Source of the DNA: Gammaproteobacteria bacterium
GTDB taxonomy: Bacteria; Pseudomonadota; Gammaproteobacteria; Ga0077536
Assembly (NCBI GenBank): GCA_016191285.1
Contig: JACPPA010000019.1
Span: 124,001 to 188,000 of the forward strand
Direction of reading: 5' to 3'
Length of the DNA: 64,000 bases
Shown here: piece after piece, positions 1-64,000 of the stretch
How the letters are laid out: every line of letters begins with the position of its first letter
Numbering within the stretch: the stretch's first letter is position 1
Made by a program: the position numbers and the translations under genes
The notes under the pieces: model-generated
The model's database searches: none
What the model was told of the DNA's origin: nothing
The model's input: the letters and a program-made list of their open reading frames with translations, nothing else

Positions 1-3000
1 AGCGGCACACGGCAAGAGTTTAGATTCACCGTACGCCTAAGCTTAGCCGCCTCGATGCCGGTCTGGTTCTGGCATATCGAACTCGAGAATTGCAGCGACC
101 ACCCCATTCAATGTGATCTCATCTATGCGCAAGATCTCGGCCTTGCGCACTACGACTTTATTCGCACCAATGAATTCTTCTGTAGTCATTACCTCGATCA
201 CACCGCGTTAACGCATGCAACACGGGGTCACGTGCTCGCCACGCGCCAGAATCTGAGCGTGGACGGAAACAATCCATGGACGGTGTTGGGTTCGCTCGGA
301 TGTGCGACGAGTTACGCGACCGATGCACTGCAAGTACACGGCCTTGAGACTCGTGCCGGTCTGCTCGCACGTGGTCTCAAGGTGGGATTACCTGGACAAC
401 GGCATCAGCACGAGCACGCGCTGATTGCCGTGCAAGACGCCGTGTTAACTCTTGCGCCAGGGGCGACGACGAGGCGCGGTTTCTTCGGACGCTTTGTGCC
501 GGATCACCCGCGCGCGACCTGCGTCGATGATTTGCGGCTGGTCGATGACCTGCTCGACTTACCCGAGGTCGAGAACCATTCAAAGTTCGCACTAGCCGCA
601 GCCGTTACGTCGAACACGACTTTGTTCAGCCACGCACCATTGTTCGCGGCGACAGCGTTGAGCAACGCCGAGATCGAGCGCTATTTCGGTACGCGGCACG
701 AAGAAGAATACGAATACGGTCAGCTGCTGGCATTTTTCACCACTGATAACGCCCATGTCGTACTTAAAGCTAAGGAGCTCAAAGTACTCCGCCCTCATGC
801 GCAGATCCTGCGCTCCGGACACTCGCTCGTGCCTGATGAAGCGTCACTGACGACGACGATCTGGATGGCGGGCGGTTTTAATTCGCTGCTAACCCAAGGG
901 CATGTGGCGATTAATCGTCTGCTGTCGTCGGCGCGCAGTTACTTGAGCTTGTTTCGCGCCCACGGCCAACGCATCTTCGTGGAGAGCGCCAACGGTTGGG
1001 AGCTACTTGATGTGCCATCGGCATTCGTCATGACGCACGATGCTGGCCGTTGGATTTATCAGCAAGGCGAGACCGCGATTTCGATCACGACGACCGCGCT
1101 TACGACTGCACATCGGATTGAACTCAGGATCGATTTTCTAAACGGGGCGCCACGGCGATTATTGCTGTCTCATCAGGTGGCGCTGAACGATGACGATGGC
1201 GCCGCCGCGCAACCGATGCACACCAGTCGCGTTGACGATGAGATTCAGGTGTGCGCCGCGCCCGATTCCGAGGTCGGACGTCGATTCCCCACCGGCTACT
1301 TCAGCTTAACTCGCGTGGCGGGCGCGGCGCTCGAGTGCGTGGGCGGCGATGAATTGCTGTTCACGGACGGCCACTCGCGCGCACAACCGTACCTGTGTTT
1401 GGTGACCGCGCCGGCGCGGGAATTCACCTTGGCGATCGAAAGTCATCTAATCGCGTCGACCGCCGCCGACACCGGCGCGGCGCGATTACAAACCGCGCTG
1501 CGACTCGCCCTGCCGGCGGCCGGCGCGCCGCCGGCCGCCGAGATCGCGCGCTGGTCCACCGTGTTGCCGTGGTTCGTCGATAACGCACTCGTTCATTACC
1601 TCGCCCCGCGCGGCCTCGAACAATTCACGGGCGGCGGTTGGGGTTCGCGCGATATCTGCCAAGGACCGCTCGAGATGCTGTTGGCGCTGGGACAATGGAC
1701 GGCGGCGCGCGATCTTTTAACGCGGGTATTCGAGGCGCAGAATTCGCACGGCGACTGGCCGCAATGGTTCACGTTCTTTGCGCGCGAGCGCCACCTGCGG
1801 GCGGGGGACTCGCATGGCGACATCGTCTTCTGGCCACTGCTCGGCTTGGCGCGCTATCTTGAGAGCGCGGAAGATGCGCAATTCCTGGACGAAGTGCTGC
1901 CATTTTTCCATGCCGAGGAGGAAGCGGAGCACGCCACGGTATGGGCCCACGTCGAACGCGCCCTGCACGCGATCGCTACCCAAATGATCGCCGGCACCGC
2001 GCTCGTCGCCTACGGCCACGGCGATTGGAACGATTCTATGCAGCCCGCCGATCCCGTATTCCGCGAAAGGCTGTGCAGCAGCTGGACCGTGACCCTACAT
2101 TACCAAGCGCTGACGCGCTTGAGCGCGGCATTGGAACGCTTTGGTCAGGGCGCGCGGGCCGCGCCGCTAGTCGCAACCGCCACACTGATACGCGAAGGAT
2201 TTCAACGCCTGCTGGTGGTCGATGGTCTCATCGCGGGCTACGCGCATTTCGAACCGAGCGGGGATGTCGAATATCTGCTCCATCCACGCGACCGGAAAAC
2301 TGGATTGCACTACAGCCTGCTACCCATGCCACACGCCATACTCACCAACTTGCTTGATCCAAAGGCAGCTTCGGATCATTTCGATTGCATTACCAAACAT
2401 CTGCTGGCGGCGGATGGCGCGCGACTCTTCGATCGGCCAATGCAATACCGCGGCGGACCGCAGCAATTGTTTCAACGCGCGGAAACGGCCGCTTTTTTCG
2501 GCCGCGAAATCGGTCTTATGTATACGCATGCGCATCTGCGCTATGTGGAAGCGCTGGCGCACTGTGGCCGGGTCGAGGCATTTTTCACTGAACTCAATAA
2601 GGTGAATCCAGTAGGCGTCTGCGAACGCCTCAAAGCCGCGACGCGCCGCCAGGCGAATTGCTACTACTCAAGTTCCGACGCCGCCTTTCGCGATCGCTAT
2701 GCGGCGTTTGCCGACTACGCCCAAGTCTCTGCCGGCGAAATTCCGCTGGACGGCGGCTGGCGCGTCTATTCGAGCGGGCCGGGGCTCACGGTGAGTCTGG
2801 TGCTGCGTTGTTTGCTTGGACTTCAGGTGGCGAAGTCCGCCTTGCGTTTCGATCCCGTGCTGCCGAAAGCGCTCGACGGTTTAGAAGCTGAACTCGAACT
2901 TGCCGGGCGCCAAAGCCTAGTTCGCTATGCTGTTGAAGCGAATGGCGTCGGCCCGCTTAGGGTCACGCTGAACGGAGTTTCGCTGCCGTTTCAACGCTTG

Positions 3001-3099
3001 CCGAATCCGTATCGGGTGGGCGGTGTTACGATTACGCTCGACGCCATCGTCCCGCATTTACGCGGTGGACTGAATCACTGGTGCGTCACGCTCGCCTGA
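1..3099 (+). CDS. GH94-family glycoside phosphorylase / cyclic-glucan-type protein (5' end outside window)
   Basis: The reading frame is open from base 1, so the ATG at 55 is internal and the N-terminus lies outside the window. At least 1,032 residues are present. The N-terminal part looks like the beta-sandwich of GH94 enzymes, and the C-terminal half is an (alpha/alpha)6-type region containing GGGWGSRDICQG and YGHGDWNDSM (near base 2020). The Asp of GDWND matches the general-acid position of cellobiose and chitobiose phosphorylases and of the phosphorylase domain of cyclic beta-1,2-glucan synthase. Known members cleave beta-glucosides with phosphate. The substrate cannot be told from sequence, and the missing N-terminus could carry a glycosyltransferase domain. 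It is followed by REP-like repeats, so it is probably the last gene of its unit. Confidence 0.75.
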   Translation, partial: SGTRQEFRFTVRLSLAASMPVWFWHIELENCSDHPIQCDLIYAQDLGLAHYDFIRTNEFFCSHYLDHTALTHATRGHVLATRQNLSVDGNNPWTVLGSLGCATSYATDALQVHGLETRAGLLARGLKVGLPGQRHQHEHALIAVQDAVLTLAPGATTRRGFFGRFVPDHPRATCVDDLRLVDDLLDLPEVENHSKFALAAAVTSNTTLFSHAPLFAATALSNAEIERYFGTRHEEEYEYGQLLAFFTTDNAHVVLKAKELKVLRPHAQILRSGHSLVPDEASLTTTIWMAGGFNSLLTQGHVAINRLLSSARSYLSLFRAHGQRIFVESANGWELLDVPSAFVMTHDAGRWIYQQGETAISITTTALTTAHRIELRIDFLNGAPRRLLLSHQVALNDDDGAAAQPMHTSRVDDEIQVCAAPDSEVGRRFPTGYFSLTRVAGAALECVGGDELLFTDGHSRAQPYLCLVTAPAREFTLAIESHLIASTAADTGAARLQTALRLALPAAGAPPAAEIARWSTVLPWFVDNALVHYLAPRGLEQFTGGGWGSRDICQGPLEMLLALGQWTAARDLLTRVFEAQNSHGDWPQWFTFFARERHLRAGDSHGDIVFWPLLGLARYLESAEDAQFLDEVLPFFHAEEEAEHATVWAHVERALHAIATQMIAGTALVAYGHGDWNDSMQPADPVFRERLCSSWTVTLHYQALTRLSAALERFGQGARAAPLVATATLIREGFQRLLVVDGLIAGYAHFEPSGDVEYLLHPRDRKTGLHYSLLPMPHAILTNLLDPKAASDHFDCITKHLLAADGARLFDRPMQYRGGPQQLFQRAETAAFFGREIGLMYTHAHLRYVEALAHCGRVEAFFTELNKVNPVGVCERLKAATRRQANCYYSSSDAAFRDRYAAFADYAQVSAGEIPLDGGWRVYSSGPGLTVSLVLRCLLGLQVAKSALRFDPVLPKALDGLEAELELAGRQSLVRYAVEANGVGPLRVTLNGVSLPFQRLPNPYRVGGVTITLDAIVPHLRGGLNHWCVTLA

Positions 3100-3111
3100 T
3101 CGAACCTGCCT

Positions 3112-3180
3112 TTTGTGGGAGCGGCTTTAGCCGCGAATAAAGATTACCACCCAATTCGCCGCTAAAGCGGCTCCCACAAA
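3112..3180. repeat. REP-like palindromic pair
   Basis: Two inverted arms (TTTGTGGGAGCGGCTTTAGC at the left, its near-complement at the right) flank about 15 bases. Each arm is itself a small palindrome around GCGGCTTTAGCCGC. The same unit recurs at about 3298, 5428, 15203, 36722, 39470, 39582 and 60554, always between genes. Confidence 0.85.
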
Positions 3181-3201
3181 AAATCGATTGACCGAGGCTT
3201 T

Positions 3202-3280
3202 GTCGTTGCGAGCGCAGCGAAGCAATCCATCTTGTGCTGTCTTCTGGAAAAGCTTCGTCGCTTCACTCCTCGCAATGACG
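3202..3280. repeat. Second palindromic repeat family (TTGCGAGCGCAGCGAAGCAA)
   Basis: The left arm GTCGTTGCGAGCGCAGCGAA is mirrored by the right arm TTCGTCGCTTCACTCCTCGC followed by AATGACG, about 40 bases apart. Similar TTGCGAGC/GCAATGACG palindromes are widespread in bacterial intergenic DNA. This is the only copy I see in the window. Confidence 0.6.
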
Positions 3281-3297
3281 CGCGCGACTCTGGCGGT

Positions 3298-3365
3298 TTT
3301 TGTGGGAGCCGCTTTAGCCGCGAAGGGGGATGCCCAGCATTTTCGTCGCTAAAGCAGCTCTCACA
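3298..3365. repeat. REP-like palindromic pair
   Basis: Same family as the element at 3112: left arm TGTGGGAGCCGCTTTAGCCG, right arm CGTCGCTAAAGCAGCTCTCA with some decay. Confidence 0.8.
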
Positions 3366-3442
3366 GTGCGCGACGGCGCACTAGCCGGTAAATCCCCCTT
3401 CAGGTAACGTACGAAAAATGAGATCAGCCGACGATCGCAGCG

Positions 3443-4492
3443 ATGAAACCTCAAGCACCCGATCTAACGCGGCGCCGTCTGCTCGCGTTGGCTAGCGCGC
3501 TCCTCGTGACGTCAACACCGACCAAATCCACCGAACCGAAACGTTCGCCGGTGCGGATTTTTCTGGACGATGCGCTGGCGCGTTATGGTTTTCCGCATGG
3601 CCATCCCCTTGGGATCGATCGCCAAGCCGCTTTTATGCGCGAAGCCGCCGCCCAAGGCCTGCTCGATCGCGTCGAACGTTCGCCGAGCCGCGTCGCCAGC
3701 ACCGACGAGCTCGCGCGCTTTCATACTGCTGGCTATATCCAGGAAGTCGCGACTGCCGAAAAGCAGGGTCGCGAGCTTCTAGATGGTGGCGATACGCCGG
3801 TCTTCCCTGGCGTTTTCAACGCCGCTTCAACGGTCGCCGGCGCCGCGCTCGAGGGTCTCAGTCAGATCATGTCGGGCGCGTGCATGCGGACCTTTCAACC
3901 CATCGGCGGGCTCCATCATGCGGCGCGCGCGCACGCGGCGGGCTTTTGCGTGTTTAACGATCTCGGTGTGGTCATTGAGACGTTACGCCGCGTCCATGGC
4001 GTGCAGCGGGTGGCGTATGTGGATATCGATGCGCATCACGGCGACGGCGTCTATTACGCGTTCGCGAGCGATCCGCACGTGATCATCGCCGATCTCCACC
4101 AGGACAGTCGCACGCTGTTCCCCGGCACCGGCCGCGAAGATGAAACCGGCGACGGCGCGGCGACGGGAACCAAACTCAATATTGAAATGCCGCCGCGAGC
4201 CGGCGATGCTGAATTCAGGCGCGCATGGACCCGAGTCGAAGCACATCTCGAAAAATTTCAACCTGAATTCATCGTGCTTCAGGCGGGCGCGGATTCGCTC
4301 AAGGGCGATCCCCTCGCGCAATTGGAATATACGGAGGCGGCGCATGCACACGCCACCACGCGCTTGCGTCGATTGGCGGACCGCCACGCCGAGGGGCGTT
4401 TAATGGCCTTTGGCGGCGGCGGTTATGACCGAGGAAATTTAGGCCGCGCGTGGAGCGCGGTGCTGCGTGAACTCATCGTCGAAAATAGTTGA
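3443..4492 (+). CDS. Histone-deacetylase-family (AcuC/APAH-like) amidohydrolase with Tat-like leader
   Basis: This 349-residue protein has the arginase/deacetylase fold signatures: the His pair GGLHHAARAHAAGFCVFND (H158, H159), the zinc ligands in DIDAHHGDG (D196, H198) and QAGAD (D284), and the catalytic Tyr in GGGGYD (Y328). Bacterial relatives deacetylate acetyl-lysine, acetylpolyamines or similar acyl-amides. Unusually, the N-terminus TRRRLLALASALLVTST reads as a twin-arginine or Sec-like leader, which would put the enzyme in the periplasm; most family members are cytosolic. The ATG at 3443 has no strong Shine-Dalgarno, and the coding match to the family starts near residue 37. It stands alone between repeats. 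The deacetylase fold is secure; substrate and export are inferred. Confidence 0.85.
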   Translation: MKPQAPDLTRRRLLALASALLVTSTPTKSTEPKRSPVRIFLDDALARYGFPHGHPLGIDRQAAFMREAAAQGLLDRVERSPSRVASTDELARFHTAGYIQEVATAEKQGRELLDGGDTPVFPGVFNAASTVAGAALEGLSQIMSGACMRTFQPIGGLHHAARAHAAGFCVFNDLGVVIETLRRVHGVQRVAYVDIDAHHGDGVYYAFASDPHVIIADLHQDSRTLFPGTGREDETGDGAATGTKLNIEMPPRAGDAEFRRAWTRVEAHLEKFQPEFIVLQAGADSLKGDPLAQLEYTEAAHAHATTRLRRLADRHAEGRLMAFGGGGYDRGNLGRAWSAVLRELIVENS

Positions 4493-4500
4493 AGCAGTCT

Positions 4501-4607
4501 TCCCCCTCTGCCGATGTCACCCCTCTCCCGCAAGGGGAGAGGGGATAGATCGCGTGATCGCAGTACTCCCTCTCCCCTCGCGGGAGAGGGTCGGGGTGAG
4601 GGGGAAA
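4501..4607. repeat. CCCTCTCCC/GGGAGAGGG inverted repeat
   Basis: The sequence CACCCCTCTCCCGCAAGGGG is mirrored by CTCGCGGGAGAGGGTCGGGG some 50 bases later, and the outer ends TCCCCCTC and GAGGGGGA also pair. This is a common intergenic palindrome family in proteobacteria and could also work as a bidirectional transcription terminator between the deacetylase gene and the relic on the other strand. Confidence 0.6.
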
Positions 4608-4637
4608 CAGGATTTCCGGACATCACGCGTGCTTAAA

Positions 4638-4925
4638 TCAAACGCGTCTCTCTTCTTGAATATACTTATCCAACACCCAGAGCAGTTTGTTCGGACCCGC
4701 AGCGTATTTGATGTCGACCAGATTACCGTCAGGTCGCTCCCTGAAATTGCGATGCTGTGCTTCGAGCATGGCTCTGTCTTCGAGAAACGCGGCGTTGACG
4801 GCTTCTAGCAATAACTCGCTCATGCCCGGCGAATCGGTCGCCTTGCTCGTGCCCCAGGAATAATAGTAATCGACCCATTCCTCGTCACGCGGCGTTACGG
4901 CCTGCGAGTCCCAACCGGCGCAATA
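4638..4925 (-). pseudogene. 3' relic of a Rieske-type aromatic-ring / vanillate O-demethylase-like oxygenase
   Basis: The minus strand encodes about 96 uninterrupted residues containing VTPRDEEWVDYYYSWG and AFLEDRAMLEAQHRN. These match the C-terminal end of the catalytic domain of VanA-like Rieske oxygenases, where a conserved FLEDR-MLEAQ helix closes the protein. The N-terminal Rieske domain and most of the catalytic domain are missing: a stop lies at 4926-4928, and beyond it sequence similarity ends. A 120-bp repeat follows at 5017. I read it as the remnant of a deleted gene; a stand-alone small protein is unlikely. Confidence 0.6.
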
Positions 4926-4989
4926 TCAACAATTTTTGATGAAAATTTTTTTATCCCACCGATAATCCGCTGTCGACTTTACCCGTTGG

Positions 4990-5343
4990 TTGCCAGCTAG
5001 GGAACCTCTGAATAAGTCCATCCTGGACTTATTCAGAGTACGGGAAGCAAAAAGTATGATTTTTGCTTCCCTTCATTTTCAATGGTTTGCAACCATCGAA
5101 AATGGCGGCACCTCCCTGTGCCGCGGGAAGCTCTGCCGTGGCTTACGCTTGCTTCACCGGTTGGTGCCTCCTAATTGTGTGGCCTGCTTCCGACTCACCC
5201 GACTTCAGGACGCGCTCGCCGACATGCCGCTTTCCTCTCCGCGCCCTACCGCCGAAGATTTCTCGTATGTGATCGTGACCAACGTGCCGGCGACAATGAT
5301 TGCCGAGAAGGCCGCCGCTTTGATTCGATCTGCGAATGATTAA
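4990..5343 (+). CDS. Doubtful 117-residue ORF whose first part is repeat DNA
   Basis: The first ~50 codons lie in the 120-bp repeat at 5017-5136, which also appears at 15238-15357, so this part is not independent coding evidence. The rest (ending TMIAEKAAALIRSAND) matches nothing I recognise, though its composition looks protein-like, so it may be the tail of a gene truncated by the repeat. I see no convincing ribosome-binding site. Treat it as probably not a gene. Confidence 0.15.
   Translation: MPAREPLNKSILDLFRVREAKSMIFASLHFQWFATIENGGTSLCRGKLCRGLRLLHRLVPPNCVACFRLTRLQDALADMPLSSPRPTAEDFSYVIVTNVPATMIAEKAAALIRSAND
5000..5136 (+). mobile_element. MITE-like repeat, copy 1
   Basis: Bases 5017-5136 are, by eye, identical over 120 bp to the reverse complement of 15238-15357. 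The left end is an inverted repeat, CTCTGAATAAGTCCA facing TGGACTTATTCAGAG, preceded by GGGAAC; the right end is GGGAAGCTCTGC. An inner hairpin GGGAAGCAAAAA/TTTTTGCTTCCC is present. It has no transposase, so a non-autonomous element of an unseen parent is the best reading. The following 290 bases up to the next REP hold only a doubtful ORF. Confidence 0.65.
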
Positions 5344-5427
5344 GCGTTGCTTTCATGCTAATTTGAAGCTGTAGCACGGCAAACCCGGATAATTCACCGG
5401 CCGCCAGTAGCCCTTTCCCGGAGCCAC

Positions 5428-5495
5428 TTTGTGGGAGCCGCTTCAGCGGCGAGTCTTTATCAAGGCTAATTCGCGGCTAAAGCCGCGCCCACAAA
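5428..5495. repeat. REP-like palindromic pair
   Basis: TTTGTGGGAGCCGCTTCAGC forms the left arm and GGCTAAAGCCGCGCCCACAA the right arm. It lies just upstream of an LLM oxidoreductase gene. Confidence 0.8.
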
Positions 5496-5568
5496 ACCTA
5501 GGCGGCCATTGCTGTAAATTCACTGCGGGACAGTACACTAACGAGCGTTGAACAACTCGAGGTCTTTT

Positions 5569-6432
5569 ATGAAACTAGGCGTCGTAAGCTTCAATACCGA
5601 ATACACCATTCGCGCCGACGAGTTAGCCACCGCGGCGGAAGTGCGCGGTTTCGATTCGGTGTGGTTTCCGGAACATACACACATTCCCGCGAGCCGCCTT
5701 ACACCATTTCCACCCGGCGGCGATTTGCCGCGCGAATACATCCACATGTCCGATCCTTTTATCAGTTGCATGGCCGCCGCTGGCGCGACAAAGACGCTAA
5801 AAGTTGGTACCGGGGTCTGTTTGTTGGTGGAACACGAGCCCATCGCGCTCGCGAAAACGGTCGCGACGCTTGATCGCCTGTCGAACGGGCGCTTTTTATT
5901 TGGAATAGGCGCCGGTTGGATCAAAGAAGAAATGGAAAATCACGGCACACCCTATGCGCGGCGCTGGAAGGTTCTGGAGGAGCGGATTAAAGCGATGAAG
6001 GCGTTGTGGACCGAGGAAGAAGCGAGCTTTCACGGCCGCTATGTGGACTTCGATCGCGTGTGGTCGCATCCCAAACCGATTACTAAACCTCATCCGCCAA
6101 TTATTCTTGGAACCTTTGCCTCGCAATGGGGCCGCCAGCGCGTGGCGGACTATGCCGACGGGTGGATGCCGATCGACGTGTATCACCAGGACCTGAAAGC
6201 CGATGTGGCCGATCTACATGCGCGCCTGCGTGCTCGTGGACGCGATCCAGCCGCGGTGCCCATTTCAATGTTCGATATCTTTGAAACCAAAGAAGATGAT
6301 TTGAAGCGTTTCGCGGATTATGGCTTTGTCGAGCGCGCGATGCCGCGCTGCCCGACCGAAGATCGCGATACCGTGCTGCGCTGGCTCGATCGTTATGCCG
6401 AAATTGGTCGACGCGTTGGGGCTATCGCCTAG
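5569..6432 (+). CDS. LLM-class (luciferase-like) oxidoreductase, probably F420- or FMN-dependent
   Basis: This 287-residue TIM-barrel protein starts MKLGVVSFNTEYT. ATG 5569 is preferred over an upstream TTG at 5548 because GAGG (5559-5562) lies six bases before it. Family marks include GFDSVWFPEHTHIP, the phrase LDRLSNGRFLFGIGAGW, and PHPPIILG, typical of the predicted F420-dependent Rv2161c-like subgroup. Such proteins reduce or oxidise organic substrates with reduced F420 or FMNH2. The N-terminal half, which forms the flavin pocket, is intact. It converges with the next gene. Cofactor and substrate cannot be fixed from sequence. Confidence 0.85.
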   Translation: MKLGVVSFNTEYTIRADELATAAEVRGFDSVWFPEHTHIPASRLTPFPPGGDLPREYIHMSDPFISCMAAAGATKTLKVGTGVCLLVEHEPIALAKTVATLDRLSNGRFLFGIGAGWIKEEMENHGTPYARRWKVLEERIKAMKALWTEEEASFHGRYVDFDRVWSHPKPITKPHPPIILGTFASQWGRQRVADYADGWMPIDVYHQDLKADVADLHARLRARGRDPAAVPISMFDIFETKEDDLKRFADYGFVERAMPRCPTEDRDTVLRWLDRYAEIGRRVGAIA

Positions 6433-6529
6433 GGCGATAATTTGCGGGAGTCGCTAAAGCTTTCTTGACCGAGGCTCGATTCGATGAGCCAGACGCCAGC
6501 ACTGGTAACCGGAAGGTCAAGACGCGGTG

Positions 6530-7540
6530 TCAGTCATCGGCGAAGCGCTTGCGCAGTCGTGGCAGCACCTGGGTACCGTAGAGGTCGATAAAACGCTTTT
6601 GATCGATGCCTGGTGCGTGGAATACGAGGTGCGTGAAACCAAGCTCGACATAACCGGCGATCTTCTCTACTTGTTCTTCCGGATCGGTGGACACGATCCA
6701 GCGGCTCGCGGCGCGCGCGGTCGGCAACGCGGCGGCGAGTCTTTCCATCTCCAGCGGATCTTCGACCCCGGTCTTTTCCTCCGGCGACAAGGCCAGCGCG
6801 GCCCAGTGCCGGGTGTCTTCCAACGCCCGCGCACGATCGGTGTCGAAGGAGACTTTCATTTCGATCAGGTATTCCAGGCGTTCGCGTGTCCGCTGCGCCT
6901 GCTGTAGACCCGCGGCCACGTTGGGTAGGAGGGTTTCGCGGTAAAGCGCGGGCGCTTTGCCGCTGGTGCAGATGAAACCGTCGCCGACACGCCCGGCCAA
7001 CCGCGCGGCGGCGGCGCCGGCGGCGGCGATGTAGATCGGCACTTCCGTCTCCGGTCGATCGTAGATCGTGGCGCGCTCGGTATGGTAATACTCGCCCGCG
7101 AAGTCCACGCGTTCCTCGCGCCACAGTCGGCGGATCAATTCGATCGCTTCGGCGAGGCGTCCCAAGCGCTCTTTGAACGGCGGCCAGTGCATCCCCGTGG
7201 CCGGCACCTCATTCAAGGATTCACCGGTGCCGACACCGAGTATGATTCTGCCCGGATACATCGCGCCCAGGGTGCCCAAGGCCTGTGCGACCATCGCCGG
7301 ATGGTGACGAAAAGTCGGTGTCAGCACACTGGTTCCCAGCCGCATTCGTGAGGTCCGCTCACCCATCGCCGCGAGGACCGCGAACGAAAACGGCGCATGG
7401 CCGTTGCTATGACTCCACGGCTGAAAGTGATCGCTGATCATTACCGAATCGAAACCGGCGGCCTCCGCGTGCACCGCGAACTCAACCAGATCGCGCGGCG
7501 TAAATTGTTCCGCCGAGGCTTTGTATCCGAGTGTGATCAT
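6530..7540 (-). CDS. fgd: F420-dependent glucose-6-phosphate dehydrogenase-like LLM oxidoreductase
   Basis: It has 336 residues, the same length as mycobacterial FGD1, and follows it closely from end to end. The active-site run SDHFQPW gives D37, H38 and W42, and [10 protein letters not shown] gives E107, equal to FGD1 D39/H40/W44/E109. The three basic residues that hold the sugar phosphate in FGD1 are all present: K195 in FICTSGK, K256 in SPEEK, and R280 in ASRWIV. FGD oxidises glucose-6-phosphate and reduces coenzyme F420, which then feeds other LLM enzymes; three such genes lie within 6 kb. F420 use in a gammaproteobacterium is unusual. The family assignment is firm; the sugar-phosphate substrate is inferred from conserved residues. 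Confidence 0.85.
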
Positions 7541-7632
7541 GGGGCTAAGCTCCTTGGCTTATTGGGATGTCCACTGAATTCGGCACCCATCGAGGATAGT
7601 TTGGATTGATTGGCTTGCCCAGCACTCAGGCC

Positions 7633-7998
7633 TCAGCTGAGCGTTTCATCCAGCGCCCGGAGCCGTTCCGCCATCACGCGCATCACATGCAGCGAGAAGT
7701 ACGGCGTCTGCTGGACCATATAGAGGAATCGTGCTTCGTCAATCCGCACCGCGCGCACCGAAGTTCGCGCGATAGCGGTTGCGCTTCGCGGTCGATGATC
7801 GATCAAGGCCATTTCGCCAAAGATATCACCCGCGCGGAGCTGCCAAACGTCGGTTTGTTTGATGCTGACCGTGACTTCGCCCTCGAGCAAGACGTACAGA
7901 TAATCGCCCGCGCTATCTTCCTCAAAAATGACGGAGAGCGGCGCGAATTCGCAGACACCGTCGGAATGCTTGAACAAGTGCGTCAAATTGAGTTCCAC
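7633..7998 (-). CDS. Stand-alone cyclic-nucleotide-binding (Crp-fold) domain protein
   Basis: The C-terminal ~115 codons encode one cNMP-binding beta-barrel: VIFEEDSAGDYLYVLLEGEV, then the phosphate-binding-cassette region GDIFGEMALIDHRPRSATA. The GEMAL and RSAT residues resemble cAMP/cGMP-binding cassettes. The open frame extends to 8211, but the extra N-terminal residues are atypical and overlap a toxin relic, so I choose GTG 7998, which has GAGG six bases upstream and gives 121 residues. There is no DNA-binding helix-turn-helix, so it is a sensor or partner protein rather than a Crp regulator. Confidence 0.7.
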   Translation of the reverse strand: MELNLTHLFKHSDGVCEFAPLSVIFEEDSAGDYLYVLLEGEVTVSIKQTDVWQLRAGDIFGEMALIDHRPRSATAIARTSVRAVRIDEARFLYMVQQTPYFSLHVMRVMAERLRALDETLS

Positions 7999-8159
7999 AC
8001 TAAACCTCGGCAAATACGCGGCGGAGTCGGGATTGTAGCCGCGCGCGACGTTCGCCAACAGCGGCACGCCTTCGCACCAGCTTCGGTCGCGTTGATCTTG
8101 GGTGTGTTCAGAATATCGAGTTCTTGAACACACTCGACCGACCACTGCCTGAGGTGGCT

Positions 8160-8239
8160 GCGATTGGCTTCGCAAATATCGCGGCATTGGGTCAGTCCGC
8201 GAATTATTCAAGCCACGCCGAGGAGTCGATCACATTCAC
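8160..8239 (-). pseudogene. Decayed VapC-like PIN-domain toxin start
   Basis: GTG 8239 overlaps the antitoxin stop (GTGA), the usual coupling in vapBC operons. The translation begins NVIDSSAWLE, stop, FAD, stop, PNAAIFAKPI. Restoring the two stop codons (8204-8206 and 8192-8194) gives a typical PIN N-terminus with the first catalytic Asp (VIDSSAW). After about 26 codons similarity ends and the next gene begins, so the toxin is truncated as well as carrying nonsense codons. Confidence 0.6.
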
Positions 8240-8442
8240 ACGCGATCGGCGTCTCTGGGCACGTGCGTGTCAATTCCCTTCAGCGATCCCCGCGCTGTCT
8301 TGGCCGAGCGCACCGGTACAAGTTCAATTCGGCGCCGGTACTCTATTGCGTGAAGTTTTTTCCCAGGTTCGATGCCAAGCGCCTCTCGAATCTTGGCTGG
8401 GATGACAATTTGATACTTCGAAGACACGGTGATAGTACTCAT
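8236..8442 (-). CDS. AbrB/MazE-type antitoxin (VapB-like), orphaned
   Basis: This 68-residue protein starts MSTITVSSKYQIVIPAKIRE, the swapped-hairpin AbrB DNA-binding fold (SSKYQIVIPAKIREALGI). ATG 8442 is chosen because GGAG lies six bases upstream; a TTG at 8454 is less likely. The C-terminal tail would bind the toxin. Its partner toxin, overlapping the stop codon, carries two nonsense codons, so this antitoxin is now probably solitary. Confidence 0.75.
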   Translation of the reverse strand: MSTITVSSKYQIVIPAKIREALGIEPGKKLHAIEYRRRIELVPVRSAKTARGSLKGIDTHVPRDADRV

Positions 8443-8636
8443 ACGATTCTCCAATCGATCAGTGCAGCGTAAAGCACTGATTCTAATCTATCACCACCCG
8501 CTCCAACCTTTTTTATCGACGCGGCGAAGCGCGGATCGGCGCGCACTGGATCGAGATTGGGATCGACTTTCCGGTAGCCGGCGTAACCGGCGAGAGTTGG
8601 CATGTTCGGGCCCTCCTTCCCATGAAGTCGCAGCAC
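8439..8636 (-). pseudogene. Possible C-terminal scrap of a TPR/adenylate-cyclase-type protein
   Basis: The translation contains YRKVDPNLDPVRADPRF, a phrase typical of the last TPR unit of bacterial TPR and class III cyclase-like proteins (usually followed by a helix and the stop). Only about 30 residues resemble it, and no upstream TPR units are present because the hydrolase gene abuts at 8644. The scrap may be a recombination remnant. Confidence 0.3.
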
Positions 8637-8643
8637 TTACAAT

Positions 8644-9447
8644 TTAAGCCGCCAGAAAATCACCAACGCGCTTGGTCAACATCGCGCATTGCTCCAGCGG
8701 TGGTTCGTGACCACACTGCGGCAGCATGACCACTTCGGCATTCGCGAGCGCCTTGCCGAATTCTTGGGCATACACCGGCGGAATCAATTTATCGTTCTCG
8801 CCCCACACCACCAGGGTCGGCGCTGTGATGCGATGGATGCGTTTGCGCAGGCCTTTGTCCGGGATCGGCCAAATCACTTTGGCGGTGCAGCCAAGCGTCC
8901 AAATGAAATGCACCTGCCACAGCGCCGCCGCGTCCTTGCCGGCCGGCGGGGTCATTCGTTTGACGACGAAGGGATGCGTCTTGTCGTAAAACAACGCGTC
9001 CATGATCTCCTTGTCATCCAGCGCACACCAATTCGCCACCGTATACGGCGCATCCTCGCGCCACAGTCCAATGGGCGAGATCAAAACCAGTTTCTCGATC
9101 GCCTTCGGACGATGTGCCGCCAATTCCGCCGCGAGCAACCCGCCGAACGAGTGGCCCATCAGGCGCACTTTTTTCAGCCCCAGTCCGTCGAGCAGATCGT
9201 CGTAAGCCGTCACGGTGTCCCATAGGTTGTCGACGCCATCTATCTCATTCGGTTTGCCCGGCGCGGTGCCGGGAAAATGCGGCACATAGACTTTGTAGTG
9301 ATCCGCCAGACCATCCAAGAAATCGTCCCAGTAATAGCCGCCGGCTGAATGCAAATACAGCAGCGGTTTGCCCTTGCCCGCGATGTTGACCGTGATTTCA
9401 AGCGCGCCACCCAGCACTGGCACTACTTTTTTGCGAGGTTTCTTCAT
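8644..9447 (-). CDS. Alpha/beta-hydrolase
   Basis: It has 267 residues of the alpha/beta-hydrolase fold. The nucleophile elbow is GHSFGG, the acid residue lies in WGENDKLIPP and the catalytic His in CGHEPPLEQ, so the triad is complete. LHSAGGYYWDDF supplies the oxyanion-hole region. There is no signal peptide, so the enzyme is cytoplasmic. It starts 18 bases after the end of the LLM gene upstream (9466), so the two are probably one transcript. The pair recalls catabolic operons where an LLM monooxygenase product is hydrolysed; the substrate is unknown. Confidence 0.85.
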   Translation of the reverse strand: MKKPRKKVVPVLGGALEITVNIAGKGKPLLYLHSAGGYYWDDFLDGLADHYKVYVPHFPGTAPGKPNEIDGVDNLWDTVTAYDDLLDGLGLKKVRLMGHSFGGLLAAELAAHRPKAIEKLVLISPIGLWREDAPYTVANWCALDDKEIMDALFYDKTHPFVVKRMTPPAGKDAAALWQVHFIWTLGCTAKVIWPIPDKGLRKRIHRITAPTLVVWGENDKLIPPVYAQEFGKALANAEVVMLPQCGHEPPLEQCAMLTKRVGDFLAA

Positions 9448-9465
9448 TCGATTAAAACTCCAGCG

Positions 9466-10695
9466 CTAAGCCGCCGCGCGTTTTTGGACGGAAGTGTGTT
9501 TCGGCCACCAATGATCGTCCCAACCTTCGTTGTCCCACATGTCGCGCAAATGGGGTAACACCTCTTTCCCGATGCGCTCGATATTCGCCATGGTGCGTTC
9601 GTGCGACAGCGAACCGAATTGCGGCAGGATCATCAGATGCCCAACGCGCAGGGTCTTGATGATGTGTAATAGACGTTCGGTAACCGTCTTGGCGCTGCCG
9701 CAAACCACGAAATCGCGCGCATTAAAATCCGGATAATGCAATTTTTTCAGTTCCTCAAACGGTGGGAACGGACGTTTGGTCAGCAAATGCGTCAAGCTGC
9801 TGTGGGTCATATGGCCAGGCGGCGCTAAGAACTGTTCCGGCAGATGCAGACCCTTATGAAAGAAATATTCCGCGGCGGCTCCGTACTCGGCAGCGGCCTT
9901 TTCGTCGGTGTCGGATACTCCCACCGGCACTAAAAAACCCATCCGGTAAGGATTCCGGTCGCGGCCTAATTCCTCGGCGCGCTGCCAGTAGCCGTTGACC
10001 ATATGCTCCGCCCCTTTGGCGCCGAAGTAGGTTAGAAAGCAGTACGAATAATCGTGCTTTAGCACGAAGTCCCAGGTGCTCGGGCTCGCATTCCCCGGCA
10101 CCCAAATCGGCGGATGCGGCCGCTGCACGGGCTTCGGCCAAATATTCACCATCGGCAATTGATAGTACTTGCCGTTCCACACGAAGGTGTCATTCGCGAT
10201 CCAGGCTTTCTTGATCAAGTCGTGCGCTTCGACATAGCGGCCGCGCTGCTCCATCGGCGCCATACCGTAGCTATACGCAAAATCGCCGCCGAGTCCGACG
10301 GGGAACCCGGCGACCAGGCGACCCTCGGAGATCGAGTCGAGCATCGCGTATTCTTCGGCGACGCGGATGGGCGGATTCAAGAACACCGCGGTCTCGCCCA
10401 TTTGGATGATCGCCGTGTCCTTACCGCGCGTGGCACGCGCCAGCACCGCACCCATCATGTTCGGATTGACCATGAAGCCGTACGCATTCTGGTGATGCTC
10501 GTTGGTACACACCCCATCGAAGCCCGAGTTCGCGGCGTGAATCAGTTCATCCAGCGTCTGGTTGTAGTACTGCGATACCTTGAAACGGTCCGCCACCTGA
10601 TCAAAGGGCAGCGTGAACCACGCCGATTTATATTTCTTTTCAAAATCAGCCGGCAGGTCGCGATAGGGCATCAGATGAAAGCACGCGATTTTCAT
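9466..10695 (-). CDS. LLM-class flavin-dependent oxidoreductase
   Basis: This 409-residue bacterial-luciferase-like protein starts MKIACFHLMPYRDLP. Signatures include GFDGVCTNEHHQNAYGF (the EHH near the flavin), RVAEEYAMLDSISEGRL, and RPHPPIWVPG. It is longer than the other LLM proteins here, with a C-terminal extension ending in WWPKHTS. Relatives are two-component FMNH2-dependent monooxygenases or F420 enzymes. It probably forms an operon with the alpha/beta-hydrolase downstream. Confidence 0.85.
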   Translation of the reverse strand: MKIACFHLMPYRDLPADFEKKYKSAWFTLPFDQVADRFKVSQYYNQTLDELIHAANSGFDGVCTNEHHQNAYGFMVNPNMMGAVLARATRGKDTAIIQMGETAVFLNPPIRVAEEYAMLDSISEGRLVAGFPVGLGGDFAYSYGMAPMEQRGRYVEAHDLIKKAWIANDTFVWNGKYYQLPMVNIWPKPVQRPHPPIWVPGNASPSTWDFVLKHDYSYCFLTYFGAKGAEHMVNGYWQRAEELGRDRNPYRMGFLVPVGVSDTDEKAAAEYGAAAEYFFHKGLHLPEQFLAPPGHMTHSSLTHLLTKRPFPPFEELKKLHYPDFNARDFVVCGSAKTVTERLLHIIKTLRVGHLMILPQFGSLSHERTMANIERIGKEVLPHLRDMWDNEGWDDHWWPKHTSVQKRAAA

Positions 10696-10879
10696 GGCGC
10701 TAGACCTTATGTTGAAACAAAACCGTAGGTGTAAGCCCGATTATAGAGACAGACCGTTGGACCTCGAAAGCCCGCGCAGCGGCCTGAACTCACCAGAACC
10801 ATTTTTGAGTTCACCGTCAAAATAGAAGAGCAAAAATAGTGACCGGGCAGCGGCGGTACTGCGAGCAATCGAGATTTCG

Positions 10880-11157
10880 CTACCGTCCCGGCGAACGCCG
10901 GGACCCAGTCAAACAGACGTTTTTCCTGGATTCCGGCTTGCCAGGTCGTGTAAAAACTCCAAGTGAATTGGAGCAGCGGGGAACAAGAACCCAGTACACG
11001 TCATTCCGGCGAACGCCGGAATCCAGAAAAAAAGCAAATCCGCGCGCTGCGCGGAGGCCTACTCTGACTGGACAGCCGGATATTCGCTTTGCGAATTCCG
11101 GGGTGACGGACGGCGGTTCGAGTTTTTACATGTCCTCCTGCGCCGGAATGACGATTC
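10880..11157. repeat. Cluster of CCGGCGAACGCCGG palindromes
   Basis: The 470-base gap between two LLM genes holds no gene. It carries CGTCCCGGCGAACGCCGGGA (about 10887), CATTCCGGCGAACGCCGGAA (about 11003), GGATTCCGGCTT and TGCGCCGGAATGACG segments. Together these make nested inverted repeats of a common ATTCCGGCGAACGCCGGAAT family. GTAAAAACTC and GAGTTTTTAC also face each other at 10950 and 11120. Confidence 0.6.
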
Positions 11158-11166
11158 GCCGCGTAG

Positions 11167-12261
11167 TTACGCCGCCATGGTCTTCGCGATATTCCAGCTC
11201 TTGAGTTCGGGCATCACTTCCTTGGCGAAAGTCTTCAGTGTGCGCTCGACGACGGCATACGGCGTCCCTGCATAACGCACGCAGAACAATCCATCGTAAT
11301 CTCCAACCACCGCGCGCCGTGCCTGAATCTTCTCCAAGATCTGTTGTGGCGTCCCCCACGTTTGGCCCGCGAGATAGCCATCCGCAATCGCATCTAGGCC
11401 CGCTGTCTGCATCGCTTTGGCGATCTCGCCATACTCTTCGTAGCCCTTCACGTTAGCGAAATGGTCGCCCATCATCTCGTAGTGATGCATCAGGCTTAGT
11501 AGATAACGCCGGATATATTTCGAAGCATCTTCCGCGGCGCGGTCGGCGTTCGTGTCACAGATCAAAAAGTCGACGAAAAACGGGACGGGAGGCGCGACTT
11601 TGTGTTGTGCACGAAAGGCATCCGCGTAGGTCTGTACTTCCTGATGATGGACTTCGATGGGCTTGTACGCGAACTGCATCATCTTCACGCCGTGCTTAGC
11701 GGCTTCAAGCACGGAATCGCCGGACATCGCGACTTGCGCCGTGCGGCCCTTGAACGTCTTGGTCGGGCGCGGGCGAATGTTCGCGCGCGGTTGCTTAAAG
11801 AACGGACCGTCGTGCGCTTCCATCACGCCCGTTTCGAGGGCGTTCAGGATCATGGGCACGGCTTCATCAAAACGCGGCCGCGATTCATCCATCGGCATGC
11901 CGAATTGGGCGTACTCGCGTCGCGAGAGGCCGCGCCCCAGGCCGAGCATTAGCCGCCCACCGCACAACAAGTCGAGCAGCGCCGCTTTTTCCGCGACGCG
12001 TAACGGTTGCGTATTCCACGGCACGATCACCGCGCCGGTCATGAGTTTGATGCGGCGGGTCTTGGCGGCGAGATGCGCAAGATAGACGAAGTTATCGGGA
12101 CACAACGCGTAATCTTCGAAATGATGTTCGACCATCGAGACCACATCGTAGCCGAGTTCATCGGCGAGGATGGCGCTGTTTAATTCTTCGTCGTAAATCT
12201 GTTTATCGGAGATCTTGTCGTAACCGAAGCTTTGGGCGATTTGCACGATGCCGAGTTGCAT
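11167..12261 (-). CDS. LLM-class flavin-dependent oxidoreductase
   Basis: It has 364 residues and starts MQLGIVQIAQSFGYD. The N-terminal part contains ELGYDVVSMVEHHFEDY (EHHF motif), and the flavin region is LLDLLCGGRLMLGLGRGLS. It resembles bacterial-luciferase-like monooxygenases. It is separate from the LLM gene at 9466 by the repeat cluster, and is followed 49 bases before the glutathione peroxidase stop. Substrate and cofactor are not determinable. Confidence 0.85.
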   Translation of the reverse strand: MQLGIVQIAQSFGYDKISDKQIYDEELNSAILADELGYDVVSMVEHHFEDYALCPDNFVYLAHLAAKTRRIKLMTGAVIVPWNTQPLRVAEKAALLDLLCGGRLMLGLGRGLSRREYAQFGMPMDESRPRFDEAVPMILNALETGVMEAHDGPFFKQPRANIRPRPTKTFKGRTAQVAMSGDSVLEAAKHGVKMMQFAYKPIEVHHQEVQTYADAFRAQHKVAPPVPFFVDFLICDTNADRAAEDASKYIRRYLLSLMHHYEMMGDHFANVKGYEEYGEIAKAMQTAGLDAIADGYLAGQTWGTPQQILEKIQARRAVVGDYDGLFCVRYAGTPYAVVERTLKTFAKEVMPELKSWNIAKTMAA

Positions 12262-12310
12262 GGTACTGCTCCTTTTATAGGGTTAGTTCGTTGGGTTGGT
12301 GAGCGCGTGT

Positions 12311-12787
12311 TTAGAGAATTCCCACTAAATCTTTGGCGATTTTTTCAGGAGTGTCGACGCTGCCATAGCGTTTCACCACTTGCCCGGTCTTGTCGACCAG
12401 GAATTTGGTGAAATTCCATTTAACGCCTTCGCTGCCGAGGACCCCCGGCGCGGCGCCTTTTAGGTACGCATAAATTGGATGCGTATTCGGGCCGTTGACC
12501 TCGACCTTGGCAAACAACGGAAAGCTTACTTGATAGGTACTCGAACAAAAGCTTTTGATTGCGGCTTCATCACCTGGCTCCTGATGGCCAAACTGATTAC
12601 ACGGAAAGCCGAGCACCACGAGGCCTTGATCCTTGAATTGCCGCCAGAGGGCCTCGAGCCCCGTGTACTGCGGCGTGAACCCGCATTTACTCGCGACATT
12701 CACGATGAGCAGGGTTTTCCCTTCGTAGGCCTTAAGCAGCAGTTCAGCGCCCTCGATGGTGCGTGCTGATAACGCGTAAATACTCAT
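12311..12787 (-). CDS. gpx: Glutathione peroxidase-like thiol peroxidase
   Basis: This 158-residue protein has the GPx fold signatures: NVASKCGFTPQY with the peroxidatic Cys35, GFPCNQFGHQEP with the active-site Gln, and KWNFTKFLVD with the Trp/Asn. It has cysteine rather than selenocysteine and the extra Cys in FPCNQF, so it probably uses thioredoxin rather than glutathione, as is usual for bacterial BtuE-like enzymes. It reduces H2O2 and lipid hydroperoxides. It is divergent from the GFA gene at 12889. Confidence 0.95.
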   Translation of the reverse strand: MSIYALSARTIEGAELLLKAYEGKTLLIVNVASKCGFTPQYTGLEALWRQFKDQGLVVLGFPCNQFGHQEPGDEAAIKSFCSSTYQVSFPLFAKVEVNGPNTHPIYAYLKGAAPGVLGSEGVKWNFTKFLVDKTGQVVKRYGSVDTPEKIAKDLVGIL

Positions 12788-12888
12788 CTCGTATTTCTCC
12801 CATGGGCAGGATCAGCCGGCCTTGCCGCGGATGCGTCGAACACAGTAGGCTTACCGCATCATCGGTGAGATTTGAGGGTGACGCAATC

Positions 12889-13299
12889 GTGATTACCGGC
12901 CAGTGTTTGTGCGGCGCAGTGCGTTATCGAATCGACGCCGAACCCATTTCGAGCCGTGCCTGCTGGTGCCGATTGTGCCAGTACATTGGCGCCGGTAGCG
13001 CGACCGTGAACGTCGGCTTCTTAAGCGCCGCCCTGCAAGTCGAAGGCGTCCTCCGCGACTATGAGAGTATTGCCGACAGTGGCAACCGCATGCATCGCCG
13101 GTTTTGTCCGGCCTGTGGCACCCATTTATTCAGCGCTGCTGAAGCGCGACCGCGCTTTGTGTTCGTCCGCGCCGGTACGCTCGACGATCGTGAAATCGCG
13201 CGTCCGGTCGCGACCATTTGGACCTCGGCCGCCCCGAGCTGGGCCTGCATCGATGCCACATTGCCACGCGTGCCCGAACAACCGCTGCCGTTGGGTTAA
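12889..13299 (+). CDS. GFA-family (Mss4-like fold) zinc protein
   Basis: The product is 136 residues from GTG 12889, chosen because GAGGGTGA lies 8-9 bases upstream; a longer in-frame extension to 12763 overlaps gpx and looks non-coding. Zinc-site cysteines are in GQCLCGAVRY, CWCRLCQ and FCPACGTH, the pattern of glutathione-dependent formaldehyde-activating-like proteins. The real activity of most family members is unknown; a thiol-adduct role is inferred. Confidence 0.85.
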   Translation: MITGQCLCGAVRYRIDAEPISSRACWCRLCQYIGAGSATVNVGFLSAALQVEGVLRDYESIADSGNRMHRRFCPACGTHLFSAAEARPRFVFVRAGTLDDREIARPVATIWTSAAPSWACIDATLPRVPEQPLPLG

Positions 13300-13314
13300 G
13301 CGTTATTGGCGCCT

Positions 13315-14103
13315 ATGACGACGTCATCTATTCGCTTTGAGATCACCGATCGCGTCGGCACGATTACGCTGAATCGACCGGAGGTCATGAATGCCTTCGG
13401 CGGCACGATGCGCGAAGATTTATTGGCGAGCCTAGCTAAGGCCGCCGCCGACCCCACGGTACGCTGTGTGATCATCACCGGCAGCGGCAGCGCGTTCTCG
13501 GCGGGCGGCGATATCGCCAACATGCGCGAATTGCAATCGAACAACGATGCCACCCCTATCACGGCGCGCATGGAGATCGGCGCGCGCGTCGTCCACCTCA
13601 TTCGCGACATGCCCAAACCCGTCATCGCCGCGGTCAATGGGGCAGCGGCCGGCGCCGGAATGAATCTCGCGCTGGCTTGCGACCTTCGGTACGCCTCGAG
13701 CAGCGCCAAGTTCGCGGCGAGTTTCGTCAAGATCGGGTTAGTGCCGGATTGGGCCGGACATTACTTGCTCACGCGTGTGGTCGGCACGGCACGGGCGATG
13801 GAATTGATGATGCTGGGTGAGCGGATTGACGCGCAAGAAGCCTGGCGGCTTGGGATCGTCAATCGCGTGCTGCCGGCAGAAAATTTCCAAGAAACGGCGC
13901 GCGAATTGGCGCGGCAATTCGCGCACGGCCCAGCCGCCGCGCTGGCGGCCATCAAGCGCGGCGTTTATCTTGGGGCCGCTGGCACCCTGGACGAAGTCAT
14001 CGCGTACGAAACGATCGCCCAGCGCGCGATGTTCCTGTCGGATGACGCGCGCGAAGGCATGCGCGCCTTCATGGAGAAGCGTGCGCCGCGCTTCGCCGAT
14101 TAA
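13315..14103 (+). CDS. Enoyl-CoA hydratase/isomerase (PaaG-like crotonase)
   Basis: It has 262 residues from ATG 13315 (a TTG at 13306 is also in frame). Crotonase signatures are NRPEVMNAF, the oxyanion-hole AFSAGGDIANM, and AAVNGAAAGAGMNLALACD. The active-site helix reads IGLVPDWAGHYLL, with Asp in place of the second catalytic Glu of true hydratases. This fits isomerases such as PaaG. It acts on acyl-CoA thioesters, and lies just upstream of an MDR reductase gene on the same strand. Confidence 0.85.
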   Translation: MTTSSIRFEITDRVGTITLNRPEVMNAFGGTMREDLLASLAKAAADPTVRCVIITGSGSAFSAGGDIANMRELQSNNDATPITARMEIGARVVHLIRDMPKPVIAAVNGAAAGAGMNLALACDLRYASSSAKFAASFVKIGLVPDWAGHYLLTRVVGTARAMELMMLGERIDAQEAWRLGIVNRVLPAENFQETARELARQFAHGPAAALAAIKRGVYLGAAGTLDEVIAYETIAQRAMFLSDDAREGMRAFMEKRAPRFAD

Positions 14104-14147
14104 TCGATCGACGTCGCCTGTCGATCACGACCAAAAGAAAGCGCAAC

Positions 14148-15188
14148 ATGCAAGGCGTTCTTGTCTCGACGTGGACCACGTTCGATCAACTGTCGCTGGT
14201 CGAACTGCCGGCGCCCGCCCTCGGCGCAAACGAAGTTCGGATCCGCATTCAAGCCGCCGGCGTAAGCTTCGCCACGAGTTTGGTCGTGCAGGGTAAATAT
14301 CAACGCAAACCGCCGTTGCCGTTTGTGCCGGGCACCGAAGTCGCGGGCGTCATAACCGAGCTAGGGCGTGACGCGCGCCGTTTCAACCTTGGCGATCGCG
14401 TGTGCGCGGTGCTCGATTGGGGCGGCCTTGCCGAGGAGACCGTCGCCAAGGAAGTGAACGTCTTTAAAATTCCGGACACGCTCGAATTCGCGCGGGCCAT
14501 TAGCTTTACCAACTCTTACGCGACATCGGCCGCCGCACTCACGTGGCCACATTTATTAAATGTAACGGCGGGAGAAACCTTGCTCGTGCATGGCGCGACC
14601 GGCGGAGTTGGGATCGCCGCGATCGAGATCGGCAAAATCCTCGGCGCGACGGTTATCGCCACTGCCGGGTCGACCGACAAGCTCGGCGTGGCACGGCGCC
14701 ATGGCGCCGATTACGCCGTCAACTATCGAACCGCTGATTTTCGCGAAGCGGTGCTCAAGATCACGCAGGGCAACGGCGTTAACGCGGTCTACGATCCGGT
14801 TGGCGGCGAGGTTTTCATGCAATCGCTGCGCTGCATGGCGCCCGAAGGCCGCATCATGCCGGTGGGTTTTGCCGGCGGCGAGATCCCACAGATCCCGGCC
14901 AATGTATTGCTGGTAAAAAATCTAAGCGTGTGCGGACTCAACATGGGGCTGTATTACGGCTGGAGTCCTAAAGACAGGCGCTACGAATATGAACCTAAAA
15001 TGCGCGCGAACATGGAGACCTTGTTCAATTGGTTCGAGGCCGGGCTAATCGATCCGCTCGTCGCCAAGACCTATCCGCTGACCGAGTTTCAGGCCGCGAT
15101 GGCCGAGGTGTTGGCCCGACGCGCCATAGGGCGGGTGGCGATCGTGCTGGACGAAGAAGCGCGGCGGTTAGGGCATAACCTTCAATAA
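14148..15188 (+). CDS. NADPH:quinone oxidoreductase-like MDR enzyme
   Basis: This 346-residue medium-chain dehydrogenase/reductase lacks zinc ligands. It has the GroES-like domain (PLPFVPGTEVAGVI) and a Rossmann NADPH site LLVHGATGGVGIAAIEIGK followed by ATVIATAGS. Zinc-free members reduce quinones, enals or enoyl thioesters with NADPH. It follows the crotonase gene by 44 bases and probably shares its transcript, which suggests an acyl-CoA or enal substrate. It converges with the permease gene at 15439. Confidence 0.85.
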   Translation: MQGVLVSTWTTFDQLSLVELPAPALGANEVRIRIQAAGVSFATSLVVQGKYQRKPPLPFVPGTEVAGVITELGRDARRFNLGDRVCAVLDWGGLAEETVAKEVNVFKIPDTLEFARAISFTNSYATSAAALTWPHLLNVTAGETLLVHGATGGVGIAAIEIGKILGATVIATAGSTDKLGVARRHGADYAVNYRTADFREAVLKITQGNGVNAVYDPVGGEVFMQSLRCMAPEGRIMPVGFAGGEIPQIPANVLLVKNLSVCGLNMGLYYGWSPKDRRYEYEPKMRANMETLFNWFEAGLIDPLVAKTYPLTEFQAAMAEVLARRAIGRVAIVLDEEARRLGHNLQ

Positions 15189-15202
15189 CTAGAATCCTGA
15201 AA

Positions 15203-15396
15203 TTTGTGGGAGCCGCTTTAGGGAAGCTCTGCAAAAAGCAGAGCTTCCCGCGGCACAGGGAGGTGCCGCCATTTTCGATGGTTGCAAACCATTGAAAATG
15301 AAGGGAAGCAAAAATCATACTTTTTGCTTCCCGTACTCTGAATAAGTCCAGGATGGAATTGATTGATGTCCATTCGCCGCTAAAGCGGCTCCCACC
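15203..15396. repeat. REP-like pair split by an insertion
   Basis: The left arm TTTGTGGGAGCCGCTTTA (15203-15220) breaks off, and the right arm ATTCGCCGCTAAAGCGGCTC resumes at 15372. Intact copies have only 12-20 bases between arms. The intervening DNA is the MITE-like element. Right-side flank TTGATGTCCATTCG matches TTGAGGTCCATTCG in the intact copy at 60554, so the split copy once had the same form. Confidence 0.75.
15221..15360 (-). mobile_element. MITE-like repeat, copy 2, nested in a REP
   Basis: Bases 15238-15357 are the reverse complement of 5017-5136, apparently without mismatch. The left end GGGAAGCTCTGC is mirrored by GCAGAGCTTCCC (15238-15249), so each copy ends in a short palindrome of different sequence. 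It carries no gene. High identity of the two copies suggests recent movement or gene conversion. Confidence 0.7.
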
Positions 15397-15438
15397 ACAA
15401 GACTCCCACAATGCGGGGTGTAGACTGGGACATCCGCC

Positions 15439-17859
15439 TTAAGCCGCGACCGCCTGCTCCGTAAACAATTTGAGATCGACGCCCTCGCCGACCAGCAGAT
15501 CCCGCCGTGCGACAAACTTCGGCTTTACCAACCACACGATAAGCGGCAGAACCACCAGCGCGAGAACCATATTAATGGCCATGATCACCAATAATAAAAG
15601 GCCCATATCGGCGACAAACTTGAGGCCCGACAAGAAGTACCAAGGCGCGATGCCGAGCGCCATGATCGTCGCGGTGAACATAATGGCTTTACCGGTCGTG
15701 CGCAAAGCGGCCGTGATCGCCAGGCCCCAGTCGTTGTTATGAGCATGGAACTCTTCGCAAATTCGCGACAACAAGTAAATGCCGTAATCGATGCCAACGC
15801 CAACGCCAATGGCCGCGACGATAAGCGAGTTAGTATCCAACCCCACACCGAGTAAATGCATCGCGGCATACAGCACTTGATTGGCGAGGTTGACCGGAAT
15901 TAACAACAACAAGCCGGCGACTAGCGAACGATAGGCGATGCTACACGATATCAAGATCAATAAATTCAAGGTACCGATACACACCCAGTGGTAGCGTTCG
16001 ATCACATGATTAACTGCCTGCTGCAGCGCTATCGTGCCGGTGCCTAGCCGCACGCGATAGGTCGGATGATCTTCGCCGACGGTCGCCACCGCCGCGCGCG
16101 CCGCGGCCAGCGCGTGATCCACGGTTTCTTGTTTGTTGTCTTTGTACCAGAGCGACACGGTCGCGTTGTGCCATTTGTAATCGACCAGGTTGTTGAAGTT
16201 CTTGGCACTGGTGCCCATGGTCACGGCGAAGGCGGCGGCGCTCAGCGCCGGCTGATCGGGATCGAGCGAAATCCACTTTGGATTGCCACCGTTAAAGAGG
16301 CGATTACCCTCACCCATGTAATCGGCGAATGACAGCGTCGCGCGCGGCGGCTCGGGTCCGCGCTCCATCAGCAATTGCAGATTTTGCATGGTCGCCACTC
16401 GCTCGAGTTTCTGTACTTCCATATCCGGGCTTTTTTTGTTCTTGGCCTCAAGCACGATTTCGAGCGTGTTAACGCCGGGAAAATGCGCGTTGATCTGGCG
16501 CACCGCGGTGTTGAACTCGGAGTCATGCCACAGCAAATTCGTCCCCTCGACGGGATTGCCGATCTTGATTTGCATGGCGGTATAGAGCGACAGCGCCGCG
16601 CCGATGGCGACCAGTACCGTCGTGGTGCGTGCGCGACGCCCGAAACTTAAACTCGCGATCCAACCCAGCATGCCTTGAAAGCGACGGTGTACACCCGAAA
16701 CCCTGCCATGTCCGATCAGCTGTTCCACATTTTTCGGTGGCGGCAGCGAAGCCAGCAAGAGCGAGATCATGACCACCCCCGTCGGGATCAACCACACCGC
16801 CCACATCCCACAAAAAATTGCATGACGGACCATGGCCGGAATCGGCGCGAAGCCAACAATGAAGATGCCTAGAATATCGGTGATGATGCCGAGCACGCTC
16901 GGCGCCATCATGACCCCCATCGTGATCTCGGCAGCCTTCACGCGATCTTTGATTTGCGCGTAAATTTCGTAGAACCGTTCGGTGAATTGCACGCAATGCG
17001 AAAACGAGCGCGCGGTCAACAACAGCGGCACCACCATCAACAACGGTTCAATCGAAATGTGGAGCCACCCGACCAGCCCAAACGCCCACACTGCCGCCGT
17101 CATGCTGGTGAGGATAGGCGTGATCACGCCAACCAGATTCCGCATGTAGAGGGCCAAGGCGAGAATCAAGGCGCCCAAGGTCACCGCGAAGATCCCGATC
17201 ATCTGCCGTTCGTATTGATACACCCAGCCGATCAATACGGGCTGGCCCGCGAGGTACACCTCGTGGTCGGCGTCGCGCGCGGCTTCGACCAGGTTTTGTA
17301 CGTATTTGAATGCGGTGCCGAAATCGATCTTCTTTTCGATGAAGGTCGCCGTGATCAACGTGGCCGTGTCATCCCGCGAAATGAGGAATACGCGTGAGTT
17401 CGGCGATTTATCGACGAGCCGACGGAAACGGGCCACCGCTGCGGGCGATGCTGGCGCCTTATCCTCCATCAACGGCCGCATGTCGATGCCTTCGGGGGTC
17501 GCTTCGCTGTAGCGCGCCTTGGTGCTCGCGATCGACAAAATGGTGTCGTGATCGACACCCGGTGCGAGATCGATATCGCGCGAGAATTTGTAGACCTTGG
17601 CGAGCGTCGCGGAATTGTAGATGTCGCCGCGCTTGCATTTGATCATCACCGCCACGGTGAGTGGGCTGCCGAAGTCCGGATGATCTTTATAGACCTGGAC
17701 GAACGGATCATCGGCGGGCAGCAAGTCAGAGAAGATGGTGCGGAGCTGAACGTTCGGCAGCCCGGCGGCGAAGAAGGCCGTAATCAGTACGAACACCGTC
17801 CACGACAACGCGCGATGCGAGAGCACCCAACGCGCGATGCGGTAACGCAACGAATACAT
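15439..17859 (-). CDS. MMPL/RND-superfamily permease
   Basis: It has 806 residues with twelve predicted membrane segments in two halves, each preceded by a large periplasmic loop. The second half contains GVGVGIDYGIYLLSRICEEF, a TM4-like segment with the conserved Asp of proton-driven RND transporters. The protein resembles MMPL-like permeases of soil proteobacteria often found among steroid or aromatic-ring degradation genes, where transport of hydrophobic molecules is suspected. A paralogue lies at 34282. No adaptor or outer-membrane partner is next to it. Confidence 0.85.
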   Translation of the reverse strand: MYSLRYRIARWVLSHRALSWTVFVLITAFFAAGLPNVQLRTIFSDLLPADDPFVQVYKDHPDFGSPLTVAVMIKCKRGDIYNSATLAKVYKFSRDIDLAPGVDHDTILSIASTKARYSEATPEGIDMRPLMEDKAPASPAAVARFRRLVDKSPNSRVFLISRDDTATLITATFIEKKIDFGTAFKYVQNLVEAARDADHEVYLAGQPVLIGWVYQYERQMIGIFAVTLGALILALALYMRNLVGVITPILTSMTAAVWAFGLVGWLHISIEPLLMVVPLLLTARSFSHCVQFTERFYEIYAQIKDRVKAAEITMGVMMAPSVLGIITDILGIFIVGFAPIPAMVRHAIFCGMWAVWLIPTGVVMISLLLASLPPPKNVEQLIGHGRVSGVHRRFQGMLGWIASLSFGRRARTTTVLVAIGAALSLYTAMQIKIGNPVEGTNLLWHDSEFNTAVRQINAHFPGVNTLEIVLEAKNKKSPDMEVQKLERVATMQNLQLLMERGPEPPRATLSFADYMGEGNRLFNGGNPKWISLDPDQPALSAAAFAVTMGTSAKNFNNLVDYKWHNATVSLWYKDNKQETVDHALAAARAAVATVGEDHPTYRVRLGTGTIALQQAVNHVIERYHWVCIGTLNLLILISCSIAYRSLVAGLLLLIPVNLANQVLYAAMHLLGVGLDTNSLIVAAIGVGVGIDYGIYLLSRICEEFHAHNNDWGLAITAALRTTGKAIMFTATIMALGIAPWYFLSGLKFVADMGLLLLVIMAINMVLALVVLPLIVWLVKPKFVARRDLLVGEGVDLKLFTEQAVAA

Positions 17860-18015
17860 CTGGCCCCCTCGATCAGTTTATTTTTATCACGGCGCCCGAA
17901 GCGCGCGGCGGGGTGAATTTAACCAATCCGGCGCGTAAAGGCCAACGCTACCACGGTCGCGGAAGATTAAGGATCCGAAGAGGAGGTTAGAAAATGACGG
18001 CGCGGTTCGCGTTGA

Positions 18016-18351
18016 TTACCGCTCACCCGTTAGACGTTCAAGTTGGGCGCGCAAAACTTCAACTTCCTGCCGCAACGACTCGATATCGTCCAATAGATCG
18101 AGCGCCAGGGCGAGTCCGGGCAGATTTAACTCGAGGTCGTGCCGCAGCCGCGCCGCGCGTCGCGTGCGGAGAATGGATTGCGCGGGGAACCGCCACTCGG
18201 TCACCGCGGCGCCCGCCGGATTCAACACGCCGAAGTCGACTAATTCAACGATAATTTCGGGCTGGATTCGACACAGCGCGCAAACTTCCTCCAGCGTATA
18301 CGCCGGTGGCCCGTGTTCGAAGTCGAAGACAATCAGTTCATCACTCGCCAT
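18016..18351 (-). CDS. cbpM: CbpM, modulator of the CbpA co-chaperone
   Basis: This 111-residue MerR-like protein has YTLEEVCALCRIQPEIIVELVDFGVL, a winged-helix start, and a C-terminal coiled coil (IESLRQEVEVLRAQLERL). It lies two bases after cbpA, the standard order. In E. coli CbpM binds the J domain of CbpA and inhibits both its co-chaperone and DNA-binding activity. Confidence 0.85.
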   Translation of the reverse strand: MASDELIVFDFEHGPPAYTLEEVCALCRIQPEIIVELVDFGVLNPAGAAVTEWRFPAQSILRTRRAARLRHDLELNLPGLALALDLLDDIESLRQEVEVLRAQLERLTGER

Positions 18352-18353
18352 GA

Positions 18354-19289
18354 TCAGACCTCCAGTGCGGCGCGCGGATTGAATTGCAGTCCATCGGCAA
18401 GGGCGCGGAACAGCTCGCGATCGTGATCGGTGCTGACGGTGGGCACAACGACCTGCAATATCACGTAAAGATCGCCCGGCGGATCGCCACTCAATCCCTT
18501 GCCCGAAATACGGAGTTTTTGCAGCGCCTTGCTATTGGGTGGAATGGTGAGCTTGACCGCGCCGTCGAGCGTCGGCGCGGTGACCACCCCGCCGAGTACC
18601 AGCTCCCACGGTGCGACCGGTAGCACCAGCGAGAGATCACGTCCCTCAATGGTGAACAGGCGATGGGGCGCGAACACAATCTCAAGATAGAGATCGCCGT
18701 TAGGCGCACCGTTCAACCCCGGATGGCCCTGCCCCTTGAGGCGAATTTCCTGACCGGCGCGGATCCCTTTTGGCACCGTGACTTTCAAGATTTTTGGCGC
18801 GACCGGGACACCCTGTGCGTTACGCTCATCCATTTGCAGGGTGAGGGTGCGCGTCGCACCGTGCTGCGCTTCTTCCAGCGTAATCGACAGACGATGGTGG
18901 ACATCGCCACCGGCCATCGTGAAGCCGCCACCGTCGGCGGCATGCTCGCGACCGAAGATCGCTTCAAAAAAATCACTGAATTGGCGGGCGTGGTGCGGCC
19001 CGTGGCCGGAAGCGCTACCTGTTCGACCACGCGCCCAACCTGGCGGCGGCGTAAAGTCGTCCGAACGGCCCGCGCCGTCGCGTCGCAATTCGTCATACGC
19101 CGCGCGCTTGGTCGAATCCTTCAACACTTCATAAGCTTCGCCGAGTTCCTTGAATTTGTTTTCGGCATCCTTTTCCTTGCTCACATCGGGGTGATATTTG
19201 CGCGCCAGCCGCCGATACGCTTTTTTCACCTCGTCGGCGGACGCATTTTCAGCGACACCCATCACTTGGTAATAATCGATAAAACGCAT
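18354..19289 (-). CDS. cbpA: CbpA, DnaJ-like co-chaperone / curved-DNA-binding protein
   Basis: The product has 311 residues. An N-terminal J domain (YYQVMGVAENASADEVKKAYR, with the HPD motif in KYHPDVS) is followed by a Gly-rich linker and two C-terminal beta-barrel substrate domains (VPKGIRAGQEIRLKGQGHPG). It lacks the DnaJ zinc finger, as expected for CbpA. It works with DnaK and can bind curved DNA. Its start is divergent from mlaF, with about 180 bases between them for two promoters. Confidence 0.93.
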   Translation of the reverse strand: MRFIDYYQVMGVAENASADEVKKAYRRLARKYHPDVSKEKDAENKFKELGEAYEVLKDSTKRAAYDELRRDGAGRSDDFTPPPGWARGRTGSASGHGPHHARQFSDFFEAIFGREHAADGGGFTMAGGDVHHRLSITLEEAQHGATRTLTLQMDERNAQGVPVAPKILKVTVPKGIRAGQEIRLKGQGHPGLNGAPNGDLYLEIVFAPHRLFTIEGRDLSLVLPVAPWELVLGGVVTAPTLDGAVKLTIPPNSKALQKLRISGKGLSGDPPGDLYVILQVVVPTVSTDHDRELFRALADGLQFNPRAALEV

Positions 19290-19472
19290 AACTTGATGGT
19301 ATTCCTCGCGCGCCGTGTGGCATTGACCGGAATCAGGAAGCTTTAAGATCGTGAATTCACCGTCCGCGCCGGAAGGCTTCGATCACTATGCGAAGATGGT
19401 GTCGTTGCGGGTACAATTCAAGGCTCAAACCGCTAATTCGAACTGCACGATCATAATAATGGAAAACGCTCC

Positions 19473-20282
19473 TTGAGCACGGAAGCCTTAGTGCAAATTC
19501 GTGGCGTCTCGTACGCGCGCGGCGCACGCGCGATTTTCGAGGCCATCGATCTGGAAATCCCGCGCGGCAAAATCACCGCGATCTTGGGACCCAGCGGTGG
19601 TGGTAAGACCACGCTGTTGCGTTTGATCGGCGGCCAACTGACACCCGCGAGCGGTCAAGTCATGATCTTCGGACGCGACGTCAACACCTTGTCGACACCT
19701 GCGCTTTACGCCGCCCGCAAACGCATGGGCATGCTCTTTCAAAGCGGGGCGCTGTTAACCGACTTGGATGTGTTCGACAACGTGGCATTTCCACTCCGCG
19801 AACACACCACGCTCTCCGAATCGATGATCCGCAGCGTGGTGTTGATGAAGCTTGAAGTCGTCGGCCTACGCGCGGCGCGCCATTTGTTTCCGCGCGAGTT
19901 ATCGGGCGGCATGGCACGCCGGGTCGCGCTCGCGCGTGCCATCGTGCTCGATCCTGAAATGATCATGTACGATGAGCCGTTCGCCGGTCAGGATCCGATC
20001 TCGATGGGGATCCTGGTGCGCTTGATCCGCGAATTAAACGAAACCTTGGGGTTGACCAGCATCATCGTCTCGCATGATGTCACCGAGACCGCCAGCATTG
20101 CGGATCAGATGTATTTGATCGCCGGTGGCAAGGTTGTCGGCCATGGCTCAAGCGCCGAGCTCCTCGCCTCGCAACAGGCCGGGGTCGCGCAATTCATGCA
20201 TGGCAATCCCGATGGTCCCATGCCGTTTCATTATCCCGGTGCGCCGTACCTGGACGATTTGCTGAACCCTACGTCGACATGA
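19473..20282 (+). CDS. mlaF: MlaF, ATPase of the Mla phospholipid transporter
   Basis: This 269-residue ABC ATPase has Walker [10 protein letters not shown], signature [14 protein letters not shown], Walker [14 protein letters not shown] and switch His in IVSHDV. FAGQDP and the order of the next four genes identify MlaF rather than another importer ATPase. It drives retrograde or anterograde phospholipid traffic between inner membrane and MlaD. The start appears to be TTG 19473; an ATG at 19459 is out of frame. It overlaps mlaE by ATGA. Confidence 0.92.
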
Positions 20283-21058
20283 CCGAACTTCTCGCATCAC
20301 TTGGCCGGACCAGTCTTGCCAGCTTTGAACGGCTGGGACGCGGCAGTTTATTTTTCTGCGCCGTGGTGGCGCGCCTCGGCACCTTGCTCCCGCGCCTCGA
20401 ATTGGTGCTGGCCCAGGTCTGGGCGGTCGGCGTGCGCTCGCTCGTGATTATCGTGGTTTCGGGCGCCTTTGTCGGCATGGTGCTCGCACTGCAAGGCTAT
20501 AACACCTTGGTGACTTTTGGCGCGGCGGAATCGCTGGGCGTGGTGGTCGCTAAATCCCTCACGCGCGAACTTGGCCCGGTACTCGCCGCACTCCTCTTCG
20601 CCGGCCGCGCGGGATCGGCGCTGACCGCCGAAATCGGATTGATGCGTGCAACCGAACAACTGTCAGCGTTGGAAATGATGGCGATCGACCCCCTGAGCCG
20701 GGTAGTTGCGCCGCGCTTCGTCGCCGGGATCATCGCGCTGCCACTGCTCGCCGCGATCTTCACGGCCGTCGGTATCGTCGGCGGCTACTTATGTGGGGTC
20801 GGCTTGCTCGGCGTGGATGACGGAGCCTTTTGGTCCCAAATGCAATCGCATGTCGCGCTCGGCGCCGACATCGGTAACGGCGTGGTTGTTAAGAGCATTA
20901 TTTTCGGCCTTGTCGTCACTTGGATCGCGCTCTTCGAAGGCTACGATGCAATCCCGACCTCGGAAGGGGTTGCCGCCGCGACCACGCGTACCGTCGTCAA
21001 TTCGTCCTTGGCGGTGTTAGGTCTCGATTTTGTCTTGACCGGCCTCATGTTTAATTAA
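20279..21058 (+). CDS. mlaE: MlaE, permease of the Mla transporter
   Basis: This 259-residue protein of about five or six membrane helices shows the family phrases [38 protein letters not shown] and [13 protein letters not shown]. It forms the membrane dimer of the MlaFEDB complex. Translation is coupled to mlaF by overlap, and mlaD follows by 14 bases. Confidence 0.93.
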
Positions 21059-21072
21059 GCGAGCAACTGCGT

Positions 21073-21552
21073 ATGAAGATCACCCGGACGGTAGAAATTG
21101 GCGTCGGCTTGTTCGTATGCCTGGGGATCGCGGCGCTGGTGATGTTGTCATTCAGGGTCGCGAACTTGAATGCGGTGAGTACCACTCATGGCTACAAAGT
21201 CACTGCCTTCTTCGAGAATATCGGCAGTCTCCAAGCGCGTGCCGCGGTGAAAATGGGTGGCGTTTTAATCGGACGCGTGACCGGGATTAGTTACGATCCG
21301 AAGCGTTTTCAAGCCGTGGTTGAAATGCGCATTGACGACGCTTACAAAACAATTCCCGCCGACTCTTCCGCGAGCGTGTTCACCGCCGGTTTACTTGGCG
21401 AACAATACATTGGGCTTGACCCCGGTGGCGCGGATACCTACTTGACCAACGGCGCCGAAATCAAGCTGACGCAGTCCGCGCTGGTGTTAGAACGGGCATT
21501 ACAGGAATTTCTATATGCCAAGACTGCCAAGGGAAGTGAGTCAACCAAATGA
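21073..21552 (+). CDS. mlaD: MlaD, MCE-domain substrate-binding subunit
   Basis: It has 159 residues: one N-terminal membrane anchor (about residues 9-30) and a single MCE domain (GYKVTAFFENIGSLQARAAV, GGVLIGRVTGI, TAGLLGEQYIGLDPGG). MlaD forms the hexameric lipid tunnel in the periplasm. It ends in ATGA overlap with mlaC. Confidence 0.93.
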   Translation: MKITRTVEIGVGLFVCLGIAALVMLSFRVANLNAVSTTHGYKVTAFFENIGSLQARAAVKMGGVLIGRVTGISYDPKRFQAVVEMRIDDAYKTIPADSSASVFTAGLLGEQYIGLDPGGADTYLTNGAEIKLTQSALVLERALQEFLYAKTAKGSESTK

Positions 21553-22196
21553 AACCTGAATTCCGGAACACCTCTCCAGTTTCCCGCGCTAGCGCCACAA
21601 TCGCGTGGGCCCTCCTGCTCCTCTGCGCAAGCGTTACGCCATGCATGAGCGACGATGCGGCGAGCGCGGCGCAAGCCGTGGTCCGCGACACCGCGGACGC
21701 CTTGTTCGCGCGGTTGCGCGCCGAGGGTGATGGCATCGAAAAAGATTCCAAACGCCTGCATGCGATCGCGGAAGAAATCGTGATTCCACATTTCGATTTC
21801 AAACGGATGTCGCAACGTGCGCTCGGTCGTTACTGGCGCGAAGCCACACCCGAACAACGCGAGCATTTCGCCGCCGAATTCAAGACCCTGTTGGTGCGCG
21901 CCTACGCCCAAGCGGTCGTCTCGTACCGAAACGCCAAGATCAATTACCTCGCGGCGCGCTCGTTAGGACCGGATACGGTCCGGATTCGAACCGAAGTGCT
22001 GCGCGAGAACGGCGCGCCGCCGGTGCAAATCGACTACGAAGTCTTTCAGCAGGGAAATGAGTGGAAAGGCACCGACGTCAGCTTGAATGGCGTCAGCCTC
22101 GTTATCTCGTACCGTGCGGGTTTCGCCAGTGACATCGGCAAGCTCGGCATGGACGGTCTAATCGCCCAGCTCGCCCAGCACAACGCGGGCGGTTAG
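21549..22196 (+). CDS. mlaC: MlaC, periplasmic phospholipid shuttle
   Basis: It has 215 residues with a signal peptide (TIAWALLLLCASVTPCMS) and the MlaC/Ttg2D fold, including VIPHFDFKRMSQRALGRYWR and EQREHFAAEFKTLLVRAYA. It carries phospholipid between the outer-membrane MlaA-porin complex and MlaD. No mlaA lies in the window. The position between mlaD and mlaB is standard. Confidence 0.92.
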   Translation: MKPEFRNTSPVSRASATIAWALLLLCASVTPCMSDDAASAAQAVVRDTADALFARLRAEGDGIEKDSKRLHAIAEEIVIPHFDFKRMSQRALGRYWREATPEQREHFAAEFKTLLVRAYAQAVVSYRNAKINYLAARSLGPDTVRIRTEVLRENGAPPVQIDYEVFQQGNEWKGTDVSLNGVSLVISYRAGFASDIGKLGMDGLIAQLAQHNAGG

Positions 22197-22201
22197 GCAT
22201 T

Positions 22202-22495
22202 GTGACCAGGGCGACGCTCGTCTGCGATGATGGGGGCCAATGCCGAATCGCCGGCGAACTCAGCTTCGACACCGTCAATGCCTTGTGGGCGAGCGTCGGC
22301 GCACGCTTCAAGTCGGGCGCCATGCTGGTGCTCGATTTAGCGGGGACTACTCACTGCGATAGTGCCGGCTTGGCGTTCTTAATCGAATGCGTGCGCACCG
22401 CGCACGCCAACCTCGTTACGTTGGAATTTCGTTCACCCCCCGCACAGTTGCTGGCACTCGCCAGTGCGAGCCATGTGGCAGATATTATTTTTTAG
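22202..22495 (+). CDS. mlaB: MlaB, STAS-domain subunit
   Basis: This 97-residue STAS-domain protein starts at GTG 22202, five bases after mlaC. LVLDLAGTTHCDSAGLAFL is the STAS helix with its conserved Asp-Ser. MlaB stabilises MlaF in the complex. Its last bases overlap the end of the SMP-30 relic on the other strand. Confidence 0.88.
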   Translation: MTRATLVCDDGGQCRIAGELSFDTVNALWASVGARFKSGAMLVLDLAGTTHCDSAGLAFLIECVRTAHANLVTLEFRSPPAQLLALASASHVADIIF

Positions 22496-23272
22496 TGTTC
22501 GGTTTGGTATCCAGCTTTAAATCGAACCACCCGTTGTCGTTCGAAACCACATAGAGTGTTTTCTGATTGGGCGAGACCAGAACGCCATTAGGGTTTGCCG
22601 CCATCAATGAGGACGCGACACCTTGCCGTCGGGATCAAGGCGATAGACCGCATACCCGGGCTGATAGATTAGCTCGTGACCGATGTAGCGGGGATCAGAA
22701 AATCAAATCCGGCCTTTTTCATCGATCGACAGCTCATTCGGTGTGTTATAGGGCTCGCCATCGTAAAGGCCGGTCAGGATGTAGCTACGCCCAGTGTACA
22801 GGCCGGTTTTGATCAACATGCGACCGCCGAAACCCGCGCCGAGTGCTGCGATCATGTTCCCGTTCTGATCAAATTTAAGACCGACATGCCCGAGGGACTG
22901 CGCCAAACGATAGTCTGTCCGGTCTTGGGATCATATTTGAAGATATTGCCGGTCTGCAGGAACTTGCCGGACGCGTCTTTGCACATTGAAGTGAAAGTGA
23001 CATCGGAGAAATACATATAGCCGACAATCCCCAAATACAGTCGTCGCTTCCTCGAAAGTCACTCGATGCTTTCGAATGTTTTCGCCAGCCTTGACACCTT
23101 CGGTGACGAGGCAACCGTCGTTGAATACGCGCGGCAGTTTCGAATTCGACGGCACGACACTGGCGTCACCCGTTGGAGTCGGGAAACCCGTATCTTCACT
23201 TTTGAAAAAATCTTCGCAGTACGCTGACGATGTGATGCTCAAACCGATCCAGAGTACGATTGCGCTAAACAT
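22485..23272 (-). pseudogene. Broken SMP-30/gluconolactonase-family gene with foreign insert
   Basis: The pieces in order on the minus strand are a signal peptide and N-terminus (23272, MFSAIVLWIGLSITSSAYC, then VFNDGCLVTEGV), an inserted ~67-bp fragment of brnT, then in other frames FSDVTFTSMCKDASGKFLQT, NIFKYDPKTGQTIVW, KFDQNGNMIAALGAGFGGRM, YNTPNELSIDEKGRI and the tail TLYVVSNDNGWFDLKLDT. These are consecutive blades of a secreted six-bladed propeller of the SMP-30 family. At least three frame changes plus the insert inactivate it. Parts are still well conserved, so decay looks recent. Confidence 0.75.
23027..23093. repeat. 67-bp duplicate of a brnT segment
   Basis: Bases 23027-23093 match 23786-23852 at 65 of 67 positions by eye, in the same orientation. 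The second copy is inside the intact brnT-like gene (encoding KAGEN-RKHRVTFEEATTVFGD); this copy sits inside the SMP-30 relic. It is an ectopic piece of the toxin gene. Confidence 0.8.
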
Positions 23273-23368
23273 CCGCCGCGATAATTTTTTGCATCGGCGA
23301 GCCCTTATGAAGTCTATAGGGCCGCATCTTGCCGAGGCGCGAGATCAAATTCAGTGATGTCGATCGAA

Positions 23369-23596
23369 CTAGCCAGCACGCGCCTTGGTGCGCGCGCGCG
23401 CAGCGCGAGTTGCTATGCGTGCCGATTCCGCGACCTTTAGCAGCCCGAGCAGTGCATCATTAACGGATTCGGACGTCGGGAATGCCACTGCTACCTCCGG
23501 ACGAAGGAGAACTAAATTCGTCCCCGATCGGTAGTCGGTCAAGAACTTTCCCCTTACGCCTTTGCCAAGCTGTTCACGAGAATAGTGCTTTCTCAT
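23369..23596 (-). CDS. Putative antitoxin of a BrnT-type pair
   Basis: This 75-residue protein starts MRKHYSREQLGKGVRGKF and contains NLVLLRPEVAVAFPTSESVNDALLGLL. The PEVA-FPTSESVNDAL phrase is common in small antitoxins found behind BrnT-like toxins. It begins six bases after the toxin stop. A basic Ala/Arg-rich tail ends the protein. Assignment rests mostly on context and the short motif. Confidence 0.6.
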   Translation of the reverse strand: MRKHYSREQLGKGVRGKFLTDYRSGTNLVLLRPEVAVAFPTSESVNDALLGLLKVAESARIATRAARARTKARAG

Positions 23597-23602
23597 AATT
23601 TC

Positions 23603-23875
23603 TCACCCTTCTTCATATATTCTCCGCTCCTCACGGCCTGGGCGACGGGCGCTAACAATTCGAATCCTTCGTCGCCTCGCGGTGTGACATACAATCAGCA
23701 ATCGATCACGTTCGGAAACGCCAAACGTAAGAAGTCGGCGCTCTCCGTCTGAATTATCTGGATCGGCAAACGTCAACGCCAAGGGATCCCCAAATACAGT
23801 CGTCGCTTCCTCGAAAGTCACGCGATGCTTTCGATTGTTTTCGCCAGCCTTGGTTGGATCCCATTCAAAGTCCAT
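23603..23875 (-). CDS. BrnT-family toxin (RelE-like ribonuclease fold)
   Basis: It has 90 residues with the BrnT pattern: start FEWDPTKAGENNRKHRVTFE, then GERRLLTFGVSERDRLLIV and RIRIVSARRPGREERR. The ARRPGREERR-Y ending carries the conserved basic residues of the active site. Relatives cleave mRNA and are neutralised by the gene product immediately downstream. A piece of this gene is duplicated in the SMP-30 relic 0.7 kb away. Confidence 0.8.
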   Translation of the reverse strand: MDFEWDPTKAGENNRKHRVTFEEATTVFGDPLALTFADPDNSDGERRLLTFGVSERDRLLIVCHTARRRRIRIVSARRPGREERRIYEEG

Positions 23876-23969
23876 GAAAAGAGTCTAATCCTTCCGTATT
23901 TGGTATGCCTAACGCGGCGGAGCGCGCAGCGCGGAGGCGTCCGCTCGATTGGGTTAGAGCGCCCTTCGA

Positions 23970-24410
23970 TCATTGGGCAACTGGAATGCAAGTGCCGACC
24001 CGTGACTGAATTTGAATATTGGCAGTATCTATTTTCGATTTACCGGACTCAAGGATTCCGATAAATCCCCCGGATATCCGAACTGCCGCTAACTTGTTTG
24101 TCTCCGGGTCTAGTTTGAAAGTCTCTGGATGTCCGCCTAGATCAGCCAAGATTTGAAAGTCCTTTTTGGTATGACGGTCGCCGATTTGTAGTGCCTGCCA
24201 CTCGGCGCAGCCCTTACCGGCGCGGCTACAGAGTGCGTATCTCTTCCCTTCCACATCAATCTTCCAACCGACCAACGTATCGGGGCGATCTTCGTCATAG
24301 CAGCTTCCGAGTCCGTTACAGGTCCACATTCTCTCGGTGAGACAAACAAGCATTTCGCCGGCCGTCACAACGATACAAGGGCGGCAGATAAAATTGTATT
24401 CGCTATTCAT
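23970..24410 (-). CDS. Hypothetical cysteine-containing protein
   Basis: It has 146 residues and I do not recognise the family. It has eight cysteines (such as ICRPC, WTCNGLGSC, ALCSRAGKGC) but no obvious signal peptide in this frame; the start is uncertain because in-frame ATGs at later positions exist. The C-terminal half (LDPETNKLAAVRISGGFIGI) looks like beta-strands. It lies between two toxin-antitoxin pairs in a scarred region, so it may be a truncated gene. Confidence 0.4.
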   Translation of the reverse strand: MNSEYNFICRPCIVVTAGEMLVCLTERMWTCNGLGSCYDEDRPDTLVGWKIDVEGKRYALCSRAGKGCAEWQALQIGDRHTKKDFQILADLGGHPETFKLDPETNKLAAVRISGGFIGILESGKSKIDTANIQIQSRVGTCIPVAQ

Positions 24411-24634
24411 CTACTTGATTTGACCATAGCCGGTCATTTTTATCGGAACAACGTACCGAAAATCATCGCGCTATTCGTCAGCGTTTCATCGCGATATTGA
24501 GCGGGTTAGCTTGGGTCGGTCAGGGATGAATCGCCGTTTCTAAATCGTAATGTCCCGCTTCCGCGCGCCCATCGGTTAAATTCGTCGGTTCTCCGAATCT
24601 TATTGCGGCCTATCCAGGATTCACGGACGCGCCT

Positions 24635-24913
24635 CTATTTGTGGGCTTCCATGTACGCCCGAAGTAACGAGTTCATACGCGACTGATACCCGCGGCCCTG
24701 CGACCGAAACCAGGCTATGACATCCGAGTCAATGCGCAACGACAACAATGACTTTGTCGGAATTGGCTTTAAACCTTTTCGGGCGACGGCACGTGCAAAC
24801 ATTTCAGGCGACCATTCTGGAGCATCGCCGTCGCGGACTATTGTAGCGTCCGTCATCTTGCGTAGATCTCCATACTTAGTCTGTGATTTGCGAGAAATAG
24901 AAGCGCGCTTCAT
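24635..24913 (-). CDS. brnA: BrnA antitoxin
   Basis: This 92-residue ribbon-helix-helix protein starts MKRASISRKSQTKY, then MTDATIVRDGD and SLLSLRIDSDVIAWFRSQGRGYQSRMNSLLRAYM, the BrnA C-terminal DNA-binding region. The full-length start is kept because family members begin with the same short basic stretch. It overlaps brnT by 38 bases, typical of this operon. It represses its own promoter and neutralises BrnT. Confidence 0.9.
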   Translation of the reverse strand: MKRASISRKSQTKYGDLRKMTDATIVRDGDAPEWSPEMFARAVARKGLKPIPTKSLLSLRIDSDVIAWFRSQGRGYQSRMNSLLRAYMEAHK

Positions 24914-25148
24914 GTTGCGTGGCCTTACGAATGGAAATGATTCGAATTTCCTCGTCCCTTTCGGTGTGCGCTACTGAAACCACTTGGTCTTCAAGCAACC
25001 CTAGGGTGAGAAACCGCTGTTCGCCGTAGGCTTCGCGATCATCCTCGACCGTAAAAGTGCGGCCACGGAATATCTTTGCTGCATCGATAAAATCAATGCG
25101 GTGCTTTTGCAGAGTGGACAACCGCTTGGCATCATCCCAAACGAACAT
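24876..25148 (-). CDS. brnT: BrnT toxin
   Basis: It has 90 residues and starts MFVWDDAKRLSTLQKHRIDF, then IFRGRTFTVEDDREAYGEQRF, and ends IRIISIRKATQHEARFYF. This is the RelE-fold ribonuclease BrnT, with the R-KAT--E pattern near the C-terminus. It is first in the brnTA operon, directly behind a strong palindrome at 25151-25183. Confidence 0.9.
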   Translation of the reverse strand: MFVWDDAKRLSTLQKHRIDFIDAAKIFRGRTFTVEDDREAYGEQRFLTLGLLEDQVVSVAHTERDEEIRIISIRKATQHEARFYFSQITD

Positions 25149-25150
25149 CG

Positions 25151-25183
25151 CTTGATGTAGCTACGGTACGTAGCTACATCAAG
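25151..25183. promoter_or_regulatory. Palindromic operator of brnTA
   Basis: A perfect 15-bp inverted repeat (CTTGATGTAGCTACG, mirrored, with spacer GTA) ends three bases before the brnT start codon. Each arm contains TGTAGCTAC, so the site holds two copies of TAGCTA. BrnA-family antitoxins repress their own operon, so this is the probable binding site; a role as a hairpin in the mRNA leader is a possible alternative. Confidence 0.65.
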
Positions 25184-25197
25184 ATGCCGAATTCACA

Positions 25198-25298
25198 AGT
25201 TAGCTTTACGGTTGAGGACGGCTACGTGCATGCATCGAGCGGTGCTCACGCTCAACGAATGTTCGAATTGATGGCCATGTGCTGAGATAAATGTCCGA
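25198..25298 (+). repeat. Direct repeat, left copy (flanks efflux cluster)
   Basis: The sequence starting AGTTAGCTTTACGGTTGAGG is repeated in the same orientation at 31705-31800, with about 90% identity by eye and one 4-base difference. The pair brackets the RND efflux genes. Confidence 0.75.
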
Positions 25299-25348
25299 GT
25301 CGCGCCAGGTTGCGATGAGAACAGCGGGACGAAATCATGCGGCTATCG

Positions 25349-28300
25349 CTAAGGCCGTTTTGGCACGAATCGTTGCAGCGCGAGATAAAGCCCTGGCATG
25401 AACATCAACACCAGAGGCACGGCGAACACCAGACCCGAGATGATGGCGATCGCGAGCGGCTGCTGCATGGCGGCGCCCTCGCCGATCCCCAGGGCGAGCG
25501 GGGCGAGCGACAATATGGCGACGGATGAGGTCATCATAATCGGCCGTAGCCGGCGAACCCCCGCATCGACCAGCAGCGAGGCCTCGGGGTGCTCTTCCGT
25601 CGGCAGCGCCGCGAAATAAAATATCGCGAGCTCCGTGACGATGCCGACGACCATGGTCAGGCCCATGAGCGAGGAAATATTGAGCTCGGTGCCCGTAAGC
25701 CACAGACCGATCATGACGCCGGCCAGCGATATCCCGGCGGTGACGAGAATACTGCACGCGACCGGAAAGCTTTCGTAAATCACCAGCAACAGGAGCGCGA
25801 CGAGCAGAAACGCGCTGAGACAGACCACCAGCATGTCGCGGAAAGATTTCTGTTGTTCCTGATAGAGCCCACCGTATTGCAGGTATACCCCGCTCGGCAG
25901 CGCGAGCGATTTCAGTTCGGTTTGGACTTCACGCATGGTCGAGCCGAGATCGCGACCCTCGATGCGAGCCGTGACGGCGACCATTGGCTTTAGATTCTCC
26001 CTGGCCTCCTGTGCTGCGCCTTGGGTCACACGCACCTCCGCCACGCGCGTCAACGGCAGATAATGGCCGTCTGGCGCGCGTAGCTGCAGCCGTTCCAGCA
26101 GTGCGATGCGGTCGCGAACCCGCGGCGAGGTCCAGATACGTACGCCGACCATCTTGGGTCCCGCCTCGATTCGGCTGGCGATACTGCCCTCGAGCTGTTC
26201 GCCGACCTGGCGGCGGACGGATTCTGGATCCAGTCCCTCGAGCGCCGCCCTGATGCGGTCGATGCGGATATCTATGGCATCCCCCGCGATCGTGATTCCG
26301 TTGAACACCTCCACTACTCCCGGCACGCCCTTGAGTCGCTGCGCCACAGTCAGGGCAATCCGCCGCAATTCCTGGCTGCTGTCGCCGAAGAGTTTGACCT
26401 CGATGGGTTGCGGTACCGCCGTCAGGTCACCGATGACGTCTTCCATCAACTGGAAGATTTCGACCCGCAATCCGGGGATTTCGGATTCGATCTTTTGTCG
26501 GATCTCCGCCAGCACCGCGTCGATGTTTCGCCGCGGCAAAGGATGAAGCCGCACGAAGAAGTCGCCCTCGTTCGCTTCGGTGAGACCGCCGCCGAGCTGG
26601 AGACCGGTGCGCCGGGAGTAGCTGGCCACTTCCGGCGTGGCGGCGATGCGCCGTTCGATGGCGCGCAGCAGACGATCGGTCTCGGTGAGCGAAGTCCCGG
26701 GAGCCGAGCGATAGTCGAGAACGAAGCCACCCTCGTCCATCCGCGGCATGAATCCGGAGCTTACCTGGGTAAAGGCGTAATAGCCGAGTGCCCCGAGCAG
26801 CGCGAGCGCCAGCGGCACCACGAGCGGCGCGCCCAGCAGCCTAGTCAGAAGCGATCGATAGAGGCGCTTGGTCAGCCCTGGCCTGCTATCTTGCAATGCA
26901 AGACTCGCGGCATCGCGGTCCCGGAGCAGCACCCGGGCGAGCAGCGGCACCGCGATGAGCGCCACCACAAACGACACCGTCAGACAGGCCACCATGGTCA
27001 GGGCCAGGGCCTTGAAGAAGCCGCCGGCGACGCCGGAGAGGAACGCGAGAGGGACGAAGACGACGATGGTGGCAAACGATGAACCGAGGAGGGGCCGGGT
27101 CATCTCCATTGCCGCCATCAGTACCCGCTCGCGCGGGGAAGTCGTCGTGTCGCGCTCAGCGATACGCCGCGCGATATGCTCGATCATCACGACAGTGTCA
27201 TCGACGACGAGTCCCACCGCGGCTGCCATGCCGCCCAGCGTCATGATGTTGAAGCTCTGGCCTGTCGCGAACAGCACCAGCACGGCCATCGCCAATACGC
27301 TCGGGACGATGATCGCGACCACCAAGGTCATGCGGAAGTTGCGTAAGCCGACGAGCAGGACCAGCGCCGAAAGAAACGCGCTCGCGATGATTGCATCGCG
27401 TACGCTGCCCGCGGCGGCACGGATCAGATCCGATTGGTCGTAATAGGGTGTGATACGCACCCCGGCGGGGACTTGAGCGGCGAATGCGGCGATTGCTCGT
27501 TTGATATCGGCCGCCAAGCGCACCGTATTCGCCCCGCGCTGCTGCATCACGTTGACCAGTACGGCGTCGTGACCGTCGGCCGTTACGCGTGTCCAGGCGG
27601 GCACTTCGCCGCTGATGACCTCGGCGATATCCTCCAGCTCCACGACCCCGTTGGCGCCGTTTCTGACCACCGTATGTTCGATGTCGGAGCGCCCACGCAG
27701 ATGCGCGTCCGCGAGCGTGAGATACAGCCGATAGCGGTCTTCCACCCGCCCAACCGCAGTTAGCACGTTGGTACTCGAGAGCGCCTGCACGACATCCGCG
27801 ATGGTCAGGTCCAATGCCCGCAGTTGGGCCGGGTCAACCAGAATTTGATATTCGCTCTCACGGCCACCGAGGACCTCCACTTTCGCTACGCCCGGTATGG
27901 CCGAGAGCAACGGTCGCAAGCGATAGAGCGCGAAGTCCCTGACGGCGATGGCGGTGAGCGCATCGGAGGTCACGCTCATGCCCAGTGACGGAAAGACGGT
28001 CGGATCCATTCTCCGGGTCGTTGCACGTGTCCCCGGGGGGAGGTCGGGCAGGGCGCCATTGATCGCTGCATCGACCTGCAACAGCGCCCTGACGATATCG
28101 TCGCCCCAATTGAAATTGAGCGAGATCTCGGCCGCGCCGCGCGAGCTTTTCGTGCGGATCCCGGCGACACCGGGTACCGCCCGCAGCACCTGTTCGAGCG
28201 GTTGGGTCACTTCCACCACCATGCGTTGAACTGGCCGATCTCCGGCATCGATACTGATCACGATCCGCGGGAAATCGATGTTCGGGAACAGCGCGACCGG

Positions 28301-28393
28301 CAGCCGGAACGCCACGAAGACGCCGCCAAGCGTGAATACCGACAGTGCAAACAGGAACGACCGGCTGTGCCGGTAGATCCATCCGGTGTTCAT
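25349..28393 (-). CDS. HAE-type RND efflux permease
   Basis: It has 1,014 residues with the twelve-helix RND plan. The N-terminus NTGWIYRHSRSFLFALSVFT is the first helix, and TM4 has GLVVDDTVVMIEHIARRIAE with the proton-relay Asp pair seen in HAE-type pumps. Porter-domain phrases include TQPLEQVLRAVPGVAGIRTK. Metal-specific (HME) residues are not evident, so an organic substrate is more likely. It works with the adaptor and outer-membrane proteins encoded upstream, overlapping the adaptor gene by ATGA. It ends about 50 bases from the left direct repeat. Confidence 0.92.
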   Translation of the reverse strand: MNTGWIYRHSRSFLFALSVFTLGGVFVAFRLPVALFPNIDFPRIVISIDAGDRPVQRMVVEVTQPLEQVLRAVPGVAGIRTKSSRGAAEISLNFNWGDDIVRALLQVDAAINGALPDLPPGTRATTRRMDPTVFPSLGMSVTSDALTAIAVRDFALYRLRPLLSAIPGVAKVEVLGGRESEYQILVDPAQLRALDLTIADVVQALSSTNVLTAVGRVEDRYRLYLTLADAHLRGRSDIEHTVVRNGANGVVELEDIAEVISGEVPAWTRVTADGHDAVLVNVMQQRGANTVRLAADIKRAIAAFAAQVPAGVRITPYYDQSDLIRAAAGSVRDAIIASAFLSALVLLVGLRNFRMTLVVAIIVPSVLAMAVLVLFATGQSFNIMTLGGMAAAVGLVVDDTVVMIEHIARRIAERDTTTSPRERVLMAAMEMTRPLLGSSFATIVVFVPLAFLSGVAGGFFKALALTMVACLTVSFVVALIAVPLLARVLLRDRDAASLALQDSRPGLTKRLYRSLLTRLLGAPLVVPLALALLGALGYYAFTQVSSGFMPRMDEGGFVLDYRSAPGTSLTETDRLLRAIERRIAATPEVASYSRRTGLQLGGGLTEANEGDFFVRLHPLPRRNIDAVLAEIRQKIESEIPGLRVEIFQLMEDVIGDLTAVPQPIEVKLFGDSSQELRRIALTVAQRLKGVPGVVEVFNGITIAGDAIDIRIDRIRAALEGLDPESVRRQVGEQLEGSIASRIEAGPKMVGVRIWTSPRVRDRIALLERLQLRAPDGHYLPLTRVAEVRVTQGAAQEARENLKPMVAVTARIEGRDLGSTMREVQTELKSLALPSGVYLQYGGLYQEQQKSFRDMLVVCLSAFLLVALLLLVIYESFPVACSILVTAGISLAGVMIGLWLTGTELNISSLMGLTMVVGIVTELAIFYFAALPTEEHPEASLLVDAGVRRLRPIMMTSSVAILSLAPLALGIGEGAAMQQPLAIAIISGLVFAVPLVLMFMPGLYLALQRFVPKRP

Positions 28394-29463
28394 AGCGCGG
28401 TCCCGATCCGCACCCGCATGCCATCCGTGAGTTCGTAATTACCGAGCGAGACGACCGCGTCGCCGGCGGCAATGCCGCTCCGGATCTCGATCTCCTTACC
28501 TTGTTCCTGACCGGTCTCCACGGGACGGCGTGCGGCGCGCCCTTGCTCTATCACATAGACATAGGTCTTGTCGCCTTGCCACAGGACTGCCGAGCGCGGC
28601 ACCACGAGCACCTCCGATCGTTGCTCGAGCAGCACCTCCCCCCGCACCATCGCGCCAGGCACGAGACCTGGGCCCATCGGCAACGGCACGACGACTTCGG
28701 CGAGACGGGTCTTCGGATCGATCCGGCGGTAGATCTGCGCGATATCCCCGCGTACGGATTTTGCGCCGGCGAAGAGCGCCGAGACGACTACGGTCATGCC
28801 CGAACGCAGGCGATCCAGATCCTCACCCTCGACCCCAAGACGCACCCGCAGGCGATCTCCCTTGGCGAGCCGCACGAGCGGTGCGGCGGGTGGCACGACC
28901 TCGCCTTGCGCGACACTGACCAGATCGACCACGCCGTCAACGCCGGCAACCATCTTGCGTATCGCCTGCCCGCCCTGGCGCAGGCGCACATTGGCGAGGG
29001 TGGCGTCAGCTTTGGCGAGGGCCTGCTCTGCCGACAAGACCTCCGCATTCGTCGCGAGCTGCCGAGTCTTCAGCGCTTTCAGCCGTTCGAGCTCGCGCCG
29101 TAGAAACGTTGCACCGATCTGGGCGTCCGTAAGCTCGGTCTGAGCATTCGGCGTCATGCCGAGTTCGAGCAGCAGGTCGCCCTTGCGTACCGCCTGTCCG
29201 GGTGCGACATACACCTTGAGGACGAGCCCCTCCGCCTGCGCCGAGAGCGCTTGTGCGGCCTCCGGCGAGTTCTCAACGGTGCCGTAGGCAGTGAGCGTTG
29301 ACGCCACCGCCGCGCGCCGGGCTGGCGTCACCTCGACGGCCGCCGATACCTCATTACCCGCGGCCGCGGCCCACGCGAACGGAATGATTTCTCCGTTGCG
29401 CCATAGCCAGAGCGCGACGATGACGACGATGACATAGCGTTGATGAAAAAGTAGATAGGTCAT
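28390..29463 (-). CDS. RND efflux periplasmic adaptor (membrane fusion protein)
   Basis: This 357-residue protein has an N-terminal membrane helix (YVIVVIVALWLW), a lipoyl-like hairpin (AEGLVLKVYVAPGQAVRKGDLLLEL), a coiled-coil (about residues 105-165), a beta-barrel and a membrane-proximal domain ending GNYELTDGMRVRI. It links the inner-membrane pump to the outer-membrane channel. It lies between the two genes it serves, with an 85-base gap to the outer-membrane gene. Confidence 0.9.
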   Translation of the reverse strand: MTYLLFHQRYVIVVIVALWLWRNGEIIPFAWAAAAGNEVSAAVEVTPARRAAVASTLTAYGTVENSPEAAQALSAQAEGLVLKVYVAPGQAVRKGDLLLELGMTPNAQTELTDAQIGATFLRRELERLKALKTRQLATNAEVLSAEQALAKADATLANVRLRQGGQAIRKMVAGVDGVVDLVSVAQGEVVPPAAPLVRLAKGDRLRVRLGVEGEDLDRLRSGMTVVVSALFAGAKSVRGDIAQIYRRIDPKTRLAEVVVPLPMGPGLVPGAMVRGEVLLEQRSEVLVVPRSAVLWQGDKTYVYVIEQGRAARRPVETGQEQGKEIEIRSGIAAGDAVVSLGNYELTDGMRVRIGTAL

Positions 29464-29548
29464 CGGTGCAGAATCCCGGAGTGAGTTGAGGAAAAAGTAC
29501 GATCTCGGCCCTGCAGCGACCCCGATCGCGCGAAAGGACTTGATTGAA

Positions 29549-30923
29549 TCATCGCAGCACCCGGGTTGAATCGTGCTCCGGGCCTGGAAGCAGCGCAGCC
29601 CCGACCGAGACCTGCAACGCGATCTGCTGCTCCGCCAGAGTGCTCTCGATCACGAGCAGTTTGAGCTGCTTGTCGAGCAGACTTGCGCGTACCGCTTCGT
29701 AGCTCACGAGCGTCGCATCACCGCTTGAAACGGCGTCGCGCAGGACGCGCTCGTTGCGCGCCAGATCCGGCAGTTCAACCAACAGCGGTTGACGCGCCTC
29801 GGTGAGACGCCCGAGGTCGGTCACCAGCGCCGCGATATCCCCACGCGTCTGCTGCAGCCGCGCCGTGTATTCGCGAGAAACCTGTTCGCGGGTCGCGGTG
29901 GCGACCGCAATCACGCCGCGATTGCGATTGAAGAGCGGGATATCGAGCGTAATCGCCGGTCCCAGTGTCCGCACATCACCGGTGTCGCGCGCCGCGTTGA
30001 GACCGATCCCCACCCCCGGAAACTGGCCTAGGACCGCCCGGTGCACACTCTCTTCCTGGGCGGCGTATCCGGCTTCCAATGCGCGCAAATCCAAGCGCTC
30101 CTTCTGTGCTCGAGCGAACAACACCGTCGCATCGATTTTTGGCAAATCGCTCAATACGAACGGTGCCAGCACGATCCGTTGCCCAGGCGGCGTACCCATC
30201 ACCTGATTAAGCTGTAGACGCGTCTTGTCGAGGTCCCTGGCGAGGCCCGATGCGCGATCCAGTGCGTCGAGATAGCCGACTTGGCGCAACCCGAGTTCGA
30301 CCACCGTCGCATCACCGCTAGTGACATTGAACCGAGTCACCGCCAGCAGACGAGCGGTGGTCTCGGCGGCCTGGTCGGCGACGACCCGCTGCTGCTCCAG
30401 GAAGCCGATGCGCCGGGCGAGCAGACGTGCCTGATTGGCGAGCAACCACTCCTGCCAGGCGACATCGTTACGGATCTGCTCGGCCTGGGCGCGTGCGATC
30501 CGGATTGCGACCGGCCGCGTAACGAGACTCGCAATGGCCCAGTTAAGCCCTGCGTTGTAGGCGGTGACGAGACCGGGAAGTGCGCTGACGGGGAAGTCCG
30601 CGCCCAGCGACAGCTGTGGATCCGGCAACAGGCCGGCCGCGAAGACCTGCGCCTCGGCAACCCCTTGCCGCGCGCGCAGGGCCTTCGCCTCGGGGCTGGC
30701 CAGGACCGCGAGCACGCCCACCGCCTCTTCGGACAATGGCTGCGAGAGATCGATGGCGATAGGCGCTAGACGCGGGTGACGAAAGTTCATCGCGGTGTTC
30801 TGAAGCGTGCTCGGTGCGGGGGGGGCTGAGCGCCGTGTCGGCGTATTCGAGTGGTTGCGGGAGATACTGCGCACACGCGCCGCAGAGCGCCGAACATACC
30901 AACCATAGGCTGCGCCGCAAGCG
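29549..30923 (-). CDS. Outer-membrane efflux protein (TolC/CusC family), frameshifted at a C8 run
   Basis: The main frame (29549-30874) encodes a TolC-type protein with two OEP repeats (KALRARQGVAEAQVFAAGLL early, and AARDTGDVRTLGPAITLDIP later) but has no export signal. In the next frame just upstream, a TTG at 30923 would start RRSLWLVCSALCGACAQYLP, a lipoprotein-like leader followed by QPLEYAD, as in CusC-type proteins. The two frames join at a run of eight C (30818-30825 on the plus strand as G). One base gained or lost would restore a single protein. It is therefore a pseudogene, a phase-variable gene or a sequencing error. Confidence 0.65.
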
Positions 30924-31053
30924 TCGGGAGCGGTTGAACGCTGCCGCAGCGAAGGGCGGCTTCCGGTATTCCGCGCGGACGCCTCCGGCCACCCTCAGCG
31001 AGTCATTTCCATACCCCGTTGCAGACGCAGCCAGTCCTGACTGCTGCGTCGAT

Positions 31054-31587
31054 CTAACGCAATCCATTGCGCGTTCTATAGGCTCTATCCAGTCGCTTCT
31101 TGGCCGTGCGCACTGCGGTCTCCAGCGACCGAATCCGGCTAAAATAGCTGTCGTTCAGGCGCGAGCCTCTGCCGACGATGCCGGTGCGCTCACCGGCCTG
31201 CGGCGTGCGCCCCGTTTGCAAGGCATGCTCTGCCTGGGCCAATGCGTTCTGTGCCTGCAGGACCTCGCGATCAGCGGTTTTCCAGGCTTCCTCGCGTTGC
31301 GCAATCGAGGCATCGAGCGACGCACCCTTCTGCGCCCGCAGCAAGGCGGCAGCGCGCCGTTCTTCGGGCGACAGCGTCTCAATGTCAATCGTTTCGGTAG
31401 TGACGGCGTCGGGGGCAGGGTCCGCTGAGTAAGTCACCCTGCCGCTGGCATCTGTGGACTTGTAAATTGCCTCGCCGTAGACAGGCTGCGCGACGTAGAG
31501 CGCGACGCCGAGGATTACGAGCGTGCGCGCACGGCAGGTTCGGGTGATGATCCTGTTGCTAATGTTCATTTTACCCGTTGCATTCAT
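31054..31587 (-). CDS. DUF4124 secreted protein with coiled coil
   Basis: It has 177 residues: signal peptide (ARTLVILGVALYVAQPVYG), a DUF4124 motif (AIYKSTDASGRVTYSADPAP), then a charged helical region with AQNALAQAEHALQ. DUF4124 proteins are periplasmic and of unknown role; the domain is common in gammaproteobacteria. It is first in the efflux transcription unit and inside the direct-repeat-bounded segment. A second DUF4124 gene lies at 63237. Confidence 0.8.
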   Translation of the reverse strand: MNATGKMNISNRIITRTCRARTLVILGVALYVAQPVYGEAIYKSTDASGRVTYSADPAPDAVTTETIDIETLSPEERRAAALLRAQKGASLDASIAQREEAWKTADREVLQAQNALAQAEHALQTGRTPQAGERTGIVGRGSRLNDSYFSRIRSLETAVRTAKKRLDRAYRTRNGLR

Positions 31588-31704
31588 GACGGCACTCTAG
31601 TCCAGGCGGGCGGTGGACGGTCGCATCACTGGTGAATTAAGAGTGAGTATACCGCCGCCGGCTGTCGACACGGAATCGGCTATTCATGAAACCGAGGTGA
31701 CACG

Positions 31705-31800
31705 AGTTAGCTTTACGGTTGAGGACGGCTACGTGAATGCATCGGTGCTCGCGCTCAACGAATATTCGAATTGATGGCCATGTGCTGAAATAAATGCCGA
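31705..31800 (+). repeat. Direct repeat, right copy
   Basis: Counterpart of 25198-25298. In this copy the frame reads VSFTVEDGYVNASVLALNEYSN and then stops, so it may be the 3' end of an old gene; in the left copy a 4-base difference changes the frame. Confidence 0.75.
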
Positions 31801-31870
31801 TACCTTGCGAGCGCCCGGTTTCAACCTTCTGAATCTGTTTTGGCGATAGTACAGACTCCTAAATCGCGCG

Positions 31871-33697
31871 CTATTCTCGTGCCTGCCCGATCACCGCTAA
31901 AAACTCCTCCCCATAGCGCGCGAGCTTGGCTTGCCCGACACCAGGGATCTCCAATAGCGCTTCCGAAGTTCCTGGTCGTGCGCGTACCATCGCCGCCAAC
32001 GTGGAATCGTGAAAGATCACGTACGGCGGCACGCCTTGTGCGTCGGCCAGACGCTTGCGGCATTGACGCAGTGCCTCCCACAACGGATCCGCCTGCGCGG
32101 TGCCCACCAGTGGCGCCGCGCGTGGTTTTTTTCCGGCGCGCTTGGGGTGTTCGTCTTCACGCAGAAAAAGCGTTTGCTCACCGCGTAATACGGCGCGGCT
32201 CTCGGCATTAAGCACCAGTGCGCCGAATTTCTCGGCGTCCGCGCGGAGCAGTCCGCGCACGATCAGTTGTCGGATTACGGATCGCCACGCAGTCGCCGCT
32301 ACCGCTGATCCAATGCCAAACGTACTCAAGCTGGCGTGCCCATGCTGCGCGACTTTCGGTGATAGTTTACCCAGCAGCACATCGATCACATGCGCCGCGC
32401 CAAAGCGCTGGCCGGTGCGATACACGCACGACAGCAGTTGTTGCGCGGCCACGGTCGCATCCCAGGTTTTGGGCGGCTGCAAACACACATCGCAATTCCC
32501 ACAATCATGCGTGTAGTCGTCACCGAAATACGCGAGCAAATCGCGTCGTCGGCAAGTGGTGGCCTCGCACCAGCCCAACAACGCATCGAGCTTTTGCCGC
32601 TCGACGCGTTTATGGACCTCATCCGCGGTGGATTCCTCCACCATCTGGCGCAGGCGCACGACGTCTTGCAAGCCATAGATCATCCAGGCCTCGGCCGGCG
32701 CGCCATCGCGGCCGGCGCGACCGGTTTCCTGGTAATAGGACTCGATGCTTTTAGGTAGATCGAGATGGGCCACGAAGCGCACATCGGGTTTGTCGATCCC
32801 CATGCCGAAGGCGATCGTGGCGCATATGACGATCGCGTCTTCGCGCAAAAACCGCGCTTGATTAGTCGCACGCTGGTCGGCATTCAAGCCCGCGTGGTAA
32901 GGCAACGCGGTGAAACCCTGAGTGCATAGAAACGCCGCAGTGGTTTCGGTTTTGTCGCGCGTCATGCAATACACAATGCCCGCCGCGCCACGCTGGGAAT
33001 TGAGAAATTCGAGCAATTGCGCGCGTGCATCGCTTTTAACCGTCACCGTATAGGCAATATTCGGCCGGTCGAAACTGCTGACGAACCAGTCGGGGGACTT
33101 GAGCTCAAGCTTCTCCGCGATCTCCAAGCGGGTGCGCTGGTCAGCGGTGGCCGTCAACGCCATGCGCGGAACGTCCGGAAACTGTTGGCGCAACTGGCCG
33201 AGCGCCAAGTATTCCTGACGAAAATCATGTCCCCATTGCGACACGCAATGCGCTTCGTCGATCGCGATCAGCGCCAGCGGATGGCGGGCGAGCAGGGTCA
33301 GGGTTGCTGGTTGCAGTAAGCGTTCTGGCGCCACATACAAGATTTCAAGAGCGCCACTGTGCAGCGCACTCAGCACCGCGCGCTGCTCGGCCGGCGCCTG
33401 ACTCGAATTAAGAAAGGCCGCCTCGATCCCGAGCTGGCGCAGTGCCGCGACCTGGTCTTGCATCAACGCAATGAGGGGCGAAACCACGAGGCCAAGTCCG
33501 GGACGCAGCAACGCAGGAATCTGGTAGCACAGTGACTTACCGCCGCCGGTGGGCATCAAGACCACACTGTCACGCCCAGCAAGCGCGGACGCGATGACCG
33601 CCGCTTGCGGCCCACGAAAACTGGGGTAGCCATAGCGTTTGCGCAGCAGGGTCAAGGCCGCCGCTGCATCGTCGTCGGCTGGCTCGGGTGAGTTCAT
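31871..33697 (-). CDS. recQ: ATP-dependent DNA helicase RecQ
   Basis: It has 608 residues: Walker A LMPTGGGKSLCYQ, DEAH box AIDEAHCVSQWGHDFR, motif V/VI QETGRAGRDG, a zinc-binding region with DCGNCDVC preceded by CEATTCRRR, a winged helix, and a C-terminal HRDC domain (ALRQCRKRLADAQGVPPYVIF). The length and domain order match E. coli RecQ. It is a 3'-5' helicase of recombination and fork repair. It stands alone. Confidence 0.96.
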   Translation of the reverse strand: MNSPEPADDDAAAALTLLRKRYGYPSFRGPQAAVIASALAGRDSVVLMPTGGGKSLCYQIPALLRPGLGLVVSPLIALMQDQVAALRQLGIEAAFLNSSQAPAEQRAVLSALHSGALEILYVAPERLLQPATLTLLARHPLALIAIDEAHCVSQWGHDFRQEYLALGQLRQQFPDVPRMALTATADQRTRLEIAEKLELKSPDWFVSSFDRPNIAYTVTVKSDARAQLLEFLNSQRGAAGIVYCMTRDKTETTAAFLCTQGFTALPYHAGLNADQRATNQARFLREDAIVICATIAFGMGIDKPDVRFVAHLDLPKSIESYYQETGRAGRDGAPAEAWMIYGLQDVVRLRQMVEESTADEVHKRVERQKLDALLGWCEATTCRRRDLLAYFGDDYTHDCGNCDVCLQPPKTWDATVAAQQLLSCVYRTGQRFGAAHVIDVLLGKLSPKVAQHGHASLSTFGIGSAVAATAWRSVIRQLIVRGLLRADAEKFGALVLNAESRAVLRGEQTLFLREDEHPKRAGKKPRAAPLVGTAQADPLWEALRQCRKRLADAQGVPPYVIFHDSTLAAMVRARPGTSEALLEIPGVGQAKLARYGEEFLAVIGQARE

Positions 33698-34281
33698 CTA
33701 TTAATTTTAATTTCGGCTTTGAGCCTAAGATAATTCCGACAAGGTGCACGGTGGCGCAACACTGCAATGCCGATACACCCGAATCAATTCGTAACGCCGA
33801 GAGTGAGGCTCGTCACAGTGCGCGGCGATTCGGCGGTCTAGAGTCTAACCGTCGAGGGTCGCATCGGTCGCCCCCTCCTATCGCATCTGGCCCCCCCAAC
33901 CCCAAATTCGCCAGATTCGCCGATGCGATCTTCGACAATCTCAACCCTTCGTTCATTACAGCGCGTTAGCGCGGAATTTTTTGCGTCGCCCCCCTTTTTA
34001 CTTACGACGAAGTCGCTAGAATCCTACATTACTGGCGGTAGCGTCTCGAAATCCGACCCTCAAACCCGGGAATCGCGGCGCTTCGAGTGGTTCCGGCCGT
34101 ATGGCCGGGCTATTGATCGGGTGCAACGGGGTTCTGTAATCCTACGCTTCGATTCCCTCCCTAGCCGTGTGTAACGCGCTGCCAGGTGGCCATGACTTTG
34201 ACTTAAATTGTCGGCCCAACGGCGCCTCCGCCAGGACCACACGATAGCGTTTTAGCGTCCGCATAAAGAGGAATTCGTGCA
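33698..34281. other. Gene-free stretch upstream of the MMPL permease
   Basis: I see no supported gene, RNA or repeat here. Short open frames lack family features. There are C-runs (CCCCCCC near 33890 and 33987). An AGAGGA lies before ATG 34282, so the permease promoter must be in this stretch, but I cannot mark a convincing -35/-10. Confidence 0.4.
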
Positions 34282-36696
34282 ATGAGATTTCGGCTCGCAA
34301 AATGGATCATGGATCATCGAGGAGCAGTTGGGGTGGCGTTTATTCTCATCACCCTGGCCTTCATGGCCGGCATCCCTCACGTCCAGATCCGAACGATTTT
34401 CAAAGATCTGCTGCCGAAGAACGATCCCTTCGTGCAGGTGTATTACGACCATCCGAACTTCGGCAATCCGCTGCAGATCTCGATCATGGTCAAACGCAAG
34501 AAAGGTGACATCTACAACCCCGAGACCTTACAGAAGGTCTGGCAGATGACGCGTGACGTGGATTTGGCGCCGAAGATCAATCACGACACGATTATTTCGA
34601 TTTCAACCGAGAAACTGCGCTACGCCGAAGCAACCCCGGATGGCGTGGACTTACATGCGTTGATGGACAACAACGCACCAAAGACCGCCGCGGAAGTGGC
34701 CGAATTCCGGAGCCGCGTCGCGCGCTCGCCAAACGCGCGGACGTTTTATATTTCGCCGGATGAATCCGCTACTTTGATCAACGCGGCGTTTCTCGACTCC
34801 GTGGATTACGGCGAAGCGTTTAAGTACATCCAGGGTTTCGTCGAGAAAGCGCGTGATGCCGACCACGACGTTTATGTCGCCGGGCAACCCACGCTGACCG
34901 GTTGGGTTTATAAGCTGCAGAAACAGACCTACAGCATTTTCGGTGTAACGGTCGGCGCCTTGATGATCGCGCTCGTGTTCTACATGCGTAATATCGCCGG
35001 CGTCACCACGCCTATCGTTTGCGCACTGGTGGCGGCGCTGTGGGGTTTTGGTTTCATTGGCTGGCTCGGACGGCCGATCGAACCGTTGCTGATGATCGTC
35101 CCGTTGTTACTCGTAGCGCGCTCGTTCTCCCACTGCGTGCAATACACCGAACGCTACTACGAAATTCTGCTGCAATTGAAGGACCGGCGGAAGGCCGCCG
35201 AAGTCACCATGGCCATCATGATGGCGCCGTCCATCCTCGGCATCATGACCGACGTTTTCGGCATCATCTTCATCGCCGTGGCGCCGATCAAAACCATGGT
35301 CAATCACGCGATCTTCTGTGGTTTCTGGGCGTTGTGGATTATCCCGACCGGCGTGTTTCTGATTTCGATTCTGTTGTCGTACTTACCGGTACCGAAAAAT
35401 ATCGAGGAGATCGTCGGCGGCGAAGGCAAGGAATCCGGGATTCACTTGCTCCAGGACAAGCTCCTGCACGGTATTTCGCGGATTACCTTCGGCAAGGCCG
35501 CCAACGTCACCGCGCTGGTGACCATTCTGCTCGGCATCGGCGCCGTGTATGTGAATTCGCTGATCAAAATCGGCAATCCGGTCGAGGGCAGCAATCTGCT
35601 GTGGTACAACTCCGAGTTCAATACCGCGGTGCGCGCCATCAATGCGCACTTTCCGGGCATGAACACCTTGGAAATCATTCTCGAAGCCAAGCAGCGCAGT
35701 TCCGAGCGCCGCGTCGCACGCACGCCGGAAGTGGTGGCGGTAGCGACCAAAATCCAACGCATGATGGAAGCCGATCCGGTGATGCCACCACGCGCGACGT
35801 TGTCCTTCACCGATTACATGGGCGAAGTGTTTCGACTATTCTCGGGCGGTAATCCGAAATGGATGATTCTTGATCCCACCGATCAAGCGATTAATACCGC
35901 CGGGTTCGCCGCTACCCTCGGTACGAGCCCGCTCAATTTCGCGACGATTTCCGACTTTGAATTTCAAAACTCGACAGTGTCGGTATGGTTCCGCGATAAC
36001 AAACAGGAAACCGTCGACGGCGCGTTGGCGAGCGCGCGCAAAGCAGTCGATGCGGTCGGCGTCGACCATCCGGAATTCCGTGTGCGCCTGGGGTCAGGGG
36101 TAATCGCGTTACAACAGGCGATGAACAACGTAGTGCATCATTATCACTACTTGATCCTGGGCCTGGTTAACATCGCGGTGCTGGTGATTTCGGCCTACGC
36201 CTATCGCTCGCTAGTCGCCGCGCTGCTGTTGCTGGTACCGGTGAACCTTTCCAATTTCATGCTCGGCGCGTCGATGCATATTCTTGGCATTGGGCTCGAT
36301 ATCAACGCCACCATCGTCTCGGTCATGGGCGTGGGTGTGGGTATCGACTACGGGATTTATCTCTTGAGTCGAATTTGCGAGGAATATACCGCGCAAAATC
36401 ACGACCTCAAGAAAGCGATAACCGCGTCGCTCACGACCACCGGCAAGGCCATCATGTTTACGGCCACCATCATGTTGATGGGGATCCTGCCGTGGTATTT
36501 CCTGTCCGACCTGAAATTCATGGCGGACATGGGCATGTTGCTGGTCGCGATCATGTTGATCAACATGATCCTGTCCCTGGTGGTGCTGCCGCTTCTGGTG
36601 TGGTTCGTGAAGCCTAAGTTCCTCGCGCGTGAAGATTTGATGGTCGGCGAAAACGTCGACATCTCGCAGTTCATGACCAAGGAGGTCACGGGTTAG
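34282..36696 (+). CDS. MMPL/RND-superfamily permease, paralogue of the one at 15439
   Basis: It has 804 residues, colinear with the 15439-17859 product throughout and very similar at key regions (IRTIFKDLLPKNDPFVQVY, GVGVGIDYGIYLLSRICEEY, TTGKAIMFTATIM). It has twelve membrane segments in two halves, large periplasmic loops after the first helix of each half, and the conserved Asp in the second-half TM4. The start is well placed behind AGAGGA. Substrate unknown; hydrophobic or acyl compounds are suspected by analogy. Confidence 0.87.
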   Translation: MRFRLAKWIMDHRGAVGVAFILITLAFMAGIPHVQIRTIFKDLLPKNDPFVQVYYDHPNFGNPLQISIMVKRKKGDIYNPETLQKVWQMTRDVDLAPKINHDTIISISTEKLRYAEATPDGVDLHALMDNNAPKTAAEVAEFRSRVARSPNARTFYISPDESATLINAAFLDSVDYGEAFKYIQGFVEKARDADHDVYVAGQPTLTGWVYKLQKQTYSIFGVTVGALMIALVFYMRNIAGVTTPIVCALVAALWGFGFIGWLGRPIEPLLMIVPLLLVARSFSHCVQYTERYYEILLQLKDRRKAAEVTMAIMMAPSILGIMTDVFGIIFIAVAPIKTMVNHAIFCGFWALWIIPTGVFLISILLSYLPVPKNIEEIVGGEGKESGIHLLQDKLLHGISRITFGKAANVTALVTILLGIGAVYVNSLIKIGNPVEGSNLLWYNSEFNTAVRAINAHFPGMNTLEIILEAKQRSSERRVARTPEVVAVATKIQRMMEADPVMPPRATLSFTDYMGEVFRLFSGGNPKWMILDPTDQAINTAGFAATLGTSPLNFATISDFEFQNSTVSVWFRDNKQETVDGALASARKAVDAVGVDHPEFRVRLGSGVIALQQAMNNVVHHYHYLILGLVNIAVLVISAYAYRSLVAALLLLVPVNLSNFMLGASMHILGIGLDINATIVSVMGVGVGIDYGIYLLSRICEEYTAQNHDLKKAITASLTTTGKAIMFTATIMLMGILPWYFLSDLKFMADMGMLLVAIMLINMILSLVVLPLLVWFVKPKFLAREDLMVGENVDISQFMTKEVTG

Positions 36697-36721
36697 CTGA
36701 CCATTAACTAGTCGAAGCGGG

Positions 36722-36796
36722 CTGTGGGAGCGGCTTGGGAGCGGCTTTAGCCGCGAATGAAAGTATAGGATTCGCAGCTCAAAGCGGCTCCCACAA
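36722..36796. repeat. REP-like pair with internal duplication
   Basis: The left arm carries a partial doubling, GTGGGAGCGGCTTGGGAGCG, before the usual CTTTAGCCGCGAA; the right arm is AAAGCGGCTCCCACAA. It lies between converging genes. Confidence 0.8.
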
Positions 36797-36838
36797 CGCT
36801 TGCCTCGCTGGGTGAATTCCGTTGGTCGGGACTGCGGA

Positions 36839-37732
36839 TTAATTCTGCTCCGCCAGCAAGTCGAGCTTGGCCTTGGCCAAGTCGGCGAGTTGGGTCTTGG
36901 ACAGCGTAGGCCAGGACAAATCGAGCTTTTTCAATTCGTACAAAATAGCCGCCGACACGATTAGGCGCATGTTGGGTTTGTCGTCGGCCGGCACGACATA
37001 CCATGGACAGGCGTCGGTCGCTGTGGCGTTAATGGCGTCTTCGTAGGCGTGCATGTAGTCCTGCCACCGCGCACGCTCCGCCACATCACCGACATTGAAC
37101 TTCCAATTCTTGGCTGGGGTGTCGATGCGATCCAGAAACCGCCGACGTTGCTCGCCCTGCGACACGTGTAGCATGAATTTAACGATGCGAATGCCATTGC
37201 GATGGGCATAGGCTTCTAAATTCCCAATATCGTCGTAGCGCTTCCTGAAGAGTTTATCGAGATCGGTGGTCGTGGCGCTCGGTAAGCGCTGTACGTCGCG
37301 CACGATCTCGGGATGAACCTTGCAGGTGAGGACTTCCTCATAATAGCTTCGATTGAATATGCCAATGCGGCCGCGCGGCGGCAGTTTGGACGACGTTCGC
37401 CATAGATAATCGTGATCGAGTTCTTCGTCGCTCGGGCGTTTGAAGCCGTGAATTTCAACGCCCTGTGGATTGATGCCGCTCATCACATGCTGAATGGTGC
37501 CGTCTTTGCCGGCCGCGTCCATGGCTTGGAAGATGAGGAGCACGCCGTATCGATCGTGCGCAAACATCATCTGCTGTAGCGCGTTGATCTCGTCGCGAAA
37601 CTCGGCCTGCAGCGCGGCGTACTGCGCCGGTGTGCGGTACAAATCCTTAACACGGGTCGCCACCCGGCGAAGTTTTAGACGCCCCTTGGCGCGCGGATAT
37701 CGATGGAGATCGAGATCTAAATCGAGCTTCAT
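36839..37732 (-). CDS. ppk2: Polyphosphate kinase 2 family protein
   Basis: It has 297 residues from ATG 37732 (AGGA eight bases upstream); a longer frame to 37828 overlaps a relic and is not preferred. The Walker A region is IFQAMDAAGKDGT, the lid/Walker B region RGRIGIFNRSYYEEVL, and FMLHVSQGEQRRRF is typical of PPK2 class I-like proteins. It uses polyphosphate to phosphorylate nucleoside diphosphates or monophosphates. It stands alone between a REP and an LLM relic. Confidence 0.93.
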   Translation of the reverse strand: MKLDLDLDLHRYPRAKGRLKLRRVATRVKDLYRTPAQYAALQAEFRDEINALQQMMFAHDRYGVLLIFQAMDAAGKDGTIQHVMSGINPQGVEIHGFKRPSDEELDHDYLWRTSSKLPPRGRIGIFNRSYYEEVLTCKVHPEIVRDVQRLPSATTTDLDKLFRKRYDDIGNLEAYAHRNGIRIVKFMLHVSQGEQRRRFLDRIDTPAKNWKFNVGDVAERARWQDYMHAYEDAINATATDACPWYVVPADDKPNMRLIVSAAILYELKKLDLSWPTLSKTQLADLAKAKLDLLAEQN

Positions 37733-37790
37733 GGCGCAAATCCTGAGGTTAACGAAATCCGAGCATAGCGCATTCTGCGGCGGCAATTTG

Positions 37791-38081
37791 TCACAACAAT
37801 TCACGGCTATCGGCCATGTCGCGCCCAAACGAATCGTATTCCATTTTTTGGAAGCCGCGCCCGATATCGAACTCCAGGCGTCCGCCGGACAAGCAATCGA
37901 GCATTGCGTATTCCTCGGCTACCCGAATCGGATCCTGCAACGGGATTAGACAAATACCCGAACCTATCCGGAGTTTTTTCGTGCGCTGGGCGACCGCGCC
38001 GGCCAACACGGGAACGGACGGAATATGTCCGCCATAGGCGTGGAAATGATGCTCGCCAAATCATAGACGAAACCCGTGATC
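37791..38081 (-). pseudogene. Fragment of an LLM-class oxidoreductase
   Basis: On the minus strand the frame reads HGFRL, stop, FGEHHFHAYGGHIPSVPVLA, then RVAEEYAMLDCLSGGRLEFD and GRGFQ, ending MADSRELL and a stop. This is the first third of a luciferase-family protein around the flavin site, with a nonsense codon (38061-38063) where most relatives have Trp and no C-terminal two thirds. It is another decayed member of the LLM group abundant at 5.5-12.3 kb. Confidence 0.7.
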
Positions 38082-38119
38082 CGCCGTAGGCTAATCCTCC
38101 GATAACGCGGAGCCCCACC

Positions 38120-39262
38120 ATGAGCCAGATCCGTCCCTTTCGATTCGACATTCCTGCCAGCGCGCTTGACGATTTGCACCATCGCCTCGACCTCACGCGT
38201 TTCCCCGATCGCGAAACACCCAATGATTGGAGCCAGGGGATCCCGCTCGCTTATATGCAGGAAATCCATGCGTACTGGCGCAATCGCTACGATTGGCGCC
38301 GCTGCGAGGCGCGGCTGAACAGTTATCCGCAATGGATCACCGAAATCGATGGCCTGGATATTCAATTCATGCACGTGCGCTCGCCGCATGCGAATGCGTT
38401 GCCGCTGGTCATGACACATGGCTGGCCGGGATCGATCCTCGAATTCATGAAAGTCCTAGGCCCGCTCACCGACCCCACCGCGCACGGCGGCGAGGCACGC
38501 GACGCTTTTCACGTGGTCTGCCCAACGCTGCCGGGGTTTGGTTTCTCCGGTAAACCCACTGCGCCCGGCTGGTCGCTAGCGCGCATCGGACGCGCCTGGG
38601 GCACATTGATGGCGCGCCTCGGTTACGATCGTTATGTCGCGCAAGGCGGCGATTGGGGCTCGGCGGTAACGCTAAGCATCGGTGAGACCGAGACCGTGCA
38701 TTGTGCTGGCATTCACTCCAACATGCCGCTTCTGGATCCGAGCGCGAAGGTGTTGGGAAATCCGACCGAGTTCGAAAAAAGCGCCATTGCCGGTGGCCAA
38801 CACTACTGGGATTGGGACTCGGGTTATTCGAAGGAACAAAGCACACGACCGCAAACTGTCGGCTATGGTTTGGTCGACTCCCCAATCGGGCAAGCGGCGT
38901 GGATCCTGGAAAAATTCTGGTGTTGGACGGATTGCAACGGGCATCCCGAAAATGCCGTCGACCGCGACGAATTGATCGACAACGTCATGCTGTATTGGCT
39001 GCCGGCCGCGGGGGCTTCGTCGGCTCGTATGTACTGGGAGAATTTTTCGGTGCTGACCAAACCCAAGGCGCAAATTCATTTGCCGACCGGCATTAGCATC
39101 TTTCCGCACGAAATCTTTCGCGCCTCGCGCCGCTGGGCCGAAGAACGTTTCACCAAGCTCGTGCACTTCAACATCTTGGACAAGGGCGGTCATTTCGCGG
39201 CGTTCGAACAGCCCGCGACTTTCGTCGATGAAGTGCGAACTTGTTTTCGGCATATGCGCTGA
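38120..39262 (+). CDS. Epoxide hydrolase (EHN-type, microsomal-like)
   Basis: This 380-residue protein starts with the epoxide-hydrolase N-terminal domain (PFRFDIPASALDDLHHRL) and then the alpha/beta-hydrolase core. HGWPGS forms the oxyanion hole, QGGDWGS carries the nucleophilic Asp, YWENF a catalytic Tyr, and GGHFAAFEQP the His. It opens epoxides to diols. It is divergent from the LLM relic. Confidence 0.92.
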   Translation: MSQIRPFRFDIPASALDDLHHRLDLTRFPDRETPNDWSQGIPLAYMQEIHAYWRNRYDWRRCEARLNSYPQWITEIDGLDIQFMHVRSPHANALPLVMTHGWPGSILEFMKVLGPLTDPTAHGGEARDAFHVVCPTLPGFGFSGKPTAPGWSLARIGRAWGTLMARLGYDRYVAQGGDWGSAVTLSIGETETVHCAGIHSNMPLLDPSAKVLGNPTEFEKSAIAGGQHYWDWDSGYSKEQSTRPQTVGYGLVDSPIGQAAWILEKFWCWTDCNGHPENAVDRDELIDNVMLYWLPAAGASSARMYWENFSVLTKPKAQIHLPTGISIFPHEIFRASRRWAEERFTKLVHFNILDKGGHFAAFEQPATFVDEVRTCFRHMR

Positions 39263-39450
39263 AGTTAAAGCGCGCGTAATAGGCGTTAACGAAATGGAGC
39301 GGCTCGATCGACACAAAACGCTGCGCGAGATGCGCGCTATAACCCACAATTGAGCTCGTGTAGCAACCACACCGAACGCATCGACCGCGCTGTCACAGTG
39401 ATAAAGCTTCATTAATTTTGTCTCGTGTGCCGTCCGCGACGATCTTTCAT

Positions 39451-39604
39451 AAATCGATGCTTGAATATCGTGGGAGCGGCTTTAGCCGCGAACCTAAAAC
39501 TTCCGAATTTTCGCCGCTAAAGCGGCTCCCACAAAGTAGCGATAACGGGTCAGCACACTCGTAAATCGACGCTTGAATATCGTGGGAGCGGCTTTAGCCG
39601 CGAA
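39451..39604. repeat. REP-like unit with tandem duplication
   Basis: The 42-base run AAATCGATGCTTGAATATCG plus GTGGGAGCGGCTTTAGCCGC-GAA at 39451-39492 is repeated at 39563-39604 with one change. The first copy is followed by its right arm (to 39534), the second is a half element. The 440-base gap 39263-39702 otherwise shows no gene. Confidence 0.8.
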
Positions 39605-39702
39605 TTGCGCGCCCGGTTGACGGGTACGCTGACAACTCCGTACGCTCCAGTCAAGGTTAACGTTACGCCTAACCCCTGCGATGACGACTCTAAGGAAAAT
39701 TG

Positions 39703-40305
39703 ATGATCGATCCCGCGCCACCTGATCGAACCTTAACCGGTTGCAGCCGACGCCGGCTGTTATGCGGAGTTTTAGAGACGGCGCTAGTCGGACTTGTAGG
39801 GTCGTCACCGTTGGTAGCCGCCGCAACCGACACCGATCCGCGCAAGCTGCCGCCGCAACGCGGCGACGAACTTGCTTACTCGAGTGATGACGGCGGCAAT
39901 GTCGTCACCGCGGCTGAGATTAAATTACATGCGGCGCCGATCATTGTTTATCCCCGCGATCCACTGACGCAAGTGATCCGCGAACGCTCGCGCCTAAACC
40001 AAATTCTGTTGCTGCGCTTTACGTCCGAGGAGCTGAGCGCCGAAACACGCGCCAATGCGGCAGATGGCCTCGTCGCTTACTCTGCGATTTGCACGCACGC
40101 CGCCTGTGGCGTCTCCGAATGGAACGCGACGACGCTGCACCTCATCTGTCCCTGCCACGCTTCGCAATACGATCCACGCCAGCATGCCGTGCGCGTGACG
40201 GGCCCCGCACCGCGCGCGCTACCAGCGTTGCCAATTAAACAAACCGGTAAAACCCTGACAATTACGGGGCCCTTTAGTGGCCAGGTCGGGGCGGAAAAAT
40301 CGTGA
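39703..40305 (+). CDS. Tat-exported Rieske [2Fe-2S] protein
   Basis: It has 200 residues. ATG 39703 has AAGGA six bases upstream. A twin-arginine leader (CSRRRLLCGVLETALVGLV) is followed by a domain with CTHAAC and CPCHAS: C130, H132, C149 and H152 bind the cluster, and C135 and C151 would form the disulfide, as in high-potential bc1-type Rieske proteins. The gene ends seven bases before the PQQ dehydrogenase, so it is probably the dehydrogenase's electron acceptor in the periplasm. No cytochrome b/c1 genes are adjacent, so it is not part of a bc1 operon. Confidence 0.9.
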   Translation: MIDPAPPDRTLTGCSRRRLLCGVLETALVGLVGSSPLVAAATDTDPRKLPPQRGDELAYSSDDGGNVVTAAEIKLHAAPIIVYPRDPLTQVIRERSRLNQILLLRFTSEELSAETRANAADGLVAYSAICTHAACGVSEWNATTLHLICPCHASQYDPRQHAVRVTGPAPRALPALPIKQTGKTLTITGPFSGQVGAEKS

Positions 40306-40312
40306 GGACTGA

Positions 40313-42043
40313 ATGACGCTAAAAATGTTGGTTGCCGTGGCAATGTTGGCTGCGGCACTCAGTGGTGCCGCCGAGCGCCTGCCCTTGCCCTATACGCCCG
40401 TCACGGATACGCGCTTAGCGCATCCCGAACCTGAAAATTGGCTGATGTATCGCGGCACCTACAACAGCTGGGGCTACAGTCCGCTCGCGCGGATCACGTC
40501 GAAAAATGTTCACACGCTTGTACCGGTGTGGACATTTTCGACCGGTGTCGAGGAGGCGCATCAAGCGCCGCCGATCGTCAATAACGGCGTGATGTTCATC
40601 ACCACCCCGCGCAATCAAATCCTCGCTCTGGATGCGCGCACCGGCGAACTCATTTGGCGTTACCGACGTGAGTTGCCGGCTGACCTCTTTCAATTGCATC
40701 CGACGAATCGTGGCGTGGCGCTGTACGGCGATCGCGTCTACCTCGCGACGGTCGACGCGCATCTCCTGGCGCTCGACGCGCACACCGGTGAGGTGGTGTG
40801 GGATCAGGAAGTCGCCGATTATCTTGCGGGTTATTACATGACCCTGGCGCCACTCATCGCCGATGGCAGGGTGATGGTCGGTGTGTCGGGCGGTGAGTTC
40901 GGGATCCGTGGCTTCGTACAAGCCTTCGATTCGGATACCGGTAAGACGCGGTGGAAGACCTACACCGTGCCCGGCTTGGGTGAAGCCGGACACGACTCGT
41001 GGCCCGGCGACTCTTGGAAACGCGGCGGTGTACCGGTGTGGGTCACGGGCAGTTATGACATTGAAACCAAACTCGCCTATTGGGGCACCGGTAATGCCGG
41101 CCCCTGGCTCGGCACTACGCGACCCGGTGACAATTTGTACGCAACGTCGGTCATCGCGCTCGACGCGGCGACGGGTGCAATTCGCGCGCATCATCAGTAT
41201 CACTGGAATGATTCGTGGGATTGGGACGAAGTTTCAGCGCCCCTGCTCATCGATGTGAAGCGCGGTGACCGCACGATTAAGGGTCTGGTGCATGCCGGGC
41301 GCGATGGTTACTTATGGTTGCTTGAACGCGGTCAAAATAAAATTGGCTTTGTCGCCGCTCAACCTTACGTGCATCAAACCGTCTATTCCAAACTCGATGC
41401 GAAGACGGGGCGGCCGGAGTACAACGCCGCGGCACTGCCTAAGGTGGGTCGGCGTAGCGAATTCTGTCCGAGTATTTGGGGCGGCAAGGATTGGCCGCCG
41501 TCGGCGTATAACCCGAACACCGGGTTTTTGTACATTCCCGCCAATGAAAATCTATGCAGCGCGTTGACCGGCGTGGAAACCAAGTACAAGCGTGGTGAAC
41601 TCTACATCGGCGTGCCCTTCGAGAAGATGGAAGTCTTCCCCACCGCCGCCGCCAAAGATCATATCGGCGAACTCCAGGCTTGGAATATTGCTGCCGGCAC
41701 CAAGGCCTGGACGGTAAAGTTTCCATTTCACAACTGGGGCCCAATCCTCACCACCGGCGGCAACTTGGTATTCTCCGGCGGCACTAACGATCGTTACTTC
41801 CGCGCCTTCGATGCGCAGACCGGCGACGTGTTATGGAAACAACGCACGAATTCCGGCGTGGTCGGCGTGCCGAGCAGTTACGAGATCGATGGCGTCCAAT
41901 ATGTAGCCGTGCAATCCGGCTGGGGCGTGGACGCGCAGCGCAAACAGGAATATTTAGACAAGGCGTTCGGTACTAAAACCAACGTGCCGCAGGGTGGCGT
42001 GTTGTGGGTGTTTGCGCTGGGTAATGCGGAGTCTAAACCGTGA
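40313..42043 (+). CDS. PQQ-dependent alcohol dehydrogenase, probably lanthanide-type
   Basis: This 576-residue secreted beta-propeller has the quinoprotein W-motifs and a signal peptide (LVAVAMLAAALSGAA). Active-site residues match methanol dehydrogenases: E195 in SGGEFGIRGF, N261 in GTGNAGPW, and D303 in SWDWDEVSAP. D305, two residues after D303, is the extra acidic ligand found in lanthanide-dependent XoxF/PedH enzymes, where calcium enzymes have Ala or Ser. The vicinal Cys-Cys near NRG is absent (QLHPTNRGVAL). It oxidises an alcohol or related substrate in the periplasm. It is in an operon with the Rieske protein. Confidence 0.92.
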   Translation: MTLKMLVAVAMLAAALSGAAERLPLPYTPVTDTRLAHPEPENWLMYRGTYNSWGYSPLARITSKNVHTLVPVWTFSTGVEEAHQAPPIVNNGVMFITTPRNQILALDARTGELIWRYRRELPADLFQLHPTNRGVALYGDRVYLATVDAHLLALDAHTGEVVWDQEVADYLAGYYMTLAPLIADGRVMVGVSGGEFGIRGFVQAFDSDTGKTRWKTYTVPGLGEAGHDSWPGDSWKRGGVPVWVTGSYDIETKLAYWGTGNAGPWLGTTRPGDNLYATSVIALDAATGAIRAHHQYHWNDSWDWDEVSAPLLIDVKRGDRTIKGLVHAGRDGYLWLLERGQNKIGFVAAQPYVHQTVYSKLDAKTGRPEYNAAALPKVGRRSEFCPSIWGGKDWPPSAYNPNTGFLYIPANENLCSALTGVETKYKRGELYIGVPFEKMEVFPTAAAKDHIGELQAWNIAAGTKAWTVKFPFHNWGPILTTGGNLVFSGGTNDRYFRAFDAQTGDVLWKQRTNSGVVGVPSSYEIDGVQYVAVQSGWGVDAQRKQEYLDKAFGTKTNVPQGGVLWVFALGNAESKP

Positions 42044-42148
42044 ACCAAACACGATGATTAGCTGCCAGCGGTACGTTTTCGTCTCGATCGATTTGAAGTT
42101 CACCTTCAAATACGGTTTCGACCTACCCGACCAAGTGAACACCATCGC

Positions 42149-43021
42149 CTACGCCATCTTCAGATCCCCAAGGAAATGGCGAATTGCGGCAACGGCGACT
42201 GCTTCGTCGAGCATGGGGGCATGCCCACGGTTCGAGACCTCCACGGCAGTGAGGTCGGGCTTGCGCCGACGCATCTCGGCCACGCACTCGCGCGACAGAA
42301 TGTCCGATGTCGCGCCGCGGATGACCAACAGAGGCAGGCTCGTCATCGCGTCGAAAGTTGGCCACATATCTACCGGTACTTGGGTCGGCTTCAATGACTG
42401 CGCGATGGCTGGATCGTGCGCCAGCACCGGCACGCCGACCGCGTTCTCGCGATAGACATTGCGGGCAAATGCCAGCCAGTCGTCGTCGCCGTAATCGGGA
42501 AACGCGATCGCATTGGTTGCGCGCACCTGCACCGCGGCCTCTTGCCATGTCGCGACCGCCGGGAGTTGTCCGACGTAACTCCGGATGCGGTCGAGCCCGG
42601 CGGGATCGATCACCGGTCCGATGTCGTTCAACACCACCCCACGAAACCGTTGGGGCGCGGTCGCGGCCATCAGCATGCTGATCACGCCGCCCATTGACGT
42701 ACCGATCGCGACCACGCGATCGATGCCGAGATGATCGAGCAAGGTCAGCATGTCGCGCACATAGACGAGCGGATTGTAGTTGGACGGATCTGAGTCATAG
42801 GCCGAGAGACCGCGCCCGCGCTGGTCCACCGAGATGAGCCGATAATCGTCATGCAGCCCGGCGCAGAGCGTGGCGAAGTCAGCGGAATTCCGCGACAGTC
42901 CGTGCATGCACAGCACCGTGGCGCGCGGGGCCGAATGGGGATAATCCCGCGCGTAGAGGCGCAGGCCGTCGGTGCTGTTGTAGTAGAAGTCGTCGTAGTG
43001 GGTCATTGAATGCCGTGCCAT
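42149..43021 (-). CDS. Alpha/beta-hydrolase
   Basis: It has 290 residues with a complete hydrolase core: LCMHGLSRNSADF (oxyanion region), the nucleophile elbow GTSMGGV, Asp in GATSDILS, and His in NRGHAPMLDE. The start may be 43021 or the ATG at 43006; neither has a clear ribosome site. There is no signal peptide. It converges with the PQQ dehydrogenase. Substrate unknown. Confidence 0.85.
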   Translation of the reverse strand: MARHSMTHYDDFYYNSTDGLRLYARDYPHSAPRATVLCMHGLSRNSADFATLCAGLHDDYRLISVDQRGRGLSAYDSDPSNYNPLVYVRDMLTLLDHLGIDRVVAIGTSMGGVISMLMAATAPQRFRGVVLNDIGPVIDPAGLDRIRSYVGQLPAVATWQEAAVQVRATNAIAFPDYGDDDWLAFARNVYRENAVGVPVLAHDPAIAQSLKPTQVPVDMWPTFDAMTSLPLLVIRGATSDILSRECVAEMRRRKPDLTAVEVSNRGHAPMLDEAVAVAAIRHFLGDLKMA

Positions 43022-43413
43022 GAACTGAGGAGTCGGCCCAGATTAAACGATTCCGACGCGAAGCCGTAGCCCTGGGAGCTGGATCAATCTGGACCGGCTG
43101 CAAATAATTAAATAACCGACACTGCGGCGCCAGTCATTCCCGAGAAGTTGGAACGGCTGCGTCGATACATCACGGTCCCGGCGGTAATGTTGGATAGTCA
43201 TGCTCAGATTCCGCCTGTGACCCTAACCCGACGATGTTGTGAGTCTGCAAACGGGTCTCAAATTCGATCGCTGCCCGCAGCACGCTAGATCTTTTTGTTT
43301 TAGTACACAGAGCTGGGTTAGAGTGCAGGCAACTATATGAACTGGTTCAATCTGTCTTTTCTTCCATCCGAAAAGACGAATTGCAGATCTGCCTTTTCGG
43401 ACGACTATTTGTA
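43022..43413. other. Gene-free stretch before the cassette array
   Basis: No supported gene. An inverted repeat TCCGAAAAG ... CTTTTCGGA lies at about 43368-43402, just before the GTTAGGC core site, and could be what is left of an attI or attC site; it does not match either consensus well. Confidence 0.35.
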
Positions 43414-43420
43414 GTTAGGC
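43414..43420 (+). other. Integron core site GTTAGGC at start of cassette
   Basis: GTTAGGC fits the GTTRRRY core at which cassettes are inserted. It lies 22 bases before the GST gene, and the matching end is the attC site at 44136-44207. Confidence 0.6.
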
Positions 43421-43442
43421 GTCAACAACACACAAGCCCTCC

Positions 43443-44141
43443 ATGCTTCGACTATTCATTGGCAACAAGAACTACTCCTCCTGGTCGCTGAGACCCTGGA
43501 TCTTGCTCAAGCATCTCGGCATACCATTCGAAGAACGACTGGTGCCCTTCGGGACGGCTAACGGTGTGTCGCCATTCTCTGAGTTCTCACCCACTGGTCG
43601 AGTGCCCTGCTTGGTCGATGGCAGTTTGACGGTCTGGGATTCTCTGGCGATCACCGAGTATCTGGCCGAGTTGAACCCGCAGGTGTGGCCGCGAGAGAGG
43701 GAGAGCAGAGCCTGGGCGCGATGCGTAACCGCCGAGATGCATTCGGGGTTCTCGAACGTCCGAAACACCTGCACGATGAATTGCGGGCTCAGGGTTAACC
43801 TTCACGAATGGTCACCCCAGCTTTCGGCTGAGTGGCGCAGGCTGGATGACCTGTGGTGCGAGGGAATCGACTGCTTCGGCGGACCGTTCTTGATTGGACC
43901 GCAACTCACGGCGGCAGACGCGTTCTTCGCGCCGATGGCGTTTCGCAGTCAAACGTACTCGCCGCAACTCTCAAGCCCGGCCGCAGCGTATCTCTTGCGC
44001 CTACGCCAGCTCCCTCACATGGTCAGTTGGTACGAGAGCGCATTACAGGAAACTTGGCACGACCATGAGCACGAGCAGGAAGCTAGAGCCGCCGGCGAGT
44101 GGATCGAAGACCTGCGAGCGAGCGGCGCGAGTGACGCCTAA
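43443..44141 (+). CDS. Glutathione S-transferase family protein in an integron cassette
   Basis: It has 232 residues. The N-terminal thioredoxin-fold domain has NKNYSSWSLRPWILLKHLGI, the cis-Pro GRVPCL and the glutathione-binding WDSLAI; a helical C-terminal domain follows. It adds glutathione to electrophiles or has a related thiol role. It fills almost the whole cassette: the start is 22 bases after GTTAGGC, and its stop codon lies inside the attC left end (GCCTAAC). Such close packing is typical of integron cassettes, whose genes come from many donors. Confidence 0.85.
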   Translation: MLRLFIGNKNYSSWSLRPWILLKHLGIPFEERLVPFGTANGVSPFSEFSPTGRVPCLVDGSLTVWDSLAITEYLAELNPQVWPRERESRAWARCVTAEMHSGFSNVRNTCTMNCGLRVNLHEWSPQLSAEWRRLDDLWCEGIDCFGGPFLIGPQLTAADAFFAPMAFRSQTYSPQLSSPAAAYLLRLRQLPHMVSWYESALQETWHDHEHEQEARAAGEWIEDLRASGASDA

Positions 44142-44207
44142 CCCTTCCATCGAGGGGATGCCCAAAAGGCTGCGCCTTTTGTGCGCCCCTCATGTCAAAC
44201 GTTCGGC
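44136..44207 (+). other. attC recombination site 1
   Basis: The left core GCCTAAC (44136-44142) and right core GTTCGGC (44201-44207) flank an imperfect palindrome. CATCGAGGGG pairs with CCCCTCATG, leaving one unpaired C, the extrahelical base by which integrases choose the strand. The tip is AAAAGGC-TGC-GCCTTTT. Length is 72 bases, within the usual range. Confidence 0.85.
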
Positions 44208-44508
44208 ATCTGTTCACTGTGCCGGAGCATGCCTAAGCTTCCTCACGTCTCCGGGGCGGAGACACTGAAAGCGTTTCAAAGTGCGGCAACGGTGGAAGCC
44301 ATGTGGTCGTGCGCCGCGGAGCTTACGGCTGCGTTATCCCAATGCGTTCAGAGATCAAGGTCGGCACCCAGGCGGGTTTATCGCGCCAGGCCGAAGTCTC
44401 GCCGGAAGAATTCATCGCTGCGCTGTGAATGCGCCGCCCAAGCCAGTCAGCGGGCGCCTTCTTGCTGCGCACTACGGCACCGCTCATCGGCGCGATAGGT
44501 GCAATTGT
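44208..44508. other. Non-coding part of the second cassette
   Basis: Nothing firm is seen. A 28-codon frame at 44342-44428 (MRSEIKVGTQAGLSRQAEVS...) looks like the beginning of a protein but ends early, so it may be a relic. Confidence 0.3.
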
Positions 44509-44763
44509 TTAGTAGTGGTAGCGTAGCTGTGCGATGAATATTACTTCACCCTCTACGCGGTAGACCATTCGGTGCTCGTCATTAATTCGTCGCGACCAAA
44601 ATCCGGCGAATGCATGTTTCAGTGGCTCCGGTTTACCGCTGCCCTCGAACGGCGAGCGCAGAATGTCTTTAATAAGAACTTTGATTCGCTTGAGAATACT
44701 TTTGTCGGTGCGCTGCCAGTACAAGTAGTTTTCCCAAGCGTTCTCGGAAAACTGAAGTTTCAA
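44509..44763 (-). CDS. yoeB: YoeB toxin
   Basis: This 84-residue RelE-fold ribonuclease has FSENAWENYLYWQRTDK, RSPFEGSGKPEPLKH and SRRINDEHRMVYRV and ends RYHY. The Glu, Arg, His and Tyr residues of the YoeB active site are all present. It cleaves mRNA at the ribosome. It overlaps yefM by ATGA. The gene is reversed relative to the cassette direction, common for toxin-antitoxin cassettes with their own promoter. Confidence 0.95.
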   Translation of the reverse strand: MKLQFSENAWENYLYWQRTDKSILKRIKVLIKDILRSPFEGSGKPEPLKHAFAGFWSRRINDEHRMVYRVEGEVIFIAQLRYHY

Positions 44764-45011
44764 TCGAGCAGTTTCCGCCTAGTGCCGCCGGTGGTTTTGA
44801 GTTCAGCGATAGACTCCAGCAGACGCCGCGCATTTTTTGGGCTGCGCAGCAAGTAAGCAGTTTCTTCCAGCGCTTGATAGTCATCGAGCGACATCATGAC
44901 TACCGACTGGGAATTCTTTCTGGTAATAATAATTGGCGCGTGGTCATCACAAACCTTGTCCATGGTATTGGCAAGCTTACTGCGAGCTTCGGAATAGTTC
45001 AGGGTATCCAT
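44760..45011 (-). CDS. yefM: YefM antitoxin
   Basis: It has 83 residues from ATG 45011 (GAGG upstream), starting MDTLNYSEARSKLANTMDKV. The N-terminal Phd/YefM DNA-binding fold includes APIIITRKNSQSVVMMSLDDY, and the C-terminal part binds YoeB. It represses its own operon through the TGTACA pair at 45026-45043. Confidence 0.94.
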   Translation of the reverse strand: MDTLNYSEARSKLANTMDKVCDDHAPIIITRKNSQSVVMMSLDDYQALEETAYLLRSPKNARRLLESIAELKTTGGTRRKLLD

Positions 45012-45025
45012 ATGGCACCTCGTGT

Positions 45026-45043
45026 TGTACAACTCACTGTACA
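45026..45043. promoter_or_regulatory. YefM-YoeB operator (two TGTACA boxes)
   Basis: TGTACA occurs at 45026-45031 and 45038-45043, 12 bases centre to centre, just upstream of yefM. The E. coli yefM-yoeB operator has the same core hexamer at the same 12-base spacing, so autoregulation is probably conserved. Confidence 0.8.
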
Positions 45044-45055
45044 AAAGAGAATCGC

Positions 45056-45128
45056 ACCTAACAACGCACTGGACCTGACGCCGGGAGCAATGCGGTGATG
45101 CTGCGCGGGGCCACCATGAGCGTTAAAC
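45056..45128 (+). other. attC recombination site 2
   Basis: ACCTAAC (45056-45062) fits RYYYAAC and GTTAAAC (45122-45128) fits GTTRRRY, 73 bases end to end. The inside is imperfectly palindromic (AACGCACTGG facing CCATGAGCGTT). It closes the toxin-antitoxin cassette. No further cassette is clear beyond it. Confidence 0.65.
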
Positions 45129-45265
45129 CGACGAAATTGAATGACCGCTTTCTGGTGGTGAGATCGCCAGGGCTAGTTTTCGGTAATTGGCCGATAAACT
45201 GCCTCTTACTCTTAGCCTCGCTCTAATAATCGCCCATCAGTGGAAATAGCGGGCAACGGCTTCTT

Positions 45266-45886
45266 CTACTTCGGTGGCGGCGCCAACGGGAATACATAGG
45301 CTTTACCCGGCGCGACCGGCGCTGCGCCTTGCTTCAGCAACTCATCGAGTGGCGTGCCTTCGCGCATTTTTTTCAGCAGCAAGTCCGGATCGTAATCCAC
45401 ACCGATTGGATTCGTGGCGAATGCGGGCGATGAAAAGTAGCCGACGGCGTCGGTCATCGACTCGAAATTATCGACCTGAAACTCAAGGCCATTGCCGTCC
45501 GGATCGTGGAAATACATCGAGGTCGTCATGCCATGGTTGATACACCAGAACGGTGTGATCTTGGCTGCTTTCAAGCGCTCGTAGGTTAGCAGCAGATCGG
45601 ACAGGCTCGCATACGTGAAGGCAACGTGGTCGAAGCCCGCGGCGTTTTTATCCGGCGCTGGCAGATGTCCGGTGTTGATGAACGCCATGCGATGATGTTC
45701 ATCGTCGTAAGTCAAAAACGCGATCATCTCGTTCGCGAATGATGTCCGCGCATGGAAAACTTCGCGATACCACGCCAGCATCGCCGTGAAGTTCTTGGCG
45801 CGGATCACGAAATGCGCGAGCTTTTGCGGCACGATCGCGCGATTGGTATTCGCCGCCGTGGCGACGACAGAGGGGGATGCGTTCAT
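45266..45886 (-). CDS. VOC-family dioxygenase/glyoxalase-like protein
   Basis: It has 206 residues with one vicinal-oxygen-chelate module pair. Metal-ligand candidates are His in LAHFVIRAKN, His in FDHVAFTY and Glu in GNGLEFQV, as in type I extradiol dioxygenases, plus MYFHDPDGNG. It probably acts on a ring or keto intermediate. It is last in a three-gene operon with an SDR and an amidohydrolase. Confidence 0.85.
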   Translation of the reverse strand: MNASPSVVATAANTNRAIVPQKLAHFVIRAKNFTAMLAWYREVFHARTSFANEMIAFLTYDDEHHRMAFINTGHLPAPDKNAAGFDHVAFTYASLSDLLLTYERLKAAKITPFWCINHGMTTSMYFHDPDGNGLEFQVDNFESMTDAVGYFSSPAFATNPIGVDYDPDLLLKKMREGTPLDELLKQGAAPVAPGKAYVFPLAPPPK

Positions 45887-45918
45887 AAAATTACTCTCCT
45901 CTCAAACGATCGGGTTGT

Positions 45919-46596
45919 TTAGGATAGGCCAACAACCGGAACCAGCGCGCCATGCACGGCAGAAGCGGCGTCCGAACCGAGAAAGCAGATGACATTCGCG
46001 AGAGCCTCGGGGCTTACCCATTTGCTGAAGTCCGCGTTCGGCATATCGCGCCGGTTCTGCGGGGTATCGATAATGCTGGGTAACACGGCGTTGACGTTGA
46101 TGCCCTTGGGTCTTAATTCCTTCGCCAGGCTTTCGGTCAACCGCATGACCACGCTCTTCGCCGCGCAATACGCGCTCATGTTCGCTTGACCTTCACGCGC
46201 GGATAGCGCGCCGACGTTGACGATTACCCCCCGGCCTTGCGCGAGAAGGACCGGCGTCGCCGCGCGCACCGCGTTGTGCATGGTGGTGACGTTGATCTTG
46301 AACATCGTGTCCCAATCATTGGCGGATACTTCGTAACCCGTGGGGCCCATCGCGAACCCGCCGGCAATATTGAACAAACCCTGGAACCTGTCGAGTCGTT
46401 CGACGCAGCGCCGAGTCGCGGCGGCATCCGTGAGATCGAGCGCAATGCGCGTTACATTCGCCGGTGGCGGATCTTTCTCAAAGACCAAATCTAGCGCGAT
46501 AACGCGCGCACCGAGCGCCACTGCTTTAGCGACCACGGCGCGACCAAGCGCGCCGTTCGCGCCGGTTACCACAATGGTTTTAGTTGCGAGGTCCAT
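45919..46596 (-). CDS. Short-chain dehydrogenase/reductase
   Basis: It has 225 residues from ATG 46596 (a TTG at 46608 overlaps the amidohydrolase stop and is the alternative). The Rossmann motif is TGANGALGRAV, followed by NIAGG, the catalytic NVGALSAREGQ (Ser) and YCAAK (Tyr/Lys). The Asp in ALDLV after beta-2 points to NAD rather than NADP. It is the middle gene of a probable catabolic operon. Confidence 0.88.
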   Translation of the reverse strand: MDLATKTIVVTGANGALGRAVVAKAVALGARVIALDLVFEKDPPPANVTRIALDLTDAAATRRCVERLDRFQGLFNIAGGFAMGPTGYEVSANDWDTMFKINVTTMHNAVRAATPVLLAQGRGVIVNVGALSAREGQANMSAYCAAKSVVMRLTESLAKELRPKGINVNAVLPSIIDTPQNRRDMPNADFSKWVSPEALANVICFLGSDAASAVHGALVPVVGLS

Positions 46597-46604
46597 GCAT
46601 TCGC

Positions 46605-47759
46605 TCAACTCAGATTAAACGCCTTGGTGACGTTCTCAGACAGTATCCGCCGGCGCGAAACTTCGGGTAACGGCGTCAACATTTCCTGCAACTCATGCAT
46701 GTACTCGGCGGTGTGATCGGGATGTGGAAAATCCGAGGCCCAGAAGAACCGGTCATCGCCCACATAGGGAATGATGCCCGCGACCGCCCGCTCGTCGGGA
46801 TCGATCGACACATAGCATTGGCGCTTGAAGTAGGTGCTCGGCAATTCCTTCAGGCCGGTTTTCGGCATCAACGGACCTTTGGACACCGCGTCCATGCGAT
46901 CGATCAATTGTCCGATCCAACCTGCCTGCGATTCGAGCACCACCGCCTTTACCTTCGGAAAGCGTTCGAATATTTTGTAGTGGAACAGCGACGTGAACGC
47001 CTGCTGCATGCCTTGCGCCACCAGCACATCGAAGTACCACGTGAATTCGAAGGTCTCTTTTTGGGCAAGTTCATCGAAGCGGCGATGCACATCCAATGAC
47101 GGCGGATCGACCGTCGGATGCAGCGCCACGGGTGCGTCGTGTTCCTGGGCAATGGCCCACACGCGTGAATAATCCGGATGTCCCGGCGATTTCCGCGCCC
47201 ACGTAAACGGGTGAAAGAAAATCCCCTTGCAGCCGGCCGTGAGCGCGCGCTGGGTTTCATCGGCGGCGAGTGAAGGATCGGATAACGAGATATGCGCGAT
47301 CGGGATTAAGCGCCCGCCCGAGTCGGCGCAGAAATCGACGATCCAGCGGTTATAGGCGCGCGTATACGCAGCCGCGATTTCGGGTTCGCTGACTTCGGGT
47401 TCCCACAAGATGCCGAGCGTGGGGTACAGGATGGCCTTGGCCAGACCTTCCTGATCGAGTCGCGCCATGCGTTCTTTCGGATCCATCGAACCAAACGGCG
47501 CGCATTTCACATAGCTGCGTTCCGGTGACGGCACGATATCCGCCGCGCCCATCCCGCCCAAGGTGCCAGGAAAGCCAGCCGGCATCAGTTTCGAGGGCTT
47601 GCCGTTGTACTCGAAGTATTCGAGACCTTGTGCGTTGGTCTTAATCCGAATGGCGCGCTCCCGATACTTGGTCTCTAAATATTTTTCCCACAGATCAGGG
47701 GGTTCTAGGATGTGGCCATCGGCGTCTATCGCGCCACGGGTGTCGACTTTGGTTTGCAT
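46605..47759 (-). CDS. Amidohydrolase-superfamily (Amidohydro_2) enzyme
   Basis: This 384-residue TIM-barrel hydrolase starts with DADGHILEPPDLWEKY (metal-site DxH-like), then IFFHPFTWARK and PVALHPTVDPP (His), and ends with WASDFPHPDHTAEY (Asp). This matches the decarboxylase/hydrolase group related to gamma-resorcylate and ACMS decarboxylases. With the SDR and VOC genes following, it suggests degradation of an aromatic compound. The first gene of the operon. Confidence 0.88.
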   Translation of the reverse strand: MQTKVDTRGAIDADGHILEPPDLWEKYLETKYRERAIRIKTNAQGLEYFEYNGKPSKLMPAGFPGTLGGMGAADIVPSPERSYVKCAPFGSMDPKERMARLDQEGLAKAILYPTLGILWEPEVSEPEIAAAYTRAYNRWIVDFCADSGGRLIPIAHISLSDPSLAADETQRALTAGCKGIFFHPFTWARKSPGHPDYSRVWAIAQEHDAPVALHPTVDPPSLDVHRRFDELAQKETFEFTWYFDVLVAQGMQQAFTSLFHYKIFERFPKVKAVVLESQAGWIGQLIDRMDAVSKGPLMPKTGLKELPSTYFKRQCYVSIDPDERAVAGIIPYVGDDRFFWASDFPHPDHTAEYMHELQEMLTPLPEVSRRRILSENVTKAFNLS

Positions 47760-47863
47760 GATCGCGCACTCCTTATGACTGGTGAGCTGACGGCGAGCTC
47801 GGACATTGGGTTAATAACACTACTCCACTTGGAGCCCTAATGTCCTGGGAAATTCTTTGTGGC

Positions 47864-48060
47864 GCCTAAATGTGCGCTCGCAAATAAGACCCGAGCCAAG
47901 ACGGTAGTTGGGTACGCACTCCGCTCTTCCTCACCGGCCATCCCTGGCCGGCTCGTCGCTGTTCCGCGTGCGGCGCGTCCTAAGCGCCGCACGCTCCACA
48001 ATGACGCTACGTGCGTACCCAACTACCGTCTCACAGGCTCAGTACTTGCGAGCACCTTTA
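47864..48060. repeat. ~200-bp element with long terminal inverted repeats
   Basis: Arms of about 52 bases (47864-47918 and 48010-48060) face each other; the inner 21 bases (AGACGGTAGTTGGGTACGCA plus C) are perfect. The 91-base centre has two more hairpins, CCGGCCATCCCTGGCCGG and GTGCGGCGCGTCC-TAAGCGCCGCAC. There is no coding sequence. It fills most of the 330-base gap between the amidohydrolase and the cytochrome operon end. Confidence 0.65.
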
Positions 48061-48087
48061 GAACCGGGATTATGCGGAATGTAGTCC

Positions 48088-49773
48088 TTAGTTCGCGAGC
48101 CGTGCGGTGGTCGCACGATGGAATTTATGGCAGGTCACACAGGTCGAGGCGAGCTTGCCCGCGGCCGCGTCACCGCTGCCATGGCAGGTGCGGCAACTTT
48201 CGATGCCGGGGAGTAGCACGTCAGCGCTGGTGTCCGAACTCGGTACTTGCTTGTGACAATCGGCACACCCGAGGGTGTCGTGCTGGTGATGACTGAAGTG
48301 GGATTGCGGAAACCAAGCACGCGGAATATTAACCGGCGCCATTTTCCACGCTGCCGCGCCTTCGCCCTTGCCAGTCGGTTCAACTAAATGACACACGCCG
48401 CAGGTGGTGTAGGCAAACATCTCGGCCGCCGCGAGCTTCGCGGATTGTTGCGCCCAGTCGAGCGCCTCTTTGCGCTCGCTTACTGTCAATTCGTGTCCCG
48501 GCCGGCGTCGCGTTTGCACGCTGGCCGGCGCGAATGCATTCGGGTAGCCACCGCGCAGCGCCCACGCCGCGTAATAGTCGTCGACCGCGGCTAACGCCGC
48601 CGCGATATCGCCGTGCGGCACTTCGCGCGCGACATCGCCGGGAATATTGAGCTTATGGCATTCATTGCACGCGGCCTTGAAGGTGATCGGCTGCATGCGG
48701 CCGCCACCGGGTTCAACTTGATGACAATAGACGCAACTCAACTTCACGGCGCCGCGCGTCGGACTCGCGATACCCGCGCTCTGCAAATGGTGTTGATGCG
48801 AAAACTCGACGCCGGGACTCTCCTTTAGCCGCGCCGTATCGGTTAATGACACGCGTTCGGTCGTCTTCTTCCCGTCGTGATACTTAATCAGGGCGGGACG
48901 AAATTCTGGATGGTCAACACTAAAATTCCGCACGTTTTTAACTTTGGTATCCGCCAGCACGCGGGTCAGCGTGCCATGGCACTTAACGCATAATCCTTCG
49001 TCGTGACGCACTAGCGACGTCTTGCCCAGGTGTTCGCGATGGCAACTCGCACAGCGCACGCCGTCAAACAACCCTTGTTTGAGTACCGCCGCCTCGACGT
49101 GATGCACGGTATTCTTGTGGCAGGCGAGACAGGCAGCGTTACGCGTACGGATGAACGGTAATGTGTGGCAGGCATTACAGTTGGTCCCGAAATGCGCGTG
49201 CGCGGAACTCACCGCACCACTCGACCACGCATGATCGGAAGGCATCAGCGGCAACCAGCGCAACCATTTTCCCGCCGACGGAATCACGGCGGCGATGAGC
49301 GGGATCAATAAGAACAACACCGCGATACCACCGGCCAGTCCGAGCGCCCACGGTCGCTTCTTCAACCCTGCCGCCGACAAATTGAGCTTGGCGCGCTTCA
49401 AGAGCGCCAATTCGGTTTCGCGTCCCCGCGCGGCTGGATCTTCTGAAATCTCGAGCTCCAGATCACAACCGCTCGCGGCACCCACCCGGATTAAAAATCC
49501 GCCCAAGTCGATCTGATCGCCCTGTGTTATTACCGCGGCTTGCACGATCGTGCCGTTATATTGAAAGCCGGTTGCCGTCATCGCCTGCAGGCGAATTTTT
49601 CCATCCTGGCCTTCGATTAATTCCGCATGCGCGAGCGCGACCCGCAGATTCGACAAATGGATTTCTTGATCCGTGCCGCGTCCAATCCGAAATTTGGCGC
49701 CGACCAACGGCAGGTCTTGACGCGTGTCACTGGCCTTGGTTTTATGGCTCAAATACCGAACGAGGATGCGCAT
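48088..49773 (-). CDS. FHA-like domain fused to a decahaem cytochrome c
   Basis: It has 561 residues. Residues 1-110 resemble a forkhead-associated domain (FRIGRGTDQEIHLSN, then VALAHAELI and QIDLGGFLI), although the usual Ser-Arg of the phosphothreonine pocket is Ala-Leu. A single membrane helix (about 142-164, ALGLAGGIAVLFLLIPLI) leads to a periplasmic part with ten CXXCH sites, from NCNACH (near 199) to TCVTCH near the end. Many spare His may be axial ligands. The likely topology is FHA in the cytoplasm and haems outside. It is last of a seven-gene operon, six bases after the cytochrome b-like gene. Confidence 0.85.
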   Translation of the reverse strand: MRILVRYLSHKTKASDTRQDLPLVGAKFRIGRGTDQEIHLSNLRVALAHAELIEGQDGKIRLQAMTATGFQYNGTIVQAAVITQGDQIDLGGFLIRVGAASGCDLELEISEDPAARGRETELALLKRAKLNLSAAGLKKRPWALGLAGGIAVLFLLIPLIAAVIPSAGKWLRWLPLMPSDHAWSSGAVSSAHAHFGTNCNACHTLPFIRTRNAACLACHKNTVHHVEAAVLKQGLFDGVRCASCHREHLGKTSLVRHDEGLCVKCHGTLTRVLADTKVKNVRNFSVDHPEFRPALIKYHDGKKTTERVSLTDTARLKESPGVEFSHQHHLQSAGIASPTRGAVKLSCVYCHQVEPGGGRMQPITFKAACNECHKLNIPGDVAREVPHGDIAAALAAVDDYYAAWALRGGYPNAFAPASVQTRRRPGHELTVSERKEALDWAQQSAKLAAAEMFAYTTCGVCHLVEPTGKGEGAAAWKMAPVNIPRAWFPQSHFSHHQHDTLGCADCHKQVPSSDTSADVLLPGIESCRTCHGSGDAAAGKLASTCVTCHKFHRATTARLAN

Positions 49774-49779
49774 CGCCGG

Positions 49780-50715
49780 CTACCAATAAAAGAACACGGA
49801 AAAAATGTGCGCGAATAAAGCCGCCAACAACCCAACCGATAGCGGCACATGCAAATACAGCCAAAACGCCAGCCGCGACTGATATTGAATGTCGCGTTGA
49901 ATTCGCTCGACCAGCGCGCGCTTACGCGAGATCAGATCGAACAAGCGACGGATCTTCTCTAAACGTTCGGGGCCAGCGCCTTCCACCAGCATATGGCCGG
50001 CAAGAAAGCTAATTGCCGTGGCGTCTTGCTCGGCGACTTGCCGAACTTCCGGCGCGCCCCGCGCGATGCGGGCTTCGATGCGTTGTTTAACGACATCCAA
50101 TCCTTCGCTCACGCTGGCGGCCGCCGCGCGCCGCGCCGGATCGCCAAACAGCTGATCCCACACCGACCCGCCGAGGACGGTTTCCTCGATCGAATGGAGC
50201 ACTACCTGATGCGCGTCTTTCCCCACTTGGTCCGACAGCATTAGACACTCGCGATCAAGTTCGGCGACTTCGGCGATTAGCGCATCGCGCGTGACACCGC
50301 CGCGATTCGCCGTGAGCAACCGCGGATAAGTCACATAGGCGTAAAGTCCGTAGAAACCGCTTGCGACCACCAGCAAGGTCAACACATAGGCGATCGAATG
50401 CACATTCCAGCCGAGTTGAAAGCCACTGTGCAGGGTGGTGATGATGACCAGCGTGGTCCCCAGATACACATGCGCGGAAAGCCACGCGGCAAGGCGATTT
50501 TGGGTGTCGTGATAGCGTCGCTTGCGCACGCCAAACCACGCGAGCCAGCCAATCAGCGCCGCACCCACCGTGCCGAGTGTATAGCCGAGCCACGTGCCGC
50601 CATTCGGCGGCTCGGTGGGGTTGTGCAGAGCGTAGGCAAGCACTGCCACGCCGGTCAACCCCAGTGCGATCTTCAGGTAGAAAAAATTACGATAGCTTAG
50701 AAACGAAGCGTGCAT
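49780..50715 (-). CDS. Diheme cytochrome b-like membrane protein
   Basis: It has 311 residues with about five membrane helices: four in residues 12-130 and one at 283-309. H82 and H96 are in one helix (AHVYLGTTLVIITTLHSGF), and H289 and H303 in the last (LHVPLSVGLLAALFAH). Both pairs are H-X13-H, the spacing used to hold two haems across a membrane helix bundle. A 150-residue helical insert (131-280) lies between. I know no named family for this arrangement. It probably links quinone or the Fe-S module to the periplasmic cytochromes. Confidence 0.75.
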   Translation of the reverse strand: MHASFLSYRNFFYLKIALGLTGVAVLAYALHNPTEPPNGGTWLGYTLGTVGAALIGWLAWFGVRKRRYHDTQNRLAAWLSAHVYLGTTLVIITTLHSGFQLGWNVHSIAYVLTLLVVASGFYGLYAYVTYPRLLTANRGGVTRDALIAEVAELDRECLMLSDQVGKDAHQVVLHSIEETVLGGSVWDQLFGDPARRAAAASVSEGLDVVKQRIEARIARGAPEVRQVAEQDATAISFLAGHMLVEGAGPERLEKIRRLFDLISRKRALVERIQRDIQYQSRLAFWLYLHVPLSVGLLAALFAHIFSVFFYW

Positions 50716-50753
50716 TAAAAATTTTAGCGGACGAAATTTTTAACTGCCGCGAC

Positions 50754-53162
50754 TCACCGCGAGATCGCCATGAATTCCTGCGGGCTGACGCGAATGGCGG
50801 CGCCCGTCGGGCAGGCGCGCACGCAGGCCGGACCACCGGCTTGGTCTTTGCACATGTCGCATTTCACGGCTTTCTTCGGCGCGTGTTTATCGGTGCTGTG
50901 GAATTCGTCGCCCGGCGCCGGCCCCTTGCCCAGCAGCAACCATTGCCACAGGCTCGGTTTCTTGGGCTCGCCTTTAACCGCCATTTGAATGACCCCGTAC
51001 GGGCAATTCTGCTGGCAGTTGCCGCAGCCGATACAGTTATCAGCGATATACACTTCGCCTTCGGGTGTCCGGTGAATCGCGTCCGGCGGACAATCCTTCA
51101 TGCAATGCGGATGTTCGCAGTGCCGGCATGACGTCGGCACATGCAGCGTCGCGAAACTGGGGCCCGCCTCGCGATCGAGCAGGGACGTGCCCTTGTGCGT
51201 ATCCGCGCACGCCTTCTCACAATTGTCGCAGCCAATACACAAGGTCTCATCGATCAGTAGCACATCGGTCGCCTCGCCGATCCCCTGTTGCACCAGAAAC
51301 TCAATCATGTTGCCGGCGGCGCCCTGGCTCGCGCGCAAACGCGCGGTTTCGCGTAAACGGCCTTGCGCCTTTAATTTCAGTTCTGCATCGAGATCCGGGA
51401 AGCAGGCGAGCAGTTCGCGGAACACGACGCCTGGCAGTTGGATCGTTTCGGTAGCGACGGCGGCTCGTACAGTCGCCGTGCGCGGCGAATCGGTCAACAA
51501 AGCCAGTTCGCCGACATAGTTCCCGGAGGGCAAATAAGCGATAACGACATCGCGACCACCGATCTCGTGCGACACCGTCACCGAGCCGGTGCGGATCAAG
51601 TGCAGCGAGTCGGCCACATCGCCAGCCTTGAAGATGACCTCACCGGGATTGAACTGCCGGATGCGCGCAGTGTGCACGACTTCGATCAAATCATCTTCGG
51701 AAACCTCGGGCGCGATGTGCATGCGTATGGCACGTAACAAAAAGGTCTCGTCGATCTCACGGCGCACGGATTCCACGGATTGAATGAGCTTATTCATCGA
51801 TCGCCGTGGCGTTTCGATCAATACGCAGTCCTCGCCCGCGATCACCGTCGCGGCGCGGCGCCGGCCAGAGATCAACGACATCTCGCCGAAGAATTTGCCC
51901 TGGCCCAGGGGCAAGGTGCGAGTAGGATCGCTGGGATCGAGCCGAATGTGCGCGGATCCGCGCAGGATCGAAAAGAACGTGTTGGTGTAATCATTGAACT
52001 GCACGACCACTTCGCCCGGGGCTGGTGTGCGAATATCAGAGTCGAGCAAAAATTCGCGTAATTGCAGCGGGGTCAGGCCGGCGAACAGCGGGACATCGCG
52101 CTTGATGGTCGCTATGGCTTTATTGACCTTGGTCAATCCCGGGACATGCGCGAACTTCGCGCGCAACAAGCCTTCGTCCGCTGGCTCTACCTCACGACCG
52201 CAAATGAACTCAACGACCTCGTAGCCCTGATTGATGCATTGTTTGATCAGCGGATAGCCCGCAAGCGCGCCGATGATATAGAGCCCCGGCACATTCGATT
52301 CGTAGCGCGGGGATACCGCCGGCACCGCCGCCGGATCATCGTTCGGAAACTCAATGCCACAGGCTTCGACAAATTTGCGCGGCGGCAACGCGCCCAGGCG
52401 CGCGACGATGCGATCGCAGAGAACTTCGGTTTCGCCCTCCTTGGTCTTCACCATGAACCGCAGACGACGCCCGCTGGGATCCTGATTAAGCGCATCCACC
52501 CGCTTGGGGCTCGCGTTGTAGATGCATTCCAGCTGCCCCGACTCGATGCCGCGCATAATCCCCTTTAGATTGCCGTCCTTGGCGCGTGAAAACTCATCGC
52601 GCCGATTTAGAATGATGACGGTGTTATTCGCCGCCAGCGCAAGCGCATTCTCGATCGCCGCATCGCCGGCGCCGACGATCACGATAGTCTCGTCGTGATA
52701 TTCGTCCGGATCGTCCAGTTGATACTGCACGCAGGGCAGATCGTCGCCCGGCACTTCAAGCTTGCGCAGATTGCCCTGCAATCCGATACCGAGCACGACA
52801 TGTTCGGCGCGTACTTCGTCGCCGCCGGCAAGCGCTAAGATAAATTTACCTTTGCTGCCCTTGATGGCGCTCACTTCAGACTTGAAGCGCACCTGAGCGC
52901 CGGACTTGTGCACGCCGGCGCTCCAGGTCTTCAGGATTTTTTCACGCGTACCGGCTTCGAATCCAACTTCGGCGCGCAGGGGCAACACGCCGGGTTCGGC
53001 CATCACGTGCTTGCCTTTTTGATAACGAAAGATCGTGTTCGCTAGCTGGGGCGCGGCTTCGAGTAACACATGCGAGGTGTTGGTCGCGGCGGCGCGGGCG
53101 GCGGCGCTTAAGCCTCCAGGGCCGGCGCCGACGATCGCGATCTTGACCGAAGCGCTCGCCAT
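50754..53162 (-). CDS. FAD/NAD(P) oxidoreductase fused to two cNMP-binding domains and a four-cluster ferredoxin
   Basis: It has 802 residues. Residues 1-330 are a two-Rossmann flavoprotein (VGAGPGGLSAA near 11, VGAGDAAIENA near 163) of the thioredoxin-reductase/YpdA type, without a CXXC redox pair. Two Crp-like domains follow at about 365-480 and 490-610 (GKFFGEMSLISGRRRAAT; GNYVGELALLTDSPRTAT). The C-terminal 170 residues carry four [4Fe-4S] motifs of DmsB/NrfC type: CIGCDNCEKAC, CRHCEHPHCMKDC, CIGCGNCQQNC and CDMCKDQAGGPACVRAC. It is probably cytoplasmic, passing electrons between NAD(P)H and the membrane protein under cyclic-nucleotide control. Confidence 0.88.
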   Translation of the reverse strand: MASASVKIAIVGAGPGGLSAAARAAATNTSHVLLEAAPQLANTIFRYQKGKHVMAEPGVLPLRAEVGFEAGTREKILKTWSAGVHKSGAQVRFKSEVSAIKGSKGKFILALAGGDEVRAEHVVLGIGLQGNLRKLEVPGDDLPCVQYQLDDPDEYHDETIVIVGAGDAAIENALALAANNTVIILNRRDEFSRAKDGNLKGIMRGIESGQLECIYNASPKRVDALNQDPSGRRLRFMVKTKEGETEVLCDRIVARLGALPPRKFVEACGIEFPNDDPAAVPAVSPRYESNVPGLYIIGALAGYPLIKQCINQGYEVVEFICGREVEPADEGLLRAKFAHVPGLTKVNKAIATIKRDVPLFAGLTPLQLREFLLDSDIRTPAPGEVVVQFNDYTNTFFSILRGSAHIRLDPSDPTRTLPLGQGKFFGEMSLISGRRRAATVIAGEDCVLIETPRRSMNKLIQSVESVRREIDETFLLRAIRMHIAPEVSEDDLIEVVHTARIRQFNPGEVIFKAGDVADSLHLIRTGSVTVSHEIGGRDVVIAYLPSGNYVGELALLTDSPRTATVRAAVATETIQLPGVVFRELLACFPDLDAELKLKAQGRLRETARLRASQGAAGNMIEFLVQQGIGEATDVLLIDETLCIGCDNCEKACADTHKGTSLLDREAGPSFATLHVPTSCRHCEHPHCMKDCPPDAIHRTPEGEVYIADNCIGCGNCQQNCPYGVIQMAVKGEPKKPSLWQWLLLGKGPAPGDEFHSTDKHAPKKAVKCDMCKDQAGGPACVRACPTGAAIRVSPQEFMAISR

Positions 53163-53167
53163 GGCCG

Positions 53168-54520
53168 CTACTGCAACGCTGCTTCGAAAGTCTTCATCTC
53201 GGCGCTAAAGCGCGCCGGTTGATATGCGTTTTCGTCTTTCAGCACGGCGTAGAGGGTTTTGATTTGCGCATTCAATTGAGCGGTTTTTGCGGCGTCTCCA
53301 CCGCTTGCGGGCAACGAATCGACTAAGGCGTGCGCGCCCATTACCGCCTGCTCAGCCGCCGCATAGTCGCGATACTCGCCGTCGCGACCGCCGCGGACGA
53401 TGCTAGTCAAGATGCCGCGCGTCTCGTCTGCAGTAAAAGCGTGACCACGAATCTTGCTATCGATTTTGCCGAGGGTGGCCTGCACGCTCCGCGCTGCCGT
53501 GCGCGCCGCGTCGGCGGATTCGAGGCTGGCCTTATGCAGCGCCAGTAAACCGGCGTGGAGTTCGTCGGCCAGCTGCGCATCGGTCGCACGCATTAAATAG
53601 ATCAACATCAGCAAATTGGCGTCGTTGAAATGCGGCACACCGGGCGGTAAGCCGGCGCTCGCCCGCGGCGCCCAACGCAGTTCGGTTAACGGATGATGAC
53701 AGGCGTGGCAATCGAAGAACGCAAATTCGGGTAATCCCCCCGCGCCTTGGCCCTTCTGACTAATGAATAGCTCAAGCGTGCGCGCCGCGGCCGCGCTTTG
53801 ACCCACCGCCCAGGTTTCGACATGCGAGGCAACGCGCTTGCGGCTGCGATAATCGGCATCGGTGCGAAAATGCGCGGGCTGCAAGACGGTGAACGTATCG
53901 AGTTCGAACGACAGCCGCGGGTGGCCGGCGCCCATGATGCGATGGGTGGCGAATTTATTCTCGGCACCTAGGTGGCACGCCAGACATAGCTTCGCACGCG
54001 CGGCCGGTTCCTCGGTCGGATACATGCCGACTTTTAAATTATCCGCCCGACTCGCTTCACCCGTAACATGAGTACCCAACCACTTCGACGCCGGACCATG
54101 ACAGGTTTCACAACTGACACCATCGGCAATTTGAAAGCGCTTGCCACGCTGCGCTTCGGGCGCGTTATTGGCATGGCAGTTGAGACATTCGGACGCGGTG
54201 GCCGCGTTATCGAGGCCCAGGTTGTGCGCGATGCGCTGGCCTTTTTCTTCGAGCAGCACGCGATACGCCTTGGCGTGTGCATCGTCGCGATGCCAGGTGA
54301 TGAATTCGTTTTGATTGACTTTGGAATCCACCAGCGGATGCGGCGCGCCATGGCACGTTGATCCGGAACAGGTAACAACCCCCAAATACTTTGCCGGTTC
54401 GCTAGCCGCGTCCTCACTAAGCGCGGCGCGTTGCATCAGACAACCGCCCACTGCGATCAATAGCATGACACTAAACCGATAAGCCGGCCGCGCTCGGGAG
54501 GAGAAAAAGTAACGAATCAT
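53168..54520 (-). CDS. Multihaem cytochrome c, c554-like (copy B)
   Basis: It has 450 residues with an N-terminal signal (FSVMLLIAVGGCLMQRAALS). Haem motifs: CSGSTCH, a CX4CH variant, near the N-terminus, then CLNCH, CETCH, CLACH and CHACH. A helical tail of about 170 residues without haem follows. HRIMGAGHPRLSFELDTF is shared word for word in structure with the next gene (HQLYGAGHPRLRFELDTY), so the two are tandem duplicates. Periplasmic electron carrier or reductase; the acceptor is unknown. Confidence 0.87.
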   Translation of the reverse strand: MIRYFFSSRARPAYRFSVMLLIAVGGCLMQRAALSEDAASEPAKYLGVVTCSGSTCHGAPHPLVDSKVNQNEFITWHRDDAHAKAYRVLLEEKGQRIAHNLGLDNAATASECLNCHANNAPEAQRGKRFQIADGVSCETCHGPASKWLGTHVTGEASRADNLKVGMYPTEEPAARAKLCLACHLGAENKFATHRIMGAGHPRLSFELDTFTVLQPAHFRTDADYRSRKRVASHVETWAVGQSAAAARTLELFISQKGQGAGGLPEFAFFDCHACHHPLTELRWAPRASAGLPPGVPHFNDANLLMLIYLMRATDAQLADELHAGLLALHKASLESADAARTAARSVQATLGKIDSKIRGHAFTADETRGILTSIVRGGRDGEYRDYAAAEQAVMGAHALVDSLPASGGDAAKTAQLNAQIKTLYAVLKDENAYQPARFSAEMKTFEAALQ

Positions 54521-54545
54521 CGCGCTGTATTCCCTATCCTAGGCG

Positions 54546-55883
54546 TCAGTGTTGACCGAGACTCGCGCCTATTGAATTTAAGGCTTTCGCGAACGCGGTT
54601 GGGCGATAGGTTCGCTCATTACCGACCGCTAGATAGATTTCGTTTAGCGTCGCGTTCACGCGTTCAAAATCGGCGGGCGGCAGCCGTCCCTCATCAAACT
54701 CCGCGGCAATCAACGTGGCTAAGGACATGGCCACGCTCTCGGCCGCGGTGAATGCCAGTGGCGCCTCTGCTTTTGCTTCATCGACAAGCGCGCGCGCGAT
54801 CGCAAGTCCATCACTGGATTGTTCGTGATACGTATGGAGGGCGCTAGCGAGCATTTCGACCTCTTGTTTGAGGGCAGTCGCGCGACTCGCGCGCGAGCCC
54901 GGATCGTTGACACTGACCTGCAACGCGCGCGTGGCGCGACGCAGCGCATCGACCTGCGTAGGGTTAACGATTCTAGCCGCTCCGCGCAAGACGACAAACG
55001 CCGAGTCGTTAAAAGTCAGCGCACCGGATTTCACGCCCTGCCGCGGCCGATATTGCGGATCATCGTTGATTCCACGGTGGCATCCGTGACAATCGAACAA
55101 CGCAAGCTCTGGCCAGCGACCCGAGTTAGCGCCGGCCAGCGCCGCCGCCTGTTGTAAACCGGCGGCGATCTGCCCCGCCATCCATAGCTGGACATGACTG
55201 GCGAGCGGTTTGCGCCGGCGATAATCGGCGTCGAGATTGACATGCATGGGCTGCAACGCGGTGTAGGTATCGAGCTCGAAGCGCAACCGTGGATGTCCCG
55301 CACCATAGAGCTGATGGCTGGCTTTGCGAACGTTGTCCCCTTGATGACAGGACAAACAAAGGGCCGCGCGCGCAGCGGGTTCATTGGTGGGATAAAGCCC
55401 GGCCGCGACATTCGCGGCATGCGTGGCCGTCGGCTGCATATGGACAGCGAGAAAGCCACCGCCGGGACCATGACAGGACTCACAACCGACGCCGGCCTCG
55501 AGGCTAAATTTGGCGCCGCGCTGCGCCGCCGGGACGTAAGTGGTATGGCAGACCAAGCAGTCCGCTGCTTGGGCCGCATCGGCCAATCCCAGGTTGTGCG
55601 CAATCTGCTGGCCGGCCGTGCTGCTCAAACTGCTGAAGGCCTTGGCATGTCGATCATGCGCTTCCCAGATCGTGCGTTCTTTCATCGCCACGGTGGCATT
55701 GCGCCAGGGCTCGCGCGATCCATGGCATTCAGTCGAGCCGCAGGTGTCGACGCCGAGGAATCGCGCGGTTCGCTCATGCGGTAGCCCGACCGGTGTTGCC
55801 GGTTCTGCGGCGCTGGCCGCGACGTACCAGAGTCCGGTAAGGGATATCAACAACAGCGGCAGCATTGAACGCAGCGGATTCAA
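54546..55883 (-). CDS. Multihaem cytochrome c, c554-like (copy A)
   Basis: It has 445 residues. It starts at TTG 55883, overlapping the barrel stop as TTGA; an ATG at 55865 is the alternative. The signal peptide is LPLLLISLTGLWYVAASA. Haem motifs are CGSTECH (CX4CH), CLVCH, CESCH, CLSCH and CHGCH, in the same order and spacing as copy B. The CX4CH site needs a dedicated or tolerant haem lyase, so it may be a high-spin site or a non-haem relic. Confidence 0.87.
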   Translation of the reverse strand: MNPLRSMLPLLLISLTGLWYVAASAAEPATPVGLPHERTARFLGVDTCGSTECHGSREPWRNATVAMKERTIWEAHDRHAKAFSSLSSTAGQQIAHNLGLADAAQAADCLVCHTTYVPAAQRGAKFSLEAGVGCESCHGPGGGFLAVHMQPTATHAANVAAGLYPTNEPAARAALCLSCHQGDNVRKASHQLYGAGHPRLRFELDTYTALQPMHVNLDADYRRRKPLASHVQLWMAGQIAAGLQQAAALAGANSGRWPELALFDCHGCHRGINDDPQYRPRQGVKSGALTFNDSAFVVLRGAARIVNPTQVDALRRATRALQVSVNDPGSRASRATALKQEVEMLASALHTYHEQSSDGLAIARALVDEAKAEAPLAFTAAESVAMSLATLIAAEFDEGRLPPADFERVNATLNEIYLAVGNERTYRPTAFAKALNSIGASLGQH

Positions 55884-57490
55884 AACTTGAGCCGCAACTC
55901 GGCGCGTACGCCGGCCAAATTATCTTCGCCTTCGCGATAACCGTAGATCGCGTCAGTACGGAAAATCCACTGTTTGGACAACGGCCGCTGGTAGCGCGCA
56001 CCCAACGCGAATTGATCGCCTTTGGCGGCGCGGCCGGGTTCGTTATCACGCCCAAAGGGCTTTAACCCCGCCACCTCGAACACCAGTTGCTGATCGAGGT
56101 TAAATAAATATTCAATGCCGAGCGCACCACCGTAGGCATCGTTCGCGGTGTCGTCGAGTTTTGGAAATCCAGTCAGACCGTCGGTTTCGAAATTGATCCC
56201 GGTGTTCTTCAAAATCCCGCCCGCGCCAAAATCGCGGGCGAGCGATTGCGGCTTCCGCGAGCCGATAAAAAAGTTCGCATACGGCACCAAGGTGTACGGC
56301 TTGCTGGTGATGAGCGAGTTCTCGATCAGTAACAACCAACCGTCAGCGGTTTTGTTGAATCCCGCGCCTGGGTTCTGACCGAAGTTCCACACCACGCGGA
56401 CTGAGTTCGAGACTTTGCCGAACCAACGTTTCGTGACCGCGGCGGTGAGATTGTGATAGCTAAAATCGCCGAGCAGCGGCGAGCGATTGTCGTGGGTATA
56501 CCCGTAGCCCGCCTCGATGTACATTTCACGCGCTTCAATAAACACTGCCGAGCCATAAATATCGGCGCCGTGATCATCAAACCGCTTGTTCGGCTGCAGC
56601 TCGGCCTTGGTCGTCACCCGATCAAAACCGCCGAAGAACGTGATATCCATGTTCGAAATATCGAAGCGCGGGCTATTCAACGCCGGGATCGTGAAGGCGC
56701 CGCCCATGATCGCGTCTTCCATCCAAATTCCGTTCTGAAAGACGAGCGGCATCAATCCGAATGCGATCGGCAAATCATACAAGTTATAACGATCAGTCAA
56801 GCCGGCGGCGATTTGCCCCAGGTCGCCCTCAAAAAACAGCGCTTCCGGCTCGAGATCGAGCAGGACGCCGCCGTCACCCGTGCGATCGCGTTGATTGCCG
56901 CCGAATTCAAAACGCGTGACGCGCCCGGTCTCGACCCGATCAAGCGGGCGCAGAAAGACATGCACGCGCTCGGTGGCCGTCAGTCGCATGTCGATATTGA
57001 GATTCAACCGCGCCGCGACTTGGGCGGTATCGAGCGCGCCGTTGTCGTTATACGCCGTACCGAGACGCAGATCGCCGAAGACGAGTAGTTCCGGCCGCAC
57101 CGGATTTTTTGCACCGAGCAAGTTGATCCCGGGTCCAATCGAACCCGCTTGATACAGCGGATAACCCCATTCGACCGGCGGGCGCGGACCGTCGACCCGC
57201 CGTTTGCCGCCGTAGATCGCGAGTTGCGCGGCGACGTCATAGGGCTTGTCGACATAATTTGGATCGGGCCCGAACGCGCTCGGTTTAAATTCGGTGACCT
57301 TGGCTTCAGGCGCCATCTCGACCGGCGGCGACGGACGACCTGCATGAGAGTCGCGAGGAGCTTCCGCGGCAGGCTCCGGGATTACGGGTGCGCCTGTTGT
57401 TGGGCCGCGCCGCGGCACCTCCGCTTCGGCGCTCGAGATCCCGCCGCCAAGCGCCACAACGACCAGCGCAGCATTGAAAATACTTCGCAT
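55880..57490 (-). CDS. Outer-membrane beta-barrel protein
   Basis: It has 536 residues from ATG 57490, four bases after the upstream stop (a TTG at 57508 also fits). A signal peptide (SIFNAALVVVALGGGISSAEA) and a Pro-rich linker precede many amphipathic strands; the chain ends AGVRAELRLKF, with the C-terminal Phe of outer-membrane barrels. No cysteine-haem motif. I do not recognise a family. In this operon it could be a porin for cytochrome exposure (as MtrB does) or for a soluble electron acceptor; no sequence link to MtrB is visible. Confidence 0.75.
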   Translation of the reverse strand: MRSIFNAALVVVALGGGISSAEAEVPRRGPTTGAPVIPEPAAEAPRDSHAGRPSPPVEMAPEAKVTEFKPSAFGPDPNYVDKPYDVAAQLAIYGGKRRVDGPRPPVEWGYPLYQAGSIGPGINLLGAKNPVRPELLVFGDLRLGTAYNDNGALDTAQVAARLNLNIDMRLTATERVHVFLRPLDRVETGRVTRFEFGGNQRDRTGDGGVLLDLEPEALFFEGDLGQIAAGLTDRYNLYDLPIAFGLMPLVFQNGIWMEDAIMGGAFTIPALNSPRFDISNMDITFFGGFDRVTTKAELQPNKRFDDHGADIYGSAVFIEAREMYIEAGYGYTHDNRSPLLGDFSYHNLTAAVTKRWFGKVSNSVRVVWNFGQNPGAGFNKTADGWLLLIENSLITSKPYTLVPYANFFIGSRKPQSLARDFGAGGILKNTGINFETDGLTGFPKLDDTANDAYGGALGIEYLFNLDQQLVFEVAGLKPFGRDNEPGRAAKGDQFALGARYQRPLSKQWIFRTDAIYGYREGEDNLAGVRAELRLKF

Positions 57491-57494
57491 ACGC

Positions 57495-59252
57495 TTACTT
57501 AACCTCAAACTCGACGGCGCGCGGATGCAAATCGACCATCCACTCGTTGATCGATTGCTCCATGTCGATGGTCGAGCCGACGAATTTCATGAAGTAGATC
57601 GGCTCCGCGCGACTCCGCATCCGTGACTGCAGGACATATTTCCCCGGTTTGGTAAACGCCGACGCTGGGATCTTGTAACTAGCATCGCGGGCGCCAAGCG
57701 GCGGCAGGCTGCGACCTTCCATGCGGATGGTCGGCGGATGATTCAATACCGTGGTCGGCACGCCGGGCGGCCGAATATGCGGGAGTTGATCGCCGTCGAA
57801 GTTGATCGGCAGGTACATCTCGCGGTCGGTGCCCTTGATGTTGGTCGTCAGGAATTTGGTCTGCAGATTAAACAACTGCTTATCGAACGGCACTGCGCCG
57901 CTGGCGACTTCCAGCGAGTGAATGTCGGCCATATCGCCATTTTTGTCGACGTAACCGCTCTCCCACACCCGTTGCCCATCCGGATCGAGTAATACCACGT
58001 TGAACCACAACTCGGGTTGCGCACCGAGCGAACCCGACGGCAGGTTGTGTCCCTGATCAAGATTGGTAATGCGATAGTGCAACTTCAGAGGTTGTTGGAG
58101 TGTCAACGTCGAATCGAAAAACGGACCGTCGATTCGCATCGCATTTTCCATCACATCGACGCGCGATTTTTTCTTGTCATTCAGCAGCTTTTGATTGAGA
58201 GAAATCACATAGCGCGCTTCCTCGCGATCGGCGCGTGCGTTCCACTCGGGCGGAAATTCAGCCTTCACGGTGCCACGCGCGACTTGGTCTTCCCACTGCG
58301 GGTCACCCCAAGCCGCGCGGTAATCGAATTTCAGCCAATCGTTGATGGTCCAGCGCAGGGCGCGCGGGTTGAACGGGAAGATCCCGGGATGCGCGATCGG
58401 ATATCCCGGGCCAAAGAACATGTGATTTGAATGCTTTTGTTTGGGATCACCGACAGTCTGACCGTTGACGATCGCGATCGGCCAGGTCTCGAAACCGGCC
58501 GGCTCGCCGGGGACCTTGCCCATATGGCATTGCTGACAGGTAATGCCGGCCTTCGCCGCCGGCGCGCCGCGATACTGTTCCCAAACCACTTCGAGCTTGA
58601 TGCCCGGGTGCACCGCGACTTGGTGACAGGAGACGCAAAATTCGCTTTTTGAGATTTGTTCAAACTTAATCGGCGTCCCGTGAATCGGCGTCCCGGGAGC
58701 GCCGGGGGTAGCGGCCACGCCGTATTCGCTGGCTTTGGCTATAACCTCGCCGTACTTGCTCCCGCTGCCCGCCCCTGCCACGGGTTGCCCGAGATCGCCG
58801 GCGTCGACATGACGTTCACCATTGACCTTGCCGAATTGCGTCGACACTCGATGACAGGTGACGCAGGTTATGCCTTCGCGCGAAATTTCCGAGCGCTCCC
58901 ACAGCGGCTTTTCGCGCGGTTCCCCCATTTGCGTCGCGATTTGCTGATGGCAGCGGACGCAAAACGTGCCGATGGTGCCCGAGGCGAAATCGGTGATGGT
59001 CTGCTCGAACTTATGGAACATCGGCGAAATCGACGCGTAGGCGTGATTCGACACCGCCCATTCCCAGAATACTTTGGGATGACAGCCGGCGCATTGCTGG
59101 GCGCTCGGGAATTGCGACTCGGCAAAGACCGCGGTATGCGGATCGGCGCCGGCCAAGGCGACGGCGGACAGCATACCTAGCGCGAGACCGACCAGAACAC
59201 CGGCGGTTGGGGACCTATACACGCGTCGATGACGCGGTCTGTTCGATGCCAT
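57495..59252 (-). CDS. Pentahaem cytochrome c, first gene of the redox operon
   Basis: It has 585 residues from ATG 59252 (a GTG at 59276 is the alternative). The signal peptide (GVLVGLALGMLSAVALA) is followed by CAGCH, CVRCH, CVTCH, CVSCH and CQQCH in residues 60-270, the arrangement of c554-type cytochromes. The C-terminal ~280 residues are haem-free beta structure (LHYRITNLDQGHNLPSGS, ELWFNVVLLDPDGQRVW), which resembles a sugar- or protein-binding sandwich. It could be the terminal reductase or a donor to the outer membrane. The promoter is shared with hemB. Confidence 0.87.
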   Translation of the reverse strand: MASNRPRHRRVYRSPTAGVLVGLALGMLSAVALAGADPHTAVFAESQFPSAQQCAGCHPKVFWEWAVSNHAYASISPMFHKFEQTITDFASGTIGTFCVRCHQQIATQMGEPREKPLWERSEISREGITCVTCHRVSTQFGKVNGERHVDAGDLGQPVAGAGSGSKYGEVIAKASEYGVAATPGAPGTPIHGTPIKFEQISKSEFCVSCHQVAVHPGIKLEVVWEQYRGAPAAKAGITCQQCHMGKVPGEPAGFETWPIAIVNGQTVGDPKQKHSNHMFFGPGYPIAHPGIFPFNPRALRWTINDWLKFDYRAAWGDPQWEDQVARGTVKAEFPPEWNARADREEARYVISLNQKLLNDKKKSRVDVMENAMRIDGPFFDSTLTLQQPLKLHYRITNLDQGHNLPSGSLGAQPELWFNVVLLDPDGQRVWESGYVDKNGDMADIHSLEVASGAVPFDKQLFNLQTKFLTTNIKGTDREMYLPINFDGDQLPHIRPPGVPTTVLNHPPTIRMEGRSLPPLGARDASYKIPASAFTKPGKYVLQSRMRSRAEPIYFMKFVGSTIDMEQSINEWMVDLHPRAVEFEVK

Positions 59253-60502
<1,250 letters not shown>

Positions 60503-60553
60503 GGTACGGTCTCGCAACTAACCGGCATGATTCGTCTGCTACCAGCGGCACTT

Positions 60554-60620
60554 GGTGGGAGCCGCTGGTAGCAGCCGAATCTTTATTGAGGTCCATTCGC
60601 GGCTAAAGCCGCTCCCACCA
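60554..60620. repeat. REP-like palindromic pair, partly degenerate left arm
   Basis: GGTGGGAGCCGCTGGTAGCA is a decayed left arm; CATTCGCGGCTAAAGCCGCT is the right arm. It lies between hemB and ntrC, which converge. Confidence 0.75.
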
Positions 60621-60678
60621 TGACAACGCATTCCTTTACGACAGTTCATCGAGCGACCGCATAAAGCGCCCGTTGTCC

Positions 60679-62100
60679 CTAGACCTCTAACCCAAGTTCT
60701 TTGATTTTGCGGGTCAAGGTATTCCGTCCCCAACCCAGCAAGCGCGCGGCATCATGACGCCGACCCTGGGTTTTCGCGAGCGCCACCAGAATCATCGTGC
60801 GCTCGAATTTTGGCAGTGCTTCGTCCAGGATTGGCGTTTCTGAATTCGCCGCGTGATGCTCCGCCCAGCGGCGGAGCGCCAATTCCCAGTCGTGCCAGAG
60901 GCGATCGTTGGAGACGGTATTGCTGTTCGCGGCTTCGACAAATTCCTTCGGCAGATCGCCGAGTTCGATCGTTTGCGTGGGCGCCATGATACTGACCCGG
61001 CGGCACACGTTCTCCAGCTGTCGCACGTTACCCGGCCACGCGTTGGCCCGCAACGCATCCAACGCGCCCGGCGAAAATCGTTTCGGTTCGATATCGAGTT
61101 CTTGGGCGGTGACGCGCAAGAAATGATTGGCAAGTTCGGCGATATCTTCCGTGCGGTCCCGCAACCGTGGTAATTGCAGGCGAATCACGTTGAGACGATG
61201 AAATAGATCTTCGCGAAACACGCCTTCCTGCGCGCGGCGTTCGAGGTCTTGATGGGTCGCCGCAATCACGCGCACATCGACGTGCACGGGTTGGTGCCCA
61301 CCGACGCGGTAGAAATCACCTTCCGCGAGTACGCGCAACAGCCGCGTCTGCAACTCGGCCGGCATATCGCCGATCTCATCCAAAAATAACGTGCCGCCAT
61401 CCGCTTGTTCAAAGCGCCCGACGCGACTCCCGGTCGCGCCGGTAAATGAACCGCGTTCGTGTCCGAACAACTCGGACTCCAACAAATCGCGTGGAATGGC
61501 CGCAGTGTTGAGCGCGATAAAGGGCTTACTCGCGCGCGGCGAATGCCGATGCAGGGCACGCGCGACGAGTTCTTTACCCGTTCCCGATTCACCGGTCAGT
61601 AACACCGTCATATGCGATTTCGAGAGCCGGCCGATCGCGCGAAATACTTCCTGCATGGCGGGTGCGGAGCCGATGATGTTGGCGGCCACCTCGGTCGTCG
61701 GCGCCGGTTCCGGATCCCCGCTGGCTTCATCCGTGCTGGTCACCGCGCGACGTACGATGGACACCGCATCGTCGACATCAAACGGTTTGGGTAAGTATTC
61801 GAACGCACCGCCTTGGAACGCGGCGACCGCCCGATCAAGATCGGCGTAGGCGGTCATGATAATGACGGGCAGCGTCGGGTGCAGCGCGTGCACGGATTCT
61901 AATAGTTGCAATCCATCCATGCCCGGCATGCGGATATCGGTGACGATGGCGCGCGGCACTTCGCGCTTGAGACGGGCCAACACCTTATCGGCGGATTCGA
62001 AGCAGCGTGGCGCGAACTCTGCCTGTGACAACGCTTTTTCCAGCACCCAGCGGATCGCGTGATCGTCGTCGACGATCCAGACTTCGTATGGAGTACTCAT
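60679..62100 (-). CDS. ntrC: NtrC, nitrogen-response sigma54 activator
   Basis: It has 473 residues. A receiver domain with Asp54 (VTDIRMPGMDG), an AAA+ domain with Walker A GESGTGKE and the sigma54-contact loop GSFTGAT (Ser for the usual Ala), Walker B GGTLFLDEIGD, and a C-terminal Fis-type helix-turn-helix (HDAARLLGWGRNTLTRKI) make it a standard NtrC. Phosphorylated NtrC activates glnA and other nitrogen genes. The gene overlaps ntrB by ATGA. Confidence 0.96.
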   Translation of the reverse strand: MSTPYEVWIVDDDHAIRWVLEKALSQAEFAPRCFESADKVLARLKREVPRAIVTDIRMPGMDGLQLLESVHALHPTLPVIIMTAYADLDRAVAAFQGGAFEYLPKPFDVDDAVSIVRRAVTSTDEASGDPEPAPTTEVAANIIGSAPAMQEVFRAIGRLSKSHMTVLLTGESGTGKELVARALHRHSPRASKPFIALNTAAIPRDLLESELFGHERGSFTGATGSRVGRFEQADGGTLFLDEIGDMPAELQTRLLRVLAEGDFYRVGGHQPVHVDVRVIAATHQDLERRAQEGVFREDLFHRLNVIRLQLPRLRDRTEDIAELANHFLRVTAQELDIEPKRFSPGALDALRANAWPGNVRQLENVCRRVSIMAPTQTIELGDLPKEFVEAANSNTVSNDRLWHDWELALRRWAEHHAANSETPILDEALPKFERTMILVALAKTQGRRHDAARLLGWGRNTLTRKIKELGLEV

Positions 62101-63152
62101 GATTCATTCCTTAGTGGCAACCACAGCGTAAACACCGTGTTACCGGGCTGACTACTAAATTCAATCAAGCCGCCTTGCCGTTGCACCAGCGATTGCGCGA
62201 TAGGTAAGCCAAGTCCCGATCCATCGGCGCGACCGGATACCATCGGAAAGAAAATGCTGTCGGCCAACGCGGGATCCACGCCCGGCCCGTCATCCACGAT
62301 ATCCACGCGAATAACCAGCCGATGGAGCACGTTGGCGATCGAGCACTGCCGCTGCGCGCGCGTGCGCAAGGTGATCGTGCCGCCATGACCATTAACCGCT
62401 TGTACCGCATTCCGGAGTAGATTGAGAACGGCTTGGATTAAATAATCTTTGTCGGCACTGAAGTCGGGCAGGCTCGGATCGTAGTCGCGCACGATGTTCA
62501 CACGTGGCGCCGCCTCGATCGTGACTACCTGGCGAACATGCTCGATAACTTCGTGGATATTGAAATTCGTGGGCTGCAATTGACCGCGTGGCCCAAGCAT
62601 TCGATCGACCAACGTGCGTAGTCGATCGGCCTCGCCGATAATGATTTGCGTATATTCGCGTTGCCGCGCGTCGGCCAATTCGCGCTCGAGCAACTGGGCC
62701 GCGCCGCGGATGCCACCGAGGGGATTTTTCACCTCGTGCGCCAATCCACGCATCAGCGCGACGCTGATTTGGTTTTGCAATAAGCGATTTTCATCCGCGT
62801 GAATCCGATGTTGGTGTTCGTTATTCCCAAGTTCAAGGACGACACCGGCCCCCTTCCACCACGGTGACACCGAAACGTCCACTTTTATCTCTTCTTGATT
62901 GGCGCGCATTAGACTGAGCTCCCGTTCAGTAAACGAGCGCCCTTCACGCTGAACGTCACGCACCGCGCACTCAAACGCCGGATGTTTCGGAAACAATCGG
63001 CTAATCGGCAGGCCACGCAGTTTTTGCGCACTGGTCGCGATTAGCGCTTCGCCCGCTAAATTAACGTCGCGGACGATGAGATCTCCATCGAGCACGACCA
63101 CCGCTGTCGCCAAATGGTTCAGCAAACTTGCGGCATCGGATTCCATTATCAT
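62097..63152 (-). CDS. ntrB: NtrB, nitrogen-sensing histidine kinase
   Basis: This 351-residue soluble kinase has an N-terminal PAS domain (VVLDGDLIVRDVNLAGEAL), HisKA with GLAHEVKNPLGGIRGA (phosphorylated His), the N box LNLLRNAVQAV, and G boxes DDGPGV and GSGLGLPIAQSLV. It phosphorylates NtrC under PII control. Downstream of glnA as in enterics, with a DUF4124 gene between them. Confidence 0.95.
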   Translation of the reverse strand: MIMESDAASLLNHLATAVVVLDGDLIVRDVNLAGEALIATSAQKLRGLPISRLFPKHPAFECAVRDVQREGRSFTERELSLMRANQEEIKVDVSVSPWWKGAGVVLELGNNEHQHRIHADENRLLQNQISVALMRGLAHEVKNPLGGIRGAAQLLERELADARQREYTQIIIGEADRLRTLVDRMLGPRGQLQPTNFNIHEVIEHVRQVVTIEAAPRVNIVRDYDPSLPDFSADKDYLIQAVLNLLRNAVQAVNGHGGTITLRTRAQRQCSIANVLHRLVIRVDIVDDGPGVDPALADSIFFPMVSGRADGSGLGLPIAQSLVQRQGGLIEFSSQPGNTVFTLWLPLRNES

Positions 63153-63236
63153 GCGTGATCCATCTGTTGCACTTCCGTCCTAACCTTCCGTCCACTAAAC
63201 CATCGCAAGTTTCGGACCAATTAGGATCGCGGCCGA

Positions 63237-63809
63237 TTATTTCGCCGGGGCCGGTGGTGTTGCGGATTCGTTAACCGAATGGCGATGGACATAGATTGTG
63301 GCTACGGCAGAACGTAGAAGTTCGTGCCCCGCCGCGTCGCCGACGACCGCCTGCAACGTGTGGGTGCCGCGGAATAGGTTGGTGAGGGTGAAATTTGTCG
63401 CCGTGCCAGGCGCCTCTGATGGCGCCGCATCGACTAGCAGGCTCATGCGGTGCCCGAACGTTGTTTGTAATGCCGGCAGGCATTGAACGCTGACGAGAAT
63501 ATTGCCCCCGTTGTCGCGAATCGTTTCTTGATCGCTAGGGCTAGTAATGACGATTTTTTGATACGCCCGCGGTACGGTCGATGCCGCATCAGGCGCCGCC
63601 GCCGGCAGTTTGCCGCCGACTACGCCGTTGGGTGATGGGGCGGGCGTAGGTAGGGCGGGCTCGATAACAATATGCTTCGCACCAGGACGCGGCGTATCCG
63701 AGTATTCAACGCCGCGTTCCGGATCGACCGATCGATAGATATCGATCGCGCCGCACCCGGTGCACCACGCAAGCAGCGCGTATAGCGCTACCAGCTGTCG
63801 CATCAACAC
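63237..63809 (-). CDS. DUF4124 secreted protein
   Basis: It has 190 residues. A signal peptide or lipoprotein leader (VALYALLAWCTGCGA) precedes the DUF4124 motif (DIYRSVDPERGVEYSDTPRP), a Pro-rich linker, and an Ig-like domain (NILVSVQCLPALQTTFGHRM). Genes of this type often sit between glnA and ntrB in gammaproteobacteria. Function unknown. Confidence 0.8.
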   Translation of the reverse strand: MLMRQLVALYALLAWCTGCGAIDIYRSVDPERGVEYSDTPRPGAKHIVIEPALPTPAPSPNGVVGGKLPAAAPDAASTVPRAYQKIVITSPSDQETIRDNGGNILVSVQCLPALQTTFGHRMSLLVDAAPSEAPGTATNFTLTNLFRGTHTLQAVVGDAAGHELLRSAVATIYVHRHSVNESATPPAPAK

Positions 63810-63811
63810 GC

Positions 63812-63842
63812 AAGAAAAGCCCCCGCCGTAGGCGGAGGCTTG
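63812..63842 (-). terminator. Rho-independent terminator of glnA
   Basis: On the minus strand AAGCCTCCGCC, loop TAC, GGCGGGGGCTT is followed by TTCTTG. The stem is GC-rich with one G-T type mismatch, and it lies 22 bases after the glnA stop. Confidence 0.85.
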
Positions 63843-63864
63843 ATTAGACGTCGCTTCAACCGCC

Positions 63865-64000
63865 TCAGACGCTGTAGTACATGTCGAACTCGCACGGATG
63901 TGGCGTCATCCGGAAGCGCGTCACTTCCTGCATCTTGAGATCGATATACGCGTCGATGGTGTCGTCGGTAAAGACACCGCCGGCTTTCAGAAAGTCGCGA
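63865..64000 (-). CDS. glnA: Glutamine synthetase type I, 3' end only
   Basis: The last 44 codons of glnA on the minus strand, running off the window edge: [20 protein letters not shown], then [20 protein letters not shown] and YSV. The PHP-EF-MYYS ending is the conserved C-terminus of GlnA. The adenylylated Tyr and active site are outside the window. It makes glutamine from glutamate and ammonia. Confidence 0.95.

Follow-up and report, generated by a model that had tools for sequence, protein, structure and literature searches.

A seven-gene operon on the minus strand of the window (the whole stretch of DNA analysed, 64,000 nucleotides) matches in gene content and motifs PCC4, a porin-cytochrome cluster named in 2017 by He et al. 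(PMC5566968), of which it is a distinct variant. The operon may form a PCC4-family trans-envelope system linking NAD(P)H in the cytosol with the periplasm, and probably with the outer membrane, with electrons travelling outward, a reading to which we give about an even chance.

Operon organisation

Four of the seven predicted products are multihaem cytochromes: a pentahaem protein, two c554-like paralogues and a decahaem protein with an FHA domain. The other three are an outer-membrane barrel, a YpdA-like FAD/NAD(P)-2xCNB-4x[4Fe-4S] protein and a dihaem-b protein of five helices. The open reading frames and their domains are as follows:

48088-59276, minus strand: seven-gene operon, in the order g1 to g7
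57495-59276, minus strand: g1, periplasmic pentahaem cytochrome c with signal peptide (five CXXCH; Cytochrome_C554/C7/NNT Pfam matches)
55880-57508, minus strand: g2, outer-membrane beta-barrel with a long N-terminal extension (AlphaFold model, pLDDT 63, with PDB fold matches)
54546-55883, minus strand: g3, c554-like pentahaem cytochrome (CX4CH and four CXXCH, from Pfam and motif count)
53168-54520, minus strand: g4, c554-like pentahaem cytochrome, paralogue of g3 (CX4CH and four CXXCH, from Pfam and motif count)
50754-53162, minus strand: g5, cytosolic fusion of FAD/NAD(P)H, CNB, CNB and four [4Fe-4S]
52173-53162, minus strand: g5 N-terminal YpdA/TrxR-like FAD/NAD(P)H domain (GAGPGG, GAGDAAIEN, NRRDEFSRAK)
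51768-52115, minus strand: g5 CNB1, phosphate-binding cassette FFGEMSLISGRRRAAT
51363-51731, minus strand: g5 CNB2, canonical phosphate-binding cassette VGELALLTDSPRTATV
50793-51260, minus strand: g5 HycB/DmsB-like ferredoxin domain (16 Cys, for four [4Fe-4S]; includes pfam13247)
49780-50715, minus strand: g6, five-TM dihaem-b inner-membrane protein (model pLDDT 86)
48088-49773, minus strand: g7, decahaem cytochrome with inner-membrane anchor and cytosolic FHA domain
49474-49773, minus strand: g7 FHA domain (GR and N kept; phosphothreonine-contact Ser replaced by Ala)
48118-49200, minus strand: g7 periplasmic decahaem domain (ten CXXCH and ten conserved distal His)

The frames lie at these coordinates and on this strand, GC by codon position is of the coding type, and Pfam matches (C554/C7/C3 cytochrome domains, FHA, two cNMP_binding, Pyr_redox and 4Fe-4S) agree with the preliminary description of a seven-gene electron-transfer operon on one strand. 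Its range of intergenic gaps, -4 to 38 bases, is right at the upper end only: from g1 to g7 the gaps are -14, -4, 25, 5, 38 and 6 bases, the smallest holding only if g2 starts at TTG. For g1, a TATAAT box at 59284-59289 makes ATG 59252 a likelier true start than GTG 59276. Promoter and terminator scans gave scores not above those of shuffled sequence, and a palindrome upstream of g1, considered as an operator, was dropped since it is not conserved.

Haem motifs number five in g1, four CXXCH and one CX4CH in each of g3 and g4, and ten in g7, with none in g2, g5 or g6, for a total of 23 CXXCH and two CX4CH. Neither CX4CH motif varies among relatives, and exactly ten extra His are conserved in the decahaem protein, so that the motifs translate into a predicted 25 haems, in keeping with the earlier estimate of about 25 motifs.

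Relation to known porin-cytochrome clusters

PCC4 was reported from drinking-water filters and from organisms known or suspected to oxidize iron or manganese; its inner-membrane protein (IMP) has five transmembrane helices (TM), with WX3HX13H on TM3 and TM5 and SGXXG on TM4, and in subgroup II a pfam13247 Fe-S gene lies upstream of the IMP (PMC5566968). The window operon shares with PCC4 a barrel, pentahaem, c554-type and decahaem cytochromes, a b-protein of five TM that carries the two WX3HX13H motifs and SGXXG, a pfam13247 Fe-S protein adjoining the b-protein (for g5, 41.0 bits against a PF13247 cut-off of 26.2, fused to FAD and CNB domains), and a redox partner of NAD(P)H type. The porin gene adjoins multihaem cytochrome genes, g1-g2-g3-g4 being contiguous in the window, and the cytochrome set is similar, with 5, 4 (+CX4CH), 4 (+CX4CH) and 10 CXXCH and one c554 paralogue extra. 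The suggestion that this was an undescribed system thus falls away, its gene content and signature motifs matching those of PCC4 (PMC5566968).

Three features nonetheless set the operon apart. Where PCC4 has separate FNR/[2Fe-2S] and CNB-4Fe-4S genes, the window operon has one FAD-2xCNB-4Fe-4S fusion; its c554 gene is duplicated, with one haem more; and its decahaem protein carries an FHA domain whereas that of PCC4 has a Cys-rich N-terminus. No FNR/[2Fe-2S] gene is present upstream of the c554-type cytochrome in the window operon, its role appearing to be fused into g5, and because this separate redox gene is missing the operon is classed, on its sequence, as a variant rather than a typical member. 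Compared with clusters of PCC4 architecture found here, which are not the proteins of the original paper, identity is 36-60% for the pentahaem (36-37% at L113 and L063, 60% at L136), 28-49% for the barrel (48% at L114, and 44% at L136, a locus arranged as in subgroup I) and 18-22% for the IMP; the C-terminal half of g5 is also homologous to these clusters.

A sister cluster, labelled type B in this analysis, has the arrangement g5-g6-g7-HbpS-barrel-large LVIVD decahaem and probably corresponds to group 1 in the ghost-rock paper (PMC13264449). It shares the fused g5, g6 and a decahaem g7, mostly FHA-bearing, but its outer module lacks g1 and g2 and consists of an HbpS-like protein, an unrelated barrel and a large decahaem cytochrome of about 1250 aa. 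In the g6 tree the window's protein is nested inside the type B clade, and by these comparisons the window variant is a PCC4-like pentahaem/barrel pair together with an inner-membrane core otherwise found in HbpS-barrel-large decahaem clusters.

PCC3, catalogued with PCC4 since 2017 as a possible iron-oxidation conduit, has a b-protein with the same motifs but differs in its cytochromes, with 21-24 haems in the periplasmic ones and up to 77 in the large ones (PMC5566968). Most of the PCC3 loci compared here have an adjacent flavin and 4Fe-4S gene, and no CNB, FHA or c554 genes were recognised at them. MtrAB/MtoAB/PioAB resemble the operon as an idea, in combining a barrel with multihaem cytochromes, but the g2 model is smaller than the 26-strand MtrB and the host genome has no match to the MtrB/PioB barrel (PF11854). 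The literature searched held neither a characterised cluster joining FHA or CNB domains with multihaem cytochromes nor experiments on any PCC4-family member.

Conservation of gene order and co-occurrence

Whether the same order recurs elsewhere, a question raised in the preliminary description, is answered by L009, L011, L054, L056 and L057, which keep all seven genes in order at protein identities of 28-83%, and by L010 and L065, in which the order is kept up to the contig ends. Genera of the host's family other than its own share the order, and judged from these loci its recurrence is far above chance. The g5-g6-g7 core is a recurring block in many Gamma- and Alphaproteobacteria, though a few relatives, L058-L062, have g6-g7 without an adjoining g5. 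The type B core is also present in Sphingobium, which is noted for its heterotrophs and includes cultured strains.

The pentahaem g1 family is rare (5 of 369 genomes). Three carriers other than the host, G063, G189 and G208, all belong to the set of 15 genomes, the host's excluded, in which the b-protein has a strong match (Fisher p about 2e-4, likewise without the host's genome, in a test on few genomes that ignores their kinship), and a fourth, G389, has a more distant b-protein match beside its pentahaem. In G063 and G208 the pentahaem/barrel pair lies on another contig than the core. That these redox genes are unrelated and only loosely grouped is very improbable: the order is kept across genera, the core across two classes, and the unlinked pentahaem/barrel pair co-occurs with the core.

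The inner-membrane core and direction of electron flow

In g6 the motifs are W78-X3-H82-X13-H96, S119GxxG123 and W285-X3-H289-X13-H303, and a large cytosolic loop joins TM4 to TM5; nine positions (G48, W78, H82, H96, G120, G123, W285, H289 and H303) are invariant in 40-42 relatives. Rows from plasmid records were left out of the alignment for the g6 fold. Fold searches of the g6 model against the PDB returned only helical bundles of sensor domains and transporters, at Z of about 10 or less, with no ferric-reductase or cytochrome b chain among them. NADPH oxidases and ferric reductases (FRD) are functionally alike in passing electrons from NAD(P)H through flavin to two transmembrane b haems for export, and g6 has two HX13H pairs; it has no Pfam match to PF01794 and its fold matches are uninformative, so that the likeness is one of working and homology is not implied. 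The FAD domain of g5 has Bdr/YpdA (7a7b), TrxR and ferredoxin-NADP reductase (5ygq) as PDB relatives.

In the path that we propose, the FAD of g5 would be reduced by NAD(P)H, and its four [4Fe-4S] clusters would hand electrons to g6, docked at the large cytosolic loop. The two b haems, bound by H82/H289 on the cytosolic side and H96/H303 on the periplasmic side, would carry them over the inner membrane, from where the ten haems of g7, itself anchored in the membrane, would relay them to g4, g3 and g1. Finally, g1 and the small barrel g2 would deliver them to an external acceptor, or to one entering via the barrel. This topology is plausible; that the parts form one chain, its outward direction, its physiological acceptor and its gating are what we infer. 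The NAD(P)H route of the chain sketched earlier (NAD(P)H or quinol through Fe-S and cytochrome b to periplasmic haems) accords with the anatomy and draws support from the comparisons.

He et al. drew their model, an extracellular donor feeding quinone, from the habitats of Fe(II) oxidizers (PMC5566968). Across the four architectures compared, the b-protein is accompanied by a flavin NAD(P)H enzyme and an Fe-S domain. These are fused as g5 in types A and B; in PCC4 (L113) they are separate FNR/[2Fe-2S] and CNB-4Fe-4S proteins, and in PCC3-like loci a 4Fe-4S-YpdA-like gene. Because a pyridine-nucleotide flavoenzyme thus usually accompanies the b-protein, NAD(P)H-linked export is favoured over quinone input, the sequences pointing to an NAD(P)H link and not to quinone alone. 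Electron uptake, in which Fe(II), Mn(II) or a similar donor is oxidized outside and electrons run inward through g6 to the quinone pool, with g5 serving regulation or reverse transfer to NAD(P)+, would suit the resemblance of the g6 motifs to quinone-active dihaem b proteins as well as the iron- and manganese-oxidizer habitats of PCC4 (PMC5566968), but we consider it unlikely in view of that flavoenzyme, of a host with a RuBisCO-like match only, of relatives that include Sphingobium and of a membrane potential that inward electrons would oppose. The RuBisCO match, single and short (model positions 1-86, VDVIKDDHG in the reading frame), reads as RuBisCO-like and was dropped as a sign of lithoautotrophy. 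In the favoured export, electrons leaving NAD(P)H for an outward wire would run down the redox gradient, with the membrane potential assisting. If flow is outward, the marker-gene reading of PCC4 as 'iron oxidation' needs revision; cultured Sphingobium makes both direction and cyclic-nucleotide control testable.

The outer module

The g2 barrel has no Pfam match, and its profile found nothing in a sequence search of the PDB. Its model, of moderate confidence, has about 18 strands and is OprD/AlgE/MOMP-like, with OpdQ (Z 26.4) and MOMP (Z 26.3) as top fold matches and OpdK-vanillate and AlgE also among the matches. With so few strands of this type, a cytochrome plugged inside the barrel as in MtrB is doubtful, and the reach to the cell surface proposed earlier is uncertain on this model.

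Such a porin would also fit periplasmic respiration of a soluble compound, g2 taking up the substrate and g1 or g3/g4 acting as terminal reductase (or oxidase), with no haem route over the outer membrane. The substrate porins matched by g2, the resemblance of g1 and g3/g4 to soluble cytochromes c552 and c554 (g4 has the c554 structure 1bvb as PDB relative; g3 and g4 are 36% identical) and the lack of an extracellular cytochrome in the operon agree with this. It is rated rather improbable, however, since conserved extra His at least match the haem number in each of g1 (seven), g3, g4 and g7, which suggests six-coordinate wire haems, though not conclusively for g1, g3 and g4, and since type B joins the same core to a different barrel and a large decahaem. 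In g7, ten CXXCH matched by ten conserved distal His mark the decahaem domain as a predicted electron wire.

Nucleotide-sensing and FHA domains

Of the gating by cyclic nucleotide and FHA modules that had been suggested, only the former is favoured. The FHA domain of g7 keeps GR and N of the conserved Arg/Ser/Asn phosphothreonine pocket but has lost the Ser, and it is absent or replaced in many g7 relatives; binding of phosphothreonine is doubtful, and a role as its sensor was dropped. In both CNB domains of g5 the Glu and Arg of the phosphate-binding cassette are kept (GE...RRRAAT and GELALLTDSPRTATV), and the two pockets look intact and are predicted to bind cyclic nucleotide, which would adjust electron flow.

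The comparison suggests a single modular family with a common NAD(P)H-flavin/Fe-S/dihaem-b core and interchangeable outer-membrane parts. The fuller picture of an NAD(P)H-driven exporter in which the redox enzyme itself, not transcription, is gated by cyclic nucleotides, built from interchangeable inner- and outer-membrane modules common, with variations, to PCC3, PCC4 and HbpS-type clusters, is tentative and in its entirety doubtful. Nucleotide-sensing domains are present in several branches of the family, and in alphaproteobacterial relatives a cNMP-phosphodiesterase-like gene lies 3' of g7.

Operon structure and haem content

The seven-gene multihaem operon is found on one strand, as the preliminary description held, with seven open reading frames (g1-g7) at 48088-59276 whose base composition by codon position is of the coding type.

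Genes of the operon in transcription order
g1, minus strand, first: pentahaem cytochrome
g2, minus strand, second: outer-membrane barrel
g3 and g4, minus strand, third and fourth: c554-like cytochromes
g5, minus strand, fifth: FAD/NAD(P)-CNB-CNB-4Fe-4S protein
g6, minus strand, sixth: membrane dihaem-b protein
g7, minus strand, seventh: FHA-decahaem protein

The c554-like proteins share 36% identity. The earlier count of about 25 haem motifs is right, since to 23 CXXCH motifs are added two CX4CH motifs that are invariant among relatives, and in each cytochrome the conserved extra histidines at least equal the haems in number (g7, with its ten haems, has exactly ten). Just upstream of g1 lies a near-perfect palindrome, TTGAATTctgTAAACTAGTTTAttaAATTCAA (59300-59331), with a TATAAT box (59284-59289) between it and g1, an arrangement not seen before g1 in relatives. 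The divergent gene at 59492-60502 (plus strand) reads, from its sequence alone, as hemB, encoding delta-aminolevulinate dehydratase of haem biosynthesis.

Conservation and published relatives

The operon is real and well conserved. Its gene order does recur, completely in five other loci (L009, L011, L054, L056, L057; L-numbers denote loci compared with the window) and up to contig limits in L010 and L065, the block g5-g6-g7 being the stable core in the locus comparison. Relatives of g6 occur in 18 of 36 genomes of the host's family and in 27 of 369 genomes of a class-wide sample, 16 of these 27, the host's own included, giving strong matches (E 1e-57 or better); a full-length relative of g5 was present in about 4% of a phylum-wide sample. 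Downstream of g7 in L009, L011, L056 and L057, though not beside the window's operon, nearby genes read as hydantoinase/acetone-carboxylase-type pairs.

The system is not of an undescribed kind, for which the preliminary description had made it a candidate. In the PCC4 clusters of He et al. 2017 a porin is accompanied by MHCs (4, 5 and 10 haem sites), by other redox genes and by an inner-membrane protein of five TM helices that bears SGXXG and two WX3HX13H motifs; in subgroup II a pfam13247 Fe-S gene lies upstream of this membrane protein (PMC5566968). Compared with clusters of this described architecture rather than with the accessions of He et al., the window shares these features but has no separate redox gene, whose role appears fused into g5. 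The g6 motif residues are invariant in 40-42 homologues, the SGXXG serine nearly so. The kind is thus already catalogued; as far as found, the literature searched holds no tests of PCC4 function, and He et al. name neither FHA nor cyclic nucleotide in their main text (PMC5566968). The cluster in the window is of value for the comparison of modules, for its link to NAD(P)H and for a possible cyclic-nucleotide switch.

Four architectures and a possible module exchange

Locus comparison distinguishes four architectures with related cores.

Cluster architectures
Type A (window): gene order 1-2-3-4-5-6-7
Type B (label given here): 5-6-7, HbpS-like protein, different barrel, large LVIVD-repeat decahaem cytochrome (about 1250 residues)
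PCC4 type (L063, L113, L114, L133; partly L110-L112 and L132): pentahaem, barrel, FNR/[2Fe-2S], c554, CNB-CNB-4Fe-4S, b-protein, decahaem with Cys-rich N-terminus
PCC3-like (L064, L080-L085): b-protein, 21-24-haem and further large cytochromes, porin in most

Type B, often including one c554 gene, is present in Gamma- and Alphaproteobacteria, and its HbpS-like/barrel/LVIVD-repeat decahaem (about 1250 aa) cluster is widespread (L068-L079, L115-L123); no known function was found for this outer module. Type B fits a group in a 2026 metagenome paper with a large decahaem, a porin of about 20 strands and a ferredoxin-NADP reductase nearby (PMC13264449). Twelve Sphingobium plasmid records carry a g6 relative, type B core and outer module being read in two, L086 and L087, which are very large plasmids with a CpdA/SpdA-like phosphoesterase gene adjoining. 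On contig C1 of genome G189 a complete PCC4-type cluster (L133) directly adjoins a type B cluster (L068). Single reading frames with 69 to 77 CXXCH occur in PCC3-like loci (L064:13021-19998, L081:656-5770).

In the g6 tree the window groups with other type A loci (support 0.90), type A lies inside type B, and PCC4 and PCC3 lie outside; for g1 and g2 of the window, by contrast, PCC4-type loci were the only ones among those examined to hold relatives. A type B core is thus combined in the window with a PCC4-like outer pair, a state that may have arisen by exchange or be ancestral.

Near the b-protein, all four architectures have an Fe-S domain together with a flavoenzyme for pyridine nucleotides, apart from single-locus exceptions. 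PCC4-type L136 has no Fe-S gene, and its pentahaem and barrel lie on the opposite strand; a 4Fe-4S-YpdA-like gene adjoins every PCC3-like locus except L080. The rare pentahaem gene accompanies the b-protein even when unlinked, carriers G063, G189 and G208 all falling within the 15 non-own strongly b-positive genomes (p about 2e-4, from few genomes and with kinship ignored). In G063 and G208 the g1-g2 pair is on a separate contig (L134, L135), and in a fourth carrier, G389, a more distant b-protein adjoins. Both recurrences favour reading these genes as one system.

Proposed inner-membrane route and signalling domains

The g5 protein is without a signal peptide. YpdA/Bdr, thioredoxin reductase and TrxR-like ferredoxin-NADP reductase come closest to its N-terminal domain, which has no CXXC disulfide and bears an RR motif (NRRDEFSRAK) of a type usual for NADPH binding; a ferredoxin with four clusters, resembling HycB/FHL-2, forms the C-terminus. 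The g6 model has five transmembrane helices (pLDDT 86), and charge bias puts the TM2-TM3 loop, hence also the long TM4-TM5 loop, in the cytosol, which would direct one His pair towards each membrane side. In g7 a cytosolic FHA domain is joined by one TM helix to a periplasmic decahaem domain. Given these g5 domains, the His pairs on both sides and a g7 that spans the membrane, a continuous route from NAD(P)H through FAD, Fe-S and b haems to c haems is anatomically possible.

The proposed gating by signalling domains divides. The phosphate-binding cassette of g5 is canonical in CNB2 and near-canonical in CNB1 (PCC4-type relatives keep it in CNB1 and have lost it in CNB2), and direct cyclic-nucleotide control is plausible. 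In several alphaproteobacterial loci a calcineurin-like phosphoesterase follows g7, its best families, below curated cut-offs, being SpdA and CpdA, which are cyclic-nucleotide phosphodiesterases. FHA control by phosphothreonine is doubtful: Arg and Asn are kept, the pThr-contact Ser is Ala here and in close relatives, and the domain is absent in L058-L062 and L071. PCC4-type loci have a Cys-rich stretch in its place; the cytosolic repeat there (CGR..GxxC..GP...G.C; decahaem N-termini of L063, L110, L113, L114) is possibly a metal or redox sensor.

Outer-membrane barrel and direction of electron flow

The anatomy permits the NAD(P)H route of the preliminary description, and the g2 model weakens its cell-surface end. 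Built from 11 sequences (pLDDT 63), it shows a barrel of about 18 strands whose structural matches are OprD/Occ, MOMP and AlgE channels, with Z 23-26 and an rmsd of about 3-4 Å over 320-350 residues. As modelled, such a barrel is too narrow for an MtrA-like cytochrome inside, which weakens the name porin-cytochrome conduit for type A; g1 would dock below the channel, which would serve a small acceptor or donor. The alternative is that strands in the N-terminal extension, 110 residues long, escaped the model.

Electrons passing outward along a wire that starts at NAD(P)H move downhill and with the help of the membrane potential. The flavoenzyme, moreover, is almost always present, and a RuBisCO-like gene is all that the host shows of RuBisCO. 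On these three points export from NAD(P)H is favoured, at about even confidence overall, over uptake from a donor to quinone. Uptake is the direction proposed in the model of He et al., and the same three points stand against it. The RuBisCO-like protein (L124; contig C34 of genome G000) has VDVIKDDHG at the catalytic region and is unlikely to fix CO2.

Follow-up and report, generated by a model that had tools for sequence, protein, structure and literature searches.

A forkhead-associated domain joined to a decahaem cytochrome c: candidate subunit of an inner-membrane redox conduit in Pseudomonadota

Overview

The window (the whole 64,000-nucleotide stretch of gammaproteobacterial DNA analysed here) harbours a gene in which a forkhead-associated (FHA) domain, a single membrane helix and ten haem-binding motifs follow one another in one chain; this three-part order is real, and the same architecture was observed across the 44 diverse Pseudomonadota sequences examined. 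On balance, the evidence tilts towards a periplasmic decahaem subunit, anchored in the membrane, that belongs to an inner-membrane conduit of three parts, with the FHA domain as a cytoplasmic docking module that would most likely be independent of phosphothreonine. This reading is supported by gene linkage, co-occurrence, haem and histidine motifs and FHA-less relatives, together with the predicted FHA fold; from these we infer the physical complex, its haems, the path and direction of the electrons, the docking partner and phosphate independence. The features of the locus are compiled in Table 1.

Table 1. Features of the FHA-decahaem protein and of the genes upstream of it (positions in the window)
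Feature	Position	Strand	Basis
FHA-TM-decahaem cytochrome c gene, 561 aa	48088..49773	-	Pfam matches, kept in homologues
FHA domain, residues 1-103, predicted cytoplasmic	49465..49773	-	Pfam FHA; AF2 pLDDT 85; Z ~10
Gly31-Arg32, phosphate-contacting GR of FHA domains	49678..49683	-	Arg kept in 40/44 (9/44 retrieved by pattern)
Ala46-Leu47 where the canonical Ser-Arg stands	49633..49638	-	Ser in 5/44, Arg47 in 0/44
Single transmembrane helix, residues 139-164, LKKRP on N-terminal side	49282..49359	-	Hydrophobicity, AF2
Decahaem c region, residues 199-549, ten CXXCH	48127..49179	-	Motif and conservation
Membrane protein, 311 aa, probable dihaem cytochrome b	49780..50715	-	Invariant His pairs; Ni_hydr_CYTB below cut-off
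Cytoplasmic flavin/NAD(P) (YpdA-like) - tandem cyclic-nucleotide-binding (PKA-R-like) - 4Fe-4S protein, 802 aa	50754..53162	-	Pfam, profile matches, co-occurrence
Cytochrome c554-family protein (c554a), present in the other operon type too	53168..54520	-	Pfam, locus comparison
Second cytochrome c554-family protein (c554b)	54546..55883	-	Pfam, locus comparison
Signal-peptide protein, 542 aa, probable outer-membrane barrel/porin	55880..57508	-	Sequence character; no Pfam match
Multihaem cytochrome c, 593 aa	57495..59276	-	72-81% identity in relatives with the window's operon type

Reading frame and domain architecture

A run of seven minus-strand genes (48088-59276) ends with this one, whose ATG start lies 6 nt past the stop codon of the upstream gene. 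A mis-called start, which the preliminary description had named as a possible source of the N-terminal part, was considered and rejected as unlikely: the N-terminus is kept in relatives as distant as ~26-30% identity, and the FHA codons, compared between two relatives (L003 and L004, NG86), give dN 0.035 and dS 0.87, a dN/dS of ~0.04 that points to purifying selection. Since in-frame TTG codons sit immediately ahead of the membrane helix, an extra short isoform besides the full-length protein is just conceivable. PHROGs gave no match. Just 3' of the gene (47899-48031) lies a palindromic element of ~140 bp, whose inverted arms, 21 nt each and perfect, are separated by 91 nt; the same genome contains about a dozen further long copies with identities of 79-95%, as expected of a REP- or MITE-like repeat.

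The N-terminal part matches the Pfam FHA profile over residues 29-91 (25.3 bits; gathering cut-off, 20.7), as do the N-terminal parts of several homologues. AlphaFold2 (AF2) predicts an all-beta sandwich for residues 1-125 (mean pLDDT 85.2), and the top Foldseek and VIA-align matches of this model are FHA domains (GarA, OdhI, EmbR, CT664/CdsD, Ki67 and KIF13B; Z ~10 over 91-95 residues), GarA and OdhI being also the closest solved relatives by profile. As modelled, therefore, the N-terminal domain has the FHA fold. The hydrophobic stretch that follows (residues 146-164; AF2 helix 139-163) is preceded by LKKRPW, a positive-inside flank, and basic residues on the N-terminal side of a single helix would make the FHA domain cytoplasmic and the haems periplasmic. 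The full-length AF2 model was used for the helix alone, its haem part having been modelled without haem at a mean pLDDT of 58.

The chain contains ten CXXCH motifs, whereas 2000 shuffles of the same residues yield 0.04 on average and never more than 2. Furthermore, the distal histidines equal the haems in number: there are ten (192, 225, 248, 288, 326, 329, 387, 495, 498 and 552), every one of them retained in 42 or more of the 44 homologues, which is consistent with bis-His haems. The region belongs with multihaem cytochromes of the c7/c3 type (Pfam Cytochrome_C7, 50.8 bits; Cytochrom_c3_2, 43.9 bits), and the NapC/NirT (CymA) profile Cytochrom_NNT gave no match in the window's protein up to E = 1.

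The FHA-like N-terminus, the one membrane helix, the ten CXXCH sites and the replacement of the pocket's Ser-Arg by Ala-Leu, all pointed out in the preliminary description, are thus upheld. The last of these holds for the whole family: position 46 is Ser in 5/44 homologues and position 47 is Arg in none. The complete GR...S-R-x-H...N phosphothreonine pocket is therefore absent, while its GR, His and Asn are mostly kept (Arg32 in 40/44, His49 in 41/44 and Asn73 in 36/44), the figure for Arg32 being biased upward because 9 of the 44 homologues were fetched with a GRGTDQ pattern. Residual binding of phosphate or of an acidic ligand would account for such retention. In one genome (G536), the Arg of the GR is replaced by Ala and the FHA match still reaches 40 bits.

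Distribution and operon partners

Relatives with the same fusion, a search for which had been suggested at the outset, proved to be common. Full-length homologues with the parts in this order are 71-61% identical within the same family; others come from further gammaproteobacterial families and, down to ~26-30% identity, from a second class of Pseudomonadota. The protein was found in 15 of the 398 genomes of a phylum-wide Pseudomonadota sample and in 15 of the 369 genomes of a class-wide sample; for the profile scan of genome contigs, a closer set of members served as query, a ten-member diverse alignment being too divergent. Two records of metagenome-assembled genomes titled Klebsiella pneumoniae (L021, L023) carry close relatives of the locus, and their titles look mislabelled.

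Two neighbouring genes, for a flavin/cNMP/4Fe-4S protein and for a probable dihaem cytochrome b, encode likely partners that the preliminary description had passed over. Together with the FHA-decahaem gene, they form a core cassette of three genes that is directly linked in nearly all loci. Among the 398 Pseudomonadota genomes, those found to have the 802-aa partner and those found to have the FHA-decahaem cytochrome are exactly the same 15, which span eight families and, being in part related, are not independent; the partner was also present in 11/11 further newly found carriers. This protein combines a YpdA-like flavin/NAD(P) part, two cyclic-nucleotide-binding domains resembling in tandem the PKA regulatory subunit, and several 4Fe-4S segments; in the first phosphate-binding cassette, Gly-Glu and one Arg are invariant in 8/8 aligned members. 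The 311-aa membrane protein reached the cut-off of none of the Pfam cytochrome b families (Ni_hydr_CYTB, 21.1 bits vs 30.1). Its His82/His96 and His289/His303 are invariant in 38/38 homologues, each pair being 14 residues apart, which would fit two b haems across the membrane and, judged from sequence, makes a dihaem cytochrome b probable.

Two operon types surround the common core cassette. The window's type contains two c554 cytochromes, the probable barrel and the 593-residue multihaem cytochrome, while the other, more widespread type contains an HbpS-like protein, an SH3-containing protein and a decahaem cytochrome of 1250-1300 residues with LVIVD repeats, for which no relative of solved structure was found. 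The latter module lies at 2691-10534 in L074, with equivalents in L031, L034 and L108-L113.

In G536 (L109 10824-13064; L110 4453-6690), each of the two core copies adjoins a divergent gene for a CHASE2-class III adenylate/guanylate cyclase. This arrangement hints at a role for cyclic nucleotides in the system, and the cyclase is a possible source of nucleotide for the partner's cyclic-nucleotide-binding (CNB) domains. No such cyclase was found near the other examined loci, apart from a cyclase-like ORF in G058, where a solitary second flavin/cNMP/4Fe-4S gene stands without cytochromes (L093 6485-8962).

FHA-less relatives

Some of the cytochromes (five in the window's family, L010-L014, and one in another, L108) have a short tail in place of the FHA domain. 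In the cytochrome tree, they form two separate groups amid FHA-bearing ones, with two changes in all bootstrap trees, so that at least two losses of the FHA domain are the simplest account. As the 802-aa partner and the membrane subunit are retained in these genomes, the domain is accessory and not essential for electron transfer.

Two correlates of the loss were considered and ruled out. A tie to loss of the flavin/Fe-S partner fails because FHA-less genomes keep this partner farther down the operon, and a tie to lost adjacency fails because one genome without the FHA domain (G673) has an adjacent partner while one with it (G536) has the partner several kb off. When partners from FHA-bearing and FHA-less systems were compared, no clustered surface of differences was found. 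Thr677 of the 802-aa partner is kept in FHA-bearing systems and absent from FHA-less ones; it adjoins a 4Fe-4S cysteine, and its conservation is probably structural.

Proposed complex and alternative explanations

In the favoured arrangement, the cytoplasmic flavin/NAD(P)-4Fe-4S protein with its two cyclic-nucleotide-binding domains would trade electrons with the probable dihaem cytochrome b, which would pass them to the ten periplasmic c-haems; these would serve other multihaem cytochromes and also, in the lineage of the window, the probable outer-membrane barrel. The direction could be export or uptake. The FHA domain would dock onto either the flavin/Fe-S subunit or the cytochrome b, in the latter case onto its 150-residue cytoplasmic loop (residues 131-283), in a mode like that of the PrgH and GarA/OdhI FHA domains, and may aid assembly or regulation while being dispensable for electron transfer. 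Docking without phosphothreonine has precedents: the FHA domains of GarA/OdhI bind the metabolic enzyme 2-oxoglutarate dehydrogenase directly (PMC10415282), and in the type III secretion system (T3SS) protein PrgH, mutation of the presumed phosphothreonine contacts left secretion unaffected, and phosphothreonine binding was judged unlikely (PMC3635987). Against the docking reading stands the lack of the FHA domain in two lineages that keep all other subunits, where docking via this domain is evidently not required. The suggestion, made in the preliminary description, that the domain may recognise a partner without phosphate is the best-fitting reading; with the arginine of the GR mostly kept, some binding of phosphate is conceivable.

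A bolder version is offered tentatively and is the less probable of the two: an undescribed, widespread trans-envelope redox complex of Pseudomonadota, in which cAMP or cGMP bound by the two CNB domains might act jointly with FHA docking that needs no phosphate to switch NAD(P)H- or ferredoxin-linked electrons via the dihaem cytochrome b to the decahaem wire.

Alternatively, a Ser/Thr kinase could phosphorylate the partner or the protein itself, with the FHA domain reading the mark and switching electron flow. The mostly kept Arg32, His49 and Asn73 speak for such a gate, as do the 12 Ser/Thr kinase (PF00069) matches in the window's genome. Most FHA-bearing genomes carry kinases, and in a second set of carriers 10/11 have PF00069 kinases above the cut-off. 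Nevertheless, the Ser-Arg pair is missing across the family, none of the 12 matches lies on this contig, where adjacent kinases had been looked for, while two others of the genome's seven FHA domains have kinases close by, and G536 has lost the Arg of the GR yet kept the fold. Furthermore, 9 of 23 carriers have no match to PF00069 (the family searched), and seven of these nine are FHA-bearing and at least 90% complete. For lack of the Ser-Arg pair, of a nearby kinase and of PF00069 in these seven near-complete genomes, phosphothreonine reading is unlikely as a conserved function, though it may occur in particular lineages; a phosphothreonine gate is accordingly considered improbable, and the earlier idea that phosphorylation in the cytoplasm is relayed to electron flow in the periplasm is not supported.

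Assembly by FHA-FHA contacts, which would arrange the decahaem subunits in a ring or stack like the inner-membrane ring of the T3SS, is judged no likelier than the phosphothreonine gate. Some homologues (L064, 36.6 bits; L109, 37.1 bits) do exceed the cut-off of the Yop-YscD cytoplasmic domain profile (33.2 bits), and CT664/CdsD is among the top fold matches; the window's own protein, however, stays below that cut-off at 22.9 bits, no ring partner was seen, and the FHA domain is dispensable in two lineages. A last alternative, in which the FHA domain survives from an old fusion as a relic without function, might be suggested by its double loss from a retained system and by its degraded pocket; it is very improbable given the purifying selection on its codons (dN/dS ~0.04) and its retention across many families.

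Relation to known systems

Among solved FHA proteins, GarA and OdhI of Actinobacteria come closest by profile and rank among the best by fold, and their FHA domain likewise acts on a metabolic enzyme; in contrast to the present protein, they are soluble kinase-regulated inhibitors with neither membrane helix nor haem. PrgH, YscD and CdsD of the T3SS share the order of FHA domain, single helix and periplasmic part, the degenerate phosphothreonine pocket and a docking role (presumptive for the FHA-decahaem protein), but they carry ring-building periplasmic domains, contain no haem and belong to a different system. CymA/NapC and MtrCAB/MtoAB resemble the proposed conduit in that periplasmic c-haems join the inner membrane to an envelope-spanning multihaem chain; they have no FHA domain, and the present protein has no NapC/NirT match. 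These systems are not known to include a cytoplasmic NAD(P)/4Fe-4S/cNMP subunit. Periplasmic c7-type multihaem cytochromes (for example, 3ov0) possess the same c7/c3-type haem-binding segments in chains without FHA domain or membrane helix.

When open-access full texts were searched for an FHA domain with a multihaem or decahaem cytochrome, a single paper was found, a Gallionellaceae pangenome of 2023. In its Table 1, cluster 403, present in 27 of 87 iron oxidisers, appears as a ‘Forkhead-associated protein’ with 10 CXXCH (PMC10734462). The cluster was filed there under ‘Other’, without analysis of topology, operon or function (PMC10734462). Its name and haem count agree with the architecture of the FHA-decahaem protein, and by these two marks both probably represent the same family. 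A description of the fusion or of the complex was not found in this open-access full-text literature.

Significance

If the proposed complex is correct, the cytoplasmic redox and second-messenger state would be coupled directly to periplasmic or extracellular electron flow within one complex, and the protein would provide a clear case of an FHA domain serving as the plug of a redox complex. Furthermore, the unexplained ‘Forkhead-associated’ decahaem protein of iron oxidisers would gain a testable identity, with natural FHA-less versions at hand for comparison.

Follow-up and report, generated by a model that had tools for sequence, protein, structure and literature searches.

Cyclic-nucleotide effectors known to us comprise kinases, channels, exchange factors, acetyltransferases and transcription factors. 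PCC4 is a putative porin–cytochrome electron conduit (He et al. 2017, PMC5566968). Its signature, as the main text of that paper gives it, consists of 4-, 5- and 10-heme cytochromes, IMP motifs and a pfam13247 gene upstream of the IMP gene, and the model presented there lets electrons flow from a donor to quinone (PMC5566968).

The conduit type, as putative PCC4, is already known, and so is each of the flavoprotein, cyclic-nucleotide-binding (cNMP) and polyferredoxin modules taken singly. Their combination in one enzyme in the order flavin–cNMP–cNMP–polyferredoxin, as seen in the protein OXR described here, was not found described in open-access full text, exclusive of supplements. The conservation of both sensors, the fusion of OXR with a membrane cytochrome and the cyclase linkage were likewise not found described in the open-access literature.

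Gene cluster and distribution

The window, that is the whole stretch of 64,000 nucleotides analysed here (contig JACPPA010000019.1 of a Gammaproteobacteria bacterium), contains seven same-strand genes in the order C593–POR–C554B–C554A–OXR–CYB–FHAC, with gaps of -14 to +38 bases between them and OXR in fifth place (Table 1). The heme counts are five for C593, four each for C554A and C554B and ten for FHAC; POR has no Pfam match. In heme counts, IMP motifs and gene order the cluster matches PCC4 subgroup II by description. The earlier note on this DNA, whose domain anatomy for OXR stood, had missed this operon-like setting with a membrane b-type cytochrome partner. Elsewhere in the window, two similar RND/MMPL-like transporters of ~805 aa lie on opposite strands (15439-17859, -; 34282-36696, +).

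A scan of genome contigs gave at least 587 stretches encoding OXR, of which 80 loci were kept, nearly all titled Proteobacteria or unplaced; OXR is a member of a large proteobacterial family. Full-length relatives with 56-84% identity occur in many genomes, and the existence of the architecture is far beyond chance. The four closest loci have the gene set of the window, complete or partial. The order OXR–CYB–FHAC is kept in most of the 80 loci, and at most other loci this core is followed by a different outer module, made up of an HbpS-like protein, a protein of ~600 aa and a multiheme/LVIVD protein of ~1150 aa. OXR was found in 15/398 genomes of a draw by phylum and in 16/369 of a draw by class; the draw also included three genomes from the genus and family of the window, and all three lack it, so it is an accessory system. 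The holders include Dokdonella, Lysobacter, Solimonas and Sphingobium; the plasmid copies in Sphingobium (46-47% identity) carry no annotation beyond 'cyclic nucleotide-binding domain-containing protein' or 'hypothetical protein'. OXR also occurs in MAG records that bear the name Klebsiella pneumoniae or Bordetella parapertussis (L001, L034, L049, L061, L074), labels that look wrong. One contig (L063) has two OXR copies in opposite orientation, with two facing ~827-aa neighbour copies between them.

In the FHA domain of FHAC, GR is present in 60/60 relatives, His in 55/60 and NG in about 50/60; the Ser and Arg positions are mostly Ala and Leu across the 60 relatives, with the domain itself retained. 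We take GR, the S/R of VSRxH and NG to be the residues of FHA phosphothreonine readers, among which Ser and Arg usually contact the phosphothreonine. FHA–kinase signalling via FHAC is a weak candidate, because the canonical Ser and Arg are lost.

Table 1. Features of OXR and of the surrounding gene cluster (positions in the window)
Feature	Position	Strand	Basis
OXR: 802-aa FAD/NAD(P)H–cNMP–cNMP–4x[4Fe-4S] oxidoreductase	50754..53162	-	whole ORF
TrxR/YpdA/FNR-type flavoprotein domain, aa 1-325	52188..53162	-	FAD GxGxxG, NADPH-type GxGDAAIEN...NRxxEFxRxK, no CxxC
cNMP-binding domain 1, about aa 352-465	51768..52109	-	Pfam, PDB matches, model
Phosphate-binding cassette 1 FGEMSLISGRRRAATVIA, aa 425-442	51837..51890	-	G426, E427, R434, R436 invariant
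cNMP-binding domain 2, about aa 476-592	51387..51737	-	Pfam, PDB matches, model
Phosphate-binding cassette 2 VGELALLTDSPRTATVRA, aa 550-567	51462..51515	-	G551, E552, R561 invariant
DmsB/HycB-type polyferredoxin with four 4-Cys sets, aa 633-796	50775..51266	-	Pfam, PDB matches, alignment
C593: pentaheme cytochrome, at the start of the cluster	57495..59276	-	heme motifs, Pfam
POR: 542-aa protein, presumed outer-membrane porin	55880..57508	-	position and conservation with the cluster
C554B: cytochrome c554-type, 4 CxxCH (plus one CX4CH)	54546..55883	-	Pfam, heme motifs
C554A: cytochrome c554-type, 4 CxxCH (plus one CX4CH)	53168..54520	-	Pfam, heme motifs
CYB: 311-aa inner-membrane protein, next after OXR	49780..50715	-	WX3HX13H at 78, 285; SGXXG at 119
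FHAC: periplasmic decaheme cytochrome (10 CxxCH) with an FHA domain at the N-terminus and a TM segment	48088..49773	-	Pfam, motifs

Domain architecture of OXR

OXR is one uninterrupted 802-codon ORF, from ATG to stop; a gene on the + strand of the same interval was ruled out by the many stops there. The earlier note had described a single chain of this length with a YpdA-like flavoprotein, two sensor domains, a ferredoxin with four [4Fe-4S] motifs and no DNA-binding domain. Pfam, phmmer searches of the PDB and the ORF check confirm this chain, and no DNA-binding family is among the 19 Pfam hits, as had been claimed; a cAMP-sensing transcription factor was ruled out on the latter ground. The AlphaFold2 model of OXR has a mean pLDDT of 82, with lower values of about 56-72 for most of the iron–sulphur part.

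Pfam Pyr_redox_2/3 families match residues 7-313 (E = 1e-22 to 6e-26), and residues 6-302 match YpdA (7a7b) in the phmmer search of the PDB. The same YpdA is the best structural match of the modelled domain (Z 33.6); the Z score against B. cereus FNR1/FNR2 is about 27. The FAD GxGxxG and NADPH-type motifs are invariant in the 60-row alignment. The term 'YpdA-like' is correct for the fold but not for the identity of the protein: the NCBIfam YpdA model TIGR04018 scores 106 bits against a cut-off of 339.9, and residue 16, which we take to be the position of the conserved active Cys of YpdA, is Gly (G, A or S in 58/60 sequences). On these two counts YpdA was ruled out, and thioredoxin reductase was ruled out because the Cys in residues 1-350 form no redox-active CxxC. 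With a modelled TrxR-like fold and no CxxC, the N-terminal part falls among TrxR-type FNRs, and the corresponding activity is predicted.

The polyferredoxin part is covered by Pfam Fer4 dicluster families (residues 673-788), exceeds the cut-off of PF13247 (41 bits against 26.2) and matches the HycB-type subunits 7z0s and 7qv7 over residues 635-796 (phmmer to PDB). The four motifs correspond to four sets of four Cys (642/645/648/652, 679/682/687/691, 710/713/716/720 and 768/771/780/784), and all 16 are invariant in 60/60 aligned relatives; loaded, they would hold four [4Fe-4S] clusters.

Cyclic-nucleotide-binding domains

PF00027 (cNMP_binding) matches OXR in two stretches with 123.6 bits against a cut-off of 27.5, and the best PDB sequence matches of residues 383-586 are the tandem regulatory domains of PKG and PKA (phmmer). 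Both domains contain, at 425 and 550, the cassette pattern [LIVMF]GE.[GAS][LIVM]...R[STAQ]A.[LIVMA].[STACV], which we take to be PS00889. Among the 60 aligned sequences it occurs in both domains in 45 and in at least one domain in 58. The Gly-Glu-(x8)-Arg core of both cassettes is invariant in 60/60 aligned relatives, these being the closest relatives, with FGEM in one of the six search patterns. In more distant members, drawn by profile, the GE...R core is kept in domain 1 of all inspected and mostly kept in domain 2, with few losses. The earlier note had suggested direct allosteric control of the enzyme by cAMP, cGMP or another anion, a reading that finds partial support here. It had made this reading depend on usable phosphate-binding cassettes, which are present in both domains; no long-known family with a defined other ligand was found. 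The Glu-to-Arg spacing of 9 is presumably that of PKA and PKG. Some relatives (L133 and L136) have a degenerate cassette 2, so domain 2 of OXR may be dispensable.

Linkage to class III cyclases

A class III cyclase is located within 25 kb of OXR in 15/29 OXR-holding genomes of both draws together. The phylum draw gave 8/15 genomes with 0.68 expected (P 3e-8, uniform placement), or 5/8 when counted by family (P 6e-5), and the second draw gave 7/14 with 1.27 expected (P 4e-5); these linkage P values are approximate, since a model of uniform placement takes no account of genomic islands or common ancestry. With hemB of the same genomes as a control, a cyclase was found within 25 kb in 1/28 (Fisher P against OXR 6e-5). 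The linkage was noticed post hoc in the first draw, then repeated in the second and then compared with hemB; ccmF was dropped as a second control because its copies sit in or near several OXR clusters. ccmF (cytochrome c maturation) lies near the OXR cluster in G630:C77, G722:C2, G301:C2, G259:C42 and G376:C7; two of these genomes, G301 and G259, carry another ccmF elsewhere. PF00211 is present in 15/15 and 13/14 OXR-holding genomes, against 261/398 of the phylum draw; presence per genome is confounded by lineage and was set aside as evidence, so linkage was used instead.

A cyclase also lies within the 10-kb flanks of 10/80 named loci, two of which are contigs included in the draw counts. Several linked cyclases are CHASE2-cyclases placed upstream of OXR in the same orientation, and several contain an IDKYMGD-type Lys, which we assume to be an adenylyl-type residue. 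The linkage, together with this Lys, points to cAMP as the ligand of OXR. In the window genome none of the 13 matches to class III cyclases lies near OXR, and 14/29 OXR-holding genomes lack the linkage; fragmented contigs explain some of these cases. Two of the clusters have other cNMP effectors as neighbours and are possible cAMP-response islands: in one, a Na/H exchanger with a C-terminal cNMP domain adjoins the multiheme gene (L118:13126-15759, -); in the other, a channel of the MscS type that contains a cNMP domain adjoins a CHASE2-cyclase (L120:2530-4068, -).

Many Crp-fold domains bind no cyclic nucleotides, and the cNMP folds of OXR could bind another ligand or none, acting as a scaffold or as redox or metabolite sensors like Fnr or CooA; the loss of cassette 2 in some relatives fits such a role. 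We nevertheless regard it as unlikely, given the invariant Gly-Glu-Arg core in both domains, the PKA/PKG-like spacing assumed above and the cyclase linkage. Of the 29 OXR genomes, G591 (locus L136) alone lacks a PF00211 cyclase, and its cassette 2 is degenerate (n = 1), which also argues for cyclic-nucleotide binding. A different route would lead from the linked cyclases via Crp-like regulators to transcription of the cluster, with the cNMP domains of OXR mattering little for its activity. Control by cAMP–Crp is general in proteobacteria, and the window genome has further proteins with cNMP domains, some of them Crp-sized and with the same cassette pattern; this route is very unlikely in our view, as it leaves the invariance of both cassettes inside an enzyme unexplained.

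Membrane partner and direction of electron flow

His residues 82, 96, 289 and 303 of CYB are invariant in 52/52 sequences, and the HX13H spacing is of the type found in ferric reductase/NOX, according to the PCC4 paper's main text (PMC5566968). Foldseek comparison of the CYB model with solved structures gave no significant match, so the prediction of a di-heme b protein rests on spacing and conservation. In two genomes (L096 and L097) OXR is fused to CYB in a single complete ORF of 1120-1125 aa, whose C-terminal ~320 aa match CYB with 32-34% identity and keep both WX3HX13H motifs. This fusion is strong evidence of joint action, and OXR and CYB probably form one enzyme.

On balance, we lean towards OXR being the cytoplasmic input module of a cAMP-gated trans-envelope conduit. 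The TrxR/FNR-fold domain would oxidise NAD(P)H, probably NADPH, with FAD; the electrons would pass along the four [4Fe-4S] clusters within OXR to the two b-hemes in CYB and across the inner membrane, then to the periplasmic decaheme FHAC and, via small multiheme cytochromes and the porin, to the outer membrane and a presumed final acceptor. The tandem cNMP domains, located between flavin and clusters, would bind cAMP from class III cyclases and gate flavin-to-cluster transfer through a putative allosteric effect of either sign. It is quite possible, and is proposed more tentatively, that in widespread electron exporters cAMP from linked CHASE2-type cyclases binds the NADPH-oxidising flavin/iron–sulphur enzyme directly and so sets transmembrane flow.

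A possible quinone site on CYB counts against this reading. Its most serious rival has electrons flowing inward, to quinone: an extracellular donor such as Fe(II) or Mn(II) would reduce the outer cytochromes, CYB would deliver electrons to the quinone pool, and OXR would make NADPH uphill or only tune the process, whether gated by cNMP or not. In favour of this rival, the window cluster bears the signature of PCC4, which the main text of He et al. models as donor-to-quinone (PMC5566968). The fusion of an FNR-type flavoprotein and a polyferredoxin to a membrane protein, however, provides a direct NAD(P)H route without quinone. Moreover, we know of no iron oxidisers among Dokdonella, Lysobacter, Solimonas and Sphingobium, all of them holders of OXR. 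Inward flow is rather unlikely on this evidence, and outward flow from NADPH is preferred.

If outward, cAMP-gated flow is true, second-messenger signalling would be tied directly to electron export by a gated redox enzyme. PCC4-type conduits would gain a cytoplasmic electron source, and the control of extracellular electron transfer would become testable with one purified protein.

Comparison with known systems

PCC4 subgroup II, as presented in the main text of its description, and the window cluster both have 4-, 5- and 10-heme cytochromes, an IMP with two WX3HX13H motifs and SGXXG, and an Fe-S gene of pfam13247 immediately before the IMP gene, and POR is the presumed counterpart of the PCC4 porin (PMC5566968). 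The window differs in having a second 4-heme c554-type gene, and in its Fe-S gene a flavin part, two cNMP parts and a polyferredoxin part can be told apart; the main text of the PCC4 paper mentions neither cyclic-nucleotide nor FHA domains (PMC5566968). With MtrCAB/MtoAB the system shares the logic of an inner-membrane protein, periplasmic cytochromes and a porin; the nicotinamide input and cNMP gating proposed here set the window system apart.

NADPH oxidases and ferric reductases (NOX/FRE) work alike, in that an NAD(P)H–FAD domain supplies electrons to a membrane protein that has two HX13H pairs. OXR–CYB, in contrast, would have an Fe-S wire between flavin and hemes and has a different flavoprotein fold, and the likeness of CYB to NOX/FRE is that of His spacing. 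YpdA and TrxR-type ferredoxin–NADP reductases have the fold and the absence of CxxC in common with OXR, whereas OXR lacks the YpdA Cys, scores below the NCBIfam cut-off and has its own ferredoxin fused in. The regulatory parts of PKA and PKG share with OXR the tandem pair of cNMP domains, the cassette signature and the Glu-Arg spacing, but in OXR the pair is joined to an oxidoreductase, without a kinase. If the proposed gating is true, OXR would be a cyclic-nucleotide-gated redox enzyme, a parallel to cyclic-nucleotide-gated channels for ions.
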